From the NCBI GenBank assembly GCA_021156365.1, contig JAJNDK010000001.1, positions 434,001-498,000 of the forward strand: a stretch of 64,000 bases of DNA, in the 5' to 3' direction. Shown piece by piece: positions 1 to 64,000 of this stretch. The translations under genes were made by a program, and so were the position numbers. Origin of the DNA: Bacteroidota bacterium. Its GTDB lineage: Bacteria; Bacteroidota; Bacteroidia; B-17B0; Aurantibacillaceae. The notes below the pieces were generated by a model. The model saw only the letters and a program-made list of their open reading frames with translations, made no database searches and was not told where the DNA came from. How positions within the stretch are numbered: the stretch's first letter is position 1; the number at the start of each line of letters is the position of its first letter.

Positions 1-585
1 GCCGGGCATGGCGTTTTGGACAAAGATCTTGATTATTACTTATCGTCGGGAGATATTGATTTCACAAACCCTTCTGCTAAAGGAATTCCCTATGAAGTTC
101 TTGAAAACATACTTGATAGTATTGCCCCGCTTAAAAAAATATTACTGATTGATGCGTGTCATAGTGGAGAAATCGATAAAGAAGAAGTTCAGGTAACCGC
201 CTCTGACAAACCAAATTCAGGTATTACCTTCAGAAATGTAGGCACTGCAATCGCTCAAAAGGACTCTTATTTAGGCCTGGAAAACACTTCAGAGCTCACT
301 AAAACACTTTTTACCGATCTTAGAAAGGGAACAGGCGCTACCGTTATTTCCTCTGCGGGTGGTAAAGAATATGCAATGGAGAGCGGCCAGTGGAAAAATG
401 GTTTATTTACCTATTGTCTTTTACGTGGCTTAAAGGATAACACCGCTGATCTCAATAAAGACGGGCAGATCATGTTAAGTGAGTTACAACAGTATCTGAC
501 CACAGAAGTAAGTAATTTAAGTAACGGAGCGCAACAACCCACTTCCAGGATAGAGAATATTAGTGCTGATTTCAGAATCTGGTAA
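1..585 (+). CDS. Caspase-like (peptidase C14) protein, C-terminal part; 5' end outside window
   Basis: The frame is open from base 1, so the gene starts outside the window. The catalytic pair of the caspase/metacaspase fold is visible: Gly-His-Gly at bases 4-12 supplies the His, and DACHSG with the Cys codon at 157-159 supplies the nucleophile. Downstream come the usual features of bacterial C14 domains: a TVISSAGGKEYAMES strand, a GLFTY segment and a D-x-N-x-D-G loop before a final helix. The protein ends about 30 residues after that, so the protease domain is C-terminal here. Bacterial caspase homologues cleave after basic residues and are often fused to sensor domains; what lies upstream cannot be seen. 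It is followed after 14 bases by the transporter gene. Confidence 0.85.
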   Translation, partial: AGHGVLDKDLDYYLSSGDIDFTNPSAKGIPYEVLENILDSIAPLKKILLIDACHSGEIDKEEVQVTASDKPNSGITFRNVGTAIAQKDSYLGLENTSELTKTLFTDLRKGTGATVISSAGGKEYAMESGQWKNGLFTYCLLRGLKDNTADLNKDGQIMLSELQQYLTTEVSNLSNGAQQPTSRIENISADFRIW

Positions 586-599
586 TAAAACAATAAACT

Positions 600-1961
600 A
601 TGTCATCAATAATAAAGAACGACAAAAAGACCATTCGCGCCTGGACCTTCTACGACTGGGCCAATTCGGTATTCCCGCTCGTGATCACTTCTGCTATTTT
701 TCCTAATTTTTACGAGTATGTGACGAGTCACCAGGGAAAAGAATTCGTAGGCAAAACGATCCATGCATTCGGTCGTGATTTTCAGAACCATGATATCTAT
801 GCCTATGTATATGCATTTGCACTGGCCATTGTTGTTCTCATTGTTCCGATCCTTTCGGGGATCGCCGATTATCTTGGAAACAAAAAACGATTCCTGCAAT
901 TCTTCTGCTACCTGGGTTCCCTGTCTTGCATGTGTCTTTTCTTTTTCAAACGGGAGCACATCGAGCTCAGCTTTATTCCTTTCATTACCGCAACTATAGG
1001 CTTCTGGGGAAGTTTAGTGTATTACAATTCTTACCTGCCCGAAATTGCAAGCACCGAGAACCAGGATAAAGTAAGCGCGAAAGGCTTTGCATTGGGTTAT
1101 TTCGGAAGCTCCCTGTTGCTTATTATTTGTATAGTAGGTATTAGTATTCCCGGGATAAAATACGAAGAAGAAATCGTAAATGGCGTTATCGTAAGCACGA
1201 CGGGCTTCTTCAAAGTAAAATACTCCTTCCTTTTAACCGGCATCTGGTGGCTGGGATTTGCACAATACACATTTGCCAGGCTGCCAAACACGACAGTGGA
1301 TAAAAAAGGAGGCGGCCAGGTTTTTACCAAAGGATTCAAAGAGATCCGCAATGTATTCAAAGATGTAATGACACGCCTTGAGCTGCGCAGGTTCTTAGGT
1401 TCCTATTTCTTTTATAATATGGGCGTTCAAACCGTAATGGTAATGGCTGTTCTTTTTGCCCGTGAAGAGATCGATTGGGGAACGGGAGAAGCAGCCGAAA
1501 AAACAAAAACAAGCTCACTGATCATTAGTATCCTGCTGATCCAGTTCCTGGGGATCGCCGGTTCTTTTCTCTTTTCCTGGATCTCCAAAAAATCGAACAG
1601 CAAAACCGGCCTGCTGATCGCGATCGCATTTTGGGTTTTCATTTGTCTGTTCACCTATTTCATCGTTCATAAACCGGTGCATTTTTATATAGTGGCAGCT
1701 TCCGTAGGACTCGTGATGGGTGGCATACAGGCCCTCTCACGCTCTACCTACAGTAAATTTTTACCGGAGACGGAAGACCATGCCAGCTATTTCAGCTTTT
1801 ACGATGTGATGGAAAAGTTAGGAATGATCATCGGTACCATTACGTTCGGCCTTATCAGCCAGATGACCGGTATGCGTAATTCCGTGCTTGCACTGATCGT
1901 TTTCTTTGTGATCGGGTTCCTGCTTTTGTTACGGGTTCCGGCGACGAAGAAAAATAAATAG
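600..1961 (+). CDS. MFS transporter, UMF1 (Atg22-like) family
   Basis: A 453-residue polytopic protein with about 12 hydrophobic segments. The N-terminus RAWTFYDWANSVFPLVI is the hallmark of the UMF1/Atg22 branch of the major facilitator superfamily (the F-Y-D-W-A-N-S motif in helix 1). The motif GGIQALSRSTYSKFLPE near residue 380 is also typical. Length fits the family (about 430-460). It acts in the inner membrane; the yeast relative exports amino acids from the vacuole, but substrates of bacterial members are mostly unknown. The ATG at 600 is chosen because the family motif begins about 13 residues later. Confidence 0.88.
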   Translation: MSSIIKNDKKTIRAWTFYDWANSVFPLVITSAIFPNFYEYVTSHQGKEFVGKTIHAFGRDFQNHDIYAYVYAFALAIVVLIVPILSGIADYLGNKKRFLQFFCYLGSLSCMCLFFFKREHIELSFIPFITATIGFWGSLVYYNSYLPEIASTENQDKVSAKGFALGYFGSSLLLIICIVGISIPGIKYEEEIVNGVIVSTTGFFKVKYSFLLTGIWWLGFAQYTFARLPNTTVDKKGGGQVFTKGFKEIRNVFKDVMTRLELRRFLGSYFFYNMGVQTVMVMAVLFAREEIDWGTGEAAEKTKTSSLIISILLIQFLGIAGSFLFSWISKKSNSKTGLLIAIAFWVFICLFTYFIVHKPVHFYIVAASVGLVMGGIQALSRSTYSKFLPETEDHASYFSFYDVMEKLGMIIGTITFGLISQMTGMRNSVLALIVFFVIGFLLLLRVPATKKNK

Positions 1962-2041
1962 TTTAGCACATCAGGAAAGCATAATCTTAATTTCGCCAAA
2001 GCCGCAGAGTTCGCAAAGACTTTATTGTTTAACGAAATCAG

Positions 2042-2090
2042 TCTTGAATCTTATGTCTTGGTTCTTGCGTCTTGCATCTTACTTCTTTCC
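2042..2090. repeat. Seven tandem 7-bp TCTTnnn units
   Basis: Seven consecutive heptamers start with TCTT: TCTTGAA, TCTTATG, TCTTGGT, TCTTGCG, TCTTGCA, TCTTACT, TCTTTCC. They lie in the spacer between the UMF1 transporter and ndk, about 40 bases upstream of the ndk promoter box. There is no open frame that explains the pattern. Confidence 0.8.
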
Positions 2091-2128
2091 AAAAAATTCT
2101 AAAATCAATAAAATCTTCAAATAATTCC

Positions 2129-2136
2129 TATCTTTG
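2129..2136 (+). promoter_or_regulatory. ndk promoter -7 box (TATCTTTG)
   Basis: Matches the Bacteroidota -7 consensus TAnnTTTG exactly, 18 bases before the ndk ATG, giving a leader of about 15 bases. No clear TTTG -33 element is seen. Confidence 0.6.
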
Positions 2137-2154
2137 CGCTCCAAAAAACAAAAA

Positions 2155-2574
2155 ATGGCAGGAACAGTAACATTTACCATGATCAAACCCGATGCAGTAG
2201 AAGCTAACAACATCGGACCAATTTTAGCAAAGATCAACGAAGGCGGATTCCGCATCGTTGCAATGAAATACATGCAGCTAACAAAAGAGCAGGCAGGACT
2301 TTTTTACGAGATCCACAAAGAGCGTCCTTTTTTCGGCGAGCTGGTTGATTATATGAGCTCCGGGCCTATCGTTGCAGCTGTTCTTTCAAAAGAGAATGCT
2401 GTGACTGACTACAGGAACCTGATCGGAGCAACGGACCCTACCAAAGCTGCAGAAGGAACCATTCGTAAATTATTTGCAAAATCAATTGCGGCCAATGCCG
2501 TTCATGGTTCGGACAGTGATGAGAATGCTGCTAACGAAGCAAATTTCTTCTTCTCCCGCCTCGAAAGATTTTAA
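2155..2574 (+). CDS. ndk: Nucleoside-diphosphate kinase
   Basis: Transfers the gamma phosphate between nucleoside triphosphates and diphosphates through a phospho-histidine, balancing NTP/dNTP pools in the cytosol. The 139-residue product starts [15 protein letters not shown] and carries the active-site motif NAVHGSDS with the catalytic His at 117; length is normal for the family. I chose the ATG at 2155 rather than the in-frame TTG at 2134, because that TTG lies inside the TATCTTTG promoter box and family members begin at the later Met. A terminator follows the stop. Confidence 0.97.
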
Positions 2575-2593
2575 TCCCGTTTTTTAAATATTG

Positions 2594-2638
2594 ATCCCGG
2601 TCTCCTTCGAACAATGTTCAGGATATCGGGATTTTTTT
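2594..2638 (+). terminator. Intrinsic terminator of ndk
   Basis: Outer stem ATCCCG (2594-2599) pairs with CGGGAT (2627-2632); inner TCC/GGA and GAAC/GTTC pairs extend it. A run of seven T follows at 2632-2638. Confidence 0.75.
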
Positions 2639-2777
2639 ATTCAAAAAATCCCTTAATTAACTTATTTACAAGTTTTTATCGCAAATTAACAGTTTTTTGT
2701 CGGGAAAAATCAATTTTTTATCGAATGGACTGATTTATTTTGTACCTTGTAGTATGATTATAGACATTAATCGAAAA

Positions 2778-3191
2778 ATGAACCAAAAGACCATTTCCTC
2801 CTCCTTTGCTGATTTTACGTTGATAGATGATGGAATTGTCTTGCTTACCTTCACCAAAGGAGGAGAGCTGGAAGTGTCTGAAGCGATCGATATCATTAAG
2901 ATCACCAGGGAGCTCACCAATGATTCCGAGCACGTGCTCATATACGATTTCAATAAACTTAGCGTTTACTTTACACAGGAAGTCCGGGCGATGGCGCAAA
3001 ACAGGAATTCATCCATTGATCACATCTGTGCAAGGGCTTTTATCTGCTACAATCTTTCCAATAAATTAGAGGTAAATCACTTTATAAAATACAATAAGCC
3101 GGAAGCGCCTACCGAGCTTTTCTCCACCTTCGAAAAAGCCCTCGAATGGTCACAGTCGCAGAAAAGCACCAATATCAACAAGCCTCACTAA
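2778..3191 (+). CDS. Small STAS/SEC14-like (DUF7793-type) protein
   Basis: A 137-residue soluble protein without signal peptide or membrane segment. It resembles the product of 56341-56742: both begin with a two-stranded segment, have a central helix-strand stretch, and end with a matching C-terminus (IKYNKPEAPTELFSTFEKAL here against MKVNKPMRPTRSFTDKQKAI there). I assign the pair tentatively to the SpoIIAA/STAS-SEC14-like DUF7793 group, whose function is not known. The start at 2778 gives the same N-terminal length as the paralogue; an ATG at 2754 is the alternative and would lie too close to a weak TACCTTG box at 2743. It converges with the yciO-type gene, the ends overlapping by four bases. 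Confidence 0.6.
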   Translation: MNQKTISSSFADFTLIDDGIVLLTFTKGGELEVSEAIDIIKITRELTNDSEHVLIYDFNKLSVYFTQEVRAMAQNRNSSIDHICARAFICYNLSNKLEVNHFIKYNKPEAPTELFSTFEKALEWSQSQKSTNINKPH

Positions 3192-3814
3192 AGGTCTAAA
3201 AGCGCTATATCACCGGCTCCTTCCCGTACGATCTCAATTTCTTTTCCACTGCAATCTACAACCGTAGTCGGATAAATGCTTCCATACCCACCGTCAATAA
3301 CAAGATCCACCACCTCTTTGTATTTTTCATAGATCAATGTCGGCTCCGAAAAATAATTGATCAGCTCATCCTCATTGTTATGCAGCGACGTAGAAAGTAT
3401 TGGATTGCCAAGGCTTTCCACTAATTCTTTGCAAATGGCATTGGCCGGCACACGAATACCAACTGTTTTACGCGATTGTTTCAGCAGCTTGGGAACATTG
3501 CTGTTCGCCTCGAGGATAAAGGTAAAAGGCCCCGGCAGCGCTTTTTTCATAGCCCGGAAAACCGTATTGCTGATCGGGACCGTATAATCCGAAAGACTGC
3601 TCAGATCCGCACAAATAAAGGAAAAAGTCGATTTCTCCGGCTTGATGCCCTTAATGCGGCACAGCTTTTCGATCGCCTTCTGGTTCATCATATCACAGCC
3701 AAATGCATACACCGAATCGGTCGGATATACTACTACTCCGCCGTTCCGTAACACTTTTACCGCCTCGGCCAGATTATTATAATCGATCTTATCGGGATTC
3801 AATCTTATAAACAT
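3188..3814 (-). CDS. yciO: YciO-type Sua5/YrdC/YwlC family protein
   Basis: A 208-residue YrdC-fold protein. Annotation pipelines often call this family threonylcarbamoyl-AMP synthase, but the details match E. coli YciO better than TsaC. It has YPTDSVYAFGCD, then LCRIKGIKPEKSTFSFIC, DLSSLSDY, the PGPFTFILEA segment, KTVGIRVP and NPILSTSL. The K-x-R-P pair and the S-x-N motif that TsaC uses are not kept in TsaC form (STSL is followed by HNNE). It may therefore bind double-stranded RNA or nucleotides without being the essential t6A enzyme. Start 3814 is preferred over the listed 3850 because a TAACTTTG box sits at 3818-3825. Confidence 0.8.
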   Translation of the reverse strand: MFIRLNPDKIDYNNLAEAVKVLRNGGVVVYPTDSVYAFGCDMMNQKAIEKLCRIKGIKPEKSTFSFICADLSSLSDYTVPISNTVFRAMKKALPGPFTFILEANSNVPKLLKQSRKTVGIRVPANAICKELVESLGNPILSTSLHNNEDELINYFSEPTLIYEKYKEVVDLVIDGGYGSIYPTTVVDCSGKEIEIVREGAGDIALLDL

Positions 3815-3817
3815 AGT

Positions 3818-3825
3818 CAAAGTTA
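3818..3825 (-). promoter_or_regulatory. -7 box (TAACTTTG) abutting the yciO-type start
   Basis: On the minus strand TAACTTTG ends four bases before the ATG at 3814. If the box lies at its usual position relative to the transcription start, the mRNA would begin at the ATG itself. Confidence 0.45.
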
Positions 3826-3891
3826 ATAGTTTGTTCTGCACAATAAACATGCTCAGATTCCTTTTATTAACTTTATCGGATTCAAAATCAT

Positions 3892-5046
3892 ATGCTGAAA
3901 ATAGTAACCATTATAGGCGCAAGGCCACAGATCATTAAAGCCGCTGCACTTAGCAGGGCCATTGCTGCTCATTTTGCAAAAGACATTGTAGAAATAATTG
4001 TACACACCGGGCAACACTATGATGAAAATATGAGCCAGGTGTTTTTTGATGAGCTCGGTATTCCCGCTCCCCACTACAACCTGAATGTTGGCAGTGGATC
4101 GCACGGGAAACAAACAGCTACTATGATCGTTGGGATCGAGGAAATTCTCTTAACAGAAAAACCGGATGCCATCGTTCTGTATGGTGATACCAACTCTACA
4201 TTAGCGGGCGGTATAGCTGCTTCCAAGATCCATGTGCCGGTGGTGCACATCGAAGCAGGATTGCGTTCCTACAGCAAAGCCATGCCGGAAGAAGTGAACC
4301 GCATTCTGTGCGATCACCTTTCCACCCTGCTTTTCTCCCCTACTGAAACGGGCTACCTGAACCTGCAGAAAGAAGGATTTGTGAAAAACAACGAAGCACC
4401 CTACACGGCAGATAATCCAAAAATTTATCACTGCGGGGATGTGATGTACGACAACAGTCTGCACTTTTCTTCCATTGCGGAAAACAAAATAAATACCGAA
4501 GAACGTTACGGGGTATCAAAAGGAAACTATGTGCTGGCTACCATCCACCGCAATAATAATACGGACGATCCGGAACGCCTGAGCAGCTTATTTGCAGCAC
4601 TGAATGATATCTCCGTAAAAAACGAAATTCCTATTGTGCTGCCATTGCATCCACGTACTGCAAAATTACTGGAGAGCAACCTGGATCCTGTTACCCTGGC
4701 AGGAGTAAAAAACAATCCGCTCTTTAAGATCACAGCACCAGCCTCTTTCCTTGAAATGACGGCGCTCGAAAAAAATGCGTCGATCGTTATTACCGACAGC
4801 GGAGGAGTGCAGAAAGAAGCCTTTTATTTTAATAAGCCCTGCATCATCCTGCGCCCGGAAACAGAATGGGTGGAGCTGGTGAAATGCGGTGCAGCGATCA
4901 TTGCCGACAGCAACAAAGAAAAGATCATAGCTGCATATGAGCATTTCAAAAAAACAAGCAGCCTTCAATTCCCGCAGTTCTACGGAGATGGAAAGGCTGC
5001 TGAATTCATCTGCAAAGAAATGCTTGCCCACCTTCAAAAAAGCTGA
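3892..5046 (+). CDS. wecB: UDP-N-acetylglucosamine 2-epimerase (non-hydrolysing)
   Basis: Interconverts UDP-GlcNAc and UDP-ManNAc, a cytosolic step that feeds surface polysaccharide synthesis. The 384-residue product has the full set of family motifs: GARPQIIKAA at residue 9, HTGQHYD, GDTNSTLAG, HIEAGLRS, PEEVNR, LPLHPRT and ITDSGGVQKEA, which form the GT-B-like UDP-binding cleft. Its stop overlaps the start of the next gene in TGATG, so the two are translationally coupled. The coupling to a polysaccharide deacetylase-like protein supports a role in exopolysaccharide or capsule. A TAACTTTA sequence at 3868-3875 may be its -7 box. Confidence 0.95.
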   Translation: MLKIVTIIGARPQIIKAAALSRAIAAHFAKDIVEIIVHTGQHYDENMSQVFFDELGIPAPHYNLNVGSGSHGKQTATMIVGIEEILLTEKPDAIVLYGDTNSTLAGGIAASKIHVPVVHIEAGLRSYSKAMPEEVNRILCDHLSTLLFSPTETGYLNLQKEGFVKNNEAPYTADNPKIYHCGDVMYDNSLHFSSIAENKINTEERYGVSKGNYVLATIHRNNNTDDPERLSSLFAALNDISVKNEIPIVLPLHPRTAKLLESNLDPVTLAGVKNNPLFKITAPASFLEMTALEKNASIVITDSGGVQKEAFYFNKPCIILRPETEWVELVKCGAAIIADSNKEKIIAAYEHFKKTSSLQFPQFYGDGKAAEFICKEMLAHLQKS

Positions 5047-6350
5047 TGCTGTTTATATATACACATAAGATCAGCCTGCGGGCAAAGTATATCTTTAACC
5101 TGTTTTTTAAGGACCTGTACGGGATTGAGTATACCCTCACAGACGATCCGGCACTGTTCAATGCACATGCCGGCCCGAAATTCAGCTTTGCACACAAAGC
5201 ACTTGGTGATGAGTTACATATTCAATGCGCAGCGCTGATCTTTGAGCAGGGGGTCAAAGAACAAAATATCCCCGTTGGCGAATGGCGGGGCTTCAAGACG
5301 CTTTTTAAAACCAATACAGCCAACCTTGTTCCTTTCGATATTTTTGCCGCTTCCTTCTACCTCGTTTCCCGCTACGAAGAATACCTGCCGCATATCCGCG
5401 ATAAACACGACCGTTTCGAGGCCGAGAGCAGCATTGCCTGGCAACATCATTTTTTGCAGATGCCAATTGTCAACTATTGGGCATTGGAATTCAAAACCAT
5501 CCTGCAGGAGAAATTTCCGGAGCTTGTTTTCAAACAACATCGTTACACGTATATTTCCACCATCGATATCGACAATGCCTATGCTTTTAAACAAAAAGGC
5601 GTGATGCGTACCATTGGTGGCTTCGGCAGAGGCTTCGTAAATTTTTTCTGGGCGGACATGGCAGAACGTTTACGGACACTTGTCGGTAAAATGCAGGATC
5701 CTTATGATACATACGACCTGCAGCTTGCTATCCAAAAGAAATACAACCTGGAGGTCATTTATTTTTTTCTGTTGGGAGACTATGGCCCCAATGACAAGAA
5801 CCTCCCTTCGAACAACAATAAATTCCAGTCGCTGATCAAACACCTGAACGACTATGCCGAAGTGGGCATTCATCCCTCCTATGGTTCCAACACTTCTGCC
5901 GGGCAGGTGAAGAAAGAGATCACCCGACTCACGAATATTGTTCACCGCAATATTATAAAAAGCCGGCAGCATTTTCTGAAGCTCAACTTCCCGATTACAT
6001 ACAAAACACTCATCGATAACGGCATCCTCGATGACTATACCATGGGTTACGCCAATCAGGTGGGTTTCCGGGCCAGCATCTGCTCTCCTTTTTACTGGTA
6101 CGACCTGGATACTGAAACAGAAACAAACTTATGTATCCACCCCTTCCCGGTGATGGATGCCACCCTGCGTTTTTACATGAAAGTGAAGCCGGAAGAAGTA
6201 AGAGCAACAGTGCTCCCGGTAATTGAGCATGTAAAAAAAGTAAATGGCACCATGATCACGCTCTGGCACAATGAAACCATCAGCGACTGGCGCGAATGGA
6301 AAGGCTGGAAAGATGTGTATGAAGAAGTGGTGAAGATGTGCGTGGAATGA
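5046..6350 (+). CDS. DUF7033 / polysaccharide deacetylase-like protein
   Basis: A 434-residue protein with no signal peptide. The N-terminal about 165 residues resemble the DUF7033 module that precedes NodB-like domains in Bacteroidota. From about residue 170 a NodB-type (beta/alpha)7 barrel follows: TIDIDNAYAF matches the TFDDG-like strand 1 motif, GIHPSYGSN resembles the H-P-x-x-S/G metal motif, and LWHNETISDW is the last strand motif. The protein is expected to deacetylate a sugar polymer or its lipid-linked precursor, though full metal ligation is not certain by eye. The ATG overlaps the wecB stop by one base, so both act in one pathway. Confidence 0.75.
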   Translation: MLFIYTHKISLRAKYIFNLFFKDLYGIEYTLTDDPALFNAHAGPKFSFAHKALGDELHIQCAALIFEQGVKEQNIPVGEWRGFKTLFKTNTANLVPFDIFAASFYLVSRYEEYLPHIRDKHDRFEAESSIAWQHHFLQMPIVNYWALEFKTILQEKFPELVFKQHRYTYISTIDIDNAYAFKQKGVMRTIGGFGRGFVNFFWADMAERLRTLVGKMQDPYDTYDLQLAIQKKYNLEVIYFFLLGDYGPNDKNLPSNNNKFQSLIKHLNDYAEVGIHPSYGSNTSAGQVKKEITRLTNIVHRNIIKSRQHFLKLNFPITYKTLIDNGILDDYTMGYANQVGFRASICSPFYWYDLDTETETNLCIHPFPVMDATLRFYMKVKPEEVRATVLPVIEHVKKVNGTMITLWHNETISDWREWKGWKDVYEEVVKMCVE

Positions 6351-6351
6351 C

Positions 6352-7791
6352 CTATTCGATAATAAGCTTTTCCATCGCTATCAGTTCTTTCCCACGGTAG
6401 ACCTGCAAAAAATAAAATCCGCTCACAAGATCCTGCTTTTCTATTCTTAGTTGCGTGCCGCTTATGTGGTCCAGACTCCTTAGCACACGCCCCCGGACAT
6501 CTGATAGTATGACCTTCACATTACTTTCTGCCTGATCGAAATGCAGATCGGTGTATTCCGAAAAAGGATTGGGACGGATACTGAGCTTTGCTGATTTCTG
6601 TGTCTCATTCATACCTATAGACGGGGACTCACAATAATTCCCGTATTCCATCAGGTTATTCAAACCCCATCCGCTGGTACTCCCATTGAGATAAATTCCG
6701 TTGTCGACATACATACAGCTCAATCCGCTGCTGTCCGGATAATGAATGACCCCGAGGTACATGGAGGCCTGGTTTTGTGCGACATAGATCTTTTTATTCG
6801 GCGCCAGCTGAAGACTGTATAGGTTTTTAACCATAGTTGAATACACATTCACCCGCGTATTGTTGATCGTAGCCGAATCGTTGGAGGAAACATTGTATTG
6901 GATGATCTGCGTGGGAATTCCCGGAGCGGCCCCGATCCATTTGCTCACATAAAGCATTTTACTGTTCGGGGAAAAGGACAAGCCGTAGATGCCGCTGGAA
7001 TTACCTGATACCGAGTAACCGCCGTTTTCAGGAAGAGTGATCAGGTTACTGATCTGCCCGGTACTCGTATTAAAACCAAACAGCTCAATATTCGGCTTGT
7101 TCATTGTTACTGCAGCCAGCCTTGTTCCGTCGGGAGAAGCCTTCAGCTCACCGATCGCATCAAAACCTAAACTATTGTAATGCACTTTACCAATAGAAGA
7201 GATCACCGGTGTAGTCTGGATGCCGGAGGAGTTTAGCAGGAAACACAGGTAATTAGTGGAGTTATACTGATGTGCGATCAGCCACAGGTCAACCCCATTC
7301 GAGTGTCTGACAGCCGTGATCTTTTCGGTAACCGGTGCGGCAAACAGCGAACTGTCTTTAAATGCCATTCCACCCAGGCCGGCATTCATGTTCATGTCTA
7401 CTCCGTGAAAACGCAGCCCCTCTCCCGAAGAACCCTGTACTTCGCAGGTGATGATGTAATACGCAGAAGTGCTGCCCGGCTTCCGGACAATGAGTACCTG
7501 GGTAATACTGGAGCCACTCGGGATCAGGTCACTGTTAGGTATTACCTGGTGGTTCCTGTTCCACACATTCTCGGAATTGGTATAGAACTGTAGCTGTCCG
7601 CTAAGGTTGTCGGAGATCGTTGCACAACCTTCGAAGCCGGCAAAGGTGCCTCCGTCCGTCAATACAGTGGGATCGCAGCCATCATTGAAATCAAGCCCTG
7701 CGCCGCTGTTTCCAAAGTACCAGATGTTTCCCTGTTTTTGCGCACACAGGCTGATGTGGAGCAGGAAGAAAAAAATAAAAAGACCTTTCAT
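6352..7791 (-). CDS. Secreted beta-propeller protein with T9SS type A sorting domain
   Basis: 479 residues. An N-terminal signal peptide (about 17 residues, ending LCAQ) is followed by a WD40/SMP-30-like propeller body: repeated blocks such as ASPDGTRLAAVTMN, LSFSPNSKMLYVSKW and LAPNKKIYVAQN have the x-S-P-D/N-x-x-x-L-Y pattern. The last about 75 residues are a type A sorting tail (SIRPNPFSEY, then a DVRGRVL strand and GFYFLQVY). It should cross the outer membrane through T9SS and be attached or released. Ligand unknown. It converges with the deacetylase gene with a single base between the two stops. Confidence 0.8.
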   Translation of the reverse strand: MKGLFIFFFLLHISLCAQKQGNIWYFGNSGAGLDFNDGCDPTVLTDGGTFAGFEGCATISDNLSGQLQFYTNSENVWNRNHQVIPNSDLIPSGSSITQVLIVRKPGSTSAYYIITCEVQGSSGEGLRFHGVDMNMNAGLGGMAFKDSSLFAAPVTEKITAVRHSNGVDLWLIAHQYNSTNYLCFLLNSSGIQTTPVISSIGKVHYNSLGFDAIGELKASPDGTRLAAVTMNKPNIELFGFNTSTGQISNLITLPENGGYSVSGNSSGIYGLSFSPNSKMLYVSKWIGAAPGIPTQIIQYNVSSNDSATINNTRVNVYSTMVKNLYSLQLAPNKKIYVAQNQASMYLGVIHYPDSSGLSCMYVDNGIYLNGSTSGWGLNNLMEYGNYCESPSIGMNETQKSAKLSIRPNPFSEYTDLHFDQAESNVKVILSDVRGRVLRSLDHISGTQLRIEKQDLVSGFYFLQVYRGKELIAMEKLIIE

Positions 7792-7861
7792 GAGTTTATT
7801 TTAGTAACAGAAAGATAAACAATCTATTCAGTATTTACAAAGTGATTTACCTGTGCAGGGT

Positions 7862-8464
7862 TTATTTTATGATCTCCATTTTATCTTCCTCATCCCCGCT
7901 CCTTGCATAATGCTTGTGCCCGGCATCATACACTTTTCCATTCGACTTATTCACTTTGTAATGCGAAAAAGTAGAATAGTCGGATATTTCCACATAATAA
8001 TAACCTGCTTTTTCCGTGATCTCCATTTTGGTGCCCGGGTCCAGCTTGTTCTCCGGCACATCGCCGATCTCATTGTCTCCGTTGATGGCTTTAAACACAA
8101 AATCGATCTTCTTTTGCTCGGAAACACTTCGTTTGTAGAATACGGGCTGGTCGCAGTTGCCTGTAATGCTTTTACCGCTTCCATTGCCTACAATGTTCAC
8201 AAATACCGCATGGTAATAACAGGACTTATTGCCCGTAAACTGAACCGAGAGATCAAACTCCACAACCAGCCGCTCATCATTGGCTTTTACAGTGATGCGG
8301 TCGTATTGTGCGGGATCGAAACCCGGTTCATTCAGTTTTTGGATCGCCAGCTGTATCAGCGAGTCTCTTCCTAATTTTTTGAATGATTCTATTTTGGCTT
8401 TATTCTGCCCATATATCCAAAGCGGACAAGAACAAACTAAGAGGATGCGGAAAAACGTATTCAT
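7862..8464 (-). CDS. Hypothetical secreted protein
   Basis: 200 residues with a signal peptide (hydrophobic stretch 5-17, ending YGQ). The mature part is mixed strand and helix, with no motif I recognise; it ends in a charged, lysine- and glutamate-rich tail. A TAACTTTG box at 8479-8486 on the minus strand, about 15 bases upstream of the ATG, supports expression from its own promoter. Probably periplasmic. No function is proposed. Confidence 0.6.
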   Translation of the reverse strand: MNTFFRILLVCSCPLWIYGQNKAKIESFKKLGRDSLIQLAIQKLNEPGFDPAQYDRITVKANDERLVVEFDLSVQFTGNKSCYYHAVFVNIVGNGSGKSITGNCDQPVFYKRSVSEQKKIDFVFKAINGDNEIGDVPENKLDPGTKMEITEKAGYYYVEISDYSTFSHYKVNKSNGKVYDAGHKHYARSGDEEDKMEIIK

Positions 8465-8478
8465 GCGGCGGCTTTACA

Positions 8479-8486
8479 CAAAGTTA
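8479..8486 (-). promoter_or_regulatory. -7 box (TAACTTTG) of the 8464 gene
   Basis: Exact TAnnTTTG match on the minus strand giving a leader of about 11 bases. No well-spaced -33 box is seen. Confidence 0.45.
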
Positions 8487-8609
8487 CGATCTATTTTGCA
8501 AGAGGATAAAAATTTTGCGATAGCTACGATGGAAAACTTTAAATTCAAATAACAAAGCCCGGCGCTCTTTGCGGGTCCCACGTTCCTTTACGGTTAAAAA
8601 CACCTATGA

Positions 8610-9320
8610 TCACACTACCCTTGGTGTCGCCAGGGGTGTCAACCATTTGTTATTCTTACAGATCCGGCATTCACTACCGGTAATCTGTACATATTGTACA
8701 TTGCCGCAATAGATACAGGCATAGTCTTTTCCTTCGTTTATTCCTTTTACTGGCTGGTCGATCCATTCGGGGTATATAGGCAAACCCGGTAGCACTTCTT
8801 CGTCTTTAAAAAAATAAATGCTTATTTCCCCCGACGTTTCAAGATACGCTCTCCGCACCTGGCCTAAGTGATCCACACCTTTCAGACGCAGTTCGGCAAA
8901 GAATTTATCATAGGGCAAACGGATCCTGCGGTAATTCCTGAAGTCGATCCGGCCATTTTCCAGCAGACAAACCGGCTTACCTTCCAGCAACCGCTCCATC
9001 ATTTTGCTTCTGGAAGTAAACCGTGTAATGCTCCGGTAAAGCAGGATCACTACGATCAATACAAGGATCCCGTAAGTAAGTGGAATGTAATTATAAAACA
9101 TAGGATCGCCCACCGCCGAGCCCAGGGCAATAAGAATAGCCAGCTCGAACACCGACAATTGTTTGACACCTCTCTTGCTTAAAAATTTCAGTGCGATCAC
9201 CAGGATCAGGAACATGACAGTGGTACGGAAAGCGATCTCTCCCAAATAGGACACAGGGATATGCTCTGTGCCGAATATCCGCTGCCAGTCAAAAACTTCT
9301 ATATTTCTATCCTGGTTCAT
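8610..9320 (-). CDS. DUF421 (YetF-like) membrane protein with C-terminal zinc ribbon
   Basis: 236 residues. Three hydrophobic helices at about 25-105 are followed by the cytosolic DUF421 domain: GKPVCLLENGRIDFRN, then LPYDKFFAELRLKGV and the ISIYFFKDEE strand, as in YetF of Bacillus. Beyond the usual domain end there is an extra about 40 residues with two C-x-x-C pairs, CIYCGN and CRICKN, a rubredoxin/zinc-ribbon arrangement. DUF421 proteins sit in the inner membrane; their biochemical role is not settled. The added metal-binding knuckle suggests a partner or redox/zinc sensing role, which is inference. Confidence 0.82.
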   Translation of the reverse strand: MNQDRNIEVFDWQRIFGTEHIPVSYLGEIAFRTTVMFLILVIALKFLSKRGVKQLSVFELAILIALGSAVGDPMFYNYIPLTYGILVLIVVILLYRSITRFTSRSKMMERLLEGKPVCLLENGRIDFRNYRRIRLPYDKFFAELRLKGVDHLGQVRRAYLETSGEISIYFFKDEEVLPGLPIYPEWIDQPVKGINEGKDYACIYCGNVQYVQITGSECRICKNNKWLTPLATPRVV

Positions 9321-9377
9321 ATATCAGATCCGGTTCACAAACATCATGAGAATATGATGCCAGTCAAATGATAAGGG

Positions 9378-10070
9378 TCAGGTCCCGGTATCTCTTTTCA
9401 GGAGCTGTCGGATGGACACCAGGTGCGCAAATAATACGGCCGGGACCAGCACCGCAGGCAGCAGAACGAAAGGAAAATGCAATACTGCCAGATTGGGCTG
9501 ATCAAAACCAAATTGCTGGAACGGGGTCGGAACGGCCAGGATAGCGTTCACGATAATGTTCAGTAAGAGGGCAAGGCAACTAAAATTCCAGGCAAGGAGA
9601 AATCGATTGCTCAGCTTTTTCTTTACGAAACCAAAGTAATAGATAAAAGGAGCCGATAAGCCTGACAATACATCAAAATTCCGTCCTTCAAATGTCATTA
9701 GTTCCGGAACACCTTTATGCAGGAAGAGCCAGAACAATACGATCTCCACCGGCAAACGGATAAAATGAAAAAGTGTGAGCATACCTGCATCCAGGCAGTC
9801 TATATACCCTCTTCCCTTTTTACCGGCAAACAGGAATACGATCAGTAACAAAGGTGGTAGCAATACCAGCACAAAGCGGGGTGGCAAGGTATCGGTGACC
9901 GTATAAAAACCGTTGAGGCTCACAAGCGACTGGATGAGCAGCCAGGCGCCAATGATCGCCATGGTTGGTTTAGAATAGTGAGTCGCTTTAAAAAAAATAA
10001 ACAAGGCCAGCAAAACGGTAAGGCAAAAAAACAGCTGAACATAAAAAGGGATGGTTTCCATTGCATTCAA
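9378..10070 (-). CDS. Hypothetical 7-TM integral membrane protein
   Basis: 230 residues with about seven hydrophobic helices and few conserved polar motifs; a charged segment near residue 85 (GKKGRGYID) separates helices 3 and 4. It begins MNAMETIPF; the ATG at 10061 is an equally possible start. It lies 71 bases downstream of the Crp-type regulator on the same strand and 57 bases before the DUF421 gene, so it may be co-transcribed with or controlled by that regulator. I do not recognise its function. Confidence 0.65.
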   Translation of the reverse strand: MNAMETIPFYVQLFFCLTVLLALFIFFKATHYSKPTMAIIGAWLLIQSLVSLNGFYTVTDTLPPRFVLVLLPPLLLIVFLFAGKKGRGYIDCLDAGMLTLFHFIRLPVEIVLFWLFLHKGVPELMTFEGRNFDVLSGLSAPFIYYFGFVKKKLSNRFLLAWNFSCLALLLNIIVNAILAVPTPFQQFGFDQPNLAVLHFPFVLLPAVLVPAVLFAHLVSIRQLLKRDTGT

Positions 10071-10141
10071 ATTTTATATGGCAAAGGAACGATGCCTTTG
10101 GTCAAAAGCACTTGCCATTTGGCAGGAAATGAAAGCAGGAA

Positions 10142-10723
10142 TTATTTTTTCGAAAACTCTTTCCGGATCCTGCTCAGGGAAGTATCCGTGATGCCAAGAT
10201 AAGAAGCGATGTGTTTCAGCTGTGCGTAGTGGAATATTTCGGGGTTCATCCGGATCAGTTCTGCATATCGTTCTTCCGCACTTTGATTGATGAGTCCCAG
10301 TGTCCGTTGTTTGAATGTTGCAAATTCCTTCACCAGTATTCCCCTGCCAAATTCCCTGAACTCCGGGATAGCATGAAAAAGCATATTAAGTTTTTCGAAT
10401 GTGATCACATAACCAGTACTGTCAGCCAGCGCCTGGATAGTTTCCTGCGAAGGGATCCGCATAAAGAAGGAAGCCACCTCCATCACTATCCTGTTCTTCA
10501 AAAAGAGACCAGTCGTTACTTCGTCACCATCTGCATCCCGTGTAAATGCCCGCATAGCGCCATCTGCAAGTACGAGGTATTCGTTGCTTACTTTTCCCGC
10601 TTCCAGGAACAGCTCATTTTTTTTGAGCTCCCGTTTTTCGAATTGCTCTGAAATAACAGCCAGGCTTTGTTCCGGCAGAGAAGCGCTGTTCCGGATAAGT
10701 TGGATGAAAGGGTTTTGGTCCAT
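10142..10723 (-). CDS. Crp/Fnr-family transcriptional regulator
   Basis: 193 residues. Residues about 10-115 form the cyclic-nucleotide-binding beta-roll (FLEAGKVSNEYLVLADGAMR is the first half), with no Fe-S cysteines, so it is not an Fnr oxygen sensor. A long dimerisation helix (about 115-145, FATFKQRTLGLINQSAEERY) leads to a winged helix-turn-helix with recognition helix LGITDTSLSRIRKEF. This short-C-terminal Crp subtype is widespread in Bacteroidota. Its likely target is the adjacent membrane-protein gene, by position only. Confidence 0.88.
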   Translation of the reverse strand: MDQNPFIQLIRNSASLPEQSLAVISEQFEKRELKKNELFLEAGKVSNEYLVLADGAMRAFTRDADGDEVTTGLFLKNRIVMEVASFFMRIPSQETIQALADSTGYVITFEKLNMLFHAIPEFREFGRGILVKEFATFKQRTLGLINQSAEERYAELIRMNPEIFHYAQLKHIASYLGITDTSLSRIRKEFSKK

Positions 10724-10732
10724 AGCCTTGAT

Positions 10733-13498
10733 CTATTGCTTCACTACCTTCACTACTGATTTATATCCTTTGTTATCGGTGATGGTAACAAAATACAAAC
10801 CTGCCGGACCGGGGATCTCCATCGATACAGAATTTGTGTTCCGGATCTGTTCTTTAGTAATCACCTGCCCCATGAGGTTAGTGATCTTGATTGTTCCCGC
10901 TGTGATTTCTTTTGATACCACAATATCTATACGGCCTGTACTCGGATTAGGGTATATATATGCTTGCGCAGCCAATACTTGCTTTTTAATTCCGACTGCA
11001 GGTGCGCATTGAATAGTATCGGGATCGGCGGTAGTAATTGTATTATACACTGTATTGGTAAGTACAGGCGGATTAAAATCGAAGTAAATATCGGCCCGGT
11101 TCTGAATTTGTATCCCGTCTGCAACATTAGAATCAGGCATTATCTCATAGATTACATAACCATGGCTGGCTGGTTCATCACTGGTGCTATCGGGGAGATT
11201 AATATTATCGAATCTGAATTTTAAAACGCTACCCGGTAATACTTCTGTAATAACCGAATGGCTACTCGCAATCACTCTCATTGAATTAAGATCCAAGTTG
11301 CTGTTCAAGGAATCCAATACATTAATATTAATTGCTGAAGCATTGCCGGTGTTCTGGAAACGAATGGTATAAGTCAGCAATTGCTCATCGGAAATATAAT
11401 GAGGTATACAATTTCCAAATGGGTAAACCTGTTTATCGTTTGGATCATATCCGTTTATCACAGGGTAATCATAATTTTTATAATTATTTGACGTGTCAGC
11501 ATCACCTGACATAGGAGTGATGGAAACCATAAGATGAATGGTATCTCCTATCGGGGCAGAAACCGATGTACTGCAATTGATAACAGGGTTTAGTCGCAAA
11601 GAATCGAAAACTAGGCTAATAAAATTCCAGATCAAAGTATCTCCACTTACAAGATCCGGAGACGGTACTGCATTCTGAAAACTCAATTCGTTATCAAGAA
11701 CTACTTTCAGACTTCCACTTACCGGCGAACACCTCTTATTACCTGCATCAACAACTATTTGCTGGGAAAAACCAGGCCTGAAATTTCCACTGACCAGGTT
11801 TGCCTCCAGATCAAAAGAGCTGGCAAAGACAGGGCCCGAAATATAAACCGAAGTTTGTCTTGTACATCCTCTCGCATCAGTAACACCTGCATTATAAATT
11901 CCTGGTACTATTGGACGAAGCGTAGAGTCATTTAACAAAAGCGTTGAATTCCAAACATAATTATAAGGAACTTCACCGCCTATCGCATGCAAGCCCACGT
12001 AGCCTGAATCCGAACAGGAAACATTTAAAACACTGTCAAAACCAATTGATAAATCTGAACAGGTATCCTGGTATAATTTCAAAATAAAGGAGCTTCCCAA
12101 CATATTTCCTTGTGTCAGCTCAAACACACTCGTATCCGGATCAAAATCCATAATGCCTGAATAGATCCCACTTACATAAATGTTTTCGAAGCGATCTACA
12201 GTAATTGAACGCCCCCCATTCATAGCATTTCCTCCAAGGCCTCGTGCCCAGACAAAGTCCCCAAAGTAATTTAATTTACTAATAAATACATCAGCTCCAT
12301 TGCTAAGATTGTATATACCCTGGCCAGGGTCAAAATCAATCGTACCTAAAAATTCGCCGGTAGTGTATATATTATCAGCGTTATCGAGTGCTAATGAACC
12401 CTGCATAATAACGCCCTCTACTCTTCTGTTCCATAGAAAATTACCGTTAGCATCCAGTTTATTTACAAAAGCATCCCAATTTCCCAACCCGCTATAAGTT
12501 AAAGAAACGGTTCCAGATCCGGGATCAAAATCTACAGTTCCCGAGAAAAAACCGGATGTAAGCACATTTCCATAGCTATCCACTTTGATCGAGTTACCCT
12601 CACCCCACGCAGTGCCTGTACCATGAAAATTTTTCGCCCACATAAAATTTCCCGAAGTATCCAGTTTGCTAACGAATATGTCAGACCCAACCGGACCGGG
12701 ATCGCCTGTGAGTGTATAAACTCCACTTCCCGGATCAAAATCAACAGTATCACTAAAATAACCTGTACAATATACCATTCCTGCCTTAACGGCTATAGCA
12801 TTGGCAATAGCCTCACTGGTTCCGCTTCCTTCAAATTGCTTTACCCAGTTGAAATTACCGTTGACATCCAGTTTTTCAACAAAAACGTCCCTACTTGCTA
12901 ATAATGAAGAAAGATTAAAAACTCCCGGTCCGGGGTCAAAGTCAACGGATATCCCAAAAAAACCGGTAATATAAATATTATTCAATTCATCCGTTTCAAT
13001 ATCCCAGCCCCATTCATCACCCGTTCCGCCAATTTGTTTTACCCACAAAAAATTGCCGGCACCATCCAGCTTACAGATAAAAATGTCTTTTCCCCCGAAT
13101 GAAGTAAGCGGATAAACACCTGGTCCCGGATCAAAATCTACCGTTCCCTCAAAAATGCCTGTTATATACACATTGCCCGAAGAATCTGCCGTAACAGCCT
13201 TTGCCATATCACGACCACTCCCTCCTATTTGTTTTACCCAGCTCAAATTACCGGTAGCGTCTGTTTTAGCAATAAACCCATCATAATCACCGGCAGATGT
13301 CAGTGTATCTGCGGACGGGCCGGTATTGAAATAAATAAGCGACTGGAAATTTCCGGTCATATAAACATTTCCATTCTGATCTAAAGCAATTTTTGAGTTT
13401 TCATTACTTCCCAAAATACTATTTGCCCAATTAAAATGCTGGGCTTTTGCAAAAGTGGAAATAATCAGGAAAGAAATAAAGGGTAGTATCTTTTTCAT
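10733..13498 (-). CDS. Large secreted SBBP-type propeller protein with DUF7619-like domain and T9SS tail
   Basis: 921 residues. Signal peptide 1-19 (ends AKAQ). Residues about 25-480 carry eight or nine repeats of about 50 residues with the signature DFDPG.GVY.L and DIF(I/V).KLD..GNF.W, i.e. SBBP/beta-propeller beads. A SprB-like strand segment (PYNYVWNS) follows. Next is a DUF7619-type beta-sandwich at about 700-830, starting GYDPNDKQVYP and containing YTIRFQNTGNA. The protein ends in a T9SS type A sorting domain with AYIYPNPSTGRIDI and GLYFVTITD. It should be a cell-surface or released protein. Its stop lies nine bases before the Crp-type gene. The last about 50 codons are nearly identical in DNA to those of the two neighbouring cargo genes. 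Confidence 0.88.
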   Translation of the reverse strand: MKKILPFISFLIISTFAKAQHFNWANSILGSNENSKIALDQNGNVYMTGNFQSLIYFNTGPSADTLTSAGDYDGFIAKTDATGNLSWVKQIGGSGRDMAKAVTADSSGNVYITGIFEGTVDFDPGPGVYPLTSFGGKDIFICKLDGAGNFLWVKQIGGTGDEWGWDIETDELNNIYITGFFGISVDFDPGPGVFNLSSLLASRDVFVEKLDVNGNFNWVKQFEGSGTSEAIANAIAVKAGMVYCTGYFSDTVDFDPGSGVYTLTGDPGPVGSDIFVSKLDTSGNFMWAKNFHGTGTAWGEGNSIKVDSYGNVLTSGFFSGTVDFDPGSGTVSLTYSGLGNWDAFVNKLDANGNFLWNRRVEGVIMQGSLALDNADNIYTTGEFLGTIDFDPGQGIYNLSNGADVFISKLNYFGDFVWARGLGGNAMNGGRSITVDRFENIYVSGIYSGIMDFDPDTSVFELTQGNMLGSSFILKLYQDTCSDLSIGFDSVLNVSCSDSGYVGLHAIGGEVPYNYVWNSTLLLNDSTLRPIVPGIYNAGVTDARGCTRQTSVYISGPVFASSFDLEANLVSGNFRPGFSQQIVVDAGNKRCSPVSGSLKVVLDNELSFQNAVPSPDLVSGDTLIWNFISLVFDSLRLNPVINCSTSVSAPIGDTIHLMVSITPMSGDADTSNNYKNYDYPVINGYDPNDKQVYPFGNCIPHYISDEQLLTYTIRFQNTGNASAININVLDSLNSNLDLNSMRVIASSHSVITEVLPGSVLKFRFDNINLPDSTSDEPASHGYVIYEIMPDSNVADGIQIQNRADIYFDFNPPVLTNTVYNTITTADPDTIQCAPAVGIKKQVLAAQAYIYPNPSTGRIDIVVSKEITAGTIKITNLMGQVITKEQIRNTNSVSMEIPGPAGLYFVTITDNKGYKSVVKVVKQ

Positions 13499-13544
13499 AG
13501 GTAGATTTTATGCTATTAAAGATAATCTATTTTCAGGTGCTTGC

Positions 13545-13589
13545 AAAAAACAAAACCCCAACCGTGTCAAAAACTGAGTGGATGGGGTT
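13545..13589 (-). terminator. Terminator of the Delta60-repeat gene (copy of the glnN terminator)
   Basis: AACCCCAACC (13554-13563) pairs with GGATGGGGTT (13580-13589) with one mismatch; on the minus strand the stem is followed by a T-rich run. The 16-base loop is the same as in the terminator at 17819-17854. Confidence 0.75.
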
Positions 13590-13614
13590 CTGGTAAATTA
13601 GGGTATGTGTCCGA

Positions 13615-15225
13615 CTATTGTTTCATCACTTTCACCACTGCTTTGTAACCTTTGGTATCGGTGATGGTAACAAAATATAAACCTTCAGCTCCCGGGATCT
13701 CTACGGAAACAGCATTGGCGTTCCGGATCTCTTCCTTTATAACTAACTGTCCCATAAGATTAACAACCTCAATAGTTCCATGCTCCACTACCCTTCCCAG
13801 CCTGATCTCTATCATTCCCGCAGTCGGATTTGGATAAAAAGACACATCACGCTGAATGGCTGATGCTGCTGAAACAGCTGTAGTTTCAACTGCCGGATAA
13901 TACCGTGCGAGTGCATAATCATAATCGGTTGCGTTTTCCATGTATCCGCCCACTACAATTTTACCATCCGTTTGTATGGCTATTGCTTTTGCTACATCTT
14001 TCCTGACACCGCTTGGATAAAATTGGGTGTTGGCAATTCCGGAAGTACCGAATGTATTGTCAGGACTGCCATCCGGATGATAAGTAAGCACAACAAAATT
14101 TTCATCCATAAACCCACCCGGATCCATATCTGCAAAGCCGGCAACAACTATTCTTCCGTCTGCCTGGATGGAAACCGCCCTCCCTACATCAGTTGAATTA
14201 CCAACCGTTTGAATTATTTTTCCGTTGCCATTAAAGCTAAGGTCAGGATAGCCGGCACCTGTATACCGTGCGACTGCGATATCATAGTTACTTCCGTTAC
14301 TGGCAAAACCGGCTGTTACAATGCTTCCGTCCGATTGCAGGGCGACGGAGCAGATCTCGTCTTCACCGGTATTCATATTGGTTACTATACCTCCACCGGC
14401 AGCGCCAAACGTATTATCGATGGTCCCATTGGCATTGTACCGGGTAATAAAGGAATCTTTTGTGATCACATTGGTTGTCGATTGTGTAAAACCTGCGAGA
14501 ACAATTTTCCCGTCCGGTTGCAGAGCTATGCAATTCAGTTGATCGTGGCTGCCGCTTATGGATTGCACAACACATCCGCTGCCTCCCATTCCAAAAGTAG
14601 TATCGAGGGTACCGTTACTGTTAAAACGCGCGATCGCCAAATCGTTATTCGCGCCAATATCAGCATATCCTGCAACAATTATTTTTCCATCCGGTTGTAG
14701 TACCATGCAGGTGGCATACGTATCACCTGAAATACTGGAGGGCTGTATAATTACTTTCCCGGCTGTACCAAAGGTAGTATCCAATATGCCGGCACTTGTG
14801 TAACGGGCCAAAGCAAAACCCTTATTATAAGTCACCGGCGCTGTAGCCATCCCCGCTACAACGATCTTACCATCGCTTTGAATGGCTACTGCATATCCTT
14901 CATCATTACCCGTAGCCATTTGTGTTTTTTGAACACCATTTCCCAACCCAAACGTATTATCCAATACACCCGCGCTTGAATACCTTGCCAAAGAAAAATC
15001 ACCATTGGAACCATTGTTCGAAAAACCAGCTGCAACGATTTTTCCATCTGCCTGGATGGCAATGGACCGGATCTCGTCCTGCTCGTTAATGGAAGGATTA
15101 AACAAGGCGGTTGTTACCTTTCCCGCGGTCCCGAAAGTCGGATCCAGAGTTCCCGGAGTTTGCGCTGTTGCCGATGTAGCAGCAGCTGCGATCACTATAA
15201 TCGAAAGTAAATGTATTGTTCTCAT
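13615..15225 (-). CDS. Delta60-repeat secreted protein with T9SS type A tail
   Basis: 536 residues. Signal peptide 1-22 (ends ATAQ). The body is made of about eight Delta60 repeats of 50-55 residues, each with LD.TFG..GKV, AIQ.DGKIVVAGF and LARY...G cores, a propeller-like bead. Residues about 460-536 are a T9SS type A sorting domain (FYPNPTAGMIEIRL, then GLYFVTITDTKGYKAVVK). Exported across the outer membrane by T9SS; the ligand is unknown. It has its own terminator at 13545-13589 and sits between two SBBP-type cargo genes with which it shares the sorting cassette. Confidence 0.9.
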   Translation of the reverse strand: MRTIHLLSIIVIAAAATSATAQTPGTLDPTFGTAGKVTTALFNPSINEQDEIRSIAIQADGKIVAAGFSNNGSNGDFSLARYSSAGVLDNTFGLGNGVQKTQMATGNDEGYAVAIQSDGKIVVAGMATAPVTYNKGFALARYTSAGILDTTFGTAGKVIIQPSSISGDTYATCMVLQPDGKIIVAGYADIGANNDLAIARFNSNGTLDTTFGMGGSGCVVQSISGSHDQLNCIALQPDGKIVLAGFTQSTTNVITKDSFITRYNANGTIDNTFGAAGGGIVTNMNTGEDEICSVALQSDGSIVTAGFASNGSNYDIAVARYTGAGYPDLSFNGNGKIIQTVGNSTDVGRAVSIQADGRIVVAGFADMDPGGFMDENFVVLTYHPDGSPDNTFGTSGIANTQFYPSGVRKDVAKAIAIQTDGKIVVGGYMENATDYDYALARYYPAVETTAVSAASAIQRDVSFYPNPTAGMIEIRLGRVVEHGTIEVVNLMGQLVIKEEIRNANAVSVEIPGAEGLYFVTITDTKGYKAVVKVMKQ

Positions 15226-15338
15226 AGCAATTAAGTTTTAAATTTCAATAAAGATTATATTTCTATAATCCGTATTTCATAAAACTTAACTACCGCGCTT
15301 TTTTCCGGAACGATCGCAGAGATTGCAGGAACCGGGAT

Positions 15339-17765
15339 CTATTGCTTCACTACTTTCACTACTGTTTTATAACCTTTGTTATCGGTGATGGTAACAAAAT
15401 ACAAACCTGCGGGGCCGGGGATATCCATTGATAGAGAATTGGTGGTACGGATCTGTTCTTTGGCAATTACTTGCCCCATGAGGTTGGTGATTTCGATACC
15501 AGCGCTCTCCACTGCCCTTTCGAAACGGATCATAATAGTTCCGTTTGTAGGATTGGGAACAAGTGAAACGGCTATCCCTGTTAAAGTATTCTTTAATCCA
15601 ACGGAGTTAATTGTATAGCAGGCAGAAGTATCGGAACAACCGTTTTCAGTTATGATCACAGCATAGTTTCCGTTTGTTGTGGCTGTGAAAGATTGGTTGT
15701 TTTCACCGGCAACAGCTGTGTTCGTGGCACAATCGATCCATTGATACGAATCGCCGGAAGTCGTTGCCGTAAGTGTAATTCCATTTTGCGTAAGCACCGC
15801 AACCAGGTTATTTACCACAAGGCTCAATGTGATCGTACTATCACAACCTGCAGCATTTGGAAGTGTTTGTGTGTATGTTCCGCTGGTGGTATAGATCTGA
15901 CTATTCAATGTATAAGAGTAGCAGGCTGTATCTGAAATCAATGATGCTGAAGGTGTATTTATAACAAGGCTCAGTTGAATACTACTATCGCAACCTACTG
16001 AGTTCAGAAGATGTTGCACATAGGTACCGCTCGAAAAATAAACCTGGTTGTTTAAAGCAAATGAATCACAGGACGATACATTTAGCATATTAAACGAATT
16101 AGTAATATGAATATTCGCCTGGATCGATAGTGTTTTAGTGCAGCCGGTCCCATCACTTGCTGTAACCGAAAAAATACCGGTAGAATCCGGTTGCAATACG
16201 GAATTATTCACCGGAGGAACGGTATTCCATATATAACTGTATGGTGACTGTCCGTTCAGGGCCTGAATAGATATATAACCCGGTGTTGCACATCCTGCAT
16301 CAGCTATGCTGTCGAAAGTAAAAGCAAGATAGGAGCATGAATCCTGGCGGAGTTTTAGAAGAAAAACATCGCTAAAGCTATTAGGAGAAAAAATTGCCGT
16401 TCCCGGTCCCGGGTCAAAATCTACGGGACCTGTACTGAACGTACCTCCCACATATATATTATCCGCATTATCAACATGTAGCTCCCTTGAAGAAGATACT
16501 CCGTTCAGCTGCCTGGCCCAGATAAAACTCCCGGATGAATCCAACCTTGTTACAAAAGATTCGGCTATACCCATCGTGGTCATATTAAATATTCCCGGAC
16601 CCGGATCGAAATCAGTGGTTTGCGTGAAATAGCCACATGTATACAAATTATCATCCCGGTCTATACAAATAGAGAAAACAGCTTTATTATAAGAATTGTT
16701 TGTTCTTCTCACCCAAACGAAGTTACCTGCAGCGCTTAATTTCAGTACAAACATATCCCATGATCCGGAAGCAGCAGCAAGTGTATAGGTTCCCGGCCCC
16801 GGATCGAAATCAGTGGTACCCGAGGAATGCCCGATAATATATAAATTACCGCTGCGGTCTATACAAATGCCTCTTGAATCAACAGCACTGGTGCCACCGA
16901 TTTTTTTTGCCCAACCAAAATTACCGGCGCTATCCAGTTTACAAATAAATGCTGTATTCCCGCTCGAACTGCTAAGATTAAAGATACCCGTTCCCGGGTT
17001 AAAGTCAGTAGTTCCCTGAAAAGTTCCGGCTAAATATGAATTCCCCAATGAGTCAAGCTCAAAATGGGCACAGGTATTTATGTTATTACCATTAAATTTT
17101 TTTACCCATATCAGATCTCCCGAATGAGTATATTTACCTATATACACTTCGTAATAACCCGACAAATTAGCAACACCGGCACCCGGATCGAAATCAGTGG
17201 TTCCCCGCGTTATACCTACCATAAATATATTGCCTGCTGCATCCAGTTTCAGGTCATAGCCAACACTCGCTACTGTTGTAAGCATACTTTTCGCCCAGAT
17301 ATATGCGCCTGAAGAATCCAGTTTCATAAGGAAGGCGCTATAAAAGCTACCAGTACCTGCCATAGTAAAAACACCTGCACCCGGATCGAAATCCACGGTA
17401 CCAATAAAAGCTCCGCTGATGTATATATTCCCGGACGTATCCAACTGCAATGCCTGTCCCCTATCCTCACCACTACCGCCTATTCGTTTCACCCAGATCA
17501 AATTTCCTGAAGCGCTTGTTTTACTGATAAAGAAATCGTCGTCCCCCTGAGAGACAAGATTAACTGTTCCAGGGCCCGGATCAAAATCGGTTGTTCCTGC
17601 AAAATGTCCTGTTGCATATACATTGCCCGCAGCATCTGTTTCTGCCTCTGCAATATATGCATAGCTGACAGAATCCGGTTCAAAATGCTGAACCCACTCA
17701 AAATCCTGAGCTCTTATAAAGGAAGACAAACCTGCGAACAGGACAAGCAATAGTGTTTTTTTCAT
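15339..17765 (-). CDS. Secreted SBBP-type propeller protein with T9SS type A tail
   Basis: 808 residues. Signal peptide 1-19 (ends IRAQ). Nine or so bead repeats (DFDPGPG signature) occupy about 20-480. Then come a SprB-like segment (SPYSYIWNT), two about 43-residue repeats with CDSFALNNQVYFSSGTY and CYSYTLNSQIYTTSGTY cores, and an Ig-like strand region (about 675-730) ending in a Cys pair. The type A sorting domain is at about 735-808. A minus-strand TATTTTTG box at 17783-17790 lies 17 bases upstream of the ATG. Paralogous in its first half to the 10733-13498 product. Confidence 0.88.
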   Translation of the reverse strand: MKKTLLLVLFAGLSSFIRAQDFEWVQHFEPDSVSYAYIAEAETDAAGNVYATGHFAGTTDFDPGPGTVNLVSQGDDDFFISKTSASGNLIWVKRIGGSGEDRGQALQLDTSGNIYISGAFIGTVDFDPGAGVFTMAGTGSFYSAFLMKLDSSGAYIWAKSMLTTVASVGYDLKLDAAGNIFMVGITRGTTDFDPGAGVANLSGYYEVYIGKYTHSGDLIWVKKFNGNNINTCAHFELDSLGNSYLAGTFQGTTDFNPGTGIFNLSSSSGNTAFICKLDSAGNFGWAKKIGGTSAVDSRGICIDRSGNLYIIGHSSGTTDFDPGPGTYTLAAASGSWDMFVLKLSAAGNFVWVRRTNNSYNKAVFSICIDRDDNLYTCGYFTQTTDFDPGPGIFNMTTMGIAESFVTRLDSSGSFIWARQLNGVSSSRELHVDNADNIYVGGTFSTGPVDFDPGPGTAIFSPNSFSDVFLLKLRQDSCSYLAFTFDSIADAGCATPGYISIQALNGQSPYSYIWNTVPPVNNSVLQPDSTGIFSVTASDGTGCTKTLSIQANIHITNSFNMLNVSSCDSFALNNQVYFSSGTYVQHLLNSVGCDSSIQLSLVINTPSASLISDTACYSYTLNSQIYTTSGTYTQTLPNAAGCDSTITLSLVVNNLVAVLTQNGITLTATTSGDSYQWIDCATNTAVAGENNQSFTATTNGNYAVIITENGCSDTSACYTINSVGLKNTLTGIAVSLVPNPTNGTIMIRFERAVESAGIEITNLMGQVIAKEQIRTTNSLSMDIPGPAGLYFVTITDNKGYKTVVKVVKQ

Positions 17766-17782
17766 TCGTTGGTTTTACAAAG

Positions 17783-17790
17783 CAAAAATA
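17783..17790 (-). promoter_or_regulatory. -7 box (TATTTTTG) of the 17765 T9SS gene
   Basis: Exact TAnnTTTG match on the minus strand with a leader of about 14 bases; it lies between the gene and the glnN terminator. Confidence 0.45.
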
Positions 17791-17814
17791 AGCCATTTCA
17801 GCCTGTTACATAAA

Positions 17815-17858
17815 CAAAAACCCCATCCGTGTCAAAAACTGAGTGGATGGGGTTTTTA
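17815..17858. terminator. Terminator of glnN
   Basis: AACCCCATCC (17819-17828) pairs perfectly with GGATGGGGTT (17845-17854) around a 16-base loop. A-runs on the left and T-runs on the right make it usable from both strands; on the minus strand it ends glnN. Confidence 0.85.
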
Positions 17859-17876
17859 CTTCTATTTCATGGGCTA

Positions 17877-20066
17877 CTACTTCAGATTCAACAGCTCCCT
17901 GTATTTCGGCAGCGGCCACATCGCGTCGTCCACGATCAGCTCTAACTTATCCGCGTTATAGCGTATGGTGTCAAAGTATGGTTTTACTTTTTCGCAATAC
18001 GCGATTGCCTGTTTCTTCGCATTGTCTAAGTTGTTCGCTTTTTTACGCTCTTCGATCATATTGAACACATCGGTATTGATCAGTGCGATTCGCTCCGAAA
18101 TTTCCATGATGATCTCGATCTGTGCATCTGCGGATTTTTTAAAATCTGCAGGATTCATAAAGGTTTTCATGCCGGCCACATTATCTACTAAGATCTTTTG
18201 GTAACGGATAGCTGCCGGAACGATCTGGTTCGTCACCACATCACCGATGATCCGTGATTCGATCTGGATCTTCTTCGTATAGGTTTCCAAAGATATTTCG
18301 TAACGGGCTTCCTGCTCACGATGGCTCAGGATATTCATGTGCTCGAACAGGTGCAGTGTTTTTTTGGAAATGAATGCTTCCAAAGCATGCGGTGTAGTCG
18401 GGATGTTGTTCAGTCCGCGTTTCTTCGCTTCTTTTTTCCACTCGTCGCCATATCCATTTCCTTCAAAACGGATGATCTTCGAATCCACTATATATTGTTT
18501 CAATACCTGGAAGATCGCTTCGTCTTTCTCCATTTTTTTGTCCATCAGCTTATCCACTTCCGTTTTGAAAGCGATCAGCTGCTCGGCAACGATGGTGTTC
18601 AGTACCGTCATCGGCCCGGAACAGTTGGCAGAAGAACCCACTGCACGGAACTCGAATTTATTCCCGGTAAAGGCAAAAGGCGAAGTACGGTTACGATCCG
18701 TATTATCTAACATAATGTCCGGAATTTTTGCGATCCCTAATTTCAATGCAGTCTTTTCTTCCGGTGTCATTTTTCCGCCATGCACATTTTTCTCTAATTC
18801 ATCCAACACCTTATTCAACTGCTCTCCAAGGAAAACAGACATGATAGCCGGAGGCGCTTCGTTGGCTCCCAAACGGTGATCGTTGTTTGCCGAAGCAATG
18901 GATGCACGCATAAGATCTGCATGCTCGTGAACAGCTTTAATAGTATTGATAAAGAAGGTCAGGAACATCAGATTCGTTTTCGGTGTCTTGCCCGGGCTCA
19001 GTAAATTTTTTCCTGTGTTGGTGGCAAGGCTCCAGTTGTTGTGTTTACCGCTTCCGTTCACCCCTGCAAATGGTTTCTCATGCAGCAGCACACGCAGGTT
19101 GTGGCGCATCGCTACTTTCTCCATGATGTCCATCAGCAATTGATTGTGATCCACTGCAATGTTTACTTCTTCAAACACCGGTGCACATTCGAACTGTGCA
19201 GGCGCTACTTCATTGTGACGCGTACGTACAGGTATTCCTAACAAATGAGACTCGTATTCAAAATCGCGCATGTAAGCTGTTACACGCTCCGGGATAGAAC
19301 CCCAGTAATGATCTTCCAATTGCTGTCCTTTGGCTGCAGAGGCGCCCAATAAAGTGCGGCCTGTTTGCTGAAGATCGTAACGGCAGGCAAATAAAGAAGA
19401 ATCCACTACAAAATATTCCTGCTCCCATCCTAAGGTGGCAACCACTTTCGTCACGTTCTTATCAAAATACTGGCACACTTCGGTGGCAGCTTTATCTAAT
19501 GCACTTACTGATTTCAGCAAAGGTGTTTTATAATCGAGCGCTTCTCCTGTGTAGGAAACGAAGATCGTAGGGATGCACAATGTTTTATCGAACATAAATG
19601 CTGGTGAAGTAGGATCCCAGCCGGTGTAACCACGTGCTTCAAAAGTATTACGGATCCCGCCGTTCGGGAAGCTGGAAGCATCGGGTTCCTGCTGTGCTAA
19701 CTGGCTGCCGCTGAAACGCTCGATCGCTCTTCCGTGATCGGAAGGCTCAAAAAAACCATCGTGCTTTTCGGCAGTGGTACCTGTTAAGGGCTGGAACCAG
19801 TGTGTATAATGTGTTGCGCCTTTGGTGATCGCCCATGCTTTCATGCTGGATGCCACCTGGTCTGCTATTTTACGATCGATACCGGTACCTTTTTCAATGG
19901 CATCCTGTACCATATTAAAGGCCTCATCCGACAGGTATTCCTTCATGGCATCATATCCGAACACATTAGAGCCATAATAACTTGAGATCTGCTGCCCGGA
20001 GTTGTTGAACTCAACAGGCTGACGTTTCATTACTTCCTGGAGTGCTAAAAAGCGACGATTATCCAT
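17877..20066 (-). CDS. glnN: Glutamine synthetase type III
   Basis: ATP-dependent ligation of ammonium to glutamate, the main ammonium-assimilation step in the cytosol. The 729-residue product is of the large GSIII class (about 700-730 residues, double ring), not the 450-residue GSI. Seen motifs include SSMKAWAITKGATHYTHWFQP, VVATLGWEQEYFVVD with the metal-binding Glu residues, PFAGVNGSGKHNNWSL with the ammonium/ATP-site loop, and a long C-terminal helical region. Start MDNRRFLALQE fits family N-termini. A TACCTTTG box lies 19 bases upstream and a terminator follows. G-tract motifs upstream (20104-20221) may be nitrogen-control sites, which is inference. Confidence 0.97.
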   Translation of the reverse strand: MDNRRFLALQEVMKRQPVEFNNSGQQISSYYGSNVFGYDAMKEYLSDEAFNMVQDAIEKGTGIDRKIADQVASSMKAWAITKGATHYTHWFQPLTGTTAEKHDGFFEPSDHGRAIERFSGSQLAQQEPDASSFPNGGIRNTFEARGYTGWDPTSPAFMFDKTLCIPTIFVSYTGEALDYKTPLLKSVSALDKAATEVCQYFDKNVTKVVATLGWEQEYFVVDSSLFACRYDLQQTGRTLLGASAAKGQQLEDHYWGSIPERVTAYMRDFEYESHLLGIPVRTRHNEVAPAQFECAPVFEEVNIAVDHNQLLMDIMEKVAMRHNLRVLLHEKPFAGVNGSGKHNNWSLATNTGKNLLSPGKTPKTNLMFLTFFINTIKAVHEHADLMRASIASANNDHRLGANEAPPAIMSVFLGEQLNKVLDELEKNVHGGKMTPEEKTALKLGIAKIPDIMLDNTDRNRTSPFAFTGNKFEFRAVGSSANCSGPMTVLNTIVAEQLIAFKTEVDKLMDKKMEKDEAIFQVLKQYIVDSKIIRFEGNGYGDEWKKEAKKRGLNNIPTTPHALEAFISKKTLHLFEHMNILSHREQEARYEISLETYTKKIQIESRIIGDVVTNQIVPAAIRYQKILVDNVAGMKTFMNPADFKKSADAQIEIIMEISERIALINTDVFNMIEERKKANNLDNAKKQAIAYCEKVKPYFDTIRYNADKLELIVDDAMWPLPKYRELLNLK

Positions 20067-20084
20067 TTTTTATTGATTTTTTTG

Positions 20085-20092
20085 CAAAGGTA
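20085..20092 (-). promoter_or_regulatory. glnN promoter -7 box (TACCTTTG)
   Basis: Exact TAnnTTTG match on the minus strand with leader of about 15 bases. A TTTG at 20116-20119 could be the -33 element, but the 23-base spacing is longer than usual. Confidence 0.55.
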
Positions 20093-20103
20093 TACAAATT
20101 TTG

Positions 20104-20221
20104 AGGGGGTGTAACCAAAAAAAGTAACTTTTTTCCATTCATACCCCCTGTTTTTTATCAACCGGTGTTGAAAAAAATGAAAATACAGTCATGAACTCCA
20201 AAATCAGGGGGGGCATAACCA
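20104..20221. promoter_or_regulatory. G-tract motifs upstream of glnN
   Basis: AGGGGGTGTAACCA at 20104-20117 is echoed by AGGGGGGGCATAACCA at 20206-20221. Between them an opposite-strand copy ATACCCCCTG occurs near 20141-20150. The first copy lies just upstream of the glnN -7 box, between it and the possible -33 TTTG, where an activator or repressor could act. No regulator is known from the sequence. Confidence 0.35.
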
Positions 20222-20267
20222 GGAAATATATAAAGCAAAAGCGCAAATAGGCTACAACAACCTGCTG

Positions 20268-20666
20268 CTTCGCGCAAACAAACATCCACTCGCATAAAAA
20301 CAGCTTTTTCCCGCAGCGAAATAGCGTCCGCCCGGATGAGTTTATAGGTTTCTCACAACAAACAAGTGACCACCCGGAGCATTTAAGGTTTCGCCCGGAT
20401 GCTTTTTACGGTTTCTCACAACAAACAAGCGACCTCCCGGAGCATTTCAGCCTTCGCTCGGATACTTTTCGCAATTTCTTTAACAGGTTTTTTATTTTCC
20501 CGGATACTAAGAGCGATCGCTCGATACATTTTAACATTCTCTCGTATACTTTCGGCAATTTCTTTAACTCTTTTTCCATTTTCCCGGATAGTAACGGCAA
20601 TTTCTTTAACTGTTTTTAAGTTTTCCCGGACAATACCAGCGGCCGCTCGGCCAAAAGAGCAGAGCT
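20268..20666. repeat. 21-bp period tandem array (19 units)
   Basis: Nineteen consecutive 21-base units each start with CCCGG, CTCGN, CTCAC or CTTTAAC (unit starts at 20268, 20289, 20310 and so on every 21 bases to 20646). Exact examples are CCCGGATGCTTTTTACGGTT and CTCACAACAAACAAGCGACC. Read on the minus strand, 21 bases equal seven codons and give a heptad pattern R/K-x-L-x-V/C-S-G/E (e.g. RSLLVSG, KLRKVSE, RRLKCSG). Two stops (in units 20604 and 20394) break this frame, and no start is evident, so it is either a decayed heptad-repeat gene or a non-coding array. Together with the glnN upstream region it fills the 600-base gap 20067-20667. Confidence 0.85.
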
Positions 20667-20667
20667 C

Positions 20668-20970
20668 TCAGCCTGCATAAATAACAGCAGGGATCCCTGC
20701 CTTACATGCTTCTTTTATTTTTTGCTCTTCTTCCGGCTCTAAAGAACCAATGAGCAAGCCAACCTTTTGTTTCTGCCAGTCAGCCGATGGATCGCGGCGG
20801 ATCAGCTCTACACCTTGTATACGATAAGAACGCAGGGTACCCGATAGCATAAATTCGATGTGGTCACCCGCAGAAAAATCGCCCTGTTCTATAATGCCTG
20901 CCAGCACAAGTCCTCTGACGGTGATCATAAATGCATCATGGATGATAAGATCCGCTTTCTTTTCTTTCAT
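20668..20970 (-). CDS. Small EF-Tu domain II-like protein
   Basis: 100 residues, soluble. The sequence follows the translation-factor beta-barrel pattern: VRGLVLAGIIEQGDFSAGD, then a strand with RIQGVEL and KVGLLIGSLEPEE, as in EF-Tu/EF-G domain II (G-x-v-x-x-G-x-I-x-x-G-x-i-x-x-G-D). There is no GTPase domain. Free-standing domains of this type occur in other Bacteroidota, with unknown role. It lies directly beside the 21-bp array and 14 bases downstream of the lipoprotein gene that ends at 20985. Confidence 0.65.
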   Translation of the reverse strand: MKEKKADLIIHDAFMITVRGLVLAGIIEQGDFSAGDHIEFMLSGTLRSYRIQGVELIRRDPSADWQKQKVGLLIGSLEPEEEQKIKEACKAGIPAVIYAG

Positions 20971-20984
20971 ACGGAAGGTGGTAG

Positions 20985-22088
20985 TTACGGGATCGTAAAA
21001 TTGATCTGCGCCGATGCAGAAGTAGTGCCCTGCGCACCGAGTGTAAAAGTAGTGTTGGCAGTGCTCAGCCAGTCTCCGCTGTTCGGGCTCAGGTTGCCAT
21101 CCGTATCATACATCGCATAGAGATAATACGTTCCGGGATGCATGTAATTGAATGTGTAATTAGTATCCGGTGTCGACAGGATCACATAACGTGAACGGTA
21201 TTTAAGATTCGCCTGGTTGAATGTAAAACCGGAGAACAAAGGCTGCGTAGTTACGATCAGCATCAGCTTTTTGCCGGCTGCAGGCGTATAGCCCGGAGCA
21301 TAAGTGCAGCTAAGCGTAGCCTGACCCAAATAAGGCTGTGATGCCTCTGGGTACGGCTCTGAAGTGGTATTGAAATAAACAGCTTCCGGTTGCCCTGCAA
21401 AGGAATTGCTGAAATCTTTGGTCATCGTTTTTTTCGGGAAGGCAAAAGTTGTGATGGCAGCCTGGCAGGAAGTGGTATCACGCAGCTTTGCACTCCATAC
21501 CATATGCGGTGTAGCGGCCGGCAGTGTATTGTACTTATTGGTATACGATTTTATATACAAACTATCCACGCGGAAAATGACTTCGGTAAATGCCCTGCTC
21601 CTGCCTTTCAGAATCTCCGAAAAACGGTAGAACGATTGGGTCGCCGTTTCCGAAACACTGTCCGCCAGGAAATACGACACCCGTTTGTTGCCCGCAAAAG
21701 AACCTCCGTTCCGGAAAGCAACTTTGTACTGATTGTTGTATAGTGCAATGAAAAACGACAAATGGATGTCGTTCAATGTATCCAGCTCGTTTTTGGCTGA
21801 GATCTGGTTTTCGGAGACCGGACGGAAATCAACGATCCACTCGGGATAACCGCCCAGAGGCGTTGTAGATGTTACTGGACCGTTCCAGATGCCGCGGATC
21901 TTCGCAAGCACACCAAATCCGTATGTATTATTGATATTCGGAGGATTGGAACCCGTTGTACCTGTGGTGCTGCCGGAAGTAGTGGATGTAGCATCATCAT
22001 CTTTATCCTTATCGCAGGAAACGAGGAAAAGAAATAGCAGGGAAAAGAATAACAAGGAATGAGCCAACCAATGCTTCATCTGGATCAT
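20985..22088 (-). CDS. Hypothetical lipoprotein
   Basis: 367 residues. A hydrophobic N-terminus ends in a lipobox (FLVSC), followed by DKDKDDD and a Thr/Ser/Gly-rich linker. The rest is mainly beta-strand, with YFNTTSEPYPEASQPYLGQA and a C-terminal YLYAMYDTDGNLSPNSGDW motif that looks like an immunoglobulin- or carbohydrate-binding-type sandwich. No family is recognised. The start may be the ATG at 22079 (MKHWLA). It begins only a few bases after the SPOR-protein stop, so the two form an operon. Expected in the outer membrane. Confidence 0.65.
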   Translation of the reverse strand: MIQMKHWLAHSLLFFSLLFLFLVSCDKDKDDDATSTTSGSTTGTTGSNPPNINNTYGFGVLAKIRGIWNGPVTSTTPLGGYPEWIVDFRPVSENQISAKNELDTLNDIHLSFFIALYNNQYKVAFRNGGSFAGNKRVSYFLADSVSETATQSFYRFSEILKGRSRAFTEVIFRVDSLYIKSYTNKYNTLPAATPHMVWSAKLRDTTSCQAAITTFAFPKKTMTKDFSNSFAGQPEAVYFNTTSEPYPEASQPYLGQATLSCTYAPGYTPAAGKKLMLIVTTQPLFSGFTFNQANLKYRSRYVILSTPDTNYTFNYMHPGTYYLYAMYDTDGNLSPNSGDWLSTANTTFTLGAQGTTSASAQINFTIP

Positions 22089-22091
22089 TCT

Positions 22092-23105
22092 TTATTTCTG
22101 GATACCAATACGTTGCCCGTTCTGATAGAAGACAATAAAACAATCGTATCCTTTGGAAGCAAGATCGGATTTGTGCTTCATAGCCTGTTCGATCGTTGTG
22201 AAGTTGCCCGACAATGCTTTGTAATATCCACCTTCCTGCACGATAGTGACATTAGCACCCGGGAATTTGGATTTGCTGGTAGCATTGGAAAAAGCACCTA
22301 ACTGCACTTTATAGATCATTCCGGAGCTGCCGCTTGTGGAAGAAGAGGTGGAAGTTGTTTTTTCAGAAATGCTTGGAGGCGTATATACAACATCCGTTGT
22401 AGTACTGGATACAGTTGGAGTAGCAACTACAGTATTCGTAGCAACCGGCTCGGTAGTATAAGTAGTGGTTGGAGTGCTGGTAACAGTCTCGGTTATGGTA
22501 GTAGTTGGTGTAACAGTTTCGGTAGGTGTGGAAACTACGGTATTCGTAGCAACCGGCTCCGTCGTATACGTCGTGGTTGGAGTGCTGGTAACAGTTTCGG
22601 TTATAGTAGTGGTTGGTGTACTTGTAACAGTTTCAGTAGGTGTGCTTATTACGGTTTCAGTCGGAGTGCTTGCCACAGCTCCCGAACCCTCGATCCGCAT
22701 AGTGAACATTGCCATCTCCACTTCTTTCTTCACATTGTTCTCCAGGTAAAAGAATTTGGAAGAAACCGAGCAGGAGTTAACTGCATTGGCAGGGATCGTC
22801 ATTTTGAATTTGAAGGTAAAAGAAGCATCACCGGGCACAGAAACCCATACGATCTTCACCCGCTGGTTTTCGTAGGTAAAGTTCCCACCTTTGGAATCGA
22901 TATTGGAAGCGGAAAAACCAAAAGGCAGATCCATCTGGAATTTGGCAAAACCGCCGACACTACCTTTACTGATCGTAAAATCCGCATCGATGCTCTGACC
23001 CGGGGAAATAGTTGCGGGCAGGTTATGGCTTATAGATACTGCGTCCTGGGCATAAGAGCCCAACGTTACAAACACACAAATAAGAACCAGGATAGCTTTT
23101 TTCAT
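22092..23105 (-). CDS. Secreted SPOR-domain protein with Thr/Pro-rich linker
   Basis: 337 residues. Signal peptide 1-19 (ends SYAQ). Residues about 20-145 are a beta-sandwich (FTISKGSVGGFAKFQMDLP, FTFKFKMTIPANA). Residues about 150-250 are a low-complexity linker of TPTETV/TTTYTTEPVATNTVV repeats. The C-terminal about 75 residues are a SPOR domain (YKVQLGAFSNATSKSKFP, YKALSGNFTTIEQA), which in other proteins binds glycan strands that lack stem peptides. Such a protein would sit in the periplasm at sites of wall remodelling. Co-transcribed with the lipoprotein gene. Confidence 0.8.
   Translation of the reverse strand: MKKAILVLICVFVTLGSYAQDAVSISHNLPATISPGQSIDADFTISKGSVGGFAKFQMDLPFGFSASNIDSKGGNFTYENQRVKIVWVSVPGDASFTFKFKMTIPANAVNSCSVSSKFFYLENNVKKEVEMAMFTMRIEGSGAVASTPTETVISTPTETVTSTPTTTITETVTSTPTTTYTTEPVATNTVVSTPTETVTPTTTITETVTSTPTTTYTTEPVATNTVVATPTVSSTTTDVVYTPPSISEKTTSTSSSTSGSSGMIYKVQLGAFSNATSKSKFPGANVTIVQEGGYYKALSGNFTTIEQAMKHKSDLASKGYDCFIVFYQNGQRIGIQK
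22425..22680 (-). repeat. Coding repeat of the SPOR protein linker
   Basis: The linker DNA holds two near-identical stretches of about 105 bases, encoding about 35 residues with TTTYTTEPVATNTVV, plus shorter TPTETV units. This kind of repeat can vary in copy number between strains. Confidence 0.7.
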
Positions 23106-23249
23106 AATTTTGGGTTAATACTGCAAATATTGCAAATTCTCACAACTTATCAAAACATTATTAACAGTTTGAGGCATAAAAAAATGCATTTAAGGTAGCT
23201 GCCACACCAGATCCACGTTTTCACGATCAGGTGATTGGCCTCAGCTGAC

Positions 23250-23383
23250 CAGACGCGGATTTCACAGATTTCGCTGATATAATTTGTATGTGTAAGCGTT
23301 AAATTTTCGCAATCCCGATAGCTATCGGGACTATGCTAATTTTTTTGCCCTATTATCTGCGTAATCCCTGAAATCTGTGTCTG
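23250..23383. repeat. Imperfect hairpin element in the 23106-23487 gap
   Basis: Left arm 23250-23282 and right arm 23351-23383 are inverted repeats (25 of 33 positions match; e.g. CGCGGATTTCACAGATTTCG against its opposite). A perfect palindrome TCCCGATAGCTATCGGGA (23313-23330) lies inside. No open frame of note is present in this 382-base gap. It could be a REP-like or MITE-like element. Confidence 0.7.
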
Positions 23384-23421
23384 CATTTAGCTCCGAATAT
23401 ATAGCTAAATAGAGCGAAGAC

Positions 23422-23452
23422 AATAAAAAAACCCTGACGGTACCGTCAGGGT
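23422..23452 (-). terminator. Terminator of the 24153 DUF4412-like gene
   Basis: ACCCTGACGGT at 23431-23441 pairs perfectly with ACCGTCAGGGT at 23442-23452; on the minus strand the stem is followed by a T-run (A-run at 23422-23430). Confidence 0.85.
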
Positions 23453-23487
23453 CCTTTAAACTATTTTTGTTGTTGGCTTAGTTGCGT

Positions 23488-24153
23488 TTATTTACCGCCA
23501 CCCATTTGTTTTTCCATTTCTTCTTTGCTCATTTTCACGTATCCTTCTGTATTGGCTACAAATTTGGAATCCGATACGGCTCCCATCGAAACCTCTGTAG
23601 CTACCAGCTTGGCTTTCATCGGGCCCATTTCCATCTCAAATTCGAGCGGGGCACCTTTCAGCGCGCCGAAACCTGCGCTACCTTTGCTTTTACCTTGTCC
23701 TTTGTAAGGGATCTTTTCTGTATACCATACAGTAGAGGTGGATGATTCTCCTTTTTCGTTTTTGCGGGTGATAATCGCTTTTTTGCAATCGTAACCAGCT
23801 ATCTTTTTCGTTTCGTCTTTGTATTCGATCTTTGGCTCCGGGCTTTTGCCTTCCATTTTTTTAGCTTCATCCGCGGTCACTTCCATGTATTTCTTCTGGC
23901 CCATGATGTCCATCAGGGTGACTATTTTTTTATCGTCTTTTACTGTAGTGGTGGAAACAAAAGCATTGTTGAACTCTGTACGGGATTTCTCTCCTTTGAA
24001 GTACATCTTCAGTTCCGATCCCGACACCATAGCGGCCTGCTCCGGCGGCAATCCGTCTGCCGACATTTCATACGTTATAGTACCTTCTGTTGCTTGTGCA
24101 AATGCTCCTATTGCTATGAATGCCAGAGCTGCTGATAAAATTATTTTTTTCAT
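23488..24153 (-). CDS. DUF4412/GLPGLI-like secreted protein
   Basis: 221 residues, signal peptide 1-19 (ends AFAQ). The mature part follows the DUF4412 pattern: TEGTITYEMSADG near the start, KIVTLMDIMGQKKYME, KIAGYDCKKAIIT and TVWYTEKIPY. It ends in a Met/Glu/Lys-rich helix and GGGK. The signature KIAGYDCKKA is also found in the next gene upstream, so the two are paralogues. Function is not established; the fold resembles LolA/lipoprotein-localisation-like open barrels in some relatives (inference). Confidence 0.75.
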   Translation of the reverse strand: MKKIILSAALAFIAIGAFAQATEGTITYEMSADGLPPEQAAMVSGSELKMYFKGEKSRTEFNNAFVSTTTVKDDKKIVTLMDIMGQKKYMEVTADEAKKMEGKSPEPKIEYKDETKKIAGYDCKKAIITRKNEKGESSTSTVWYTEKIPYKGQGKSKGSAGFGALKGAPLEFEMEMGPMKAKLVATEVSMGAVSDSKFVANTEGYVKMSKEEMEKQMGGGK

Positions 24154-24203
24154 GGTATGGTTTTATGATTTTTTTTTGTTGAGTAGTCAATTTCTGTACC
24201 AAA

Positions 24204-24896
24204 CTACTGAATGAATTTGAAGAACTCATCCATCTCTTTTTTGGTCACTATTTTATAAAAGCCGGGCAGCTCAAAGGTAGCATCCGGCACATCTTCCTTT
24301 TTCACGGATTTGGCAGTGAACTCCATCTCCATCCCGAATTTTTCCAGCCTGAACTGCATGACCAGTCCTTTCAGGCTTTCATAGGGCGTGCTGTAGTTGG
24401 TGTTTTTAAGGTCAAACTCATCCGTGTAGTATACAGAGAATTTATCAGTAGGATCACTTACCGAAGTTGCGATTACTTTTTTGCATTTATAACCTGCAAT
24501 CACTTTGGTCTCTTTGGTCTCTTCAAATGTGAGCTTCTTTCCTTCCTGGTCCGCTTTGATCTCCTTTTCACCTTCAATACAGGCGTTCTTCTCGTTCAGG
24601 ATCTTTATCATCGTGGTAAAGGTCTTTGTATTGGGATTGGCTACAAATTTGGAGTTGAACATGCCCATCGTACTCATTTCCGAGCAGTACATGTTTTCTT
24701 TAAAATACATCGACATACTGCTGGGTGCCAGACCTGCCATCGGGTGACTTTTGTCCACTACTTCCGCACTGTAATCTATGATCCCTTCCGATATGAATTT
24801 TTCCGAATTTCCCTGGCCGCAGGACGAGCACAGCACTGAAACGGTTCCCGTGATCAGCAGGGGAAGAACCAAAAAAACAGAAAGGGCGCGTTTCAC
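24204..24896 (-). CDS. DUF4412-like secreted protein, paralogue of 23488-24153
   Basis: 230 residues with a hydrophobic N-terminus (about 7-22, then CSSCGQG; a lipobox cannot be assigned firmly). The body repeats the neighbour's motifs: SEGIIDYSAEVVD, MYFKENMYCSEM, KVIAGYKCKKVIAT, SVYYTDEFDL, then a C-terminal helix with FYKIVTKKEMDEFF. Its stop is 50 bases upstream of the paralogue's start on the same strand, so they are likely an operon derived from a duplication. The upstream side faces rpsU divergently. Confidence 0.7.
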   Translation of the reverse strand: MKRALSVFLVLPLLITGTVSVLCSSCGQGNSEKFISEGIIDYSAEVVDKSHPMAGLAPSSMSMYFKENMYCSEMSTMGMFNSKFVANPNTKTFTTMIKILNEKNACIEGEKEIKADQEGKKLTFEETKETKVIAGYKCKKVIATSVSDPTDKFSVYYTDEFDLKNTNYSTPYESLKGLVMQFRLEKFGMEMEFTAKSVKKEDVPDATFELPGFYKIVTKKEMDEFFKFIQ

Positions 24897-24972
24897 AGTT
24901 AGGTCTTGTATTAAAAGTGCCGAAAGTAGCTATTATTTCGTTGAATCTCAAAAAATAGCCTGTTTTTTTGTT

Positions 24973-25002
24973 TTTGGAATCAAAATAAATTACGTACATT
25001 TG
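24973..25002 (+). promoter_or_regulatory. rpsU promoter (TTTG, 18 bp, TACATTTG)
   Basis: -33 TTTG at 24973-24976 and -7 TACATTTG at 24995-25002, a near-ideal Bacteroidota sigma-ABfr promoter; leader of about 16 bases. Confidence 0.75.
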
Positions 25003-25021
25003 CATCCCCAAAAAGAAAAAG

Positions 25022-25216
25022 ATGTTAATAGTACAAGTAAAAGAAGGCGAATCTTTAGAAAAAGCGCTTAAGAAATTCAAAAAGAAGTTTGAAAAAACCG
25101 GTATTGTAAAAGAACTGCGTGAACGTCAAAAATTCACCAAACCTTCTGTACAACGCCGTGAGCAAATCATTAAAGCGGTTTACAAAGAAAAACTTCAAAA
25201 AGGAGAGATAGAATAA
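25022..25216 (+). CDS. rpsU: 30S ribosomal protein S21
   Basis: 64 residues, very basic. Starts MLIVQVKEGESLEKALKKFK and has the RRE...IKAVYKEKLQK C-terminal segment, as in S21 of other Bacteroidota. In this phylum S21 lies near the anti-Shine-Dalgarno end of 16S rRNA and helps to hide it, in keeping with the lack of strong SD sites here. Promoter at 24973-25002 is the best in the window. Its mRNA may end at the inverted repeat at 25247-25314, just before xerC. Confidence 0.96.
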   Translation: MLIVQVKEGESLEKALKKFKKKFEKTGIVKELRERQKFTKPSVQRREQIIKAVYKEKLQKGEIE

Positions 25217-25246
25217 TATCTATTTTCCTGTACAACAAATACTTAG

Positions 25247-25314
25247 GTAAAATTAACTTTCCGGTAAGGATTTATTTAGTTAAATTCGGCTTGTGAGTTA
25301 ATTTTACTTTTTTT
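25247..25314 (+). terminator. Inverted repeat with T-run between rpsU and xerC
   Basis: GTAAAATTAACT (25247-25258) pairs perfectly with AGTTAATTTTAC (25296-25307), with a 37-base loop, followed by seven T at 25308-25314. The next base begins the xerC ATG. The AT-rich stem makes it a weak terminator or an attenuator. Confidence 0.5.
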
Positions 25315-26208
25315 ATGTGGATACCTGAAGTAACACAATATTTTGAGTACCTGTCGTTCGAAAGAAAGTTCTCTCCACGCACCATCACTTCCTACCAAAA
25401 TGATCTGAGGCAGTTCAGCCTCTTCACCGAAGAAACCTACGGTGAACAAAAGCCAAACGAGATCAACCACCTTATTATCCGCGAATGGATCGCAGCTCTT
25501 CACAAAAACAAGATCGCTGCCGCCTCTATCAACAGAAAATTAAGCACGCTTAAATCCTTTTTTCGCTTCCTGCAAAAGAACGGCATCGTCGATCACAACC
25601 CGCTGGTAAAGATCGTTGCACCCAAAACAAAAAAACGCCTGCCGGTCTTTATCGATGAAAGCCAGCTCAGGGATCAGTTAGAAGCTACAGCCAAAACAGA
25701 GCCGGAGTCCTATAAAGAAATGCTGGAGCATAGTATTTTTGAAGTATTCTACCAGACCGGCCTGCGGAGGTCTGAGCTCATCCACCTGAAAGCAAAAGAC
25801 GTGGATTTATACAGCACCAGCCTCCGGGTATTGGGAAAACGCAACAAAGTACGCTCGATCCCTTTTTCACTTCCATTAAAAAGAACCCTGGAAAAATATC
25901 TCGATTGGAAAAAAGAGCATTCACTTTCAGGCGAATACTTTTTTTGTTCTGAAAAAGGAAACCAACTAAGCGAAAACTTCGTTTACACAAGTATAAAAAA
26001 ACAAATTGCCCGCATTTCGACCATACAGAAAAAGAGCCCGCACGTATTACGTCATACATTCGCTACGCACCTGCTCAACAACGGAGCCGACATAAACGCG
26101 GTGAAAGAGCTGTTGGGACACAGCAGCCTTGCGGCCACACAGGTTTATACGCATAACACGATCGAGAAATTAAAAAGAGTTTACAGTCAGGCTCACCCAC
26201 GAGCATAA
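25315..26208 (+). CDS. xerC: Tyrosine recombinase XerC/XerD
   Basis: 297 residues. SAM-like N-terminal core-binding domain (1-100) and catalytic domain with the full R-K-H-R-H-Y set: Arg151 in TGLRRSE, Lys175 in LGKRNKV, His243 and Arg246 in HVLRHTFATHLL, His269 in LLGHSS, Tyr278 in VYTH. Length and the absence of an arm-binding extension place it with the Xer proteins that resolve chromosome dimers at dif, not with phage integrases. The rpsU-xerC-hpf order is common in Bacteroidota. Start at 25315 follows directly on the T-run. Confidence 0.92.
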   Translation: MWIPEVTQYFEYLSFERKFSPRTITSYQNDLRQFSLFTEETYGEQKPNEINHLIIREWIAALHKNKIAAASINRKLSTLKSFFRFLQKNGIVDHNPLVKIVAPKTKKRLPVFIDESQLRDQLEATAKTEPESYKEMLEHSIFEVFYQTGLRRSELIHLKAKDVDLYSTSLRVLGKRNKVRSIPFSLPLKRTLEKYLDWKKEHSLSGEYFFCSEKGNQLSENFVYTSIKKQIARISTIQKKSPHVLRHTFATHLLNNGADINAVKELLGHSSLAATQVYTHNTIEKLKRVYSQAHPRA

Positions 26209-26237
26209 TATATAATCACAATCTAAAAACAGGAGTC

Positions 26238-26540
26238 ATGAAAATCAACACACAATCCGTCCATTTTGACGCAGACACAAAACTACTTGCATTTGTTGAA
26301 GAAAAAGTCAGCAAGCTCACTACCTACTTCGAGAATATTGTAGACGCGGACGTAACGCTGCGCCTCGATAAATCGAGTACACAGGACAATAAGATCGCCG
26401 AGATCAAATTACGTGTCAAAGGCAATGAGCTGTTCGCAAAAAAACAATGCCTGTCGTTTGAAGAAAGTATCGACATGTGTGTGGACGCATTAAAAACCCA
26501 ATTAACAAAATACAAAGGAAAATCTCAGTTAGCTGTTTAA
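26238..26540 (+). CDS. hpf: Ribosome hibernation factor (short HPF/RaiA type)
   Basis: 100 residues with the HPF/RaiA beta-alpha fold: MKINTQSVHFDADTKLLAFV, then VDADVTLRLDKS and ESIDMCVDALKTQLTKYKG. Lacks the C-terminal dimerisation domain of long HPF, so it is the short form. Binds the 30S decoding channel in stationary phase and protects ribosomes. A strong terminator follows. Confidence 0.9.
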   Translation: MKINTQSVHFDADTKLLAFVEEKVSKLTTYFENIVDADVTLRLDKSSTQDNKIAEIKLRVKGNELFAKKQCLSFEESIDMCVDALKTQLTKYKGKSQLAV

Positions 26541-26566
26541 TATCACTAACCTTTTTAAGTAAACAG

Positions 26567-26596
26567 AGAGCCCCGTCTTCAACGGGGCTCTTTTTA
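26567..26596 (+). terminator. Terminator of hpf
   Basis: AGAGCCCCGT (26567-26576) pairs with ACGGGGCTCT (26582-26591), five-base loop, then T-run to 26596. Confidence 0.92.
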
Positions 26597-26675
26597 TTTT
26601 ATATCTTGCTGAAGGTAAAGTTGGATAAAAATTCAGTTGCTAGGCGGAGTGCCGTGTTGGAATACGTTTATTAAA

Positions 26676-27941
26676 TCACGACTTATTCACCTTCTTCATC
26701 AGCGAAAAAGCGAAGAGCCCTAACAATACAATTAATCCGATCAATGTGATCCAGAGCCATTTTTGCTGGGTTACAAAAGGTTCCTTGGGTTTCGGGGTTT
26801 TCACTGCAACGGCTACTTCTACCCTGCACTGCACGTCTTTTGCCTCATCGGCTATCTTATCCGAAAAATACCCAAGGTCGTACTCCGGCACACCTGCATT
26901 GGCTTTTCCATAAACCAACAGGTATTTTTCTTCGGGCTCCAATCGGGTAAGAAGGAATCCATTCATACCATACACACTCACATCTATTCCTTCTACCGGG
27001 GGGTTGTCGTTATTAAATACTTTTACCACCAGCTTTCTTTCCACCATTTTGTTCAGGTAAATAGTGGTGATCCCGTCCTTGTCGAGAGAAGTAAAGGTGC
27101 CGCTGCTAAGCTCATTTCCTTTACTGTCGTATACTGCAAGCGTACGGTAGAAATCAGCGGATTTGTCGCGGCTTCTCAGCTGCAGGGAATTGATACAGGT
27201 ACGGTAAGGCAGATCGATCTTTATTTCGGTGTAGTTCTCATAAATACGCTGCTTGCCCGGAACTGGTTTCAGGTCTTTTTTTACTTCTTTCTTCACCACA
27301 TACACATCTTTGATCTTTTCGTATACCGCCTTCTGCTCATTGTTCATAAAAGTCTGTACCCCGCTTACAGAAACAGGTTTAGAGGTCTTGTCATTGAAGG
27401 TAATCAGGTAATAGGTAAACGAGCTGACAGGAAAATAAAGAGTACTGAAAGCAAAGTTCTGCTGACCGAAACCTACGATCCGGATATCTTCCTTAATCGT
27501 TTGCCAGTGTTTGTTATCGTTGCTGCCTTCGATCGTTACCATTTTGTCGAAATCGGTTTCGGCAATATCCAGCTTGATCTGGTTGATCTCTTTTTCTTCC
27601 GGTAGCTTAACCGTTACATAGGAAGCGACACCCTTCCTGAACGAAACATTCAGGATCTCTTCGTCCGTATAGCTGTATCCATAAACGGGTTCGTTCCAGG
27701 TAAGCAGGTAGGGATTTTCTACCGTATCGTTCTCATCCACCTTCAATACCCTGAAGTCATTGAAATCCGAAAGGCTTTTTCCAAGCAGTTCCGCACCCAA
27801 AGGGATACGATAATAGCTCCGTGTATTCACGGGCTCTATTTCGCGATAGTATTTATAGCCTTTCGATACCTGTGCACACACCGTGAACACAGGCAAGAGG
27901 AAAAGGCAAAGCAGCTGTAGTTTATTTATTTTCTTCATCAT
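26676..27941 (-). CDS. DUF3999-like secreted/membrane-anchored protein
   Basis: 421 residues. Signal peptide about 1-23 (ends VCAQ). The body is beta-rich with galactose-binding-like modules (TIEGSNDNKHWQTI is the F5/8-type loop). A single transmembrane helix at about 393-413 ends in basic KKVNKS. It overlaps the DUF2339 gene by 20 bases; DUF3999 proteins typically pair with DUF2339 in other phyla, so the assignment rests partly on that context. Together they likely form an envelope complex with a periplasmic beta domain; function unknown. Confidence 0.65.
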   Translation of the reverse strand: MMKKINKLQLLCLFLLPVFTVCAQVSKGYKYYREIEPVNTRSYYRIPLGAELLGKSLSDFNDFRVLKVDENDTVENPYLLTWNEPVYGYSYTDEEILNVSFRKGVASYVTVKLPEEKEINQIKLDIAETDFDKMVTIEGSNDNKHWQTIKEDIRIVGFGQQNFAFSTLYFPVSSFTYYLITFNDKTSKPVSVSGVQTFMNNEQKAVYEKIKDVYVVKKEVKKDLKPVPGKQRIYENYTEIKIDLPYRTCINSLQLRSRDKSADFYRTLAVYDSKGNELSSGTFTSLDKDGITTIYLNKMVERKLVVKVFNNDNPPVEGIDVSVYGMNGFLLTRLEPEEKYLLVYGKANAGVPEYDLGYFSDKIADEAKDVQCRVEVAVAVKTPKPKEPFVTQQKWLWITLIGLIVLLGLFAFSLMKKVNKS

Positions 27942-30429
27942 CTCCGAACATTACGGTTTTATAACGTTGATACAGGAATCCAATGATCGTGAGGATGGCA
28001 CCTATGGAGATCCACACGATGATCTTGTAGCCACCCGACATGTTCAATGAATCAGCTAACAGTTTGATCAGTGCTGCTCCGAAAAGCACAAGGCCCATGA
28101 TCCGAAGCTGTTTCACTTTGCGGGCAATTCCCAGTACGATCAGGAGCATGGAATACAATGCCCACAAGATTGTGAAGCCCATTCTTCTGGCAATCTTATC
28201 ATAAATAACGGCATCTTCCGGATGCATGAGGCGAAACTGGTTCACCAATTCGCTACTCAGCAGGGTAAGAATAGCGAGGTGCATGAACCATACATAGACA
28301 TTACGTCCCATCCGGTGCTCCGGTCCTCTCTGAGTAAAATAGACGAGGAAGATCACTGCCGCACTGATCAGCATAAATACATACCGGAAATTGATCATCC
28401 AGGCCGAGCGGAATTGCGAAGGGAAATACTCGTCGCTGGTAGAGTTAAAATACGAACGAAGCTCTCCGAGAGCAGCCAAACCACCGGGGATCAGGATCAC
28501 CAGGGATAAAATGCTCAGTGCATAGAAAGTCCAGTGCAGGGCTTTCGAGCGGAGGCTGATGCTATTGATAAAGAAACAAAGAGAAGCAAATACCGCATTA
28601 TAGATAAGCAGCCACTCCGCCAGGAACAGCGATATGCTCTTGTCTCTGGTCGAATAATACAGGTCCTCGCTGCCGTTCTTTATAGCCGTGCTGGTTTCCC
28701 AGCTGCGGAAATAATGGATGATCTCGAAGAAAAATGTAAAATAGACGGTCGTTAAAAAGATCACTGCACCAAACACTCTCATCAGCGGAAGTAAAGCATC
28801 TTTCTTTTCTAAGTCTTCATTGGCTGCATTTTTCCGGTGCAGGAAAAACAGGAATACACCAAGCGCAATGGAAGCGAACAAGGCGGTAATGAACATTTTA
28901 TTGAACAGGCCTGTAGGCTCCGGTTTGCTGTAGGTATCAAACAGGTCGGGATAATACGTCAGCCAATCGTGCCACAGGCTCACAAAGCCCAGCGCCGAAA
29001 CGGCATACGCGATCTGCCGGAAAAACAATACATTGAAACGGCTGCCGATGAAAAACAGGGCCAGCATTTCGGCAAACCAGCACAGCGTTACTTTTGAGCC
29101 TTCCAGCTGAACAGGGATGGCAATAGTGATGTAGGTAAACACCAGTGCAAGTATAAAATACAGGATGTTCTTATCTGTGACTTTCCTCGACCAGGTGATC
29201 CAGGCGACTGCCATGTGAATAACCGCATTGAATACACAGAACAAACCAAGGTACATTTCCGTGAACTGGTTATTGAGTACATAATAGCCTAATCCGAAAT
29301 AGATAAGACTATTGCTCATCAGCGTAACAATATCTATCGCCTGGAACGGGATCTTCCGGATCACTTTGTAACCAATGAAGGTTATATAGAAGGTCAGGAA
29401 GAAGATCGTCAGGAATGCCATGCACATATTCAGATCGATCGGGCTGTATTTCGACAATACCCAGCTGGCGGAGATAAGCCAGGTGAGCCCGTAGGCGGAA
29501 TATTTGACCCAGGTCCAGTTCTTGAACAGGCTCAGTACAAGGATACCGGCATTGATGATAGCCATGTAGGTAAACATATACGCTATTTTTCCGCTGCCAT
29601 CGCTCAGCAATGGCGGGATAGCATAAGCGCCCACCAAACCAATGACAGCAATGATCTCGTAATTATAGCTGTGTGCCGCGAACACTGTGAAAGCAGTGAT
29701 GATAAACATCAGAACAAAAGCGAAGCCACGCGGATACAACTCATAAAAGGCATGACCGGCAAAGGCAGAAAAGAAAAGTATGGAAACGGAACCACCTAAT
29801 ACAATAGCACTGAAAAGGTGATATTTTTTCTTCAGGATAAAAGCGAAGGTGAGCAGGATAGCGCCCGATACAAAACCGAATAAAACCCGGGTAAGCGGGT
29901 TCACCAGATCATTGTCGATCGCATATTTCACTCCCATAGCAAGACCGATCACAAGGGCAATGATCCCGATAATTCCGGCCAGCTTGCCTCCGAGATACTG
30001 TTCGAAGTTGAAGCTTTTCTCCACTTTTTTCGGTTGCACCGGAGGCGGATTGTAGGCCTGGTGGAGAACCACTTCGGGATCTTTTTTGATCCCGCTATCT
30101 GTTGAGACAGGTTTTACTTCCGGAACGATTACATTCTCTACGATCGGTTCTTCTTTTTTCTCTGTTACTTCTTCTTTGCGGATGATCTCCGGCTGTTTCT
30201 CTTCCTTTATAACAGGTTTGATCTCCGGGATCACCGTTTTCTGTTCGGCAGGTTTGATAGCGTCGGTGATATTTTTGATCTCCTGTATCGCTTTGGGATC
30301 GGTAAGACTGCTGAGAAGTACATTGATCTGTTCCCTGATCAGGTCGATCTCCGACTTTTGCTTATCCACATTGTGGCTCAGCAAGGCCAGTTTCTGCGCG
30401 AGAAGGCGAATTTTTTCTTCTGAAGTCAT
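27922..30429 (-). CDS. DUF2339 polytopic membrane protein
   Basis: 835 residues. An N-terminal coiled coil (about 1-50, ALLSHNVDKQKSEIDLIREQ) and a Pro/Glu/Lys/Val linker to about residue 140 precede about 20 or more transmembrane helices, first in the segment FEQYLGGKLAGIIG. That layout (coiled coil, linker, many TMs) is the DUF2339 signature. Proteins of this family sit in the inner membrane; the role is unknown, though links to envelope stress or polymer handling have been suggested for some. It overlaps the downstream DUF3999-like gene by 20 bases and lies 55 bases after the HTH protein gene on the same strand, so the three form one unit. Confidence 0.85.
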   Translation of the reverse strand: MTSEEKIRLLAQKLALLSHNVDKQKSEIDLIREQINVLLSSLTDPKAIQEIKNITDAIKPAEQKTVIPEIKPVIKEEKQPEIIRKEEVTEKKEEPIVENVIVPEVKPVSTDSGIKKDPEVVLHQAYNPPPVQPKKVEKSFNFEQYLGGKLAGIIGIIALVIGLAMGVKYAIDNDLVNPLTRVLFGFVSGAILLTFAFILKKKYHLFSAIVLGGSVSILFFSAFAGHAFYELYPRGFAFVLMFIITAFTVFAAHSYNYEIIAVIGLVGAYAIPPLLSDGSGKIAYMFTYMAIINAGILVLSLFKNWTWVKYSAYGLTWLISASWVLSKYSPIDLNMCMAFLTIFFLTFYITFIGYKVIRKIPFQAIDIVTLMSNSLIYFGLGYYVLNNQFTEMYLGLFCVFNAVIHMAVAWITWSRKVTDKNILYFILALVFTYITIAIPVQLEGSKVTLCWFAEMLALFFIGSRFNVLFFRQIAYAVSALGFVSLWHDWLTYYPDLFDTYSKPEPTGLFNKMFITALFASIALGVFLFFLHRKNAANEDLEKKDALLPLMRVFGAVIFLTTVYFTFFFEIIHYFRSWETSTAIKNGSEDLYYSTRDKSISLFLAEWLLIYNAVFASLCFFINSISLRSKALHWTFYALSILSLVILIPGGLAALGELRSYFNSTSDEYFPSQFRSAWMINFRYVFMLISAAVIFLVYFTQRGPEHRMGRNVYVWFMHLAILTLLSSELVNQFRLMHPEDAVIYDKIARRMGFTILWALYSMLLIVLGIARKVKQLRIMGLVLFGAALIKLLADSLNMSGGYKIIVWISIGAILTIIGFLYQRYKTVMFGDDEENK

Positions 30430-30484
30430 AGTAGAGGGGCAGGATATTGGTTAATGAGAGTTTATAGGATTATATAAAAAGGCA

Positions 30485-30868
30485 TTATTTGGAACCTTTC
30501 ATCTGTCCTTCCAACGCATCGATCAGCTGCTCTTTTCTTATCAGCTCAGCTTTCAGGTTCTCTATCTGTTCTTTTAAAATATCGATCTCTGTTTTGTATT
30601 TGATCTCTTTATCGCTCCAGATATTTACATTGTAATAAGGCTCAATGTAAGCATTCATGTATTGGCTCATGCTGGCCTGGTCGCGGAAAAAACTATAGAG
30701 GGGGATCCGTAATTCCTTGGAAATAAGCTCGAGTGTGCGTACTTCCAGTGTTTTTGTTTCGAGCGCGTGATCCAATTGCTCTTCAGAAATATGAAGATGT
30801 TCTGCAAGCTGTTTATACGTGAACTTCTTTTCGCCCAGAAGCTGCACTATTTTGTCTTTCAGGTTCAT
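30485..30868 (-). CDS. Small HTH (XRE/Cro-like) and coiled-coil protein
   Basis: 127 residues. Residues about 14-62 form a Cro/C1-type helix-turn-helix (KFTYKQLAEHLHISEEQLDHAL). A middle aromatic segment (YIEPYYNVNIW) leads to a leucine-rich coiled coil at the end (EIDILKEQIENLKAELIRKEQ). The layout suggests a dimeric DNA-binding protein that acts locally. It starts the operon with the DUF2339 and DUF3999-like genes; a TACCTTTG box lies 14 bases upstream. Target operator is unknown. Confidence 0.75.
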   Translation of the reverse strand: MNLKDKIVQLLGEKKFTYKQLAEHLHISEEQLDHALETKTLEVRTLELISKELRIPLYSFFRDQASMSQYMNAYIEPYYNVNIWSDKEIKYKTEIDILKEQIENLKAELIRKEQLIDALEGQMKGSK

Positions 30869-30881
30869 TTCAAGCGTTTAT

Positions 30882-30889
30882 CAAAGGTA
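30882..30889 (-). promoter_or_regulatory. -7 box (TACCTTTG) of the HTH-DUF2339 operon
   Basis: Exact TAnnTTTG match on the minus strand; leader about 10 bases. Confidence 0.5.
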
Positions 30890-30972
30890 AACATAAAGAT
30901 AAGATGATGGAAATTTAAACGTTAAAAATAGCTATACATTTATTTTGCAGTGACTTAGAGGGCATGAAAATG

Positions 30973-33057
30973 TTAAACACGCACACCGATGATCGTGACG
31001 TCATCGACCTGTTCCAGGTTCCCTACCCAGTCTTTAAATGTTTTATCCAGCAGCCTTTTTTGTTCCTGCATCGGGAGCTGTGCATGCGCCATTAAGAACT
31101 CGCGCAGGTTCTTGCTCATGAATTTTTTACCCTTTTCACCTCCGAACTGATCGGGGAAACCATCGGTAAGAGTGTAGACCACATCACCCGTTTGCAGCTC
31201 CACCTGGTGCTGATGAAAAGGTACGTCCTGCCGGTCATGCTTCCCTACCGGCATCTTGTCCGATTTATACTCGAGCACATCTGTACCACGAACGATCCAG
31301 ACCGGGTTATTGGCAGCAGCAAACGAAAGTTTTTTATTCGGAAGATCATACACCACCATGCAGCAATCCATACCGTCCTTCCCTCCTTCTGCACTTCCAT
31401 CATTGGCCAGGGTATTGATGATGATCTTACGGGTATAATTCAAAATATCAGCAGGCTGTGTCAGGTTCTCCTTCACGGCTTCCTTCAGACTATTCATGTT
31501 CAGCATACTCATAATGGCTCCCGGAACACCATGCCCGGTGCTGTCTGCTGTCACCATTGCGAAAGTACCATTCGTCAGCATGCTGGCCCAGTAGAAATCA
31601 CCGGACACCACATCTTTCGGCTTAAAGAGAATGAAATACGCATTTTCACCACCCAACTGCTGATCCAATACACTTTTGCTGGCCAGCATGGAGCGTTGAA
31701 TACGTTCTGCATAATTGATACTGTCGGTGATCTCTTTGTGCTTCTCTTCGATGATATCACGCTGGTGCTCGATCTCTTTATTGATAGCAGCAAGCTTCTG
31801 GTTGGCTTTTTGTTTCAGTTTGTTGCGGTTGTATAGGATCCAGGATATCGCCACCATCACAAGCACCAGGGCGATCCCGGAAAAAATGATTACCATTTTG
31901 ACAAGGTGCTGCACTTTGCGTTCCGCTTCCACTTCGGCTTCTCTTTTTTGTGCAGCCAGCGATGCTTCCAGTTCCGCCAGTTTTTTCGAGGTCTCTTCGC
32001 TCAGTAATTCCTCGTTGATCTTATTGTTCTGTTTGAGGTAGAAATAAGCGCTGTCATACATTTTCTGATAATTGAAGGAATTGGACAAGCCAAGGCAGGC
32101 ATGTTTGGTCTCTTCCTTAATACCCTTCTGGCCGGAAACCGCGAAGGCCTGCCTGAAATATTTAATAGCTTCCTCTATCCGCGTACTGCCCAGGTATAGC
32201 GATCCCAGCTGGTTACAGCAAGCCGAGATACCGGAGAAATTCTCCAGTTCCTCATTGATCTCAAGCGCTTTGAGGAATTTTTTCTCGGCTACGGCCTTGT
32301 TCCCGTAAAAAACATCGGTGCGCGCCAGCAGGTACATACAATCGGCAATGATATAATTGTCCTGGTTCTTCTGCCCGATCTCATTGGCTGTTTCGAGATA
32401 TTTTTTTGCCTGCGCATAATTGTCCTGGTCCACATACACCTTTCCTATATCCAGCGAAGCATCGCCTTTTCTCACTTCATCGGCCGTTAGCAGGGCCTGG
32501 TTAAAGTACTTCAGCGCTTCGGCGTAGTTTTTCTGGTAATAATGAATGAGGCCGATATTGATATTGGAACGGGCGAGCCCCACCGGATCCTTAGCCGTTT
32601 CAAAATATTTCAAACCCGAAAAAAGAGAAGTAAGTGCATCCGAATAGTTGCCTTCATAGGTCTGTATTTCGCCCCTCGTGCTTTCCACATAACCCATGCC
32701 TTTGTTGTTCTTTGTCGCCTGGAATATCTTCTCCGCGTCGTCGAACAGTTTCAGGCCGGCCTCATATTCATCCTGGTAGAAAGCAACATTGCCAAGGTTA
32801 TAGATGGCAAAACCTTCCCCGTCCTTATACTTGATTTCTATGGCAAGCGCTTTTGCTTTATTGGCAAATTCACTGGCCCGGTCGGGATCTTTATTGATAA
32901 TATAAAGTGCGCTTTCGTTCATGATATCGCACTTCGCCTTATCTGTAGAAGCCTTCTTAAGCTGCATCTCCAGGGTATCCATCCGGGTTTGTGACGAAAC
33001 CGGGGCAGGTAAAAAGATAAGGGGCACTATGAGCGCAAAAAGAAACCGAAAGGGCAT
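30973..33057 (-). CDS. TPR-TM-PP2C receptor phosphatase (array copy 5)
   Basis: 694 residues. Signal peptide 1-22, then about 10 TPR units (about 40-360, e.g. GFAIYNLGNVAFYQDEYE) in the periplasm, a transmembrane helix at 388-408, a coiled coil (EEKHKEITDSINYAERIQ) and a SpoIIE/PP2C serine/threonine phosphatase domain at about 470-694. The metal-binding aspartates are kept in VSGDFYW, ADSTGHGVPG, LTDGFPDQFGG and the final VDDVTIIG. It is the most divergent of the five, with ADSTGHG where the others have VCDSTGHG. Its own promoter with ideal spacing lies at 33077-33106. Expected to dephosphorylate a cytosolic phosphoprotein, possibly a STAS-type switch; the partner is not seen. Confidence 0.85.
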   Translation of the reverse strand: MPFRFLFALIVPLIFLPAPVSSQTRMDTLEMQLKKASTDKAKCDIMNESALYIINKDPDRASEFANKAKALAIEIKYKDGEGFAIYNLGNVAFYQDEYEAGLKLFDDAEKIFQATKNNKGMGYVESTRGEIQTYEGNYSDALTSLFSGLKYFETAKDPVGLARSNINIGLIHYYQKNYAEALKYFNQALLTADEVRKGDASLDIGKVYVDQDNYAQAKKYLETANEIGQKNQDNYIIADCMYLLARTDVFYGNKAVAEKKFLKALEINEELENFSGISACCNQLGSLYLGSTRIEEAIKYFRQAFAVSGQKGIKEETKHACLGLSNSFNYQKMYDSAYFYLKQNNKINEELLSEETSKKLAELEASLAAQKREAEVEAERKVQHLVKMVIIFSGIALVLVMVAISWILYNRNKLKQKANQKLAAINKEIEHQRDIIEEKHKEITDSINYAERIQRSMLASKSVLDQQLGGENAYFILFKPKDVVSGDFYWASMLTNGTFAMVTADSTGHGVPGAIMSMLNMNSLKEAVKENLTQPADILNYTRKIIINTLANDGSAEGGKDGMDCCMVVYDLPNKKLSFAAANNPVWIVRGTDVLEYKSDKMPVGKHDRQDVPFHQHQVELQTGDVVYTLTDGFPDQFGGEKGKKFMSKNLREFLMAHAQLPMQEQKRLLDKTFKDWVGNLEQVDDVTIIGVRV

Positions 33058-33076
33058 ATTCTCAAAAAATTATATT

Positions 33077-33106
33077 CAAATGTATACTTTTAATTGATAT
33101 TGCAAA
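33077..33106 (-). promoter_or_regulatory. Promoter of phosphatase copy 5 (TTTG, 18 bp, TACATTTG)
   Basis: On the minus strand -33 TTTG at 33103-33106 and -7 TACATTTG at 33077-33084, with the same 18-base spacing as the rpsU promoter. Confidence 0.7.
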
Positions 33107-33128
33107 AACAGAGAGGCGGTTTTGTGTC

Positions 33129-35243
33129 TTAAAGCCGGATACCCACCACCAGCACGTCATCAACCTGTTCCAGCACACCTTTCCATTCGGTAAAACGCCT
33201 ATCCAGCAGGCCGCTTTGTTCTTCGGGTGACAGTTGTCCGCCTGTCAACAGCAATTGCTCTAATGGCTTGTATTTAAATTTCTTTCCCTTCGGCCCGCCA
33301 AACTGATCTGCGTAGCCATCTGTATATACAAACAACATATCGCCTTTTGCATATTCGATCGGGAAGGTTCCAAATTCTTCCACCCGCTCTCCTTTTCCTA
33401 CCGGCATTTTATTCAATGGGAGCTCCTTCATTTCAGCACCCGATACAAGCACCGGTGCATTATTAGCAGCACTGTAGCTGATAGCACCTGATCGCAGATC
33501 AAAACACAACAGCACTCCATCAAATCCATCTTTCTGCTGGTCCTGGCTAATGGTACTGATGAGCCGCTTCCGCACATAATTAAATATCTGTCCCGGCGCT
33601 GTAAGCTGCTCCTTGTTGATCGCCTCGTTCAAAAAAGAAATATTGAGCAGGCTCATAAAGGCTCCCGGAACTCCATGTCCTGTACTATCGCATACGGCCA
33701 GGTAAAAGAGATCATCTTTCTTCGTAGCCCAGTAAAAATCACCACTGACGATATCCTTCGGTTGAAAGAAAATAAAATGAGCCGGCAGGTATTCTTTAAT
33801 AAAATCTCTGCTGGCAAGGATCGTTTCCTGTATCTTCTTTGCGTAGGTGATACTATCGAGTATCTCCTTCTGCTTTTCTTCAATGATGTGATTCTTGTCC
33901 TGCAGCTGCGAATAATTTTCTTTTAAGAGGCTTTGCTGCTGACGGATCAGTTTGTTGTAGACCTTCACTTTCCCCAGGGCAAAAAAGATGATGACGAGAA
34001 AAACGGAGACCACGATGGAAACGATCACGAACAAATACACAAGGCGGTGCTCCTTCTCTAATTGTTCCTGGCGGGCCGCAGCCAGCTCGCTGTTCAGCTT
34101 CGACATTCGTTCTGCTTCCTCGGTCTTGTATTTCACCGACATTTCCGATAGCCGGCTGCTGATATCCTGGTTTACGAGATCGTTGGAAATACTTTTGTAC
34201 AGATCCTGGTAATACACCACACTATCCGGATTTCCTTTATATACATGGTATAACATTTTTTCTTCCATGAGGAACATCTTTATTTCATTCGTTTTGTAGT
34301 TTTCAATATAAAGGGAAGCGCTGTCGATGTAGTCTTTTTGCTTTACAAAGTCCTTTTGGTACCGGTGATTGAGTGCAAGGTTGATATAACAGGAAGCGAT
34401 CCCTGCCGAATCTTCCAGCTCTTTTCTCAAGGCAAGAGAAAGCTTCAGATACCTGATGGATTCCGGATAGTTCCTGATATTGGTATAGATATTCCCTACA
34501 TTATTGTATACAATGGCTTTGTTTACAATATCATCCGTTCGGGTGAATATCTTCAGTGCTTTGAAATACAGGTCCAGTGATTTAGTATAGTGCAGCTGTT
34601 CGGATTTTACAAGGGCAAGATTGAGCAGCGGGATGCCCACTCTATCCTCATCGCCCGTCTTATTGTACAGGGCAATGGCCGAATCCAGGTAAACGGCTGC
34701 ATTGGCATACGCATGTTGTTTGATATAGATAAGACCAAGATTGTTATATACAGATGCTCTCAATACAGGGATCGTTGTTTTCCTGTAATACTGCAAAGCT
34801 TTTTCAAAATAGGTAACAGCCTTTTCATATTCACCTTCCGCCTGGTAACAAAGGCCAATATTGTTGTTCGAATTTCCAAGGCCTTTATAGATCTTCAACT
34901 CTTCGTACAAGGCAGCTGACTTTTCAAACAAAGGGATAGCGTCTTTCGTTCGCTGGCTGTTGTAATGAATGATCCCTTCCTGAAGTATAGCGTTTGCTTC
35001 CCAGGCTTTCGAATTGTTTTTAACAGCCAGTGTTTTCAGCTCTTTTGTATAGAGGGAAGCAGTATCCATGTCCCTGTATATATAATACGAGATAAGCGAG
35101 AACAAAGGTTGGTATTTGGAAGAATCCGGGATCTTTGTGTCCTTTACAATACGCAGAAGACTGTCGGTCTGTGCATACGATTTGCCGGCTTTTATACCAA
35201 AAGCAAGGAACAGGATCGGTATGAGGAGTTTTGTAAAACGCAT
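33129..35243 (-). CDS. TPR-TM-PP2C receptor phosphatase (array copy 4)
   Basis: 704 residues from the ATG at 35243 (MRFTKLLIPILF, giving a clean signal peptide; the upstream start at 35261 adds six residues). Periplasmic TPR repeats run to about 375 (GLCYQAEGEYEKAVTYFEKA and similar). The transmembrane helix is at about 403-423, the coiled coil about 430-470 (EEKQKEILDSITYAKKIQ), and the SpoIIE/PP2C domain about 485-704 with IVSGDFYW, CDSTGHGVPG, YTDGYADQFGG and VDDVLVVG. All four metal-binding aspartate positions are intact. Substrate unknown. The spacer to copy 5 is 71 bases and contains the copy-5 promoter. Confidence 0.87.
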   Translation of the reverse strand: MRFTKLLIPILFLAFGIKAGKSYAQTDSLLRIVKDTKIPDSSKYQPLFSLISYYIYRDMDTASLYTKELKTLAVKNNSKAWEANAILQEGIIHYNSQRTKDAIPLFEKSAALYEELKIYKGLGNSNNNIGLCYQAEGEYEKAVTYFEKALQYYRKTTIPVLRASVYNNLGLIYIKQHAYANAAVYLDSAIALYNKTGDEDRVGIPLLNLALVKSEQLHYTKSLDLYFKALKIFTRTDDIVNKAIVYNNVGNIYTNIRNYPESIRYLKLSLALRKELEDSAGIASCYINLALNHRYQKDFVKQKDYIDSASLYIENYKTNEIKMFLMEEKMLYHVYKGNPDSVVYYQDLYKSISNDLVNQDISSRLSEMSVKYKTEEAERMSKLNSELAAARQEQLEKEHRLVYLFVIVSIVVSVFLVIIFFALGKVKVYNKLIRQQQSLLKENYSQLQDKNHIIEEKQKEILDSITYAKKIQETILASRDFIKEYLPAHFIFFQPKDIVSGDFYWATKKDDLFYLAVCDSTGHGVPGAFMSLLNISFLNEAINKEQLTAPGQIFNYVRKRLISTISQDQQKDGFDGVLLCFDLRSGAISYSAANNAPVLVSGAEMKELPLNKMPVGKGERVEEFGTFPIEYAKGDMLFVYTDGYADQFGGPKGKKFKYKPLEQLLLTGGQLSPEEQSGLLDRRFTEWKGVLEQVDDVLVVGIRL

Positions 35244-35348
35244 CTTCACGGAAGAACACACGAATTTACTTATTTTTTCGGGAGCAGCAGAATCGAATTT
35301 ATGAGTAAAGGATCAGACACGAATACTGACGATCCGTTATCGCTCCTG

Positions 35349-35423
35349 TCAGCATTTTATACCTATAATGCAGACATCATCCATCCATGGCGAGTAGCCA
35401 GGATCGTGACTCTGCAAGTTATA
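35349..35423 (-). repeat. Duplicated phosphatase 3'-end remnant after copy 3
   Basis: Downstream of the copy-3 stop the minus strand carries a short frame ending DDVCIIGIKC and a stop (TGA at 35349-35351), which mimics the last residues of the PP2C domain (DDVCVIGIRI). The 36 bases at 35388-35423 match 37441-37476 with three differences. They span the real stop of copy 3 as well. The rest of the 175-base spacer 35244-35418 shows no gene. Confidence 0.7.
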
Positions 35424-37371
35424 TGCGGATGCCTATAACGCAAACGTCATCCACCTGCTCAAGATTTCCTTTCCAGTCTACAAACCGTTTTTCCAGCTCC
35501 AGTTCCTGCTCTCTCAGTGGCAGTGCACTTATGGTCAGCAGTAATTCGTTGAGCTGTTTGTATTTGAATTTTTTTCCTGCTTTTCCACCGAACTGATCTG
35601 CGTACCCATCCGTATAAAGGTACAAGGTATCTCCTTCCTTCAAATTCGTATCAAAAAGCCGGAAGCTGTTATCTGCCCCACCCTTGCTAACCGGCATCCG
35701 GTCGTAAGGCAGCTCGCTTACCACTCCTCCGGAGACCAAAACAGGACAGCAGTTTGCCGCTGCATAAGTAACAGTTTTATCACTTGTATTAAAACAAACC
35801 AGTAAACCATCAAGCCCATCCTGCTGACCTTCCTTGCTGATGCTGTTCATCAATCGCTCCCGCACATAATTCAGCACTTCGTCCGGACGTTGAATATTCT
35901 TTTCATTGATGGCCTCGCTCAGGAAACCGATGTTCAGCAGGCTCATAAAAGCGCCCGGTACCCCGTGTCCCGTGCTATCGCAAACAGCGAGATAAAAAAG
36001 ATTTTGGGTAGCTGAGACTCTCGAAGTCGCCCAGTAAAAATCACCGCTTACAATATCCTTGGGATTGAAATAAACAAAGTTATCCGATAAGTTTTCACTC
36101 ATGAATTCCCTGTTGGCAAACAATGTATTCTGGATCCGTTTGGCATAATGAATGCTGTCTACGATCTCTTTTTGTTTTTCCTCGATAAGCTCTTTCTGGT
36201 TCTCAATGATCTTTTTGGCCTTTTGGGTTACCTTGTTCCGGTTATACAACAATAATGCAATAATGATGAGAACGATCACACCTATGATCAGCGCTTTTTG
36301 CCAGAATTTGCGGATCTCTTTTTCTTTTTGCAGCAGCTGGATCTCCTGTTCCTTTTTTTCACTGTCGAAGCGGGTAAGCATCTCGTTGATCTTCTCCGTG
36401 TTTTCCTCGTTAAAAATAGAATCCTTGATCACCGTATACAGCTCGAGGTATTTATAGGCACTCTGAAAATCTTTCAGGCCGGAGTATGAGCCTTCCAGGC
36501 CTTTGTAGCTCACCTGCTGTCCATCGAGGAAAGAAATTTCGCGGGCATGCTCCAATGCTTTGTTGTAGAAATCGATGGCACTTTTATAATCGTTTTTCTT
36601 CAGGTACACTTCGCCTATGTTATTAATAACAGTAACAAGCATCGGCTTATTTTCCAATTGCAGCTGCAGCTGATAGGAGCGGTTGAAATATACAAGTGCA
36701 CTATCGTATTGTTTTTGCTCGGCAAAGATACTGCCCAGGTTGTTTACCATGAGCGAGATCCTGTTGGTATTCCCTGTTTTCTCCGAGATTGCAAGACATT
36801 TGTTGTAATATTCTTTTGCCTTGTAAAAATCATTCATGTAATAATAACAACGGCCCATATTGCCGGTAGCCATAGCTATATGGTCTGAGTCGCTGATACC
36901 TGTTTTCAGGTTCTCTTCATAAATGGCATATGCTTCCTGGTAACACAGGAGCGCTTTTTTATTGTCCTGCAGCTCGATATAAATGCTTCCTAAATTGTTC
37001 AGGCAATTGGCAACCCCTTCCGTGTTCTTGTATGCCTTGCAATAATCTATCGCCTGTAAAAAATACCGGCTTGCCTTTTCATAATCCCCTACATAATACA
37101 AACGGTGCCCCAATTCATTGGTCAGATCTGCTGCTACGGATTTGCTGGTGTTCTTTTGCACAAGCGCATATCCTTTTTCGAGGCATTCGATGGATTTATA
37201 AGGAAGGGAATCTTTGTAACAGGAAGCTAATTTCATCCAGGTACGGATCTTTACGGTATCTGCAACAGCAGAGTTGACTACACCGGTAAGGCTGTCGATC
37301 TGTTCAGGCTCGCGTGCAGACAGGCAAAAGGGCCAGATCAAAATAAGTATACATACTATACATCTTCTCAT
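35419..37371 (-). CDS. TPR-TM-PP2C receptor phosphatase (array copy 3)
   Basis: 650 residues from the ATG at 37371 (MRRCIVCILILIW, signal peptide ending LSA); a GTG at 37380 is a weaker alternative. TPR repeats about 30-330 (e.g. YEKASRYFLQAIDYCKA), transmembrane helix at about 360-376, coiled coil with EEKQKEIVDSIHYAKRIQ, and PP2C domain about 435-650 with IVSGDFYW, CDSTGHGVPG, YTDGYADQFGG and VDDVCVIG. The glycine-rich segment GGADNSF replaces the GKGER turn of the others. It is followed by a copy of its own C-terminal tail (35349-35423). Confidence 0.87.
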   Translation of the reverse strand: MRRCIVCILILIWPFCLSAREPEQIDSLTGVVNSAVADTVKIRTWMKLASCYKDSLPYKSIECLEKGYALVQKNTSKSVAADLTNELGHRLYYVGDYEKASRYFLQAIDYCKAYKNTEGVANCLNNLGSIYIELQDNKKALLCYQEAYAIYEENLKTGISDSDHIAMATGNMGRCYYYMNDFYKAKEYYNKCLAISEKTGNTNRISLMVNNLGSIFAEQKQYDSALVYFNRSYQLQLQLENKPMLVTVINNIGEVYLKKNDYKSAIDFYNKALEHAREISFLDGQQVSYKGLEGSYSGLKDFQSAYKYLELYTVIKDSIFNEENTEKINEMLTRFDSEKKEQEIQLLQKEKEIRKFWQKALIIGVIVLIIIALLLYNRNKVTQKAKKIIENQKELIEEKQKEIVDSIHYAKRIQNTLFANREFMSENLSDNFVYFNPKDIVSGDFYWATSRVSATQNLFYLAVCDSTGHGVPGAFMSLLNIGFLSEAINEKNIQRPDEVLNYVRERLMNSISKEGQQDGLDGLLVCFNTSDKTVTYAAANCCPVLVSGGVVSELPYDRMPVSKGGADNSFRLFDTNLKEGDTLYLYTDGYADQFGGKAGKKFKYKQLNELLLTISALPLREQELELEKRFVDWKGNLEQVDDVCVIGIRI

Positions 37372-37401
37372 AAAAAACACGTCCCTTTTGCATCGGATTT
37401 T

Positions 37402-37476
37402 TTAAAGGGCAATTCCAACTATGCAAACATCGTCAATCTATGGCGAATAGCCAAGATCGTGACTCTGCAAATTATA
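37402..37476 (-). repeat. Duplicated phosphatase 3'-end remnant after copy 2
   Basis: After the stop of copy 2 the minus strand encodes IDDVCIVGIAL and a stop at 37402-37404, again a copy of the PP2C tail. The part 37441-37476 (minus strand TTTGCAGAGTCACGATC core) is nearly identical to 35388-35423. It fills most of the 100-base spacer 37372-37471. Confidence 0.7.
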
Positions 37477-39625
37477 GGATAATACCTATAATGCAGATGT
37501 CATCGATTTGTTCCAGATCACCTTTCCATTCACTCAACTTTTGATCCAGCATAGCCGCCTGTTGATTCAACGGCAAGGCGTGGTTGGCTAACAACAGCTC
37601 ATTCAGCTGTTTGTATTTGAATTTTTTTCCCTGGGCCATCGGGTTCTGCGCAAAAGCAACCCTGTCTAAATTCATCCAGTCTTTTTCCGACATCCCAAAC
37701 TGATCGGCATATCCATCTGTATACAGGTACAGGAGATCTCCATCCTTCCACTCTATCCGGAAGAGGTCGAAAGTATCTGTTCGTTCTCCTTTTCCGACCG
37801 GCATTTTATTTTTTTGCTGCTCCGTCATCTTTCCCGAGGAAATAAGCATGGGTGCATTGTTGGCTGCCGCATAGCTGATCTCTTTCGTTGTATGATCGAG
37901 GCAGATCAGGATACCATCGAAACCATCTTTCTGTCCTTCTTTGCTGATGCTTCCGATCAGTCGTTCCCGCACATAATCAAATATCTCGTTCGGTTTTTTC
38001 AACGAGCGCTCATTGATCGCCTCATTCAGGAAACCGACATTCAACAGGCTCATAAACGCTCCGGGAACACCATGTCCTGTACTGTCGCAAACTGCAAGGT
38101 AAAACAGATCATCTTTCCGGTGCGCCCAGTAAAAATCACCGCTCACAATATCTTTTGGACAAAACAACGTGAAGCTGTCTTTGACATTTGCTTTTAAAAC
38201 ATCCTCCTGCTCCAAAAGCCCATCCTGGATACGCTTGGCATAATGAATGGAATCGAGGATCTCTTTTTGTTTTTCTTCTACGATCTCCTTCTGGTGTTGA
38301 ACTTCCTGCTTCTGTTCGGAGATGATCGCATTTGCTTTTCTTTGCTGTGTTAAACCACGGAAAATGAAAAAGGCCAATAGCATGGCAAGTACAAGGCCGC
38401 CAATAATAAAATAGGTGATCAGCTGTTGTTGCCGGATCGTTTCGTGCGAAAGCAAATTCTCCGCCTCCAGTAGTTTGTTCTGTTTGTCTTTTTCTGCTGT
38501 TTCATAACGGGTTTGCAGATCGTACAAAATTTTCGAATTGTCTTCGTTCAGGATCGAATCGTTCAGCAAGGTGCCTTCCTTGAAATATTCGTAGGCTTCT
38601 TTATAATTCTTCATACTAAGATATGCCGCAGAGATCGCTTTCAGGAAATCTGCGGTATTTGTGGTCATATGATACTCATAGCTGTACTGCAATCCCTGCT
38701 TAAATATAGCCAGAGCCTCCTGACTTTTGTTTTGCGCAAGATACAGCTCCCCTTTTCCGGCCATTACTTTCATCATGTTCACTGTATCTTCCGACTCCTC
38801 ATACATTTTCTGAGACTTGTTGTAATTTATTTCAGCCTCCTTCAGATCACCGGTGATACGCTGTGTTTCAGCAATATTGAATAAGGCGAGGGCAATGTTA
38901 TTCGTGCTCCCGATCTGTATGGACAGATCCAGGTATTCCCGGTAATAATACATAGCGCTGTCCGGCTGCTTAGGGGTTTCGTTCAGGTAAACAGTTGCAA
39001 TATTATTGTAGGCATTCGACAGCTCCATTTTATATTTAGGAGTAAGCCGGGCGATACGGGCCACCTGCATGAACTTGCTTTTCGCCTGCCGGTAATCATT
39101 GATCCAATAAAAGATATTCCCTAAGTTAACTGCTGTATTTAACAGGCCGGCCGTATCCTTGATGAGCGTGGCATACTGCTCTGCTTTCTGGAAACAAAGA
39201 ATGGCCTTTGAATATTCGGCCCGCTGATTGTAAATATTTCCGAGATTGACATTACAACGGATCAACGGTATATAATAATTGTTCTTTTGTGCGATCTCAA
39301 TACTTTTTGTATCATAGAAAACCGCAGAGTCAAAATGATTGGTCCGGTAGAAATAATGTGCTTTGTATTGAAAAAAAGAACTCATGCTTTTAGGGTCGCC
39401 GTTCCGGAGAGCTAATAGCTGCATCGTATCCACATACTCCTTGCCTTTTGCGAAATCATTCTTTCGCATGTAAACGCCGTACAATTTGCCGGCAATATCA
39501 ATTTTCAGCGTATCGGCTTTTTCATTTCTGTACAGGCGTAGCAGGCTATCCTCAGGCGTGCCTTTGATGGCAGACACCCGCAGGGAGATAAGCGTTAAGA
39601 CGAATATGACAAGCCGGATCTTCAA
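37472..39625 (-). CDS. TPR-TM-PP2C receptor phosphatase (array copy 2)
   Basis: 717 residues, start TTG at 39625 (MKIRLVIFVLTLISLRVSA is a good signal peptide, and a TAACTTTG box lies 17 bases upstream). TPR repeats about 30-370 (YSKAILCFQKAEQYATL), transmembrane helix at about 402-422, coiled coil ending EEKQKEILDSIHYAKRIQ, PP2C domain about 490-717 with IVSGDFYW, CDSTGHGVPG and YTDGYADQFG. After QFG it carries an about 18-residue insertion (MSEKDWMNLDRVAFAQNPMA) before GKKFKYK where the other copies have three residues. Metal ligands are intact. Confidence 0.87.
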   Translation of the reverse strand: MKIRLVIFVLTLISLRVSAIKGTPEDSLLRLYRNEKADTLKIDIAGKLYGVYMRKNDFAKGKEYVDTMQLLALRNGDPKSMSSFFQYKAHYFYRTNHFDSAVFYDTKSIEIAQKNNYYIPLIRCNVNLGNIYNQRAEYSKAILCFQKAEQYATLIKDTAGLLNTAVNLGNIFYWINDYRQAKSKFMQVARIARLTPKYKMELSNAYNNIATVYLNETPKQPDSAMYYYREYLDLSIQIGSTNNIALALFNIAETQRITGDLKEAEINYNKSQKMYEESEDTVNMMKVMAGKGELYLAQNKSQEALAIFKQGLQYSYEYHMTTNTADFLKAISAAYLSMKNYKEAYEYFKEGTLLNDSILNEDNSKILYDLQTRYETAEKDKQNKLLEAENLLSHETIRQQQLITYFIIGGLVLAMLLAFFIFRGLTQQRKANAIISEQKQEVQHQKEIVEEKQKEILDSIHYAKRIQDGLLEQEDVLKANVKDSFTLFCPKDIVSGDFYWAHRKDDLFYLAVCDSTGHGVPGAFMSLLNVGFLNEAINERSLKKPNEIFDYVRERLIGSISKEGQKDGFDGILICLDHTTKEISYAAANNAPMLISSGKMTEQQKNKMPVGKGERTDTFDLFRIEWKDGDLLYLYTDGYADQFGMSEKDWMNLDRVAFAQNPMAQGKKFKYKQLNELLLANHALPLNQQAAMLDQKLSEWKGDLEQIDDICIIGIIL

Positions 39626-39641
39626 AATACCCTTTTGCTAA

Positions 39642-39649
39642 CAAAGTTA
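39642..39649 (-). promoter_or_regulatory. -7 box (TAACTTTG) of phosphatase copy 2
   Basis: Exact TAnnTTTG match on the minus strand, giving a leader of about 13 bases before the TTG start. Confidence 0.5.
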
Positions 39650-39710
39650 ACCTTTCGGGCTAATTATGCAAACCTGTATGAATGAAAGGGAATGTCCATG
39701 GCTACTGCAA

Positions 39711-41660
39711 TTATAGGCTAATTCCTATGATGCATACGTCATCGATCTGTTCCAGGTTGCCTTTCCACTCTACAAATTTCTGATGCAGTATTTCGGATTG
39801 CTGATCGGGAGGCAGTGTATGTGTTGATACTAACAGATCTATAAGTTGTTTGTACTTGAATTTTTTTCCTTTTGGTCCGCCGAACTGATCTGCATAGCCA
39901 TCTGTGTACAGATAAAGCATGTCGCCTTTTTTCCACTCCAGGGTGAACAGATCGAAAGGCGCCGTGATCTCTCCTTTACCAACCGGCATTTTATTTTTTT
40001 CCTGCTCCACGATTACCCCACCGGAGATCAGCATCGGGGCATTGTTAGCTGCCGCATAGGTCAATTTGTTGGATCTGTGATCGAGACACAGCAGGATCCC
40101 GTCAAAACCGTCTTTTTGCCCATCCTTACTGATACTGCGGATAAGCCGCTCACGCACATAATCAAAGATCTCGTTGGGCTTCCGAAGCTGTTTTTCGTTA
40201 ATGGCCTCATTGAGGAAACCAATATTCAATAAGCTCATGAAGGCTCCGGGAACACCATGCCCTGTACTATCGCATACTGCGAGGTAAAACAAGTCATCTT
40301 TCCGGTAGGTCCAGTAAAAATCGCCGCTTACAATATCTTTGGGGCTGAACAAAATAAAGCTATCCTGTACATTCGACCGAAGCAGGTCCTGATGCTCCAG
40401 CAAGCCATCCTGGATGCGTTTGGCATAATGAATAGAATCCAGGATCTCCTTTTGTTTTTCTTCAATAATAACCTTCTGCCGCGCAAGAAGCCTGTTGGCC
40501 TTGTTCTTCTGTACATTGGAACGGAATATGAAAACAACCATCCCAACCAGGAAGATCATACAGATAGCTCCCGCATAGATCAGGATCTTTTTTTTGCCCA
40601 GCTCCGATTTGTTCAGATCGTTTTCTTTATTCAGGATCCGGATCTCTGCATCTTTCTTTTCCGTCTCGTACTTTTTTTCAACTTCGAGGAGCTCGTGCTT
40701 GCTGTCTTCATTAAAAACCGAATCCTTGTATTGTATATGCAGGTTCAGAAATTGAACCGATTCGCGGAACTGCCCGGCATTGCGGGAAGCGTCTGATAAT
40801 AATTTGTAGATCTCCGCTATGTTATGGTTGGCTTTGTCTTTCAGTATATAATCGAGGGCCAGTTTATAATTACTGATGGCTTCTTTGTAGTTTTTCTTTT
40901 TTTCATAAATATTTCCACGACCTTTATAACAGCCGTAAGAAGCATAATTAAAATTGGCTTCTGCCAGACCTTGTTCGGAGAGCTTACTGTATTCCATCGC
41001 TTTGTCGAGCTCCCCTAACTGGTAATAATTATCAGCGATATTCTCCAGTACGATCGTGTATCCGATCACATATTTCTGTTGCCTGAATAATTTTTCTGCA
41101 ATGAAATTCCACTTATTGGATTCCCTGTAATTTTTAGCAGAGGTGTAAGAGTTAGCTAACCCCGCAGCTCCAAGCGCTTCCTGCTCCGGAAGATTGTTGG
41201 CCAGGCTTATCTCGTAGCATTTCGTGAAAAATTTCATCTGCCCTTCTTCGTTTTCCAGTCCGAGATAGGTATTGCCTATAACGTTGTATACTTTCGCCAG
41301 CTTAGCGGGTTTGTTCAGGCGGATGTACTGTTTCTCCGCTTCGAAAAGATACAACAGAGCTTTGGAGTAATCACCGTTGGATGTATAAATATTACCAAGG
41401 GTTACAGCAGCAAATCCAATCCCGTCACCGTTATTGTTTTTTTTAGACACATCGTAGATAAATGAACAGTGCGCAATGATCGAATCCACCGGCAGGTTCT
41501 TCCGCTCCCTGGTGAGCTTCCTGATAAAGCCATTGACCAGTGAAGTATCCTTTGGGTTGGCAGCGATCTTTGCCTTTAATGAAACAAAAGAACTGTCATT
41601 CCCCTGACCGAATGCACACAGGTGTATCAAAACAATGAACAGGGACAGGACTTTTTTCAT
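39711..41660 (-). CDS. TPR-TM-PP2C receptor phosphatase (array copy 1)
   Basis: 649 residues from the ATG at 41660 (MKKVLSLFIVLIHLCAFGQ; the GTG at 41672 adds four residues). TPR repeats about 35-320 (e.g. YSKALLYLFEAEKQYIRL), transmembrane helix at about 359-379, coiled coil ending EEKQKEILDSIHYAKRIQ, PP2C domain about 435-649 with IVSGDFYW, CDSTGHGVPG, YTDGYADQFGG and IDDVCIIG. It starts 16 bases after the stop of the histidine kinase, so both are very likely on one transcript. No obvious box lies between them. Confidence 0.87.
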   Translation of the reverse strand: MKKVLSLFIVLIHLCAFGQGNDSSFVSLKAKIAANPKDTSLVNGFIRKLTRERKNLPVDSIIAHCSFIYDVSKKNNNGDGIGFAAVTLGNIYTSNGDYSKALLYLFEAEKQYIRLNKPAKLAKVYNVIGNTYLGLENEEGQMKFFTKCYEISLANNLPEQEALGAAGLANSYTSAKNYRESNKWNFIAEKLFRQQKYVIGYTIVLENIADNYYQLGELDKAMEYSKLSEQGLAEANFNYASYGCYKGRGNIYEKKKNYKEAISNYKLALDYILKDKANHNIAEIYKLLSDASRNAGQFRESVQFLNLHIQYKDSVFNEDSKHELLEVEKKYETEKKDAEIRILNKENDLNKSELGKKKILIYAGAICMIFLVGMVVFIFRSNVQKNKANRLLARQKVIIEEKQKEILDSIHYAKRIQDGLLEHQDLLRSNVQDSFILFSPKDIVSGDFYWTYRKDDLFYLAVCDSTGHGVPGAFMSLLNIGFLNEAINEKQLRKPNEIFDYVRERLIRSISKDGQKDGFDGILLCLDHRSNKLTYAAANNAPMLISGGVIVEQEKNKMPVGKGEITAPFDLFTLEWKKGDMLYLYTDGYADQFGGPKGKKFKYKQLIDLLVSTHTLPPDQQSEILHQKFVEWKGNLEQIDDVCIIGISL

Positions 41661-41676
41661 TTTTTGGTTCACGGAA

Positions 41677-43608
41677 TTAATCTAAGTTAAAACTAATTTC
41701 GAAACAGGCTCCTTTTTCAGCCTGCATATTTTTAATATCCCCTTTGATCTGTCGCATCAATCCCTTCACTAACTTCATCCCCAGCGATTGGTATTTATTG
41801 AAATCAAAGTCTTCCGGCAGGCCCGAACCTGTATCGGAGAAAAGTATTTTCACAAGCTGCCCTTCTTTCATGCATTGGATACCAATGATACCGCTCGTCG
41901 AAGTTTTCAATCCATGCTTCACACTGTTTATGAGCAGCTCATTCAATACAAGACTACAGGGAACCAGCCGGTCTATATCGAGCCTGATCTCATCGCTCTC
42001 CAGTTGTACTGATATGTTCTTTTCGTCGAGGGACAACGATTGGCGTATGTGTTCAATGAAGTCGATAAGATATTCTTTCAATACGATCTCTTTGAAGCTC
42101 TCACTTTGGTATAGTTTTTCGTGGATAATGGCCATGCTCTGGATCCGGCTTTCACAGATCTGCAGGATCTCCTCAGAGCTTTTGGAAGAAGAAAGTCCCT
42201 GCTGCAGGTTGAGTAAGCTGGAAATGATCTGCAGGTTGTTTTTCACGCGGTGATGGATCTCTTTCAGCAGCACCTCACGGTCATTCAGTGCATCCTGGAT
42301 AATGATGTTCCTTGTTTCCAGCTCACGGTTCAGCCGGGATTTGTTCCGGAAGAAAATGAACACAATGATAAAGATCAGTACGACTACTATACCCACCGCA
42401 ATGATGATGAGCCGCTGCCGGCTTTTTTCTTCATGTGCCAGCAGATCCTTCTTCTCCTGTTCGATCTTCATCTTTTCCTGCTTGGCATCGTATTCGAAAT
42501 CGTAACGTGCCTGTACCAGCTTTTCTGACATTTCCTGATCGTGCAATTTGTCCCACAGCTCATTGTGCTTCCTGTAACTTTCCGCCGCTTTTTTGTATTC
42601 ACCTAATGCCATGTATACTTTGGAAAGTCTCCGGTGTCCCGATGATATCTGTTCTTCGTACTCCGCGTCTTCTGCAATTTTCAATGCTTCCTCCCCGTAT
42701 TTCTTCGCCTGTTGATAATCCTTCATATCGAAGTACGTTTCAGAGATATTCCCTCTCGACAGGATGATCTCGTTCTCCACTTCCATATCCGTAAACATGG
42801 AATCGGCTGTTTTATAGTGCCGCAGCGCTTCCTTCGGTTTGTAGGTATTCAGGTAATAATTTCCCAGGTTGAGATGCGACTGGGCTACGCTGAACTTATT
42901 TCCGATCCTTTCAGCCATATCGAGCGAAAGACTGTGGTAATACACGATCGAATCGAGCCGAGCGGTATCAGTGAATTTATAGGTATTGCCAAGATTATTG
43001 TAGGTCATCGCGATACTGGCAGAATCTTTCATTGCGACCCGGATGGCCAAGGCCTTTTTATAATACCCCCTTGCCTCGAGGAGGTTGTCGGTACGGCTGT
43101 ATACAACACCGATATTATTATAGGCCGAAGCGATCTGTAAACTGTCATTGAATTTTTGCTGGAGTTTCAACGACCGCATGTACAAAAGAATAGCATCCTT
43201 ATAATGTCCCTGCCGGGTTTCACAAAGCCCAAACGTATTGAGCAGCCGGGCCTTCAGCTTCTCCAGCTTGTTACGGTTGCAAATATCGATCCCTGCCCGT
43301 ACCAGTTTTTTTGCTTCCTCATAATTGCCAAGGTAGGCCTGTGCCAATGCTGCAGTGTTCAGGTTCTTGGCCATACCCGTTACATAATTCTGTTTCAGGC
43401 AAAGACCATAGCTTTTCATCGCGTAGTGGTAAGCAGAATCGTACTCGTATTCATTGTAGAAATCGCCGGCCATGTTCAGCAATATCCTCGACTTGTTGGT
43501 ATCGGCATCGCTCAGCTGGCGGTAATCCACGGATGAATTCACCTGTGCCCGCAGGTACACAAACCCGGTAAGCAGTAACAGACTTGTAAGGATAGTTTTA
43601 CAATTCAT
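41677..43608 (-). CDS. TPR sensor histidine kinase (HisKA_2 type)
   Basis: 643 residues. Signal peptide 1-22 (ends LRAQ), TPR repeats about 40-380 (YKDAILLYMRSLKLQQKF), transmembrane helix at about 400-420, then a HisKA_2 domain with EIHHRVKNNLQIISSLLNLQ (phospho-His 453) and a HATPase_c domain with N-box NELLINSVKHG and G1 box DTGSGLP. The TPR sensor and membrane layout match the following phosphatases; only the output differs. No response-regulator gene is in the window. It begins the gene group and lies 18 bases after paaZ on the same strand. Confidence 0.9.
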   Translation of the reverse strand: MNCKTILTSLLLLTGFVYLRAQVNSSVDYRQLSDADTNKSRILLNMAGDFYNEYEYDSAYHYAMKSYGLCLKQNYVTGMAKNLNTAALAQAYLGNYEEAKKLVRAGIDICNRNKLEKLKARLLNTFGLCETRQGHYKDAILLYMRSLKLQQKFNDSLQIASAYNNIGVVYSRTDNLLEARGYYKKALAIRVAMKDSASIAMTYNNLGNTYKFTDTARLDSIVYYHSLSLDMAERIGNKFSVAQSHLNLGNYYLNTYKPKEALRHYKTADSMFTDMEVENEIILSRGNISETYFDMKDYQQAKKYGEEALKIAEDAEYEEQISSGHRRLSKVYMALGEYKKAAESYRKHNELWDKLHDQEMSEKLVQARYDFEYDAKQEKMKIEQEKKDLLAHEEKSRQRLIIIAVGIVVVLIFIIVFIFFRNKSRLNRELETRNIIIQDALNDREVLLKEIHHRVKNNLQIISSLLNLQQGLSSSKSSEEILQICESRIQSMAIIHEKLYQSESFKEIVLKEYLIDFIEHIRQSLSLDEKNISVQLESDEIRLDIDRLVPCSLVLNELLINSVKHGLKTSTSGIIGIQCMKEGQLVKILFSDTGSGLPEDFDFNKYQSLGMKLVKGLMRQIKGDIKNMQAEKGACFEISFNLD

Positions 43609-43626
43609 TCAGTATTGTCAGCAGGA

Positions 43627-45675
43627 TCAGTCCTGGTTCTTCTTTTTCACCATCGTCAGAATAGTAGCAATGGCAACTGTTTCGCCGGTTTCATCATACA
43701 CATCCACCAGCCATTTCACAATTCCTTTTGCAATGTCTTCGGCGTTCTTTTTTTCCTGGTCTATTTTTTCCTTGCAGGTAAACCGTACGCCGATCGTGCT
43801 TCCCATGTAAACAGGCTTGGTGAACCGGCATTCATCGATACCGTAATTCAACAGCACAGGTCCTTTTTTCGCATTCACGAACAGACCGGCTGCCTTGCTC
43901 AGAATATAATATCCGTGGGCTACACGGCCTGTGAAAATAGTTCCGTCAAGACTGGTGACATCCGTATGCGCATAAAAATGATCTCCGCTCACATTGGCAA
44001 AGTTCACTACATCTGCATCTGTCACCGTGTGTTTGGCAGTGATCAGTGTTTCCCCGATCTCCAGGTCTTCAAAATACTGACGGAAGGGATGAATGTCTTT
44101 TTCGATCTGATGCGCGCCTTGCTGGTATTGCCCGGTGATCGCAGTGATCGTGGTAGGTGATCCCTGTATGGCAGTACGCTGCAGGTAATGAAATACCCCA
44201 CGTTTTCCTCCCATTTCTTCTCCCCCACCCGCTCTGCCAGGCCCACCATGAACAAGCATTGGCATCGGCGAACCGTGCCCGGTGCTTTCTTTGACACATT
44301 CGGCATTGAGCACCAGTATCCTTCCATGCATACAGGCAGCCCCGAGCGTATATTTGCGGGCAATGCTGTTATCGGCTGTTACAATAGAGCTTACAAGCGA
44401 GCCTTTGCCCATTTTACTCAGTTCAATCGCTTCGTCAATGGTTTTGTAGGGCATGATCGTACTTACCGGCCCGAATGCTTCTACATTGTGGCAATCGGTA
44501 TTTACAAAAGGTTTGTCATTAAGGAAAATGATCGGTGGCATAAATGCTCCTTTGTTTTTATCTGCTCCTTTCACCTCAAAATTTTCGAAATTGCCGATCA
44601 CGATCTTTTGTGTTTTGGAAAGGATCTCCACTTTTTCTTTTACTTCGAGTAGCTGTGCTTTACCTGCGAGAGAGCCCATACGCACGCCTTCCACGTTCGG
44701 ATCACCGATCACGTTTTGAGCAAGACGTTTGCCCAATGCGATCTGCACATCTTCCACCCTGCTCTCCGGAACAATGATCCTGCGCACGGCAGTACATTTC
44801 TGTCCGGCTTTGGTAGTGATCTCGCGGGCCACTTCTTTAATGAAAATATCGAACTCCGGCATATCCGGACTTACATCCGTTCCCAGCACACAGCAGTTCA
44901 GTGAATCCGCTTCCATATTAAAATGCACACTTTCTTCCAGCAGTCGCGGATGCGATTTCAGCATTTTTCCGGTGGATGCAGATCCTGTGAATGTAACTAC
45001 ATCCTGGTTCATCACATGGTCCAGGATCCCGTTAGCACTGCCCACAACTAATTGTAATGCACCTTCCGGTAGAATACCGCTGGCAATGATCTCTTTCACC
45101 ACGGCCTCGGTAAGGAACGAAGTAACCGTAGCAGGCTTTACAATAGCCGGAACGCCGGCCAGCCAGTTTACCGCCACTTTTTCCAGCATGCCCCACACCG
45201 GAAAATTAAATGCATTGATATGAATAGCCACGCCTTCTTTCGGCACACAGATATGATGCCCGATGAAGGTATTATTCTTGCTTAGTCTTGCCACATCTCC
45301 CTCGTAGCAAAAGCTTTCGTTGGGAAACTGCCTGCGCAGGGAAGCATAGGAAAACAAATTCCCGATACCGCCTTCTATATCCACCCAGCTGTCAATGCGG
45401 GTAGCACCTGTAGCCCAGGAGATCTTATAAAAATCTTCTTTTTTCGATAGTAAATGTAATGCCAGCGCTTTCAGCATCAGGCCGCGCTCCTGGAAAGTCA
45501 TTTTACGTAATTTCGGTCCGCCTACCGAACGGGCATATTCGCACATCCGTGCAAAATCCAATCCCTTGCTGCTGGTCACTGCCACCACATCTCCCGTGAT
45601 CGCATTGTATAGCTCCTGTCCTTTATCTGCTCCTGCCACCCACTGTCCGCAGGCATAATTGTGAAGTGCGTTCAT
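43627..45675 (-). CDS. paaZ: Bifunctional oxepin-CoA hydrolase / semialdehyde dehydrogenase
   Basis: 682 residues, the length of E. coli PaaZ. The N-terminal aldehyde dehydrogenase domain (1-515) keeps catalytic Glu255 (FNMEADSLN) and nucleophile Cys294 (GQKCTAVRR). The C-terminal MaoC/hot-dog domain (about 545-682) keeps the hydratase pair Asp565 and His570 in SGDHFYAHTD. It opens the oxepin-CoA ring of the phenylacetate pathway and oxidises the aldehyde product. No other paa genes are in the window; those for ring epoxidation would have to lie elsewhere. A weak TATATTTA box is at 45694-45701. Confidence 0.93.
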   Translation of the reverse strand: MNALHNYACGQWVAGADKGQELYNAITGDVVAVTSSKGLDFARMCEYARSVGGPKLRKMTFQERGLMLKALALHLLSKKEDFYKISWATGATRIDSWVDIEGGIGNLFSYASLRRQFPNESFCYEGDVARLSKNNTFIGHHICVPKEGVAIHINAFNFPVWGMLEKVAVNWLAGVPAIVKPATVTSFLTEAVVKEIIASGILPEGALQLVVGSANGILDHVMNQDVVTFTGSASTGKMLKSHPRLLEESVHFNMEADSLNCCVLGTDVSPDMPEFDIFIKEVAREITTKAGQKCTAVRRIIVPESRVEDVQIALGKRLAQNVIGDPNVEGVRMGSLAGKAQLLEVKEKVEILSKTQKIVIGNFENFEVKGADKNKGAFMPPIIFLNDKPFVNTDCHNVEAFGPVSTIMPYKTIDEAIELSKMGKGSLVSSIVTADNSIARKYTLGAACMHGRILVLNAECVKESTGHGSPMPMLVHGGPGRAGGGEEMGGKRGVFHYLQRTAIQGSPTTITAITGQYQQGAHQIEKDIHPFRQYFEDLEIGETLITAKHTVTDADVVNFANVSGDHFYAHTDVTSLDGTIFTGRVAHGYYILSKAAGLFVNAKKGPVLLNYGIDECRFTKPVYMGSTIGVRFTCKEKIDQEKKNAEDIAKGIVKWLVDVYDETGETVAIATILTMVKKKNQD

Positions 45676-45842
45676 ACTGTAAAAAATTTAGGCTAAATAT
45701 ACTTGTTTAACCTGATTGTGCAATGGTTTTTCTCAGGCAATACCTGACGAAATAATAGTACGTTTTTTTGGAAATTCATCCCTTGGGCGTATACGATAAA
45801 TAAATTCATTTCCTTCCGGTTTTCAGGATACCTGATTTTAAT

Positions 45843-45850
45843 TACATTTG
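45843..45850 (+). promoter_or_regulatory. -7 box (TACATTTG) of the 45867 gene
   Basis: Exact match to TAnnTTTG, 16 bases before the ATG. Confidence 0.5.
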
Positions 45851-45866
45851 TTTACAAACCAGAACT

Positions 45867-46370
45867 ATGAAGTATATCGTTACTATTTTTTTTACTGCTG
45901 TCATTTTACTTTACGCCTGCACCAAAGATGTAGGTATTTTGCCTCAGGCAGCGCAGATGACCGACTCTACTTTATTTGCAATGGTCACAACTACTACCAC
46001 GCAATATAGTTACAAAGCAACGAACGGAGATTCTGTTTTCACTTCTAATTCTTTCGGAGGCCATACCGGTCAGTATTCGCTCCGGATCAATAAAAAAGCC
46101 TTTGATGCAATGACAGCGGCAGGAAAATTACCGGACAACGGCACTTTCCCGGACTCTTCCTTATTGGTAAAAAAAATGTACACTTCATTCCCTTCGCAGG
46201 TAGATCAATACGCAGTGATGTATAAAGAGAACGGAGCCTGGAGATGGGCCAAATACGGCGCAGGCGGAAATGTGATCCAAAGCTTCAAATCAGCGAGTGA
46301 ATCGGATTGTATCGGATGCCATGCGGCCAATACCAAAGACCGGGTTCAGACTTTCGGGGAGCATCCGTAA
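45867..46370 (+). CDS. Haem-binding lipoprotein, cytochrome P460-like
   Basis: 167 residues. Hydrophobic N-terminus and lipobox LLYAC, so probably a lipoprotein. Near the C-terminus is a c-type haem motif CIGCH (SDCIGCHAANTKDRVQTF). The segment VDQYAVMYKENGAWRWAKYG before it resembles the strand pair of cytochrome P460 proteins, which carry a single covalently bound haem. That family oxidises hydroxylamine or detoxifies reactive nitrogen in some bacteria, but the lysine cross-link of true P460 cannot be checked by eye. No c-type maturation genes are in view. Confidence 0.65.
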   Translation: MKYIVTIFFTAVILLYACTKDVGILPQAAQMTDSTLFAMVTTTTTQYSYKATNGDSVFTSNSFGGHTGQYSLRINKKAFDAMTAAGKLPDNGTFPDSSLLVKKMYTSFPSQVDQYAVMYKENGAWRWAKYGAGGNVIQSFKSASESDCIGCHAANTKDRVQTFGEHP

Positions 46371-46466
46371 GATTTCATTTATTTCTTAAATATTCTTTTT
46401 GGATTTTTGTGACCGTGAATGAGGCGGTAAACAAATACTGACTTTGTCTTGTATTTCAAATACAGC

Positions 46467-47000
46467 TCATTTCTCAAAAAAACTGAAATGCACATTTCCA
46501 TACTCCCGCTCTTCTTTGAATAAAGGCGCATCCGCAAAGCTCACCCGTTTTGGATGTTCGATAATAAGTAATCCGTCTTCCGCAAGAAAATCGTTTTCTA
46601 TTATGTTTGTATAGAGCTCAGCATACTTTTCTGTTTCATAAGGCGGATCAACAAAGATCAGATCATATTGCCGGCTTTTCTGCTGAATGAATTTAAACAC
46701 ATCTGCCCTGGTGGTTTGTACGGAAGTAAAGCCTAATTTCTGCGCTTCCGCCTGTACATAATGTACGCAAGGGGTATGCATATCGATCGCATGCACGAGG
46801 GCGGCTCCCCGCGATGCGAACTCAAATGTAATATTGCCGGTGCCACAAAAAAGATCCAGCACTTTCAAGCTCTCGAAATCGATCCGGTTGTTGAGGATAT
46901 TGAACAGGCCCGATTTGGCAAAATCGGTAGTAGGCCGCACCGGCAGGCCCGGCGGAACTTTCAGTATTCTGCCTTTGTGGATGCCTCCTATTATTCGCAT
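46467..47000 (-). CDS. rsmD: 16S rRNA (guanine-966-N2)-methyltransferase
   Basis: 177 residues, class I SAM methyltransferase. MRIIGGIHKGRILKVP and VRPTTDFAKSGLFNIL are the RsmD N-terminus; VLDLFCGTGN is motif I, and IFVDPPYE is the N-methyltransferase motif IV. Methylates G966 in the 30S subunit. It overlaps the upstream DUF3822 gene by ten bases, an arrangement common in Bacteroidota. Confidence 0.93.
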   Translation of the reverse strand: MRIIGGIHKGRILKVPPGLPVRPTTDFAKSGLFNILNNRIDFESLKVLDLFCGTGNITFEFASRGAALVHAIDMHTPCVHYVQAEAQKLGFTSVQTTRADVFKFIQQKSRQYDLIFVDPPYETEKYAELYTNIIENDFLAEDGLLIIEHPKRVSFADAPLFKEEREYGNVHFSFFEK

Positions 47001-47848
47001 TGTATCCTGTTTAGTAAATGATAATAATAGTGAGAAGGCATTCCGGGAATATCGAGCGGTTTTTTGAACTGCCTGTCGATAAGTGCAAAGGAAACAGACT
47101 TAATATATTTAGTGAGCAATTTAACGGCAAATGAATTGGTCTCTGTTTCGCCCGTGATCACCAGCTTAACAGTAGCAGGATCGAAGGCAAACTGCTCAAA
47201 AGAAGCGAGTACAAAATACAGCAGGTCTTCCGGCGACAACACAGAAAAACTGTTGCAGAACAAAGGGCTGTTCCGGTATACTACCAGATCCACTGCATCT
47301 TTCCGGAAATGCAGGAAGGCTGTATCTTTTGCTGTCTTTTCAGGCATTGAATGGTCGATCAATAAAGAAACTGCAGATTTGGTGTGATGGCTCGGGAACA
47401 ATTTGTCGATGTTCTTTTTAAGGTCTGCGTCCATTGCATACAAGAGTTTGGCATCCATTCGCTGCACTTCATCCGTAAGAATGACCGTATTTTTAGCCGG
47501 GCCACAATTGAACTTCAGGAAAAGCTCTTTATCTTCTTCTTTGTAAAAAGCCCGGGGAACAAGGGTATAGGGAACATCCCGGATCGAGATCAACACTTTT
47601 GCAAAACTATGTTGCAGGATATCTTCCCGGTCGAAATACCCTTCGATGAAGTTTGCCTGAACAGTGAACTGCTTATTCTGCAGGCTTTTGAGCACAAGTG
47701 GCTCCCTACCCGGAGAAAAAACGGCATAACCAAGAGAATCTGCGCCGATCTCCATACACAGACAGGCTTTATCAAGATCAGCAGGGACAAGCTTTTTGGC
47801 CTGCCAGCTAAATTTTTCGGATATATTGTTCCGGACTGTCTTTTGCAT
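46991..47848 (-). CDS. DUF3822 (actin-like ATPase fold) protein
   Basis: 285 residues, no membrane segment or signal peptide. LCMEIGADSLGYAVF near the N-terminus resembles the phosphate-1 loop of actin/Hsp70-fold proteins, and KLVITGETETNSFAVKLL resembles the adenosine-binding strand. It matches the DUF3822 family, which is nearly always placed beside rsmD in Bacteroidota; the function is unknown. Translationally coupled to rsmD through a ten-base overlap. Confidence 0.75.
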   Translation of the reverse strand: MQKTVRNNISEKFSWQAKKLVPADLDKACLCMEIGADSLGYAVFSPGREPLVLKSLQNKQFTVQANFIEGYFDREDILQHSFAKVLISIRDVPYTLVPRAFYKEEDKELFLKFNCGPAKNTVILTDEVQRMDAKLLYAMDADLKKNIDKLFPSHHTKSAVSLLIDHSMPEKTAKDTAFLHFRKDAVDLVVYRNSPLFCNSFSVLSPEDLLYFVLASFEQFAFDPATVKLVITGETETNSFAVKLLTKYIKSVSFALIDRQFKKPLDIPGMPSHYYYHLLNRIQCE

Positions 47849-47872
47849 GAGTCTTCAAAGTTAGTATTTTTT

Positions 47873-47880
47873 TACATTTG
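47873..47880 (+). promoter_or_regulatory. -7 box (TACATTTG) just before the helicase ATG
   Basis: Exact TAnnTTTG match ending four bases before the ATG at 47885; the mRNA would start at or within a base of the start codon. Confidence 0.5.
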
Positions 47881-47884
47881 CATT

Positions 47885-49315
47885 ATGTCCCACAGAGCTC
47901 CCGCATTCCAACAAGCCTTTTCCGAACAATTTGCAGTACATCCCACACCCGACCAGGCTGAAGCCATCCTGAAGCTTTCTGCTTTTTGCTGTTCCGGAAA
48001 TTACCGGGAGGTTTTTATACTCCGTGGCTATGCAGGTACCGGTAAAACAACGCTGCTGGGCGCACTGAGCGGAACCCTGCCTTCCTTTAAAATGAAAAGT
48101 GAATTGCTGGCACCTACCGGAAGGGCAGCTAAAGTGATCAGCAATTACTCGGGCAGACCGGCACAGACGATCCACCGGAAAATCTACCAGAAACTGCCTT
48201 CTGCCGGCGGAGGCATACTTTTTTCGCTTGGGACCAATAATCATAAGAATACCATTTTCATTGTGGATGAAGCTTCCATGATCGCCGATACCCGCTCAAA
48301 AAGCGAATTCGGTGACAATAACCTGCTGCAGGATCTGCTGGAATATGTCTTTTCGGGCGAAAACTGTAAGCTCATCTTTACAGGCGACACGGCGCAGCTT
48401 CCACCTGTCGGCAGTACCTTCAGCCCTGCACTGAACAAACAACACCTCGAACAGAACTTCTCTATGAGCATCATTGAGCACGATCTGAAAACGGTGGTAC
48501 GTCAAGCTTCAGAATCGGGTATTCTACTGAATGCTACAAATTTACGCGTGCAGCTTTTAAGTGATCCTTCAAAAGTTCCGCAGCTACAAACAACACGCGA
48601 TGTGATCAAAGTAGATGGCTACGACCTCGAAGATACGCTCAACACTGCATACAGTAAATATGGATTTGAAAATGTGCTGGTCGTATGCCGTAGTAATAAG
48701 CGGGCCAATGGTTTCAATAAGCAGATCCGTTTCCGGATCAAATGGCAGGAAAATGAATTATCGGCCGGAGATCTGCTGATGGTAGTGAAAAATAATTATT
48801 TCTGGACGGAAGGGAACAACAAGAAAACGGATTTTATAGCCAATGGCGAAAACCTGCAGGTAGAGCGCCTGATGCGGCAGCGGGAAATGTATGGGTTTAA
48901 GTTTGTGGATGCGGTAGTCCGTTTAACAGACAGCACAGATGACCTGAGCCTGGAAGTAACATTACTGATGGATACACTGGAGTCGGAAGCTCCCGCCCTC
49001 ACCCAGGATCAGCAACGAATGCTTTTTGAAAATGTAATGACGGATTTTGGTGAGCAGCCTTCCAAATCAAAGCTATTCGCCATGCTGAAGCAAAGCCCCT
49101 ATTACAATGCCCTTCAGGTAAAATTCAGTTATGCAATTACCTGCCATAAAGCCCAGGGTGGACAGTGGGATTGTGTGTTCATTGATCAGGGATACTTTAC
49201 CAAAGAAATGCTGAACGAAGATTATTACCGCTGGCTCTATACTGCCATTACCCGGGCCAGCGAGAAAGTGTACCTGGTTGGCTTCAGCGATGAATTTTTC
49301 GAAACAGCACAATAA
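47885..49315 (+). CDS. RecD-like superfamily 1 ATPase/helicase
   Basis: 476 residues. A Walker A loop (GYAGTGKTTLLG), a DEAS Walker B (VDEASMIADT), a GDTAQLPPVGS motif III and the C-terminal SYAITCHKAQGGQWDCVFID and YRWLYTAITRASEKVYLVG motifs define an SF1B (RecD/TraA type) helicase. Translocates on single-stranded DNA; members of this short AAA-type subfamily are widespread in Bacteroidota and their precise role is not set. I chose the ATG at 47885 because a longer frame to 47384 lies within the antisense of DUF3822 and family members start about 15 residues before TPDQ. A terminator follows. Confidence 0.87.
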   Translation: MSHRAPAFQQAFSEQFAVHPTPDQAEAILKLSAFCCSGNYREVFILRGYAGTGKTTLLGALSGTLPSFKMKSELLAPTGRAAKVISNYSGRPAQTIHRKIYQKLPSAGGGILFSLGTNNHKNTIFIVDEASMIADTRSKSEFGDNNLLQDLLEYVFSGENCKLIFTGDTAQLPPVGSTFSPALNKQHLEQNFSMSIIEHDLKTVVRQASESGILLNATNLRVQLLSDPSKVPQLQTTRDVIKVDGYDLEDTLNTAYSKYGFENVLVVCRSNKRANGFNKQIRFRIKWQENELSAGDLLMVVKNNYFWTEGNNKKTDFIANGENLQVERLMRQREMYGFKFVDAVVRLTDSTDDLSLEVTLLMDTLESEAPALTQDQQRMLFENVMTDFGEQPSKSKLFAMLKQSPYYNALQVKFSYAITCHKAQGGQWDCVFIDQGYFTKEMLNEDYYRWLYTAITRASEKVYLVGFSDEFFETAQ

Positions 49316-49316
49316 C

Positions 49317-49349
49317 AAAAAGAGCCCGTCCCGAAGGAGAGCTCTTTTT
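49317..49349 (+). terminator. Terminator of the helicase gene
   Basis: AAAAGAGC (49317-49324) pairs with GCTCTTTT (49341-49348), followed by a T-run. Confidence 0.75.
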
Positions 49350-49414
49350 GCATTGATTTCCTTCACTTTTTTACTAAGTTCCGGAAATCGGCTTATTAAA
49401 CAAAACAATAAATA

Positions 49415-49834
49415 TTATTGAGGTATCAGGTGAATCTCTAAGTTATCTGCATCATCCCTTAACCACATTTCGTCTTCTTTCAACTTGGTAATACGATATG
49501 TAGCATCGGCATCATCATTGTCAAAATTCAGGTACAATTGTTCTTTTTTATCCTGGAACACCCAGGTGCCACCGGTCGTCACTTCATATGAGCCTCCGAT
49601 GAAAGTGTATCTGATATAAAGATCTGCACTGCCCGATTTGGTAAGTGTAAGACGGTAACTTTCGTAATCGTCGGTTACATCATTTCCATCATCGGTTACC
49701 TGTGCGATCCTCCAGGTATTGGCTACCCTTTCTTTTTTGGAACGAAGGCTGAGTCCCGGACCGTTGTCATATTTTTTGCAGGAAGCTGTTATAAGACCTG
49801 CCAGTAGTACTATGCTTAGAATTTTGATTTTCAT
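49415..49834 (-). CDS. Small lipoprotein, lipocalin-like
   Basis: 139 residues from the ATG at 49834 (MKIKILSIVLLAGLITASC; the lipobox Cys is residue 19). The earlier start at 49903 is unlikely because it would lengthen the signal. The rest is short beta-strands: VANTWRIAQVTDDG, YRLTLTKSGSADLYI, TGGTWVFQDKKEQLYL and DEMWLRDDADNLEIHL, the pattern of small lipocalin-like envelope proteins. Function unknown; likely outer-membrane attached. Confidence 0.7.
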   Translation of the reverse strand: MKIKILSIVLLAGLITASCKKYDNGPGLSLRSKKERVANTWRIAQVTDDGNDVTDDYESYRLTLTKSGSADLYIRYTFIGGSYEVTTGGTWVFQDKKEQLYLNFDNDDADATYRITKLKEDEMWLRDDADNLEIHLIPQ

Positions 49835-50010
49835 GTGTTTAAATTGTATAATGGGTTCATGAATACAATAAAAACCTGTGCCAGTCGTTAAAAAAGCAAA
49901 CATTCAGTAGTCAGGATAAACAGAATACCCTGATTTTCCATGACTACGAAGGAAGAGGTGGATAGACGAAATAATTCGGCAAACAGATCACCTGTTCAGT
50001 ACTAAATGTG

Positions 50011-50018
50011 TAAATTTG
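50011..50018 (+). promoter_or_regulatory. -7 box (TAAATTTG) before the CHU_C protein
   Basis: Exact TAnnTTTG match, eight bases before the GTG at 50026, which would give a leader of about four bases. Confidence 0.45.
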
Positions 50019-50025
50019 TGGAATA

Positions 50026-51087
50026 GTGGGGAAATTTTTTTCATATTGCTTTGTTTTACTTTTCCAGGTCAGCGCTTTTGCTCAGCTTACTGTAAATGCC
50101 GGGATTGACAAACACATCTGCCCGGGAGGTACTACCACACTTGGTGGCAGTCCTACGGCAAGCGGAGGTTTCCCACCCTATACATACAGCTGGTCTCCTT
50201 CTACCGGCCTGAACTCTGCAAGTGCCGCTAATCCTACTGCTACGATCGGATCTCCTGTCACATACACGTTAACAGTAAGAGATAAAAAAGACTCCATAGT
50301 TAAAGACAGCGTGAAGGTGACCGTAGACGATATATACTTATTTGGTGCCGGTAATAGTGTAGATATATGCTTGAATGAAAACGAAGAGGTGATGTTGGGA
50401 AATTGGTATGGTTATGTAAATCCCTACACATTCCTCTGGACTCCTGCTACCGGATTAAGTGCGAACAATGTTCCGAGACCAATGGCTTCTCCTACTACCA
50501 CTACTACTTATACACTGAAGATCACCTCTCCTACCTGCGGTGTGAAAACCGGTACGGTGACCGTTTCTGTCCATAATCTCAATATCAGTGCAGGGCCGGA
50601 CACTACTATTCTGCAGGGGCAAACCATCACACTTGAAGCATCGCCCTTCGACTCTTCCTATGTTTATTACTGGTTGAACATGGATGGTGAGGGACTCAAT
50701 TACCCGCTCACTTATAATCCGGACGTAAACCCAAGAGACACTACGATCTATTACCTCTCTGTGCAGGATCCGTGGGGCTGTGTATACTATGATAATGTAT
50801 TGGTTCGGGTCATTCCCAGTGATGAGCTCTTTTTTTACACCAGCATTACACCTAACGGCGACGGGGAAAACGATGTATGGGTGATCGGCAATCTCGAAAA
50901 TTACCCGGAGAATAAGCTGAGGATCTTTAACCGTTACGGACAGGAAATATATTCGGTGAACGATTATAAAAACAACTGGGATGGCAAATATTTAGGCAAG
51001 GACTTACCCGGCGGCACCTACTATTTTGTGTTTGACACCAAAACAACAAAAGGCAAGTATAAAGGCAGCATTACCATTTTCAGATAA
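50026..51087 (+). CDS. T9SS cargo protein with CHU_C (type B) gliding-motility C-terminal domain
   Basis: 353 residues, GTG start (MGKFFSYCFVLLFQVSAFAQ gives a signal peptide; upstream is a stop). Three Ig/PKD-like strands follow (VNAGIDKHICPGGTTTLGGS, SWSPSTGLNSAS and similar). The C-terminal about 90 residues are the CHU_C/gliding-associated domain (FYTSITPNGDGENDVWVIGN, LRIFNRYGQEIYSVNDYKN, PGGTYYFVFD). This is the second sorting-signal type in the window, alongside the type A tails. Expected at the cell surface. Confidence 0.85.
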   Translation: MGKFFSYCFVLLFQVSAFAQLTVNAGIDKHICPGGTTTLGGSPTASGGFPPYTYSWSPSTGLNSASAANPTATIGSPVTYTLTVRDKKDSIVKDSVKVTVDDIYLFGAGNSVDICLNENEEVMLGNWYGYVNPYTFLWTPATGLSANNVPRPMASPTTTTTYTLKITSPTCGVKTGTVTVSVHNLNISAGPDTTILQGQTITLEASPFDSSYVYYWLNMDGEGLNYPLTYNPDVNPRDTTIYYLSVQDPWGCVYYDNVLVRVIPSDELFFYTSITPNGDGENDVWVIGNLENYPENKLRIFNRYGQEIYSVNDYKNNWDGKYLGKDLPGGTYYFVFDTKTTKGKYKGSITIFR

Positions 51088-51092
51088 GGCGG

Positions 51093-51500
51093 ATGAAAAC
51101 AGCAGTATACAGAAAAGGACATTTTAATGCAGCACATCGCCTGCACAACCCGAAGTGGACAGACGAAAAGAACAAAGAATTATTCGGTCTTTGCAACAAT
51201 CCAGGATTTCATGGCCACAACTACGATCTCTATGTGAAAGTGACCGGTGAAGTGCAGGAAGATACCGGGTATGTAATAGATATGAAGGTGCTGAGCGACC
51301 TGATAAAAGCGGATATCGAAGAGCGCTTCGACCATAAGAACCTGAACCTCGACACTACTGAATTCCGTGATCTGAACCCAACAGCAGAAAACATCTGCAG
51401 GGTTATTTATGAGATCCTCCGCGAAAAAATAGATCCGAAGCTGGAGCTGCAGATACGGCTCTATGAAACACCCCGTAATTTCGTTGAATATCCCGCATAG
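51093..51500 (+). CDS. queD: 6-pyruvoyl-tetrahydropterin synthase / QueD-like 6-carboxytetrahydropterin synthase
   Basis: 135 residues. Zinc ligands His15 (FNAAHRL) and His40/His42 (FHGHNY), catalytic Cys34 (LCNNPG) and the Glu in ETPRN are present. Makes 6-carboxytetrahydropterin for queuosine, or a tetrahydropterin precursor; the two activities cannot be told apart from this sequence. Six bases after the upstream gene's stop. Confidence 0.85.
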   Translation: MKTAVYRKGHFNAAHRLHNPKWTDEKNKELFGLCNNPGFHGHNYDLYVKVTGEVQEDTGYVIDMKVLSDLIKADIEERFDHKNLNLDTTEFRDLNPTAENICRVIYEILREKIDPKLELQIRLYETPRNFVEYPA

Positions 51501-51512
51501 TTTTTCAGGTAA

Positions 51513-53570
<2,058 letters not shown>

Positions 53571-53579
53571 ATTTATAAC

Positions 53580-54125
53580 ATGATCAGGAAGATACGGGAG
53601 AAGCTGGGTGAAAATCAATTGCAACGTGCTTTAAAAATTCATGTCAGGCAAAAAGATTTTTTGAACATATCTGAGATCCGCTCCGTCGGGATCATTTTTG
53701 ATGCCACTGATCCCGGAGAATTTGAAAAAATAAAAAATTACGCAAACAAGCTGAAACAGGCCGGTAAACGGGTGCATGGGATCGGTTTTTACGATGCCAA
53801 GCTGATTCCGGCCGATCTGAGCTGGTCCAAAACGGACTTTGACCTTTTCCACCGGAAAGAATTACAGGGGCTCAGCACACCTTCCAGTCCGTATATCAAA
53901 ACGTTTATTACCGAGATCAGGGATCTGCTGATCGATGTGAACCTAAAAAATAAATTCCCGCTGCGGTATATTGCAGCGATGTCGTATGCAAAATGCAAAG
54001 TGGGCATTGACCTGCCGGAAAATGCGGTGGTACATGATATGCTGATCAGCATAGATCCCGGCCAGGGAACGGATAAATATCTTCAACAGGTAGATGTGTA
54101 CCTGGAAATGATCAACAAAAAATAA
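53580..54125 (+). CDS. DUF6913-like protein
   Basis: 181 residues, soluble. It has no signal or membrane segment and no catalytic motif I can point to; a P-loop-like fold is suggested by VGIIFDATDPGEFEKIKNYA and SYAKCKVGIDLPE. Genes with this outline commonly follow ligA in Bacteroidota, as here with nine bases between. Function unknown. The terminator at 54155-54186 ends the transcript. Confidence 0.6.
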   Translation: MIRKIREKLGENQLQRALKIHVRQKDFLNISEIRSVGIIFDATDPGEFEKIKNYANKLKQAGKRVHGIGFYDAKLIPADLSWSKTDFDLFHRKELQGLSTPSSPYIKTFITEIRDLLIDVNLKNKFPLRYIAAMSYAKCKVGIDLPENAVVHDMLISIDPGQGTDKYLQQVDVYLEMINKK

Positions 54126-54154
54126 ACAGGGCTGTCTTCAAAAACTGAAAAAAC

Positions 54155-54187
54155 AAAACCCTGTCAGATGTCTCTGACAGGGTTTTT
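54155..54187. terminator. Bidirectional terminator
   Basis: AAAACCCTGTCAGA (54155-54168) pairs perfectly with TCTGACAGGGTTTT (54173-54186), four-base loop, with T-run on the right and A-run on the left. It serves the ligA transcript and the Ala-rich lipoprotein gene from the other side. Confidence 0.9.
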
Positions 54188-54208
54188 ATCAACTAACTAC
54201 ACAAACAA

Positions 54209-54442
54209 TTATTTTTTCGCTTCAGTTGTAGCTTCAACTGCTTTTACAGTGTCTGCTGCTGCAGTAGCTGCTGCTGTAGAATCGGCGATTGCCTGAGCTG
54301 TAGCTTTAGCGATTGAATCAACTGTTGCAAGAGAATCAGCAGTTTTTTTAGCTGCAGCTTCTAAATCTGCTGCACTTGGACCACATGATACGAATGCCGC
54401 TGATACTGCAGCGATAGCGATAACTGAGAATACTTTTTTCAT
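54209..54442 (-). CDS. Small Ala/Asp/Thr-rich lipoprotein
   Basis: 77 residues. Signal with lipobox AFVSC, then GPSAADLEAAAKK and an almost wholly alanine-rich helix (ADSLATVDSIAKATAQAIAD) with Asp, Lys and Thr at spaced positions. The size and composition recall small outer-membrane lipoproteins of the Lpp kind, but I do not claim homology. It ends at the 54155-54186 terminator. Confidence 0.65.
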   Translation of the reverse strand: MKKVFSVIAIAAVSAAFVSCGPSAADLEAAAKKTADSLATVDSIAKATAQAIADSTAAATAAADTVKAVEATTEAKK

Positions 54443-54665
54443 TTTTTGAGTTTTTTTATAATTTGCCTTTAATACCGGGAGATTGTAAATGGTAACCCAA
54501 AAAAGAAAAGAATTTTCTAATTATTATATAAATTATTGATTTTCAGAAATATAAAATCAAAATAAAGCAAGGTTACCTTGTTTTTTTCGTCTGCAATTAA
54601 GGACTGAAACAGGCGCAATTTGATTTTCTGAAGTTTAAGGGGTGATTTGGTGAGCAAGTGATCGT

Positions 54666-55082
54666 TTACTTCTTTTTATGTTCCTGGCTCATTTTGCAGA
54701 TCGGGAACTGCACTTCGATCACATCCGGCAAGTGGACGATATTTCCGTATTCATCCTGGGCGATGATCCGGGTGAAGAAGATCTTTTTGGCCACCTTCAT
54801 TTTTTTAAAATCCTCCAGCATCTCGGGAGTGAGCATTTCGCTGGAGGACTTGAAGATCTTTAGTTTTTTTTTCGTTTCGGCGTAGTGGATCTCAAAGGAC
54901 TTTATCGCGTGATCCACTACATTACCATACTTATCAATAGCCGTTATTTTATACTCCACATTGTCATAAGCTGCCATTGCAAGATTGGACTGCTTTACGA
55001 CCTTTATGGTTGCCGGTTCTTCCTGCGCAAACTGCACAAGAGGGGAAATCAGCAGAAGTATGAACAGGAGTGATTTGCCCAT
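54666..55082 (-). CDS. Hypothetical secreted protein
   Basis: 138 residues, signal peptide ending QFAQ. Beta-strand motifs around NVEYKITAIDKYGNVVDHAI and FTRIIAQDEYGNIVHLPDV look like two related strand hairpins of an Ig-like or GldM-type sandwich; no firm family. It starts 14 bases after the TPR gene stop and is likely co-transcribed with it. Confidence 0.55.
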   Translation of the reverse strand: MGKSLLFILLLISPLVQFAQEEPATIKVVKQSNLAMAAYDNVEYKITAIDKYGNVVDHAIKSFEIHYAETKKKLKIFKSSSEMLTPEMLEDFKKMKVAKKIFFTRIIAQDEYGNIVHLPDVIEVQFPICKMSQEHKKK

Positions 55083-55096
55083 GTTGTAATTAAAGC

Positions 55097-56164
55097 TTAT
55101 TTGGTTCCGCCTTTTTGCGCATTTTTCAAATGCGTTTTCATATAGCGCGGGTTGTCACAATTGGTCGACATTTCCTGTGCTACCTCATATCCCTTTTGGA
55201 AGGAAGATTTGTAGTAAGGACAAGCTTCATACAGATCACCTTGTTTGAGATGATACAGCTCGGCTATACGGAAATCCAGCTTACCATCGGCACTGTGCAG
55301 TTTCACGCACTGTTTCAGGTCAAATATAGCCGAGGCCCATTGTTCCAGGTCTTCACAGATCTGTGCACGGAAATAATACCCGTCATAAAAAGTCGGGTTC
55401 AGTTTCATACACATATTCATATCCAGCTGTGCCGAGTCTGCTTTGCCCAATTTCATAAAGATCTGAGCTCTGTTGTAGTATGCTTTGTAGCTTTTCTGGC
55501 TCTGTGCGATGGCTATGTTCAATGATTTAAGCGCTTCCTCGCTGTTCCCTTTGCCCAAAAGAGCAATCCCTCTTTCCGCATGTACATAACCTGAATCCGG
55601 AAGGATCAGCAATGCTTTATCGATCTTTGGCAATGCTTCGTCATATTTCTTTACTGCATTCAATCCACTTGCTTCTTTAACGATCGCAGCTCCTTCATTC
55701 ACACAATAACAATTTTTATAGGCTATGGCAGCTATTTCACTTCCCTTTTTGGCTTGTGCCTGCATGGTGATACAACCATCGATCTTCTTACCTTCTTTAT
55801 ACTGGTTGTAGGCTATCAATGCTTTGGCATTCGCATTACTGCTGTCAAGCATCAATACTTTTTCCGCATCCAGTTTCATTTTGGCCGGGTTACCTGCATA
55901 GTAATAGCAGTTGGCTCTCAGCTCATACGGTTCGATCAGATATTTTTGCTCAGGTGCTAATACCGATTTTGAAGCGATCAGTTTATCCACTTCCGGTGAC
56001 ACGATCTTAATAGCTGCATCGTAGTCCATTATGGCCAGGTTATAGCTTTTAATTTTATACTTGGCATTACCATTATCCATTGCCTTTTTAAATTCGGGCG
56101 TTTGAGCGGAAAGAATTCCTGCTATGAGAAGGGCCGGAGATAAGAAATAGATTTTTTTCATCAT
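55097..56164 (-). CDS. Secreted TPR-repeat protein
   Basis: 355 residues from the ATG at 56164 (MMKKIYFLSPALLIAGILSAQ). The listed start at 56197 lies at the edge of the promoter box and is unlikely. Signal peptide is followed by about 9 TPR-like helix pairs (KSYNLAIMDYDAAIKI, RANCYYYAGNPAKMKLDAEK, AERGIALLGKGNSEEALKSL). No enzymatic domain. A periplasmic or outer-membrane scaffold is likely. A TAAATTTG box is at 56199-56206. Confidence 0.7.
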   Translation of the reverse strand: MMKKIYFLSPALLIAGILSAQTPEFKKAMDNGNAKYKIKSYNLAIMDYDAAIKIVSPEVDKLIASKSVLAPEQKYLIEPYELRANCYYYAGNPAKMKLDAEKVLMLDSSNANAKALIAYNQYKEGKKIDGCITMQAQAKKGSEIAAIAYKNCYCVNEGAAIVKEASGLNAVKKYDEALPKIDKALLILPDSGYVHAERGIALLGKGNSEEALKSLNIAIAQSQKSYKAYYNRAQIFMKLGKADSAQLDMNMCMKLNPTFYDGYYFRAQICEDLEQWASAIFDLKQCVKLHSADGKLDFRIAELYHLKQGDLYEACPYYKSSFQKGYEVAQEMSTNCDNPRYMKTHLKNAQKGGTK

Positions 56165-56198
56165 GTTTAAATCGATTAGAATAGTATTTAAAATCAAA

Positions 56199-56206
56199 CA
56201 AATTTA
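56199..56206 (-). promoter_or_regulatory. -7 box (TAAATTTG) of the TPR-protein operon
   Basis: Exact TAnnTTTG match on the minus strand, about 35 bases upstream of the ATG at 56164. Confidence 0.5.
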
Positions 56207-56282
56207 ATAAAACATATCAAAAAGGAAGCCATTTTTTTAATTTGTTCTGTTTTCTTTGCGTCGCAAGCCTTTCAGGGCGGTT

Positions 56283-56311
56283 TTTGCAATAAAAAGAAAA
56301 AGTTACATTTG
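56283..56311 (+). promoter_or_regulatory. Promoter (TTTG, 17 bp, TACATTTG) of the 56341 gene
   Basis: -33 TTTG at 56283-56286 and -7 TACATTTG at 56304-56311; leader of about 25 bases. Confidence 0.6.
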
Positions 56312-56340
56312 TAAATACCCCAATTGTATTTTTTAATAAT

Positions 56341-56742
56341 ATGGTTATTGAAACCCCATCGGCATTTATTTCATTGATCGAAGAGCAGGTCCTTGTCGTA
56401 TCCGTTAAGGATGGGATGACCATTGACCTGCCTGAAATGTGGGAGAATTACAATGCTACCATACAGCTGAACCCGGCAGGCGATTACCCGGTTATCTTTG
56501 AAACAAGGGGGTATGTGAATATCACCAAAGAAGCCCGGGAACTGGCGGCTACCAAAGAAATGGCCAAAGAATCCTGTGCTATGGCTATCATGGTCGACAA
56601 TATGGCCATGCGGATATTCGCTAATTTTTACATGAAAGTCAATAAACCCATGCGTCCTACCCGTTCCTTTACGGATAAGCAAAAAGCTATTGCCTGGTGC
56701 AAGGAAGAGTACAGTAAATACCTGGAACGTAAGAAATCCTGA
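56341..56742 (+). CDS. STAS/SEC14-like (DUF7793-type) protein, paralogue of 2778-3191
   Basis: 133 residues, soluble. The strand-helix pattern (LVVSVKDGMTIDLPEMWEN, AMAIMVDNMAMRIFANFYM) and the C-terminal KVNKPMRPTRSFTDKQKAI are shared with the other copy. In other bacteria STAS-like proteins are substrates of PP2C phosphatases of the kind found at 30973-41660, but whether these two play that role is not shown. Its promoter is close to the consensus. Confidence 0.65.
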   Translation: MVIETPSAFISLIEEQVLVVSVKDGMTIDLPEMWENYNATIQLNPAGDYPVIFETRGYVNITKEARELAATKEMAKESCAMAIMVDNMAMRIFANFYMKVNKPMRPTRSFTDKQKAIAWCKEEYSKYLERKKS

Positions 56743-57094
56743 AACATGCGGCAGTTGTAATCTCCTGTTTAAAAAACGATTAGCTGCCGGTGCAAGGATC
56801 ACCGCCCGGTTTGAAGGAAAAACGAATGTTAACGCACAAAATGTAAATGTGAGTGAAGTGTTAGCAAGAGTCTGTGTATAAAAACAAACTGCCCATGGCA
56901 ATCGCACAACCCCGAGTGCAAAAAATATAACTATGTCTGAAACATTTGCAGCAGCTCCTGCAAAATTTGCAACGGATCCTGAAACGCTGATAATCCGTGT
57001 TGCAGCAAGTAAGATATCTTCTGAGCGGGTTTACCTACGTTGTAATATAAACAAGGATGCGATCGGACAGAATGGGATCGCATGTGAACAGACA
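56743..57094. other. Intergenic region without a clear gene
   Basis: A possible hairpin CGGCAG (56749-56754) / CTGCCG (56784-56789) follows the 56341 gene, without a T-run. An ORF starting at 56933 continues into the M48 terminator and gene and is not supported. Nothing else is seen. Confidence 0.5.
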
Positions 57095-57127
57095 CAAAAA
57101 AGGGGGACCGACAGCCAGTTCCCCTTT
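57095..57127 (-). terminator. Terminator of the M48 protease gene
   Basis: AAAGGGGGA (57099-57107) faces TTCCCCTTT (57119-57127); the A-run at 57095-57101 becomes the T-run on the minus strand. Confidence 0.65.
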
Positions 57128-57162
57128 GATACTTTATTATTCGCTTCCGCAGTTGGTAATAC

Positions 57163-57960
57163 TTACTGTGGCTTGTAATACTTCATCGCTTCGGGCATAA
57201 AGGCCTTCAGGTCGTTGATGCGGGTTTCATCGCTTGGATGCGTGCTCAGCAGTTCCGGTGGCTTCTGTCCGGCACTTTGGGCAGCCATTCGTTCCCAGAA
57301 AGCAATGGAGCTATTGGGATCATACCCGCCCATTGCTGCAAACACCAGCCCCATTTTATCCGCTTCGGTCTCATGTGTGCGGGAATACTTCAGCATACCC
57401 AATTGCGATCCGATACCATATGATTGCAGGAAAACATTTTGTGCCTGTGTGGATTTATTCTGAAGTGCTACAGAGAGTGCTACTCCGCCCAACTGAACCG
57501 CAAGTCCCTGGCTCATACGCTCGTTTCCATGACGTGCCACTGCATGTGCGATCTCATGCCCCATTACAATGGCAAGACTGGCCTCATCCTGTGTTACCGG
57601 CAACAAACCGGTGTATACCACCACTTTTCCTCCCGGCATGCACCAGGCATTCACCGTAGGATCGTCCACTACATTAAACTCCCATTTATATCCTTCGATC
57701 CTGCTGGAAAGCCCTTTTTCCTTCATAAAGGACTCGACAGCTGTCTGTATTCTTTTTCCAATCTGCTGCACCATCATCACACGCTGATCGGTGGCCGGTA
57801 ATACTTTGTTCGCTTTCAGAAATTTGTCATATTCTGTAAAGCTCATGCTCATCATTTCCCTCTCGGAAACGAGACTTACCTGCCGGCGGCCTGTAATGGG
57901 CACTTTCTGAACACAGGAAGCAATTACTACTGAAAGAAGAAAGAGGGATATTTTTTTCAT
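57163..57960 (-). CDS. M48-family metalloprotease lipoprotein
   Basis: 265 residues. Signal with lipobox VVIASC (lipidated Cys16). Zinc-protease motif MGHEIAHAVARHG with His135, Glu136 and His139, and the third ligand Glu in HETEADKMG. PITGRRQVSLVSE after the Cys is a common N-terminal motif of the family. Like BepA/LoiP it likely degrades or helps fold envelope proteins at the outer membrane. Length fits single-domain M48 proteins without TPR. Confidence 0.9.
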   Translation of the reverse strand: MKKISLFLLSVVIASCVQKVPITGRRQVSLVSEREMMSMSFTEYDKFLKANKVLPATDQRVMMVQQIGKRIQTAVESFMKEKGLSSRIEGYKWEFNVVDDPTVNAWCMPGGKVVVYTGLLPVTQDEASLAIVMGHEIAHAVARHGNERMSQGLAVQLGGVALSVALQNKSTQAQNVFLQSYGIGSQLGMLKYSRTHETEADKMGLVFAAMGGYDPNSSIAFWERMAAQSAGQKPPELLSTHPSDETRINDLKAFMPEAMKYYKPQ

Positions 57961-58049
57961 AAAACGTATTTTAATAGTATAATCTTAAAAGTAGTTAGCA
58001 ACCTGCAAAAATCGTGCAAGCAGGTTTGGATAAGGAGTAAAAATAAGGA

Positions 58050-58322
58050 TTAATTTTCGATACGGGCAGAAAGGCCCCTGTCGAGAAGAGCCCTGCAGAT
58101 GGGTTCCAGTTTATCGAACTCACCCTGTTTCACCGAGCATTTACCGTTGTAGTGAACGAGATAAGTGCACTGCTCGGCCTGCAGAAGATTGTGCTCGCAT
58201 ACTTCCACCAGCGAATCAATAACAAATTCAAATGTATTCACATCATCATTGTACAGAACGATCTGCGGAACAGCTTCTTTTCTTTCAAGTACGGATATTT
58301 CCTCTTCTTCCTGGTAGGACAT
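58050..58322 (-). CDS. clpS: ATP-dependent Clp protease adaptor ClpS
   Basis: 90 residues: VPQIVLYNDDVNTFEFVIDS and QAEQCTYLVHYNGKCSVKQG are the ClpS core (the Asp-Asp and Met/His pocket region). Delivers N-degron substrates to ClpA(C)P. A TATTTTTG box at 58343-58350 lies between it and miaA. Confidence 0.9.
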   Translation of the reverse strand: MSYQEEEEISVLERKEAVPQIVLYNDDVNTFEFVIDSLVEVCEHNLLQAEQCTYLVHYNGKCSVKQGEFDKLEPICRALLDRGLSARIEN

Positions 58323-58342
58323 GGTATGGATTGAATTCCTTA

Positions 58343-58350
58343 CAAAAATA
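58343..58350 (-). promoter_or_regulatory. clpS -7 box (TATTTTTG)
   Basis: Exact TAnnTTTG match on the minus strand, leader of about 17 bases. Confidence 0.5.
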
Positions 58351-58366
58351 CAAAATCAGGGCAGAA

Positions 58367-59287
58367 TTACTTTACCGAATCACGGATGAATTGCAAAATT
58401 TTGTCAAAATCTGCCTGCTCAAAACGGGTGTATTCCCCGTCGTTATTGAACCAGGTAAGCTGCCTTTTGGCATACCGGCGGGTATTTTGTTTGATCAGCT
58501 CTACTGCCCTCTCCAGCGAACACTTGCCTTCGAGGTGATCAAACAGTTCTTTATAACCAACGGTATTCAATGCTTTCATGTGCTTATAAGACAACACGGA
58601 TATCGCTTCCTCCAGCAGTCCCTGCCACATCATACTATCCACCCGCTGATTGATGCGTTCGTACAAGACCGGCCGGTCTGTATCCAGCAACAGCTTACAG
58701 ATGCTGAAATCCCGGTGTTTGACTTCACCTTTTCGCTGCGAAGAATAAGGCTTTCCCGTAGTCAGGCATACTTCCAGGGCTCTTTGCAAACGGGCAGGAT
58801 TCTGTTTATCCACCTGCGCATAATACACCGGATCGTGTTTCTCTACTTCCTGCTGCAGCCAGGGCAAACCCAGCTCTTTTATCTTTTCGTTCAGCTCTGT
58901 CCTCAACTGCTCATCGATCTCTTCAAAGGTATCCATCCCTTTGCAAACGGCATCTATGTACATGCCGGAGCCACCACACAGGATAGCAAGGGAATGCTCC
59001 TTAAAATAATTTCCGAGGAAAGCGATGACATCTTTTTCGAACATACCGGCACTGTAGTGCTCCCGGATGGAAACGTTATCAATAAAATGGTGTGGTATTC
59101 CCTGCATTTCTTCCGTGGAAGGTTTGGCTGTACCGATCGAGATCTCCTTGTAAAATTGCCGTGAATCGGCAGATATAACTTCTGTGTTCAAGGCCTGTGC
59201 AAGACGGATAGCGAGAGCGGTTTTTCCCACTGCAGTAGGACCTGCAAGTACGATCAGCGTTTTATGTGAAGGGGAATTATGTAGCAA
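58367..59287 (-). CDS. miaA: tRNA dimethylallyltransferase
   Basis: 306 residues. P-loop GPTAVGKT at 16-23, then VISADSRQFYKEISIGTAKP (the DSRQ motif that positions the prenyl acceptor), PHHFID, GGSGMYID and KQNTRRYAKRQLTWF. Adds the isopentenyl group to A37 of tRNAs read by U-starting codons. Twelve bases after the upstream gene's stop, so likely one transcript. Confidence 0.95.
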   Translation of the reverse strand: MLHNSPSHKTLIVLAGPTAVGKTALAIRLAQALNTEVISADSRQFYKEISIGTAKPSTEEMQGIPHHFIDNVSIREHYSAGMFEKDVIAFLGNYFKEHSLAILCGGSGMYIDAVCKGMDTFEEIDEQLRTELNEKIKELGLPWLQQEVEKHDPVYYAQVDKQNPARLQRALEVCLTTGKPYSSQRKGEVKHRDFSICKLLLDTDRPVLYERINQRVDSMMWQGLLEEAISVLSYKHMKALNTVGYKELFDHLEGKCSLERAVELIKQNTRRYAKRQLTWFNNDGEYTRFEQADFDKILQFIRDSVK

Positions 59288-59299
59288 AAAGTGCGTGAA

Positions 59300-59986
59300 T
59301 TAGTATTCCTCTTCACTATTGCCGCCTGCTTCGAAACCGAAATCGTCTCCTTCTTCTCCTTCTGCAGCATCTTCTCCACCTTCCTCCGGCGATACTTCAT
59401 CGCCTTCTTCGCCGGGGGTAAAATCAAGATCGCCTTCATCCAGTCCCAGTTCGGTATCACCGGCAACCTTGTACGCTTCTTCTGCCAGTTCCTCTTCTTC
59501 CTCCTCTTCCACATCTGCACCGCCAAGAAGCGCTGCCAATGGATCTTTTGAAGCAGGCGCTTTGTTATCGACGATCAGCTGCTTGTATTGCTTGGGTGGT
59601 TGTCCGCTTGATTTGCTACATACAGGATAGCTGGTCTTCACGTTCTCTGTTTCTATTTTGATCAGCTCTATGAGAAATGTCCACTGAACTTTTTTGTCGT
59701 AAATGTAAATGAAGCGTTGATATGGATTGTCCACGTGAGCCGCGATCTTCGTGTTCCTCATCAGTTTGGTATCGCTCTCCATGTCTTCTTCCAGCAGGGT
59801 TATCTCCTGTTCTTTTCTCCAATAATCATCACTCACAAAAAAAGAAGCTGCGTGTTTGGTATCAAACTTTATTGACTGAAGAATGATCGCATGAAATTCT
59901 TCGAACGTTTGATTTGATTTGATCTCAATATCCCTGCTCACCTCTTCGTGTTCCTCGAAAACAACTCTAAACCGATAAACTGCCAT
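59300..59986 (-). CDS. Plasmid pRiA4b ORF-3-like protein with acidic tail
   Basis: 228 residues. The N-terminal about 150 residues match the pRiA4b-ORF-3-like family (MAVYRFRVVFEEHEEVSRDI, TFEEFHAIILQSIKF, HAASFFVSDDYW). The C-terminal about 75 residues are low-complexity, rich in Glu, Gly and Ala, with EEEEEEEL and many GEEGDE units, and should be disordered. Members are sometimes named after an insertion sequence, but no transposon is present here. Function unknown. In an operon with miaA. Confidence 0.75.
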   Translation of the reverse strand: MAVYRFRVVFEEHEEVSRDIEIKSNQTFEEFHAIILQSIKFDTKHAASFFVSDDYWRKEQEITLLEEDMESDTKLMRNTKIAAHVDNPYQRFIYIYDKKVQWTFLIELIKIETENVKTSYPVCSKSSGQPPKQYKQLIVDNKAPASKDPLAALLGGADVEEEEEEELAEEAYKVAGDTELGLDEGDLDFTPGEEGDEVSPEEGGEDAAEGEEGDDFGFEAGGNSEEEY

Positions 59987-60065
59987 GCTGTAATTTATTT
60001 TCTACGAAAATAGTGTTTTTAACAGTATTGGTAAAGACGTATAAATAAATTGTTGAAATTTTTAA

Positions 60066-60073
60066 TACATTTG
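60066..60073 (+). promoter_or_regulatory. -7 box (TACATTTG) of the 60098 gene
   Basis: Exact TAnnTTTG match, about 21 bases of leader. The gene begins at 60098, not at the earlier ATG at 60050, which lies before this box. Confidence 0.55.
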
Positions 60074-60097
60074 ATACACCAATCCAAAAAACAACAA

Positions 60098-61135
60098 ATG
60101 AAAAAACGACTACTCTTACTTTTAACAATAAGCGGTTTTTACGGTGCAAATGCGCAGATCACTATAACGCAGGCAGATATCGCCCTACCCGGGAATACGA
60201 TGTACCGTGGTATTGACACTACTTTCACGGAAAATCCGATCGGCCCTGCGGGATCCAACGTTATCTGGGATTTCTCAGGACTATTGGATGACCAGGCAGA
60301 TACGGTATATTTTGTGGATCCGGCTACTCTTCCCAACGGTGGCCAGTTTCCTTCGGCCAATTTAGGAATCATCATTACAGGACAGGGAACGGCTTATGCT
60401 ATCAACGATGCTGCCTCCCTGCGTATTATCGGGCAGGAGGCAAATTTCCAGGGACAAAATATCGCTGCTTCCACCAATCCGGCTGAGCTTATTACCAAAT
60501 TCCCGGCTACTTTTATCAGTAACTGGACCAACAATCCGGTTACAGCATCTCCTGCTATTCCTATTGCCATTTTCCCCGGTTTCGATTCGGCACGTGTAAC
60601 GATCAGTAAATCGAAAAACGTGATCGTAGATGCATGGGGAAGCCTGACAACTCCAATGGGCACCTTCAATGTGATCCGTCAGAAAGAAGACGTAACCACG
60701 GACCAGGATGTAGAAGCACACTCTTCTTTTCTCGGCTGGAATTCGGTTCAGAACACGTCCGAACACATTATTTCTTATTACTACTGGGCGAATGGTATCG
60801 GGTTCCCGGTGATGCAGGCAGACAGCCTGGATGATGGCACTGTAAACGTTACCTGGCTGATCATGCCTCCGGTAGGCATCAAAGAAGCGACTGCAAAACA
60901 GGACGCGCGTGTATTCCCGAATCCGGCGAATGAAAGTGTATATATCATGCTGGATGAGAACAACGGTGTAACGATCGCGGTGTACGATGTGCAGGGCAAG
61001 CTGGTTCAGCAGACAGAAGCCAAAGGTGCTATCGCTCAATTGAACACCATTGACCTCGAAAAAGGCTTGTATACCTACAAAGTATCTTCTTCAAAAGGCC
61101 TGGTTTCAACCGGAAAATTTGTAATTGCAAGATAA
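60098..61135 (+). CDS. Secreted protein with T9SS type A sorting domain
   Basis: 345 residues. Signal peptide MKKRLLLLLTISGFYGANAQ, then a beta-rich body (FPSANLGIIITGQGTAYAIN, NNPVTASPAIPIAIFPGFD). The C-terminal about 75 residues are a type A sorting domain (ARVFPNPANESVYIML, AVYDVQGKLVQQ, GLYTYKVSSSKGLVSTGKFV). Surface-exposed or released; no enzymatic motif seen. Confidence 0.82.
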   Translation: MKKRLLLLLTISGFYGANAQITITQADIALPGNTMYRGIDTTFTENPIGPAGSNVIWDFSGLLDDQADTVYFVDPATLPNGGQFPSANLGIIITGQGTAYAINDAASLRIIGQEANFQGQNIAASTNPAELITKFPATFISNWTNNPVTASPAIPIAIFPGFDSARVTISKSKNVIVDAWGSLTTPMGTFNVIRQKEDVTTDQDVEAHSSFLGWNSVQNTSEHIISYYYWANGIGFPVMQADSLDDGTVNVTWLIMPPVGIKEATAKQDARVFPNPANESVYIMLDENNGVTIAVYDVQGKLVQQTEAKGAIAQLNTIDLEKGLYTYKVSSSKGLVSTGKFVIAR

Positions 61136-61159
61136 ACTTTAGTATACCAATTATACCTG

Positions 61160-61201
61160 ATCCCTTCGTCTCGCGATGCTTCGCGACGGAGGGATTTTTT
61201 T
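61160..61201 (+). terminator. Intrinsic terminator of the 60098 gene
   Basis: Long stem ATCCCTTCGTCTCGCGA (61160-61176) against TCGCGACGGAGGGAT (61181-61195), four-base loop, then T-run to 61201. Confidence 0.92.
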
Positions 61202-61246
61202 ATGAGCTTTTACCACCTGTTCGTATCATTTATTACTGTTTATATG

Positions 61247-61254
61247 TACTTTTG
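61247..61254 (+). promoter_or_regulatory. -7 box (TACTTTTG) of the ABC operon
   Basis: Exact TAnnTTTG match, 16 bases before the ATG at 61271. Confidence 0.5.
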
Positions 61255-61270
61255 TTTTTAACGAAATCTT

Positions 61271-62227
61271 ATGAGCAATTTACTGTCGGTCCGGAACATT
61301 GTAAAAACCTATGCAAAGCATGTCGCTTTAAACAATGTGTCATTAGAAGTGCCGGAGAAGTCCATTTTTGGTCTGCTTGGCCCCAATGGAGCCGGAAAAA
61401 CCTCCCTTATACGAATCATTAACCAGATCACCGGGCCGGATCAGGGCCAAATTTTTATTAATGGAGAGCCTCTTAAGTCCGAACATACTGCCATCATCGG
61501 CTACCTGCCCGAAGAACGTGGATTGTACCGCAAAATGAAAGTGGGCGAACAGTGTATTTACCTCGCCCGGCTGAAGGGTTTGAAAAAGAAAGATGCTGAA
61601 GTGAAGCTGAAAGCCTGGTTCGAAAAATTTGAGATGGGCGGTTGGTGGAACAAAAAAATAGAAGAGCTCAGTAAGGGGATGCAGCAGAAAGTACAGTTCA
61701 TTGTTACAGTGTTGCACGAACCAAAATTGCTTATACTGGATGAGCCTTTCAGCGGCTTCGATCCGATCAATGCCAATATGATCAAAAACGAGATCCTGGA
61801 GCTGAGGAGCAAAGGCGCTACTGTGATCTTCTCTACACACAATATGGGATCGGTGGAAGAACTGTGCGACAATATTGCCCTGATCCACAAATCAGAGAAG
61901 ATCCTGGATGGCTCTGTGCGGGATATCCGCAAGCAATTCCGCACCAATGAATTCACTGTCGGTTTCAGAGGGAATATGATCGGGTTCACCAATGCACTAT
62001 GGACCGGCGCCGAGCTGATCGACCATCGCAGTGAAGACAAAGACACGCATTTTGCAAAAATAAAGATCCGTCAGCAGACCAACCGCAATGCCTTACTGGA
62101 AGCCCTGCTACCGGTAGCAGAGATCATTTCGTTCAATGAAGTGATCCCGAGCATGAACGATATTTTCATTCAATCCGTGCAAAAAACTGCAGGAGTAACA
62201 GGAACAAAAAGCAATTACACAGAATAA
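61271..62227 (+). CDS. ABC transporter ATP-binding protein (NatA-type)
   Basis: 318 residues. Walker A GPNGAGKTSL, signature LSKGMQQKVQ, Walker B LLILDEPFSGFDP, followed by the H-loop FSTHNM and a C-terminal extension of about 100 residues with IKIRQQTNRNALLE typical of NatA/DUF4162 exporters. Powers the membrane protein encoded six bases downstream. Confidence 0.93.
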   Translation: MSNLLSVRNIVKTYAKHVALNNVSLEVPEKSIFGLLGPNGAGKTSLIRIINQITGPDQGQIFINGEPLKSEHTAIIGYLPEERGLYRKMKVGEQCIYLARLKGLKKKDAEVKLKAWFEKFEMGGWWNKKIEELSKGMQQKVQFIVTVLHEPKLLILDEPFSGFDPINANMIKNEILELRSKGATVIFSTHNMGSVEELCDNIALIHKSEKILDGSVRDIRKQFRTNEFTVGFRGNMIGFTNALWTGAELIDHRSEDKDTHFAKIKIRQQTNRNALLEALLPVAEIISFNEVIPSMNDIFIQSVQKTAGVTGTKSNYTE

Positions 62228-62233
62228 TAGTTT

Positions 62234-63577
62234 ATGGGTAAAATAGGGATCATCATCTGGCGGGAATACAGTACGAGGGTGCGCAACAAAACCTTCATCA
62301 TTATGTCTTTACTGGGGCCTATATTGGTAGCAGGTTTTATCACACTGATGGTTTGGCTGCCAAACTCCGATAAAACGGAGCAAAAGATCATGGTAGTAGA
62401 CGAAACGGACGCGATCAATATTTCCAAACTGCCGGATACTAAACTGGTCAAATTCTATTACCCGAAAGTATCACTCGAAGAAGCAAAAAAAACATTCTAT
62501 AAAAGCGACTTCACCGGCATCCTTTATATCGCCGCTGCTGCTGTCGAAAAAGATCCACGCCCCATCTTCTATTGCAAAAAATCGCCCAGCTTTTCAACGG
62601 AGAATTATATAAAAACACAGCTGGAAAAAAAATTCTTTGAATGGCGCCTCGCTTCCAACAGCATTAACCCTGTGGTCATTCACAACTCCAAGGTGAGCAT
62701 TGACCTTGCAACAACAAAGATCGATGACAAAGGCGGTGAGATTGAAACAAGGAACGAGTATGCAGGCATATTCGGTTTTGCCTGTGCTGTACTCATCTTC
62801 TTTTTTGTGACGGTATACGGCATGCAGGTAATGCGAAGCGTAATGGAAGAGAAAACCAACCGGATCGTTGAAGTGATCGTTTCTTCTGTAAAGCCATTCC
62901 AGTTGATGTTAGGAAAAATAATCGGTGTGGCCTGTGTGGGTATAACGCAATTTATCATCTGGATGATCTTATCCACTACGCTTACCACGGTTTCTTCCTC
63001 CCTATTTTTATCCAAGGTGATCAATGATACGGAGACGATGGAAGAACAGAAAGAAGTGGTATACAAGCAGGGCAGCAATGCCAATTTCCAGGAAATGCAA
63101 AAACCAGGCACTACCGTAGAAGCCATGGAGGTTATAAAAACCATGATCTCCCTGGATGTGAAGGAGATCCTGCTCGCTTTCTTCTTTTACTTCCTCGGCG
63201 GATATCTCCTGTACAGCGCATTATTTGCAGCAATAGGCTCTGCAGTGGATGCCGAGGCCGATACCCAGCAATTCATGCTGCCGATCATGCTGCCATTGAT
63301 AGCAGGCTACATGATGACGATCGGTATCGTTCAGAACCCTGAAAGCAATACGGCCTTCTGGGGTAGTATGATACCGTTTACCTCCCCCATCGTAATGATG
63401 GCAAGGCTTCCGTTTGGTGTGCCTGCCTGGCAGATATGGCTCTCACTTTCATTGCTTGTGGCCGGATTTTTGTTTACCACCTGGCTGGCCGGAAAAATAT
63501 ACCGTACAGGTATATTGATGTATGGCAAAAAGATCTCCTGGAAAGAACTGGGTAAATGGATCATGTATAAAGGTTAA
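62234..63577 (+). CDS. ABC transporter permease (NatB / ABC-2 type)
   Basis: 447 residues. One N-terminal transmembrane helix (about 20-42), a large extracytoplasmic domain, then about five helices (from residue 180). FFVTVYGMQVMRSVMEEKTN and EVIVSSVKPFQLMLGKIIGV are the ABC-2 permease motif. Pairs with the preceding ATPase in one transporter; in Bacillus NatAB exports sodium, but substrates of Bacteroidota relatives vary. Confidence 0.9.
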   Translation: MGKIGIIIWREYSTRVRNKTFIIMSLLGPILVAGFITLMVWLPNSDKTEQKIMVVDETDAINISKLPDTKLVKFYYPKVSLEEAKKTFYKSDFTGILYIAAAAVEKDPRPIFYCKKSPSFSTENYIKTQLEKKFFEWRLASNSINPVVIHNSKVSIDLATTKIDDKGGEIETRNEYAGIFGFACAVLIFFFVTVYGMQVMRSVMEEKTNRIVEVIVSSVKPFQLMLGKIIGVACVGITQFIIWMILSTTLTTVSSSLFLSKVINDTETMEEQKEVVYKQGSNANFQEMQKPGTTVEAMEVIKTMISLDVKEILLAFFFYFLGGYLLYSALFAAIGSAVDAEADTQQFMLPIMLPLIAGYMMTIGIVQNPESNTAFWGSMIPFTSPIVMMARLPFGVPAWQIWLSLSLLVAGFLFTTWLAGKIYRTGILMYGKKISWKELGKWIMYKG

Positions 63578-63591
63578 TTTTCCGTAGTAAA

Positions 63592-64000
63592 GTGCTCAGA
63601 TCGTCTCGTCGAACATATTTTTTACTGATGGCTGTGTGGATCACGGGCCTTCTGCCTCTTTGCGCGCAGCTCAAAAAGGGCCCTTTCTACCAAACATCCA
63701 TCGCAGCCGGGCCGGTACTTTCCTTCTACCAGCTCAATGCCAAACACACCTCCGGAAAAAAATCAGGAGCAGCCTTCACAGCCCTTGTCAGATGCAATTT
63801 CCGTATCAACCGCAGTGCGAGTATCAATCTCGGGGTTCAGTACCTGTTCCACAGCAATCATTTCAATTCGTATTATTTCCCGGACAGTACGATACAGCTT
63901 TACGACAAAAATTTTAATTATATCTACGAAAACCGTTTCCAGGATGTGAGCTTCCCTATCGGCCTTAAGTTAAAGCTGATCAACAACAAACAAAAGGAAA
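63592..64000 (+). CDS. Outer-membrane beta-barrel protein, N-terminal part; runs off the window
   Basis: From a GTG at 63592 the frame is open to the window end. It gives MLRSSRRTYFLLMAVWITG and LPLCAQ, a good signal peptide with a basic n-region and an AQ cleavage site; starting at the ATG at 63628 would lose the n-region. The mature part has alternating amphipathic strands (FYQTSIAAGPVLSFYQL, FTALVRCNFRINRSASINLG, VSFPIGLKLKLINN), as in outer-membrane beta-barrel porin-like proteins. It follows the ABC permease by 14 bases and may be part of the same operon. Confidence 0.7.
   Translation, partial: MLRSSRRTYFLLMAVWITGLLPLCAQLKKGPFYQTSIAAGPVLSFYQLNAKHTSGKKSGAAFTALVRCNFRINRSASINLGVQYLFHSNHFNSYYFPDSTIQLYDKNFNYIYENRFQDVSFPIGLKLKLINNKQKE

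Follow-up and report, generated by a model that had tools for sequence, protein, structure and literature searches.

A Noncoding 21-bp Direct-Repeat Array Upstream of glnN and a Class of Strictly Phased Intergenic Arrays in Bacteroidia

Introduction

Tandem repeats in bacterial genomes are usually dismissed as noise from slippage or assigned to repeat proteins. A tandem array of 21-bp units lying 5′ of the glutamine synthetase gene glnN raises the question of whether it is the remains of a gene encoding heptad repeats or a noncoding DNA element with a role of its own. The array lies in a stretch of 64,000 nucleotides, here termed the window, and was compared with intergenic repeats from elsewhere in its own genome and from other Bacteroidia.

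The Repeat Array Upstream of glnN

The array consists of 19 direct-repeat units of exactly 21 bp with zero indels. When the sequence was split into 21-bp rows, a core C(T/C)CxxA / TTTC(C/T)CGGA stood in register across most of the 19 rows, bearing out the earlier note, which had read 19 consecutive units in phase and free of indels over 399 bases. Refinement placed the array boundaries at 20250-20669. Self-identity was 0.41 at lag 21 and ~0.50-0.51 at lags 42, 63, 84, and 126 against a background of 0.26, with super-periods of 63 bp in the left part and 42 bp in the right part. The mean match over lags 21-168 was 0.466 (z ~32 vs. dinucleotide shuffles) and the highest value at any period of 15-30 in 1000 dinucleotide shuffles was 0.297, such that a random match rate does not reproduce the periodicity. 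By this measure the array is the top-scoring 399-bp stretch within the window.

The array occupies the interval between glnN and a short ORF resembling domain 2 of EF-Tu, abutting the stop codon of the latter and lying 5′ of the former (Table 1). The name glnN follows sequence knowledge and the earlier note, and TACCTTTG is a candidate -7 element by the established consensus TAnnTTTG of the Bacteroidetes primary sigma factor. In other genomes the stand-alone EF-Tu-like ORF has matches of 28-43% identity, many lying within EF-Tu-sized frames. Elsewhere in the window an ORF with a Thr/Ser/Pro-rich linker (22092-23105) carries 108-, 36-, and 24-bp tandem repeats at 22425-22671, which are ordinary coding repeats.

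Table 1. Coordinates of the array, its neighbors and members of a linked protein family (window coordinates unless a locus is named).
Feature	Location	Strand	Description
glnN, type III glutamine synthetase, 729 aa	17877..20066	-	ORF; relatives 66-91% identical over whole length
Candidate glnN -7 promoter element TACCTTTG	20085..20092	-	26 bp before start codon, ~175 bp from array
21-bp repeat array, noncoding	20268..20666	.	19 units; core ~TTTC(C/T)CGGA; alternative subunit TTTCTCACAACAAACAAG
100-aa ORF resembling EF-Tu domain 2	20668..20970	-	EF-Tu match E 6.6e-7, far below cut-off
F2 members	L206:8067-8855; L102:1597-2328; L103:625-1353; loci L306-L335		

A search for the units elsewhere, as the earlier note had suggested, found no other DNA copy of the array sequence in the 5.3-Mb genome and many arrays of the same architecture. 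A dispersed repeat of the REP, BIME, or MITE type, which needs the same sequence at many sites, was rejected on the lack of a second copy in this genome. A CRISPR was likewise rejected, the units being 21 bp and degenerate with glnN and the EF-Tu-like gene as the only long ORFs alongside. Slippage generating a minisatellite would need a free unit length and units alike throughout; here the unit is 21 bp only and the core differs from the spacer.

Coding Potential

The earlier note had offered a decayed coiled-coil gene as one explanation. A 21-bp unit corresponds to seven codons and certain frames are partially open; the pseudo-heptads of the window array follow from the divisibility of 21 by 3. 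In the window array, however, stops are present in all six frames (1-11 each), the two stops originally reported holding for one minus-strand frame only, and codon position carries no signal (p 0.93). In keeping with this, 31 intergenic arrays gave a mean p of 0.56 for mod-3 column variability with 0/31 below 0.05, and their stop counts were not below the column-shuffled expectation, while period-21 repeats inside real ORFs lean toward a codon-position signal (mean p 0.18). The arrays of L209, L220, and L213 have at least three stops in every frame. The decayed heptad gene was rejected on the stops in all frames and the missing codon-position signal, and it is regarded as very improbable.

A Class of Intergenic Arrays With a Two-Turn Period

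When 2.16 Mb were scanned at lags p to 4p, 17 intergenic arrays emerged at period 21, one at 19 and none at 20, 22, or 23, with repeats of 18, 24, 27, and 30 bp lying mostly within ORFs. In 1.66 Mb drawn from the genome of the window and two genomes of a different family, f4, 24 intergenic arrays were found at 21 and none at 19, 20, 22, or 23. A second array of unrelated sequence and the same strict 21-bp phase lies in L003, a chance match, and no array is present in L002, L004, or L011, which were matched through weak DNA similarity.

The density in sampled stretches was ~1 array per 80-100 kb in the own genome and ~1 per 30-40 kb in f4, the f4 stretches being mostly contig starts, which seem array-enriched; by extrapolation a genome would hold tens to about a hundred arrays. 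Close relatives from the same family are mostly without arrays (1 in 383 kb), while single stretches of other genomes yielded two true arrays (L247 and L267), and the occurrence of arrays extends over several Bacteroidia lineages with a patchy taxonomic spread. Two detector matches at lag 21 from other Bacteroidia, L228:12527-12631 (TTTCGGG) and L246:356-470 (TTCAAAG), were set aside as 7-bp tandem repeats. In G066, 5/6 contigs sampled from their start have an array within ~4 kb of it (L218-L221, L223), which suggests that assemblies break at strain-variable array neighborhoods.

Across 32 arrays the core forms one contiguous block of 5-9 bp per unit (lag-1 column-information correlation +0.21), with no 10/11-bp half-unit sub-period on average. 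The spacer of the clearest arrays is nearly free in sequence and fixed in length, as in L209, where the core is TrTTAATTG and most remaining columns carry little information. The core is dyad-symmetric in 9/31 arrays. The sequence is private to each locus, and a single core common to all arrays was rejected, there being only a slight excess of shared cores. Phase is held in 580 of the 617 scorable internal units, which sit at offset 0 (~94%), with 4/110 array ends continuing in a shifted phase. Array length has a median of 13.7 units and quartiles of 12.6-15.5 (typically 12-16 units) for a detector that needs ~8 units and misses shorter arrays. With its strict 21-bp period, intergenic position and one core per unit, the window array belongs to this class. 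The own genome also contains an intergenic array that may be a variant of the class departing from the strict 21, with a period of 43 (2 x 21.5 bp) and an 86-bp super-unit (G000:C16:65583-65980), and, on the same contig, a 640-codon ORF with near-perfect 60-bp repeats over ~1.5 kb (G000:C16:233220-235139).

Protein Families Linked to the Arrays

The proteins flanking arrays include recurrent families. Family A1, composed of small HTH_26 proteins, occurs in 15/247 class genomes and has an array at 30/30 fetched loci, in almost every case immediately 5′ of the gene (27/30 loci are non-seed, and some are orthologous or overlapping), against a base rate of 1-3% of sequence lying within 150 bp of an array. 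An f4 HTH_26 protein adjoins ACAATTAACA arrays. In the own genome arrays are found at only 2/8 HTH_26 genes, and the private cores greatly outnumber them. The similarity of cores in gene orientation climbs with HTH identity, with a mean score of 1.72 at 40-60% and below 0 under 40%, and on the opposite strand there is no effect. This trend fits recognition of the core by the neighboring protein but could partly reflect common descent.

The arrangement seen at the HTH loci (30/30), with the array immediately preceding a family-A1 HTH_26 gene, is not shared by the window array; no HTH_26 gene lies beside it, its neighbors being glnN and the EF-Tu-like ORF. Among ~60 arrays, the full-unit profile nearest to its own is that of the own-genome HTH_26 gene G000:C3:21998 (a weak match, p 0.017, not outstanding), whose array also contains TTTCCCGGA and CTCACAACA. 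The resemblance is suggestive only, in that the window core may be a target of that gene.

Family F2 (MSTTESGHARNTANFEQLV..., ~240 aa), which is helical and unannotated, is found in 28/247 class genomes from 16 genera and has an adjacent array at 24/30 loci, 19 at the 3′ side and 5 at the 5′ side, the six loci without an array being among the weakest matches. In the own genome F2 genes have arrays 3′ at 4/4 loci. The six own-genome members of family F1 closest to the seeds have arrays 5′ (6/6), with a weak array at 1/5 of the more divergent or truncated matches. A period control on the A1, F2, and F1 sets gave period 21 in 30, 24, and 10 loci, respectively, and 20 or 22 in at most 1-2. Searches of F2 against Pfam, NCBIfam, PHROGs, and PADLOC gave no family above cut-off, and a structure prediction from two sequences reached a pLDDT of 38, too low to be usable. 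Co-variation of F2 protein and array core was rejected as a general pattern, being seen among close relatives only. NCBIfam, PHROGs, and PADLOC returned no function for the array-linked families, and the linked proteins stand as uncharacterized small HTH_26 proteins, all-helical 'TESGH' proteins, and helical proteins with fn3 or CarboxypepD_reg.

HTH_26 genes have their arrays directly on the 5′ side and F2 genes mostly on the 3′ side, and among relatives the core keeps its orientation relative to the gene. This would also be compatible with arrays that act as RNA, produced on either side of the linked genes and serving as a repeat antitoxin or sponge in the manner of type III toxin-antitoxin systems. 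We consider this improbable. On neither strand does folding of the window array surpass that of shuffled sequence (z +1.46 and +0.83), an Rfam search with it returned no credible match, spacer positions are unconstrained, and the linked proteins match no PADLOC model. For the window array a type III toxin-antitoxin repeat RNA was rejected on the same folding scores, which show no structured repeat.

DNA Curvature

Any sequence repeated at 21.0 bp sums its bends in phase, and the arrays might therefore be no more than intrinsically curved DNA. With wedge values the predicted net bend was 6.4 degrees/turn for arrays, compared with 3.4 when they were re-spaced to 20 or 22 bp and 3.7 for the flanks. 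Permuting columns within the unit, however, leaves the predicted bend equal (6.40), indicating that curvature beyond that given by the period is not selected, and curvature as the explanation has a low probability. Neither RNA folding nor selected DNA curvature is supported as the basis of the arrays.

Evolution at Conserved Sites

An array lies immediately upstream of glnN in 5/5 glnN-bearing f4 genomes, and likewise in L041 and in the window. L186 and L187 share a homologous array, in which 15 substitutions and a single indel of 42 bp (2 units) separate them, the flanks having 12 indels of mixed length. L185 has the same tatA and glnN flanks as L186 and L187, yet carries an unrelated array. 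The arrays of L101-L103, L041, and the window are mutually different, except for some core common to L102 and L103. The position of the array persists while its sequence is replaced.

Such turnover bears on the main rival, a mutational machine building 21-bp arrays, in which some enzyme or a step of replication, with a footprint of two turns, tandemly duplicates 21 bp of any sequence present at intergenic sites near certain mobile gene families, and recombination by whole units holds the phase of a product without function. The private sequence at each locus is well explained in this way, as are the fixed unit length, copy changes by whole units, the 42- and 63-bp super-periods, the swapping of sequence at one site and the patchy taxonomic spread. 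Against it, copying equalizes all columns, yet a contiguous core is conserved beside a near-random spacer (L209); very few units are out of phase in strongly diverged arrays; the size range is narrow; and, read in gene orientation, cores are still retained at 40-60% HTH identity. A functionless mutational product is judged unlikely, with a probability that is still appreciable.

A Model for Array Function

The reading we favor, at roughly even probability, is that the window array, a noncoding member of the class described above lying upstream of the glnN promoter, is a DNA-protein array phased to the helix and bound cooperatively, the binding being inferred. Each unit would expose a single recognition core of 5-9 bp, recurring on the same helix face every two turns, on which a sequence-specific DNA-binding protein could assemble cooperatively as a filament or patch. 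Cooperative assembly on one face is proposed because the two-turn spacing is fixed with one core per unit, and spacer change is tolerated where indels are not. The earlier note had likewise put forward a noncoding, helically phased array that a protein might bind on one face; this option has gained from the exclusivity of 21 bp, the contiguous core, the near-absence of indels and the orthologous recurrence, while binding on one face keeps its inferred standing. At the subset of arrays adjacent to HTH_26 genes the neighboring Cro/C1-type protein would be the obvious reader and would probably be autoregulatory. The glnN array may be a trans-regulated or organizing element, acting from upstream of the promoter. 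A plain promoter-operator role cannot cover all arrays, since F2 genes mostly have theirs on the 3′ side and several arrays lie between convergent genes.

More broadly, and with slightly less assurance, the arrays may constitute a new chromosomal element of ~14 two-turn units with a held phase and a locus-private, fast-turnover core, coupled to uncharacterized protein families and representing either array-specific assemblies or an array-building machine. A description of such an array class was not found in the open-licence PubMed Central literature. Across many loci and several families, noncoding DNA holds to a period of exactly two turns while its sequence is replaced, and protein families travel with it; these findings point toward a system for reading or writing DNA that is so far undescribed.

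Comparison With Known Repeat Systems

Plasmid iterons are direct repeats of 17-22 bp bound by Rep. The window array, with 19 phased direct repeats of 21 bp, falls within this size range, and the arrays share with iterons an approximately two-turn spacing, element-specific sequence and phased binding, the last being presumed here. In contrast to iterons the arrays are chromosomal, number an estimated tens per genome and have 12-16 units with a conserved core and free spacer. No replication initiator (rep) gene adjoins the window array, which has glnN and the EF-Tu-like ORF beside it on a 755-kb contig. Minisatellites and VNTRs resemble the arrays as tandem repeats whose copy number changes between relatives, but in the arrays unit length is fixed, conservation is mainly in the core and phase is held despite strong divergence.

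BldC, a small HTH protein, forms cooperative head-to-tail multimers on direct repeats (PMC5859096), and the assemblies proposed here follow by analogy from this combination of a small HTH protein and direct repeats. BldC is MerR-like and reads ~9-bp repeats of one consensus (PMC5859096), whereas the present arrays have 21-bp units with a separate core per locus and Cro/C1-type HTH_26 proteins near a subset. The TAACTGA heptamer repeats of Beggiatoaceae, Cyanobacteria, and some Bacteroidetes are likewise intergenic direct repeats present in many copies per genome, with a proposed regulatory role (PMC4679880). They differ in having a fixed 7-bp sequence close to start codons (PMC4679880), as against 21-bp units of private sequence in the arrays.
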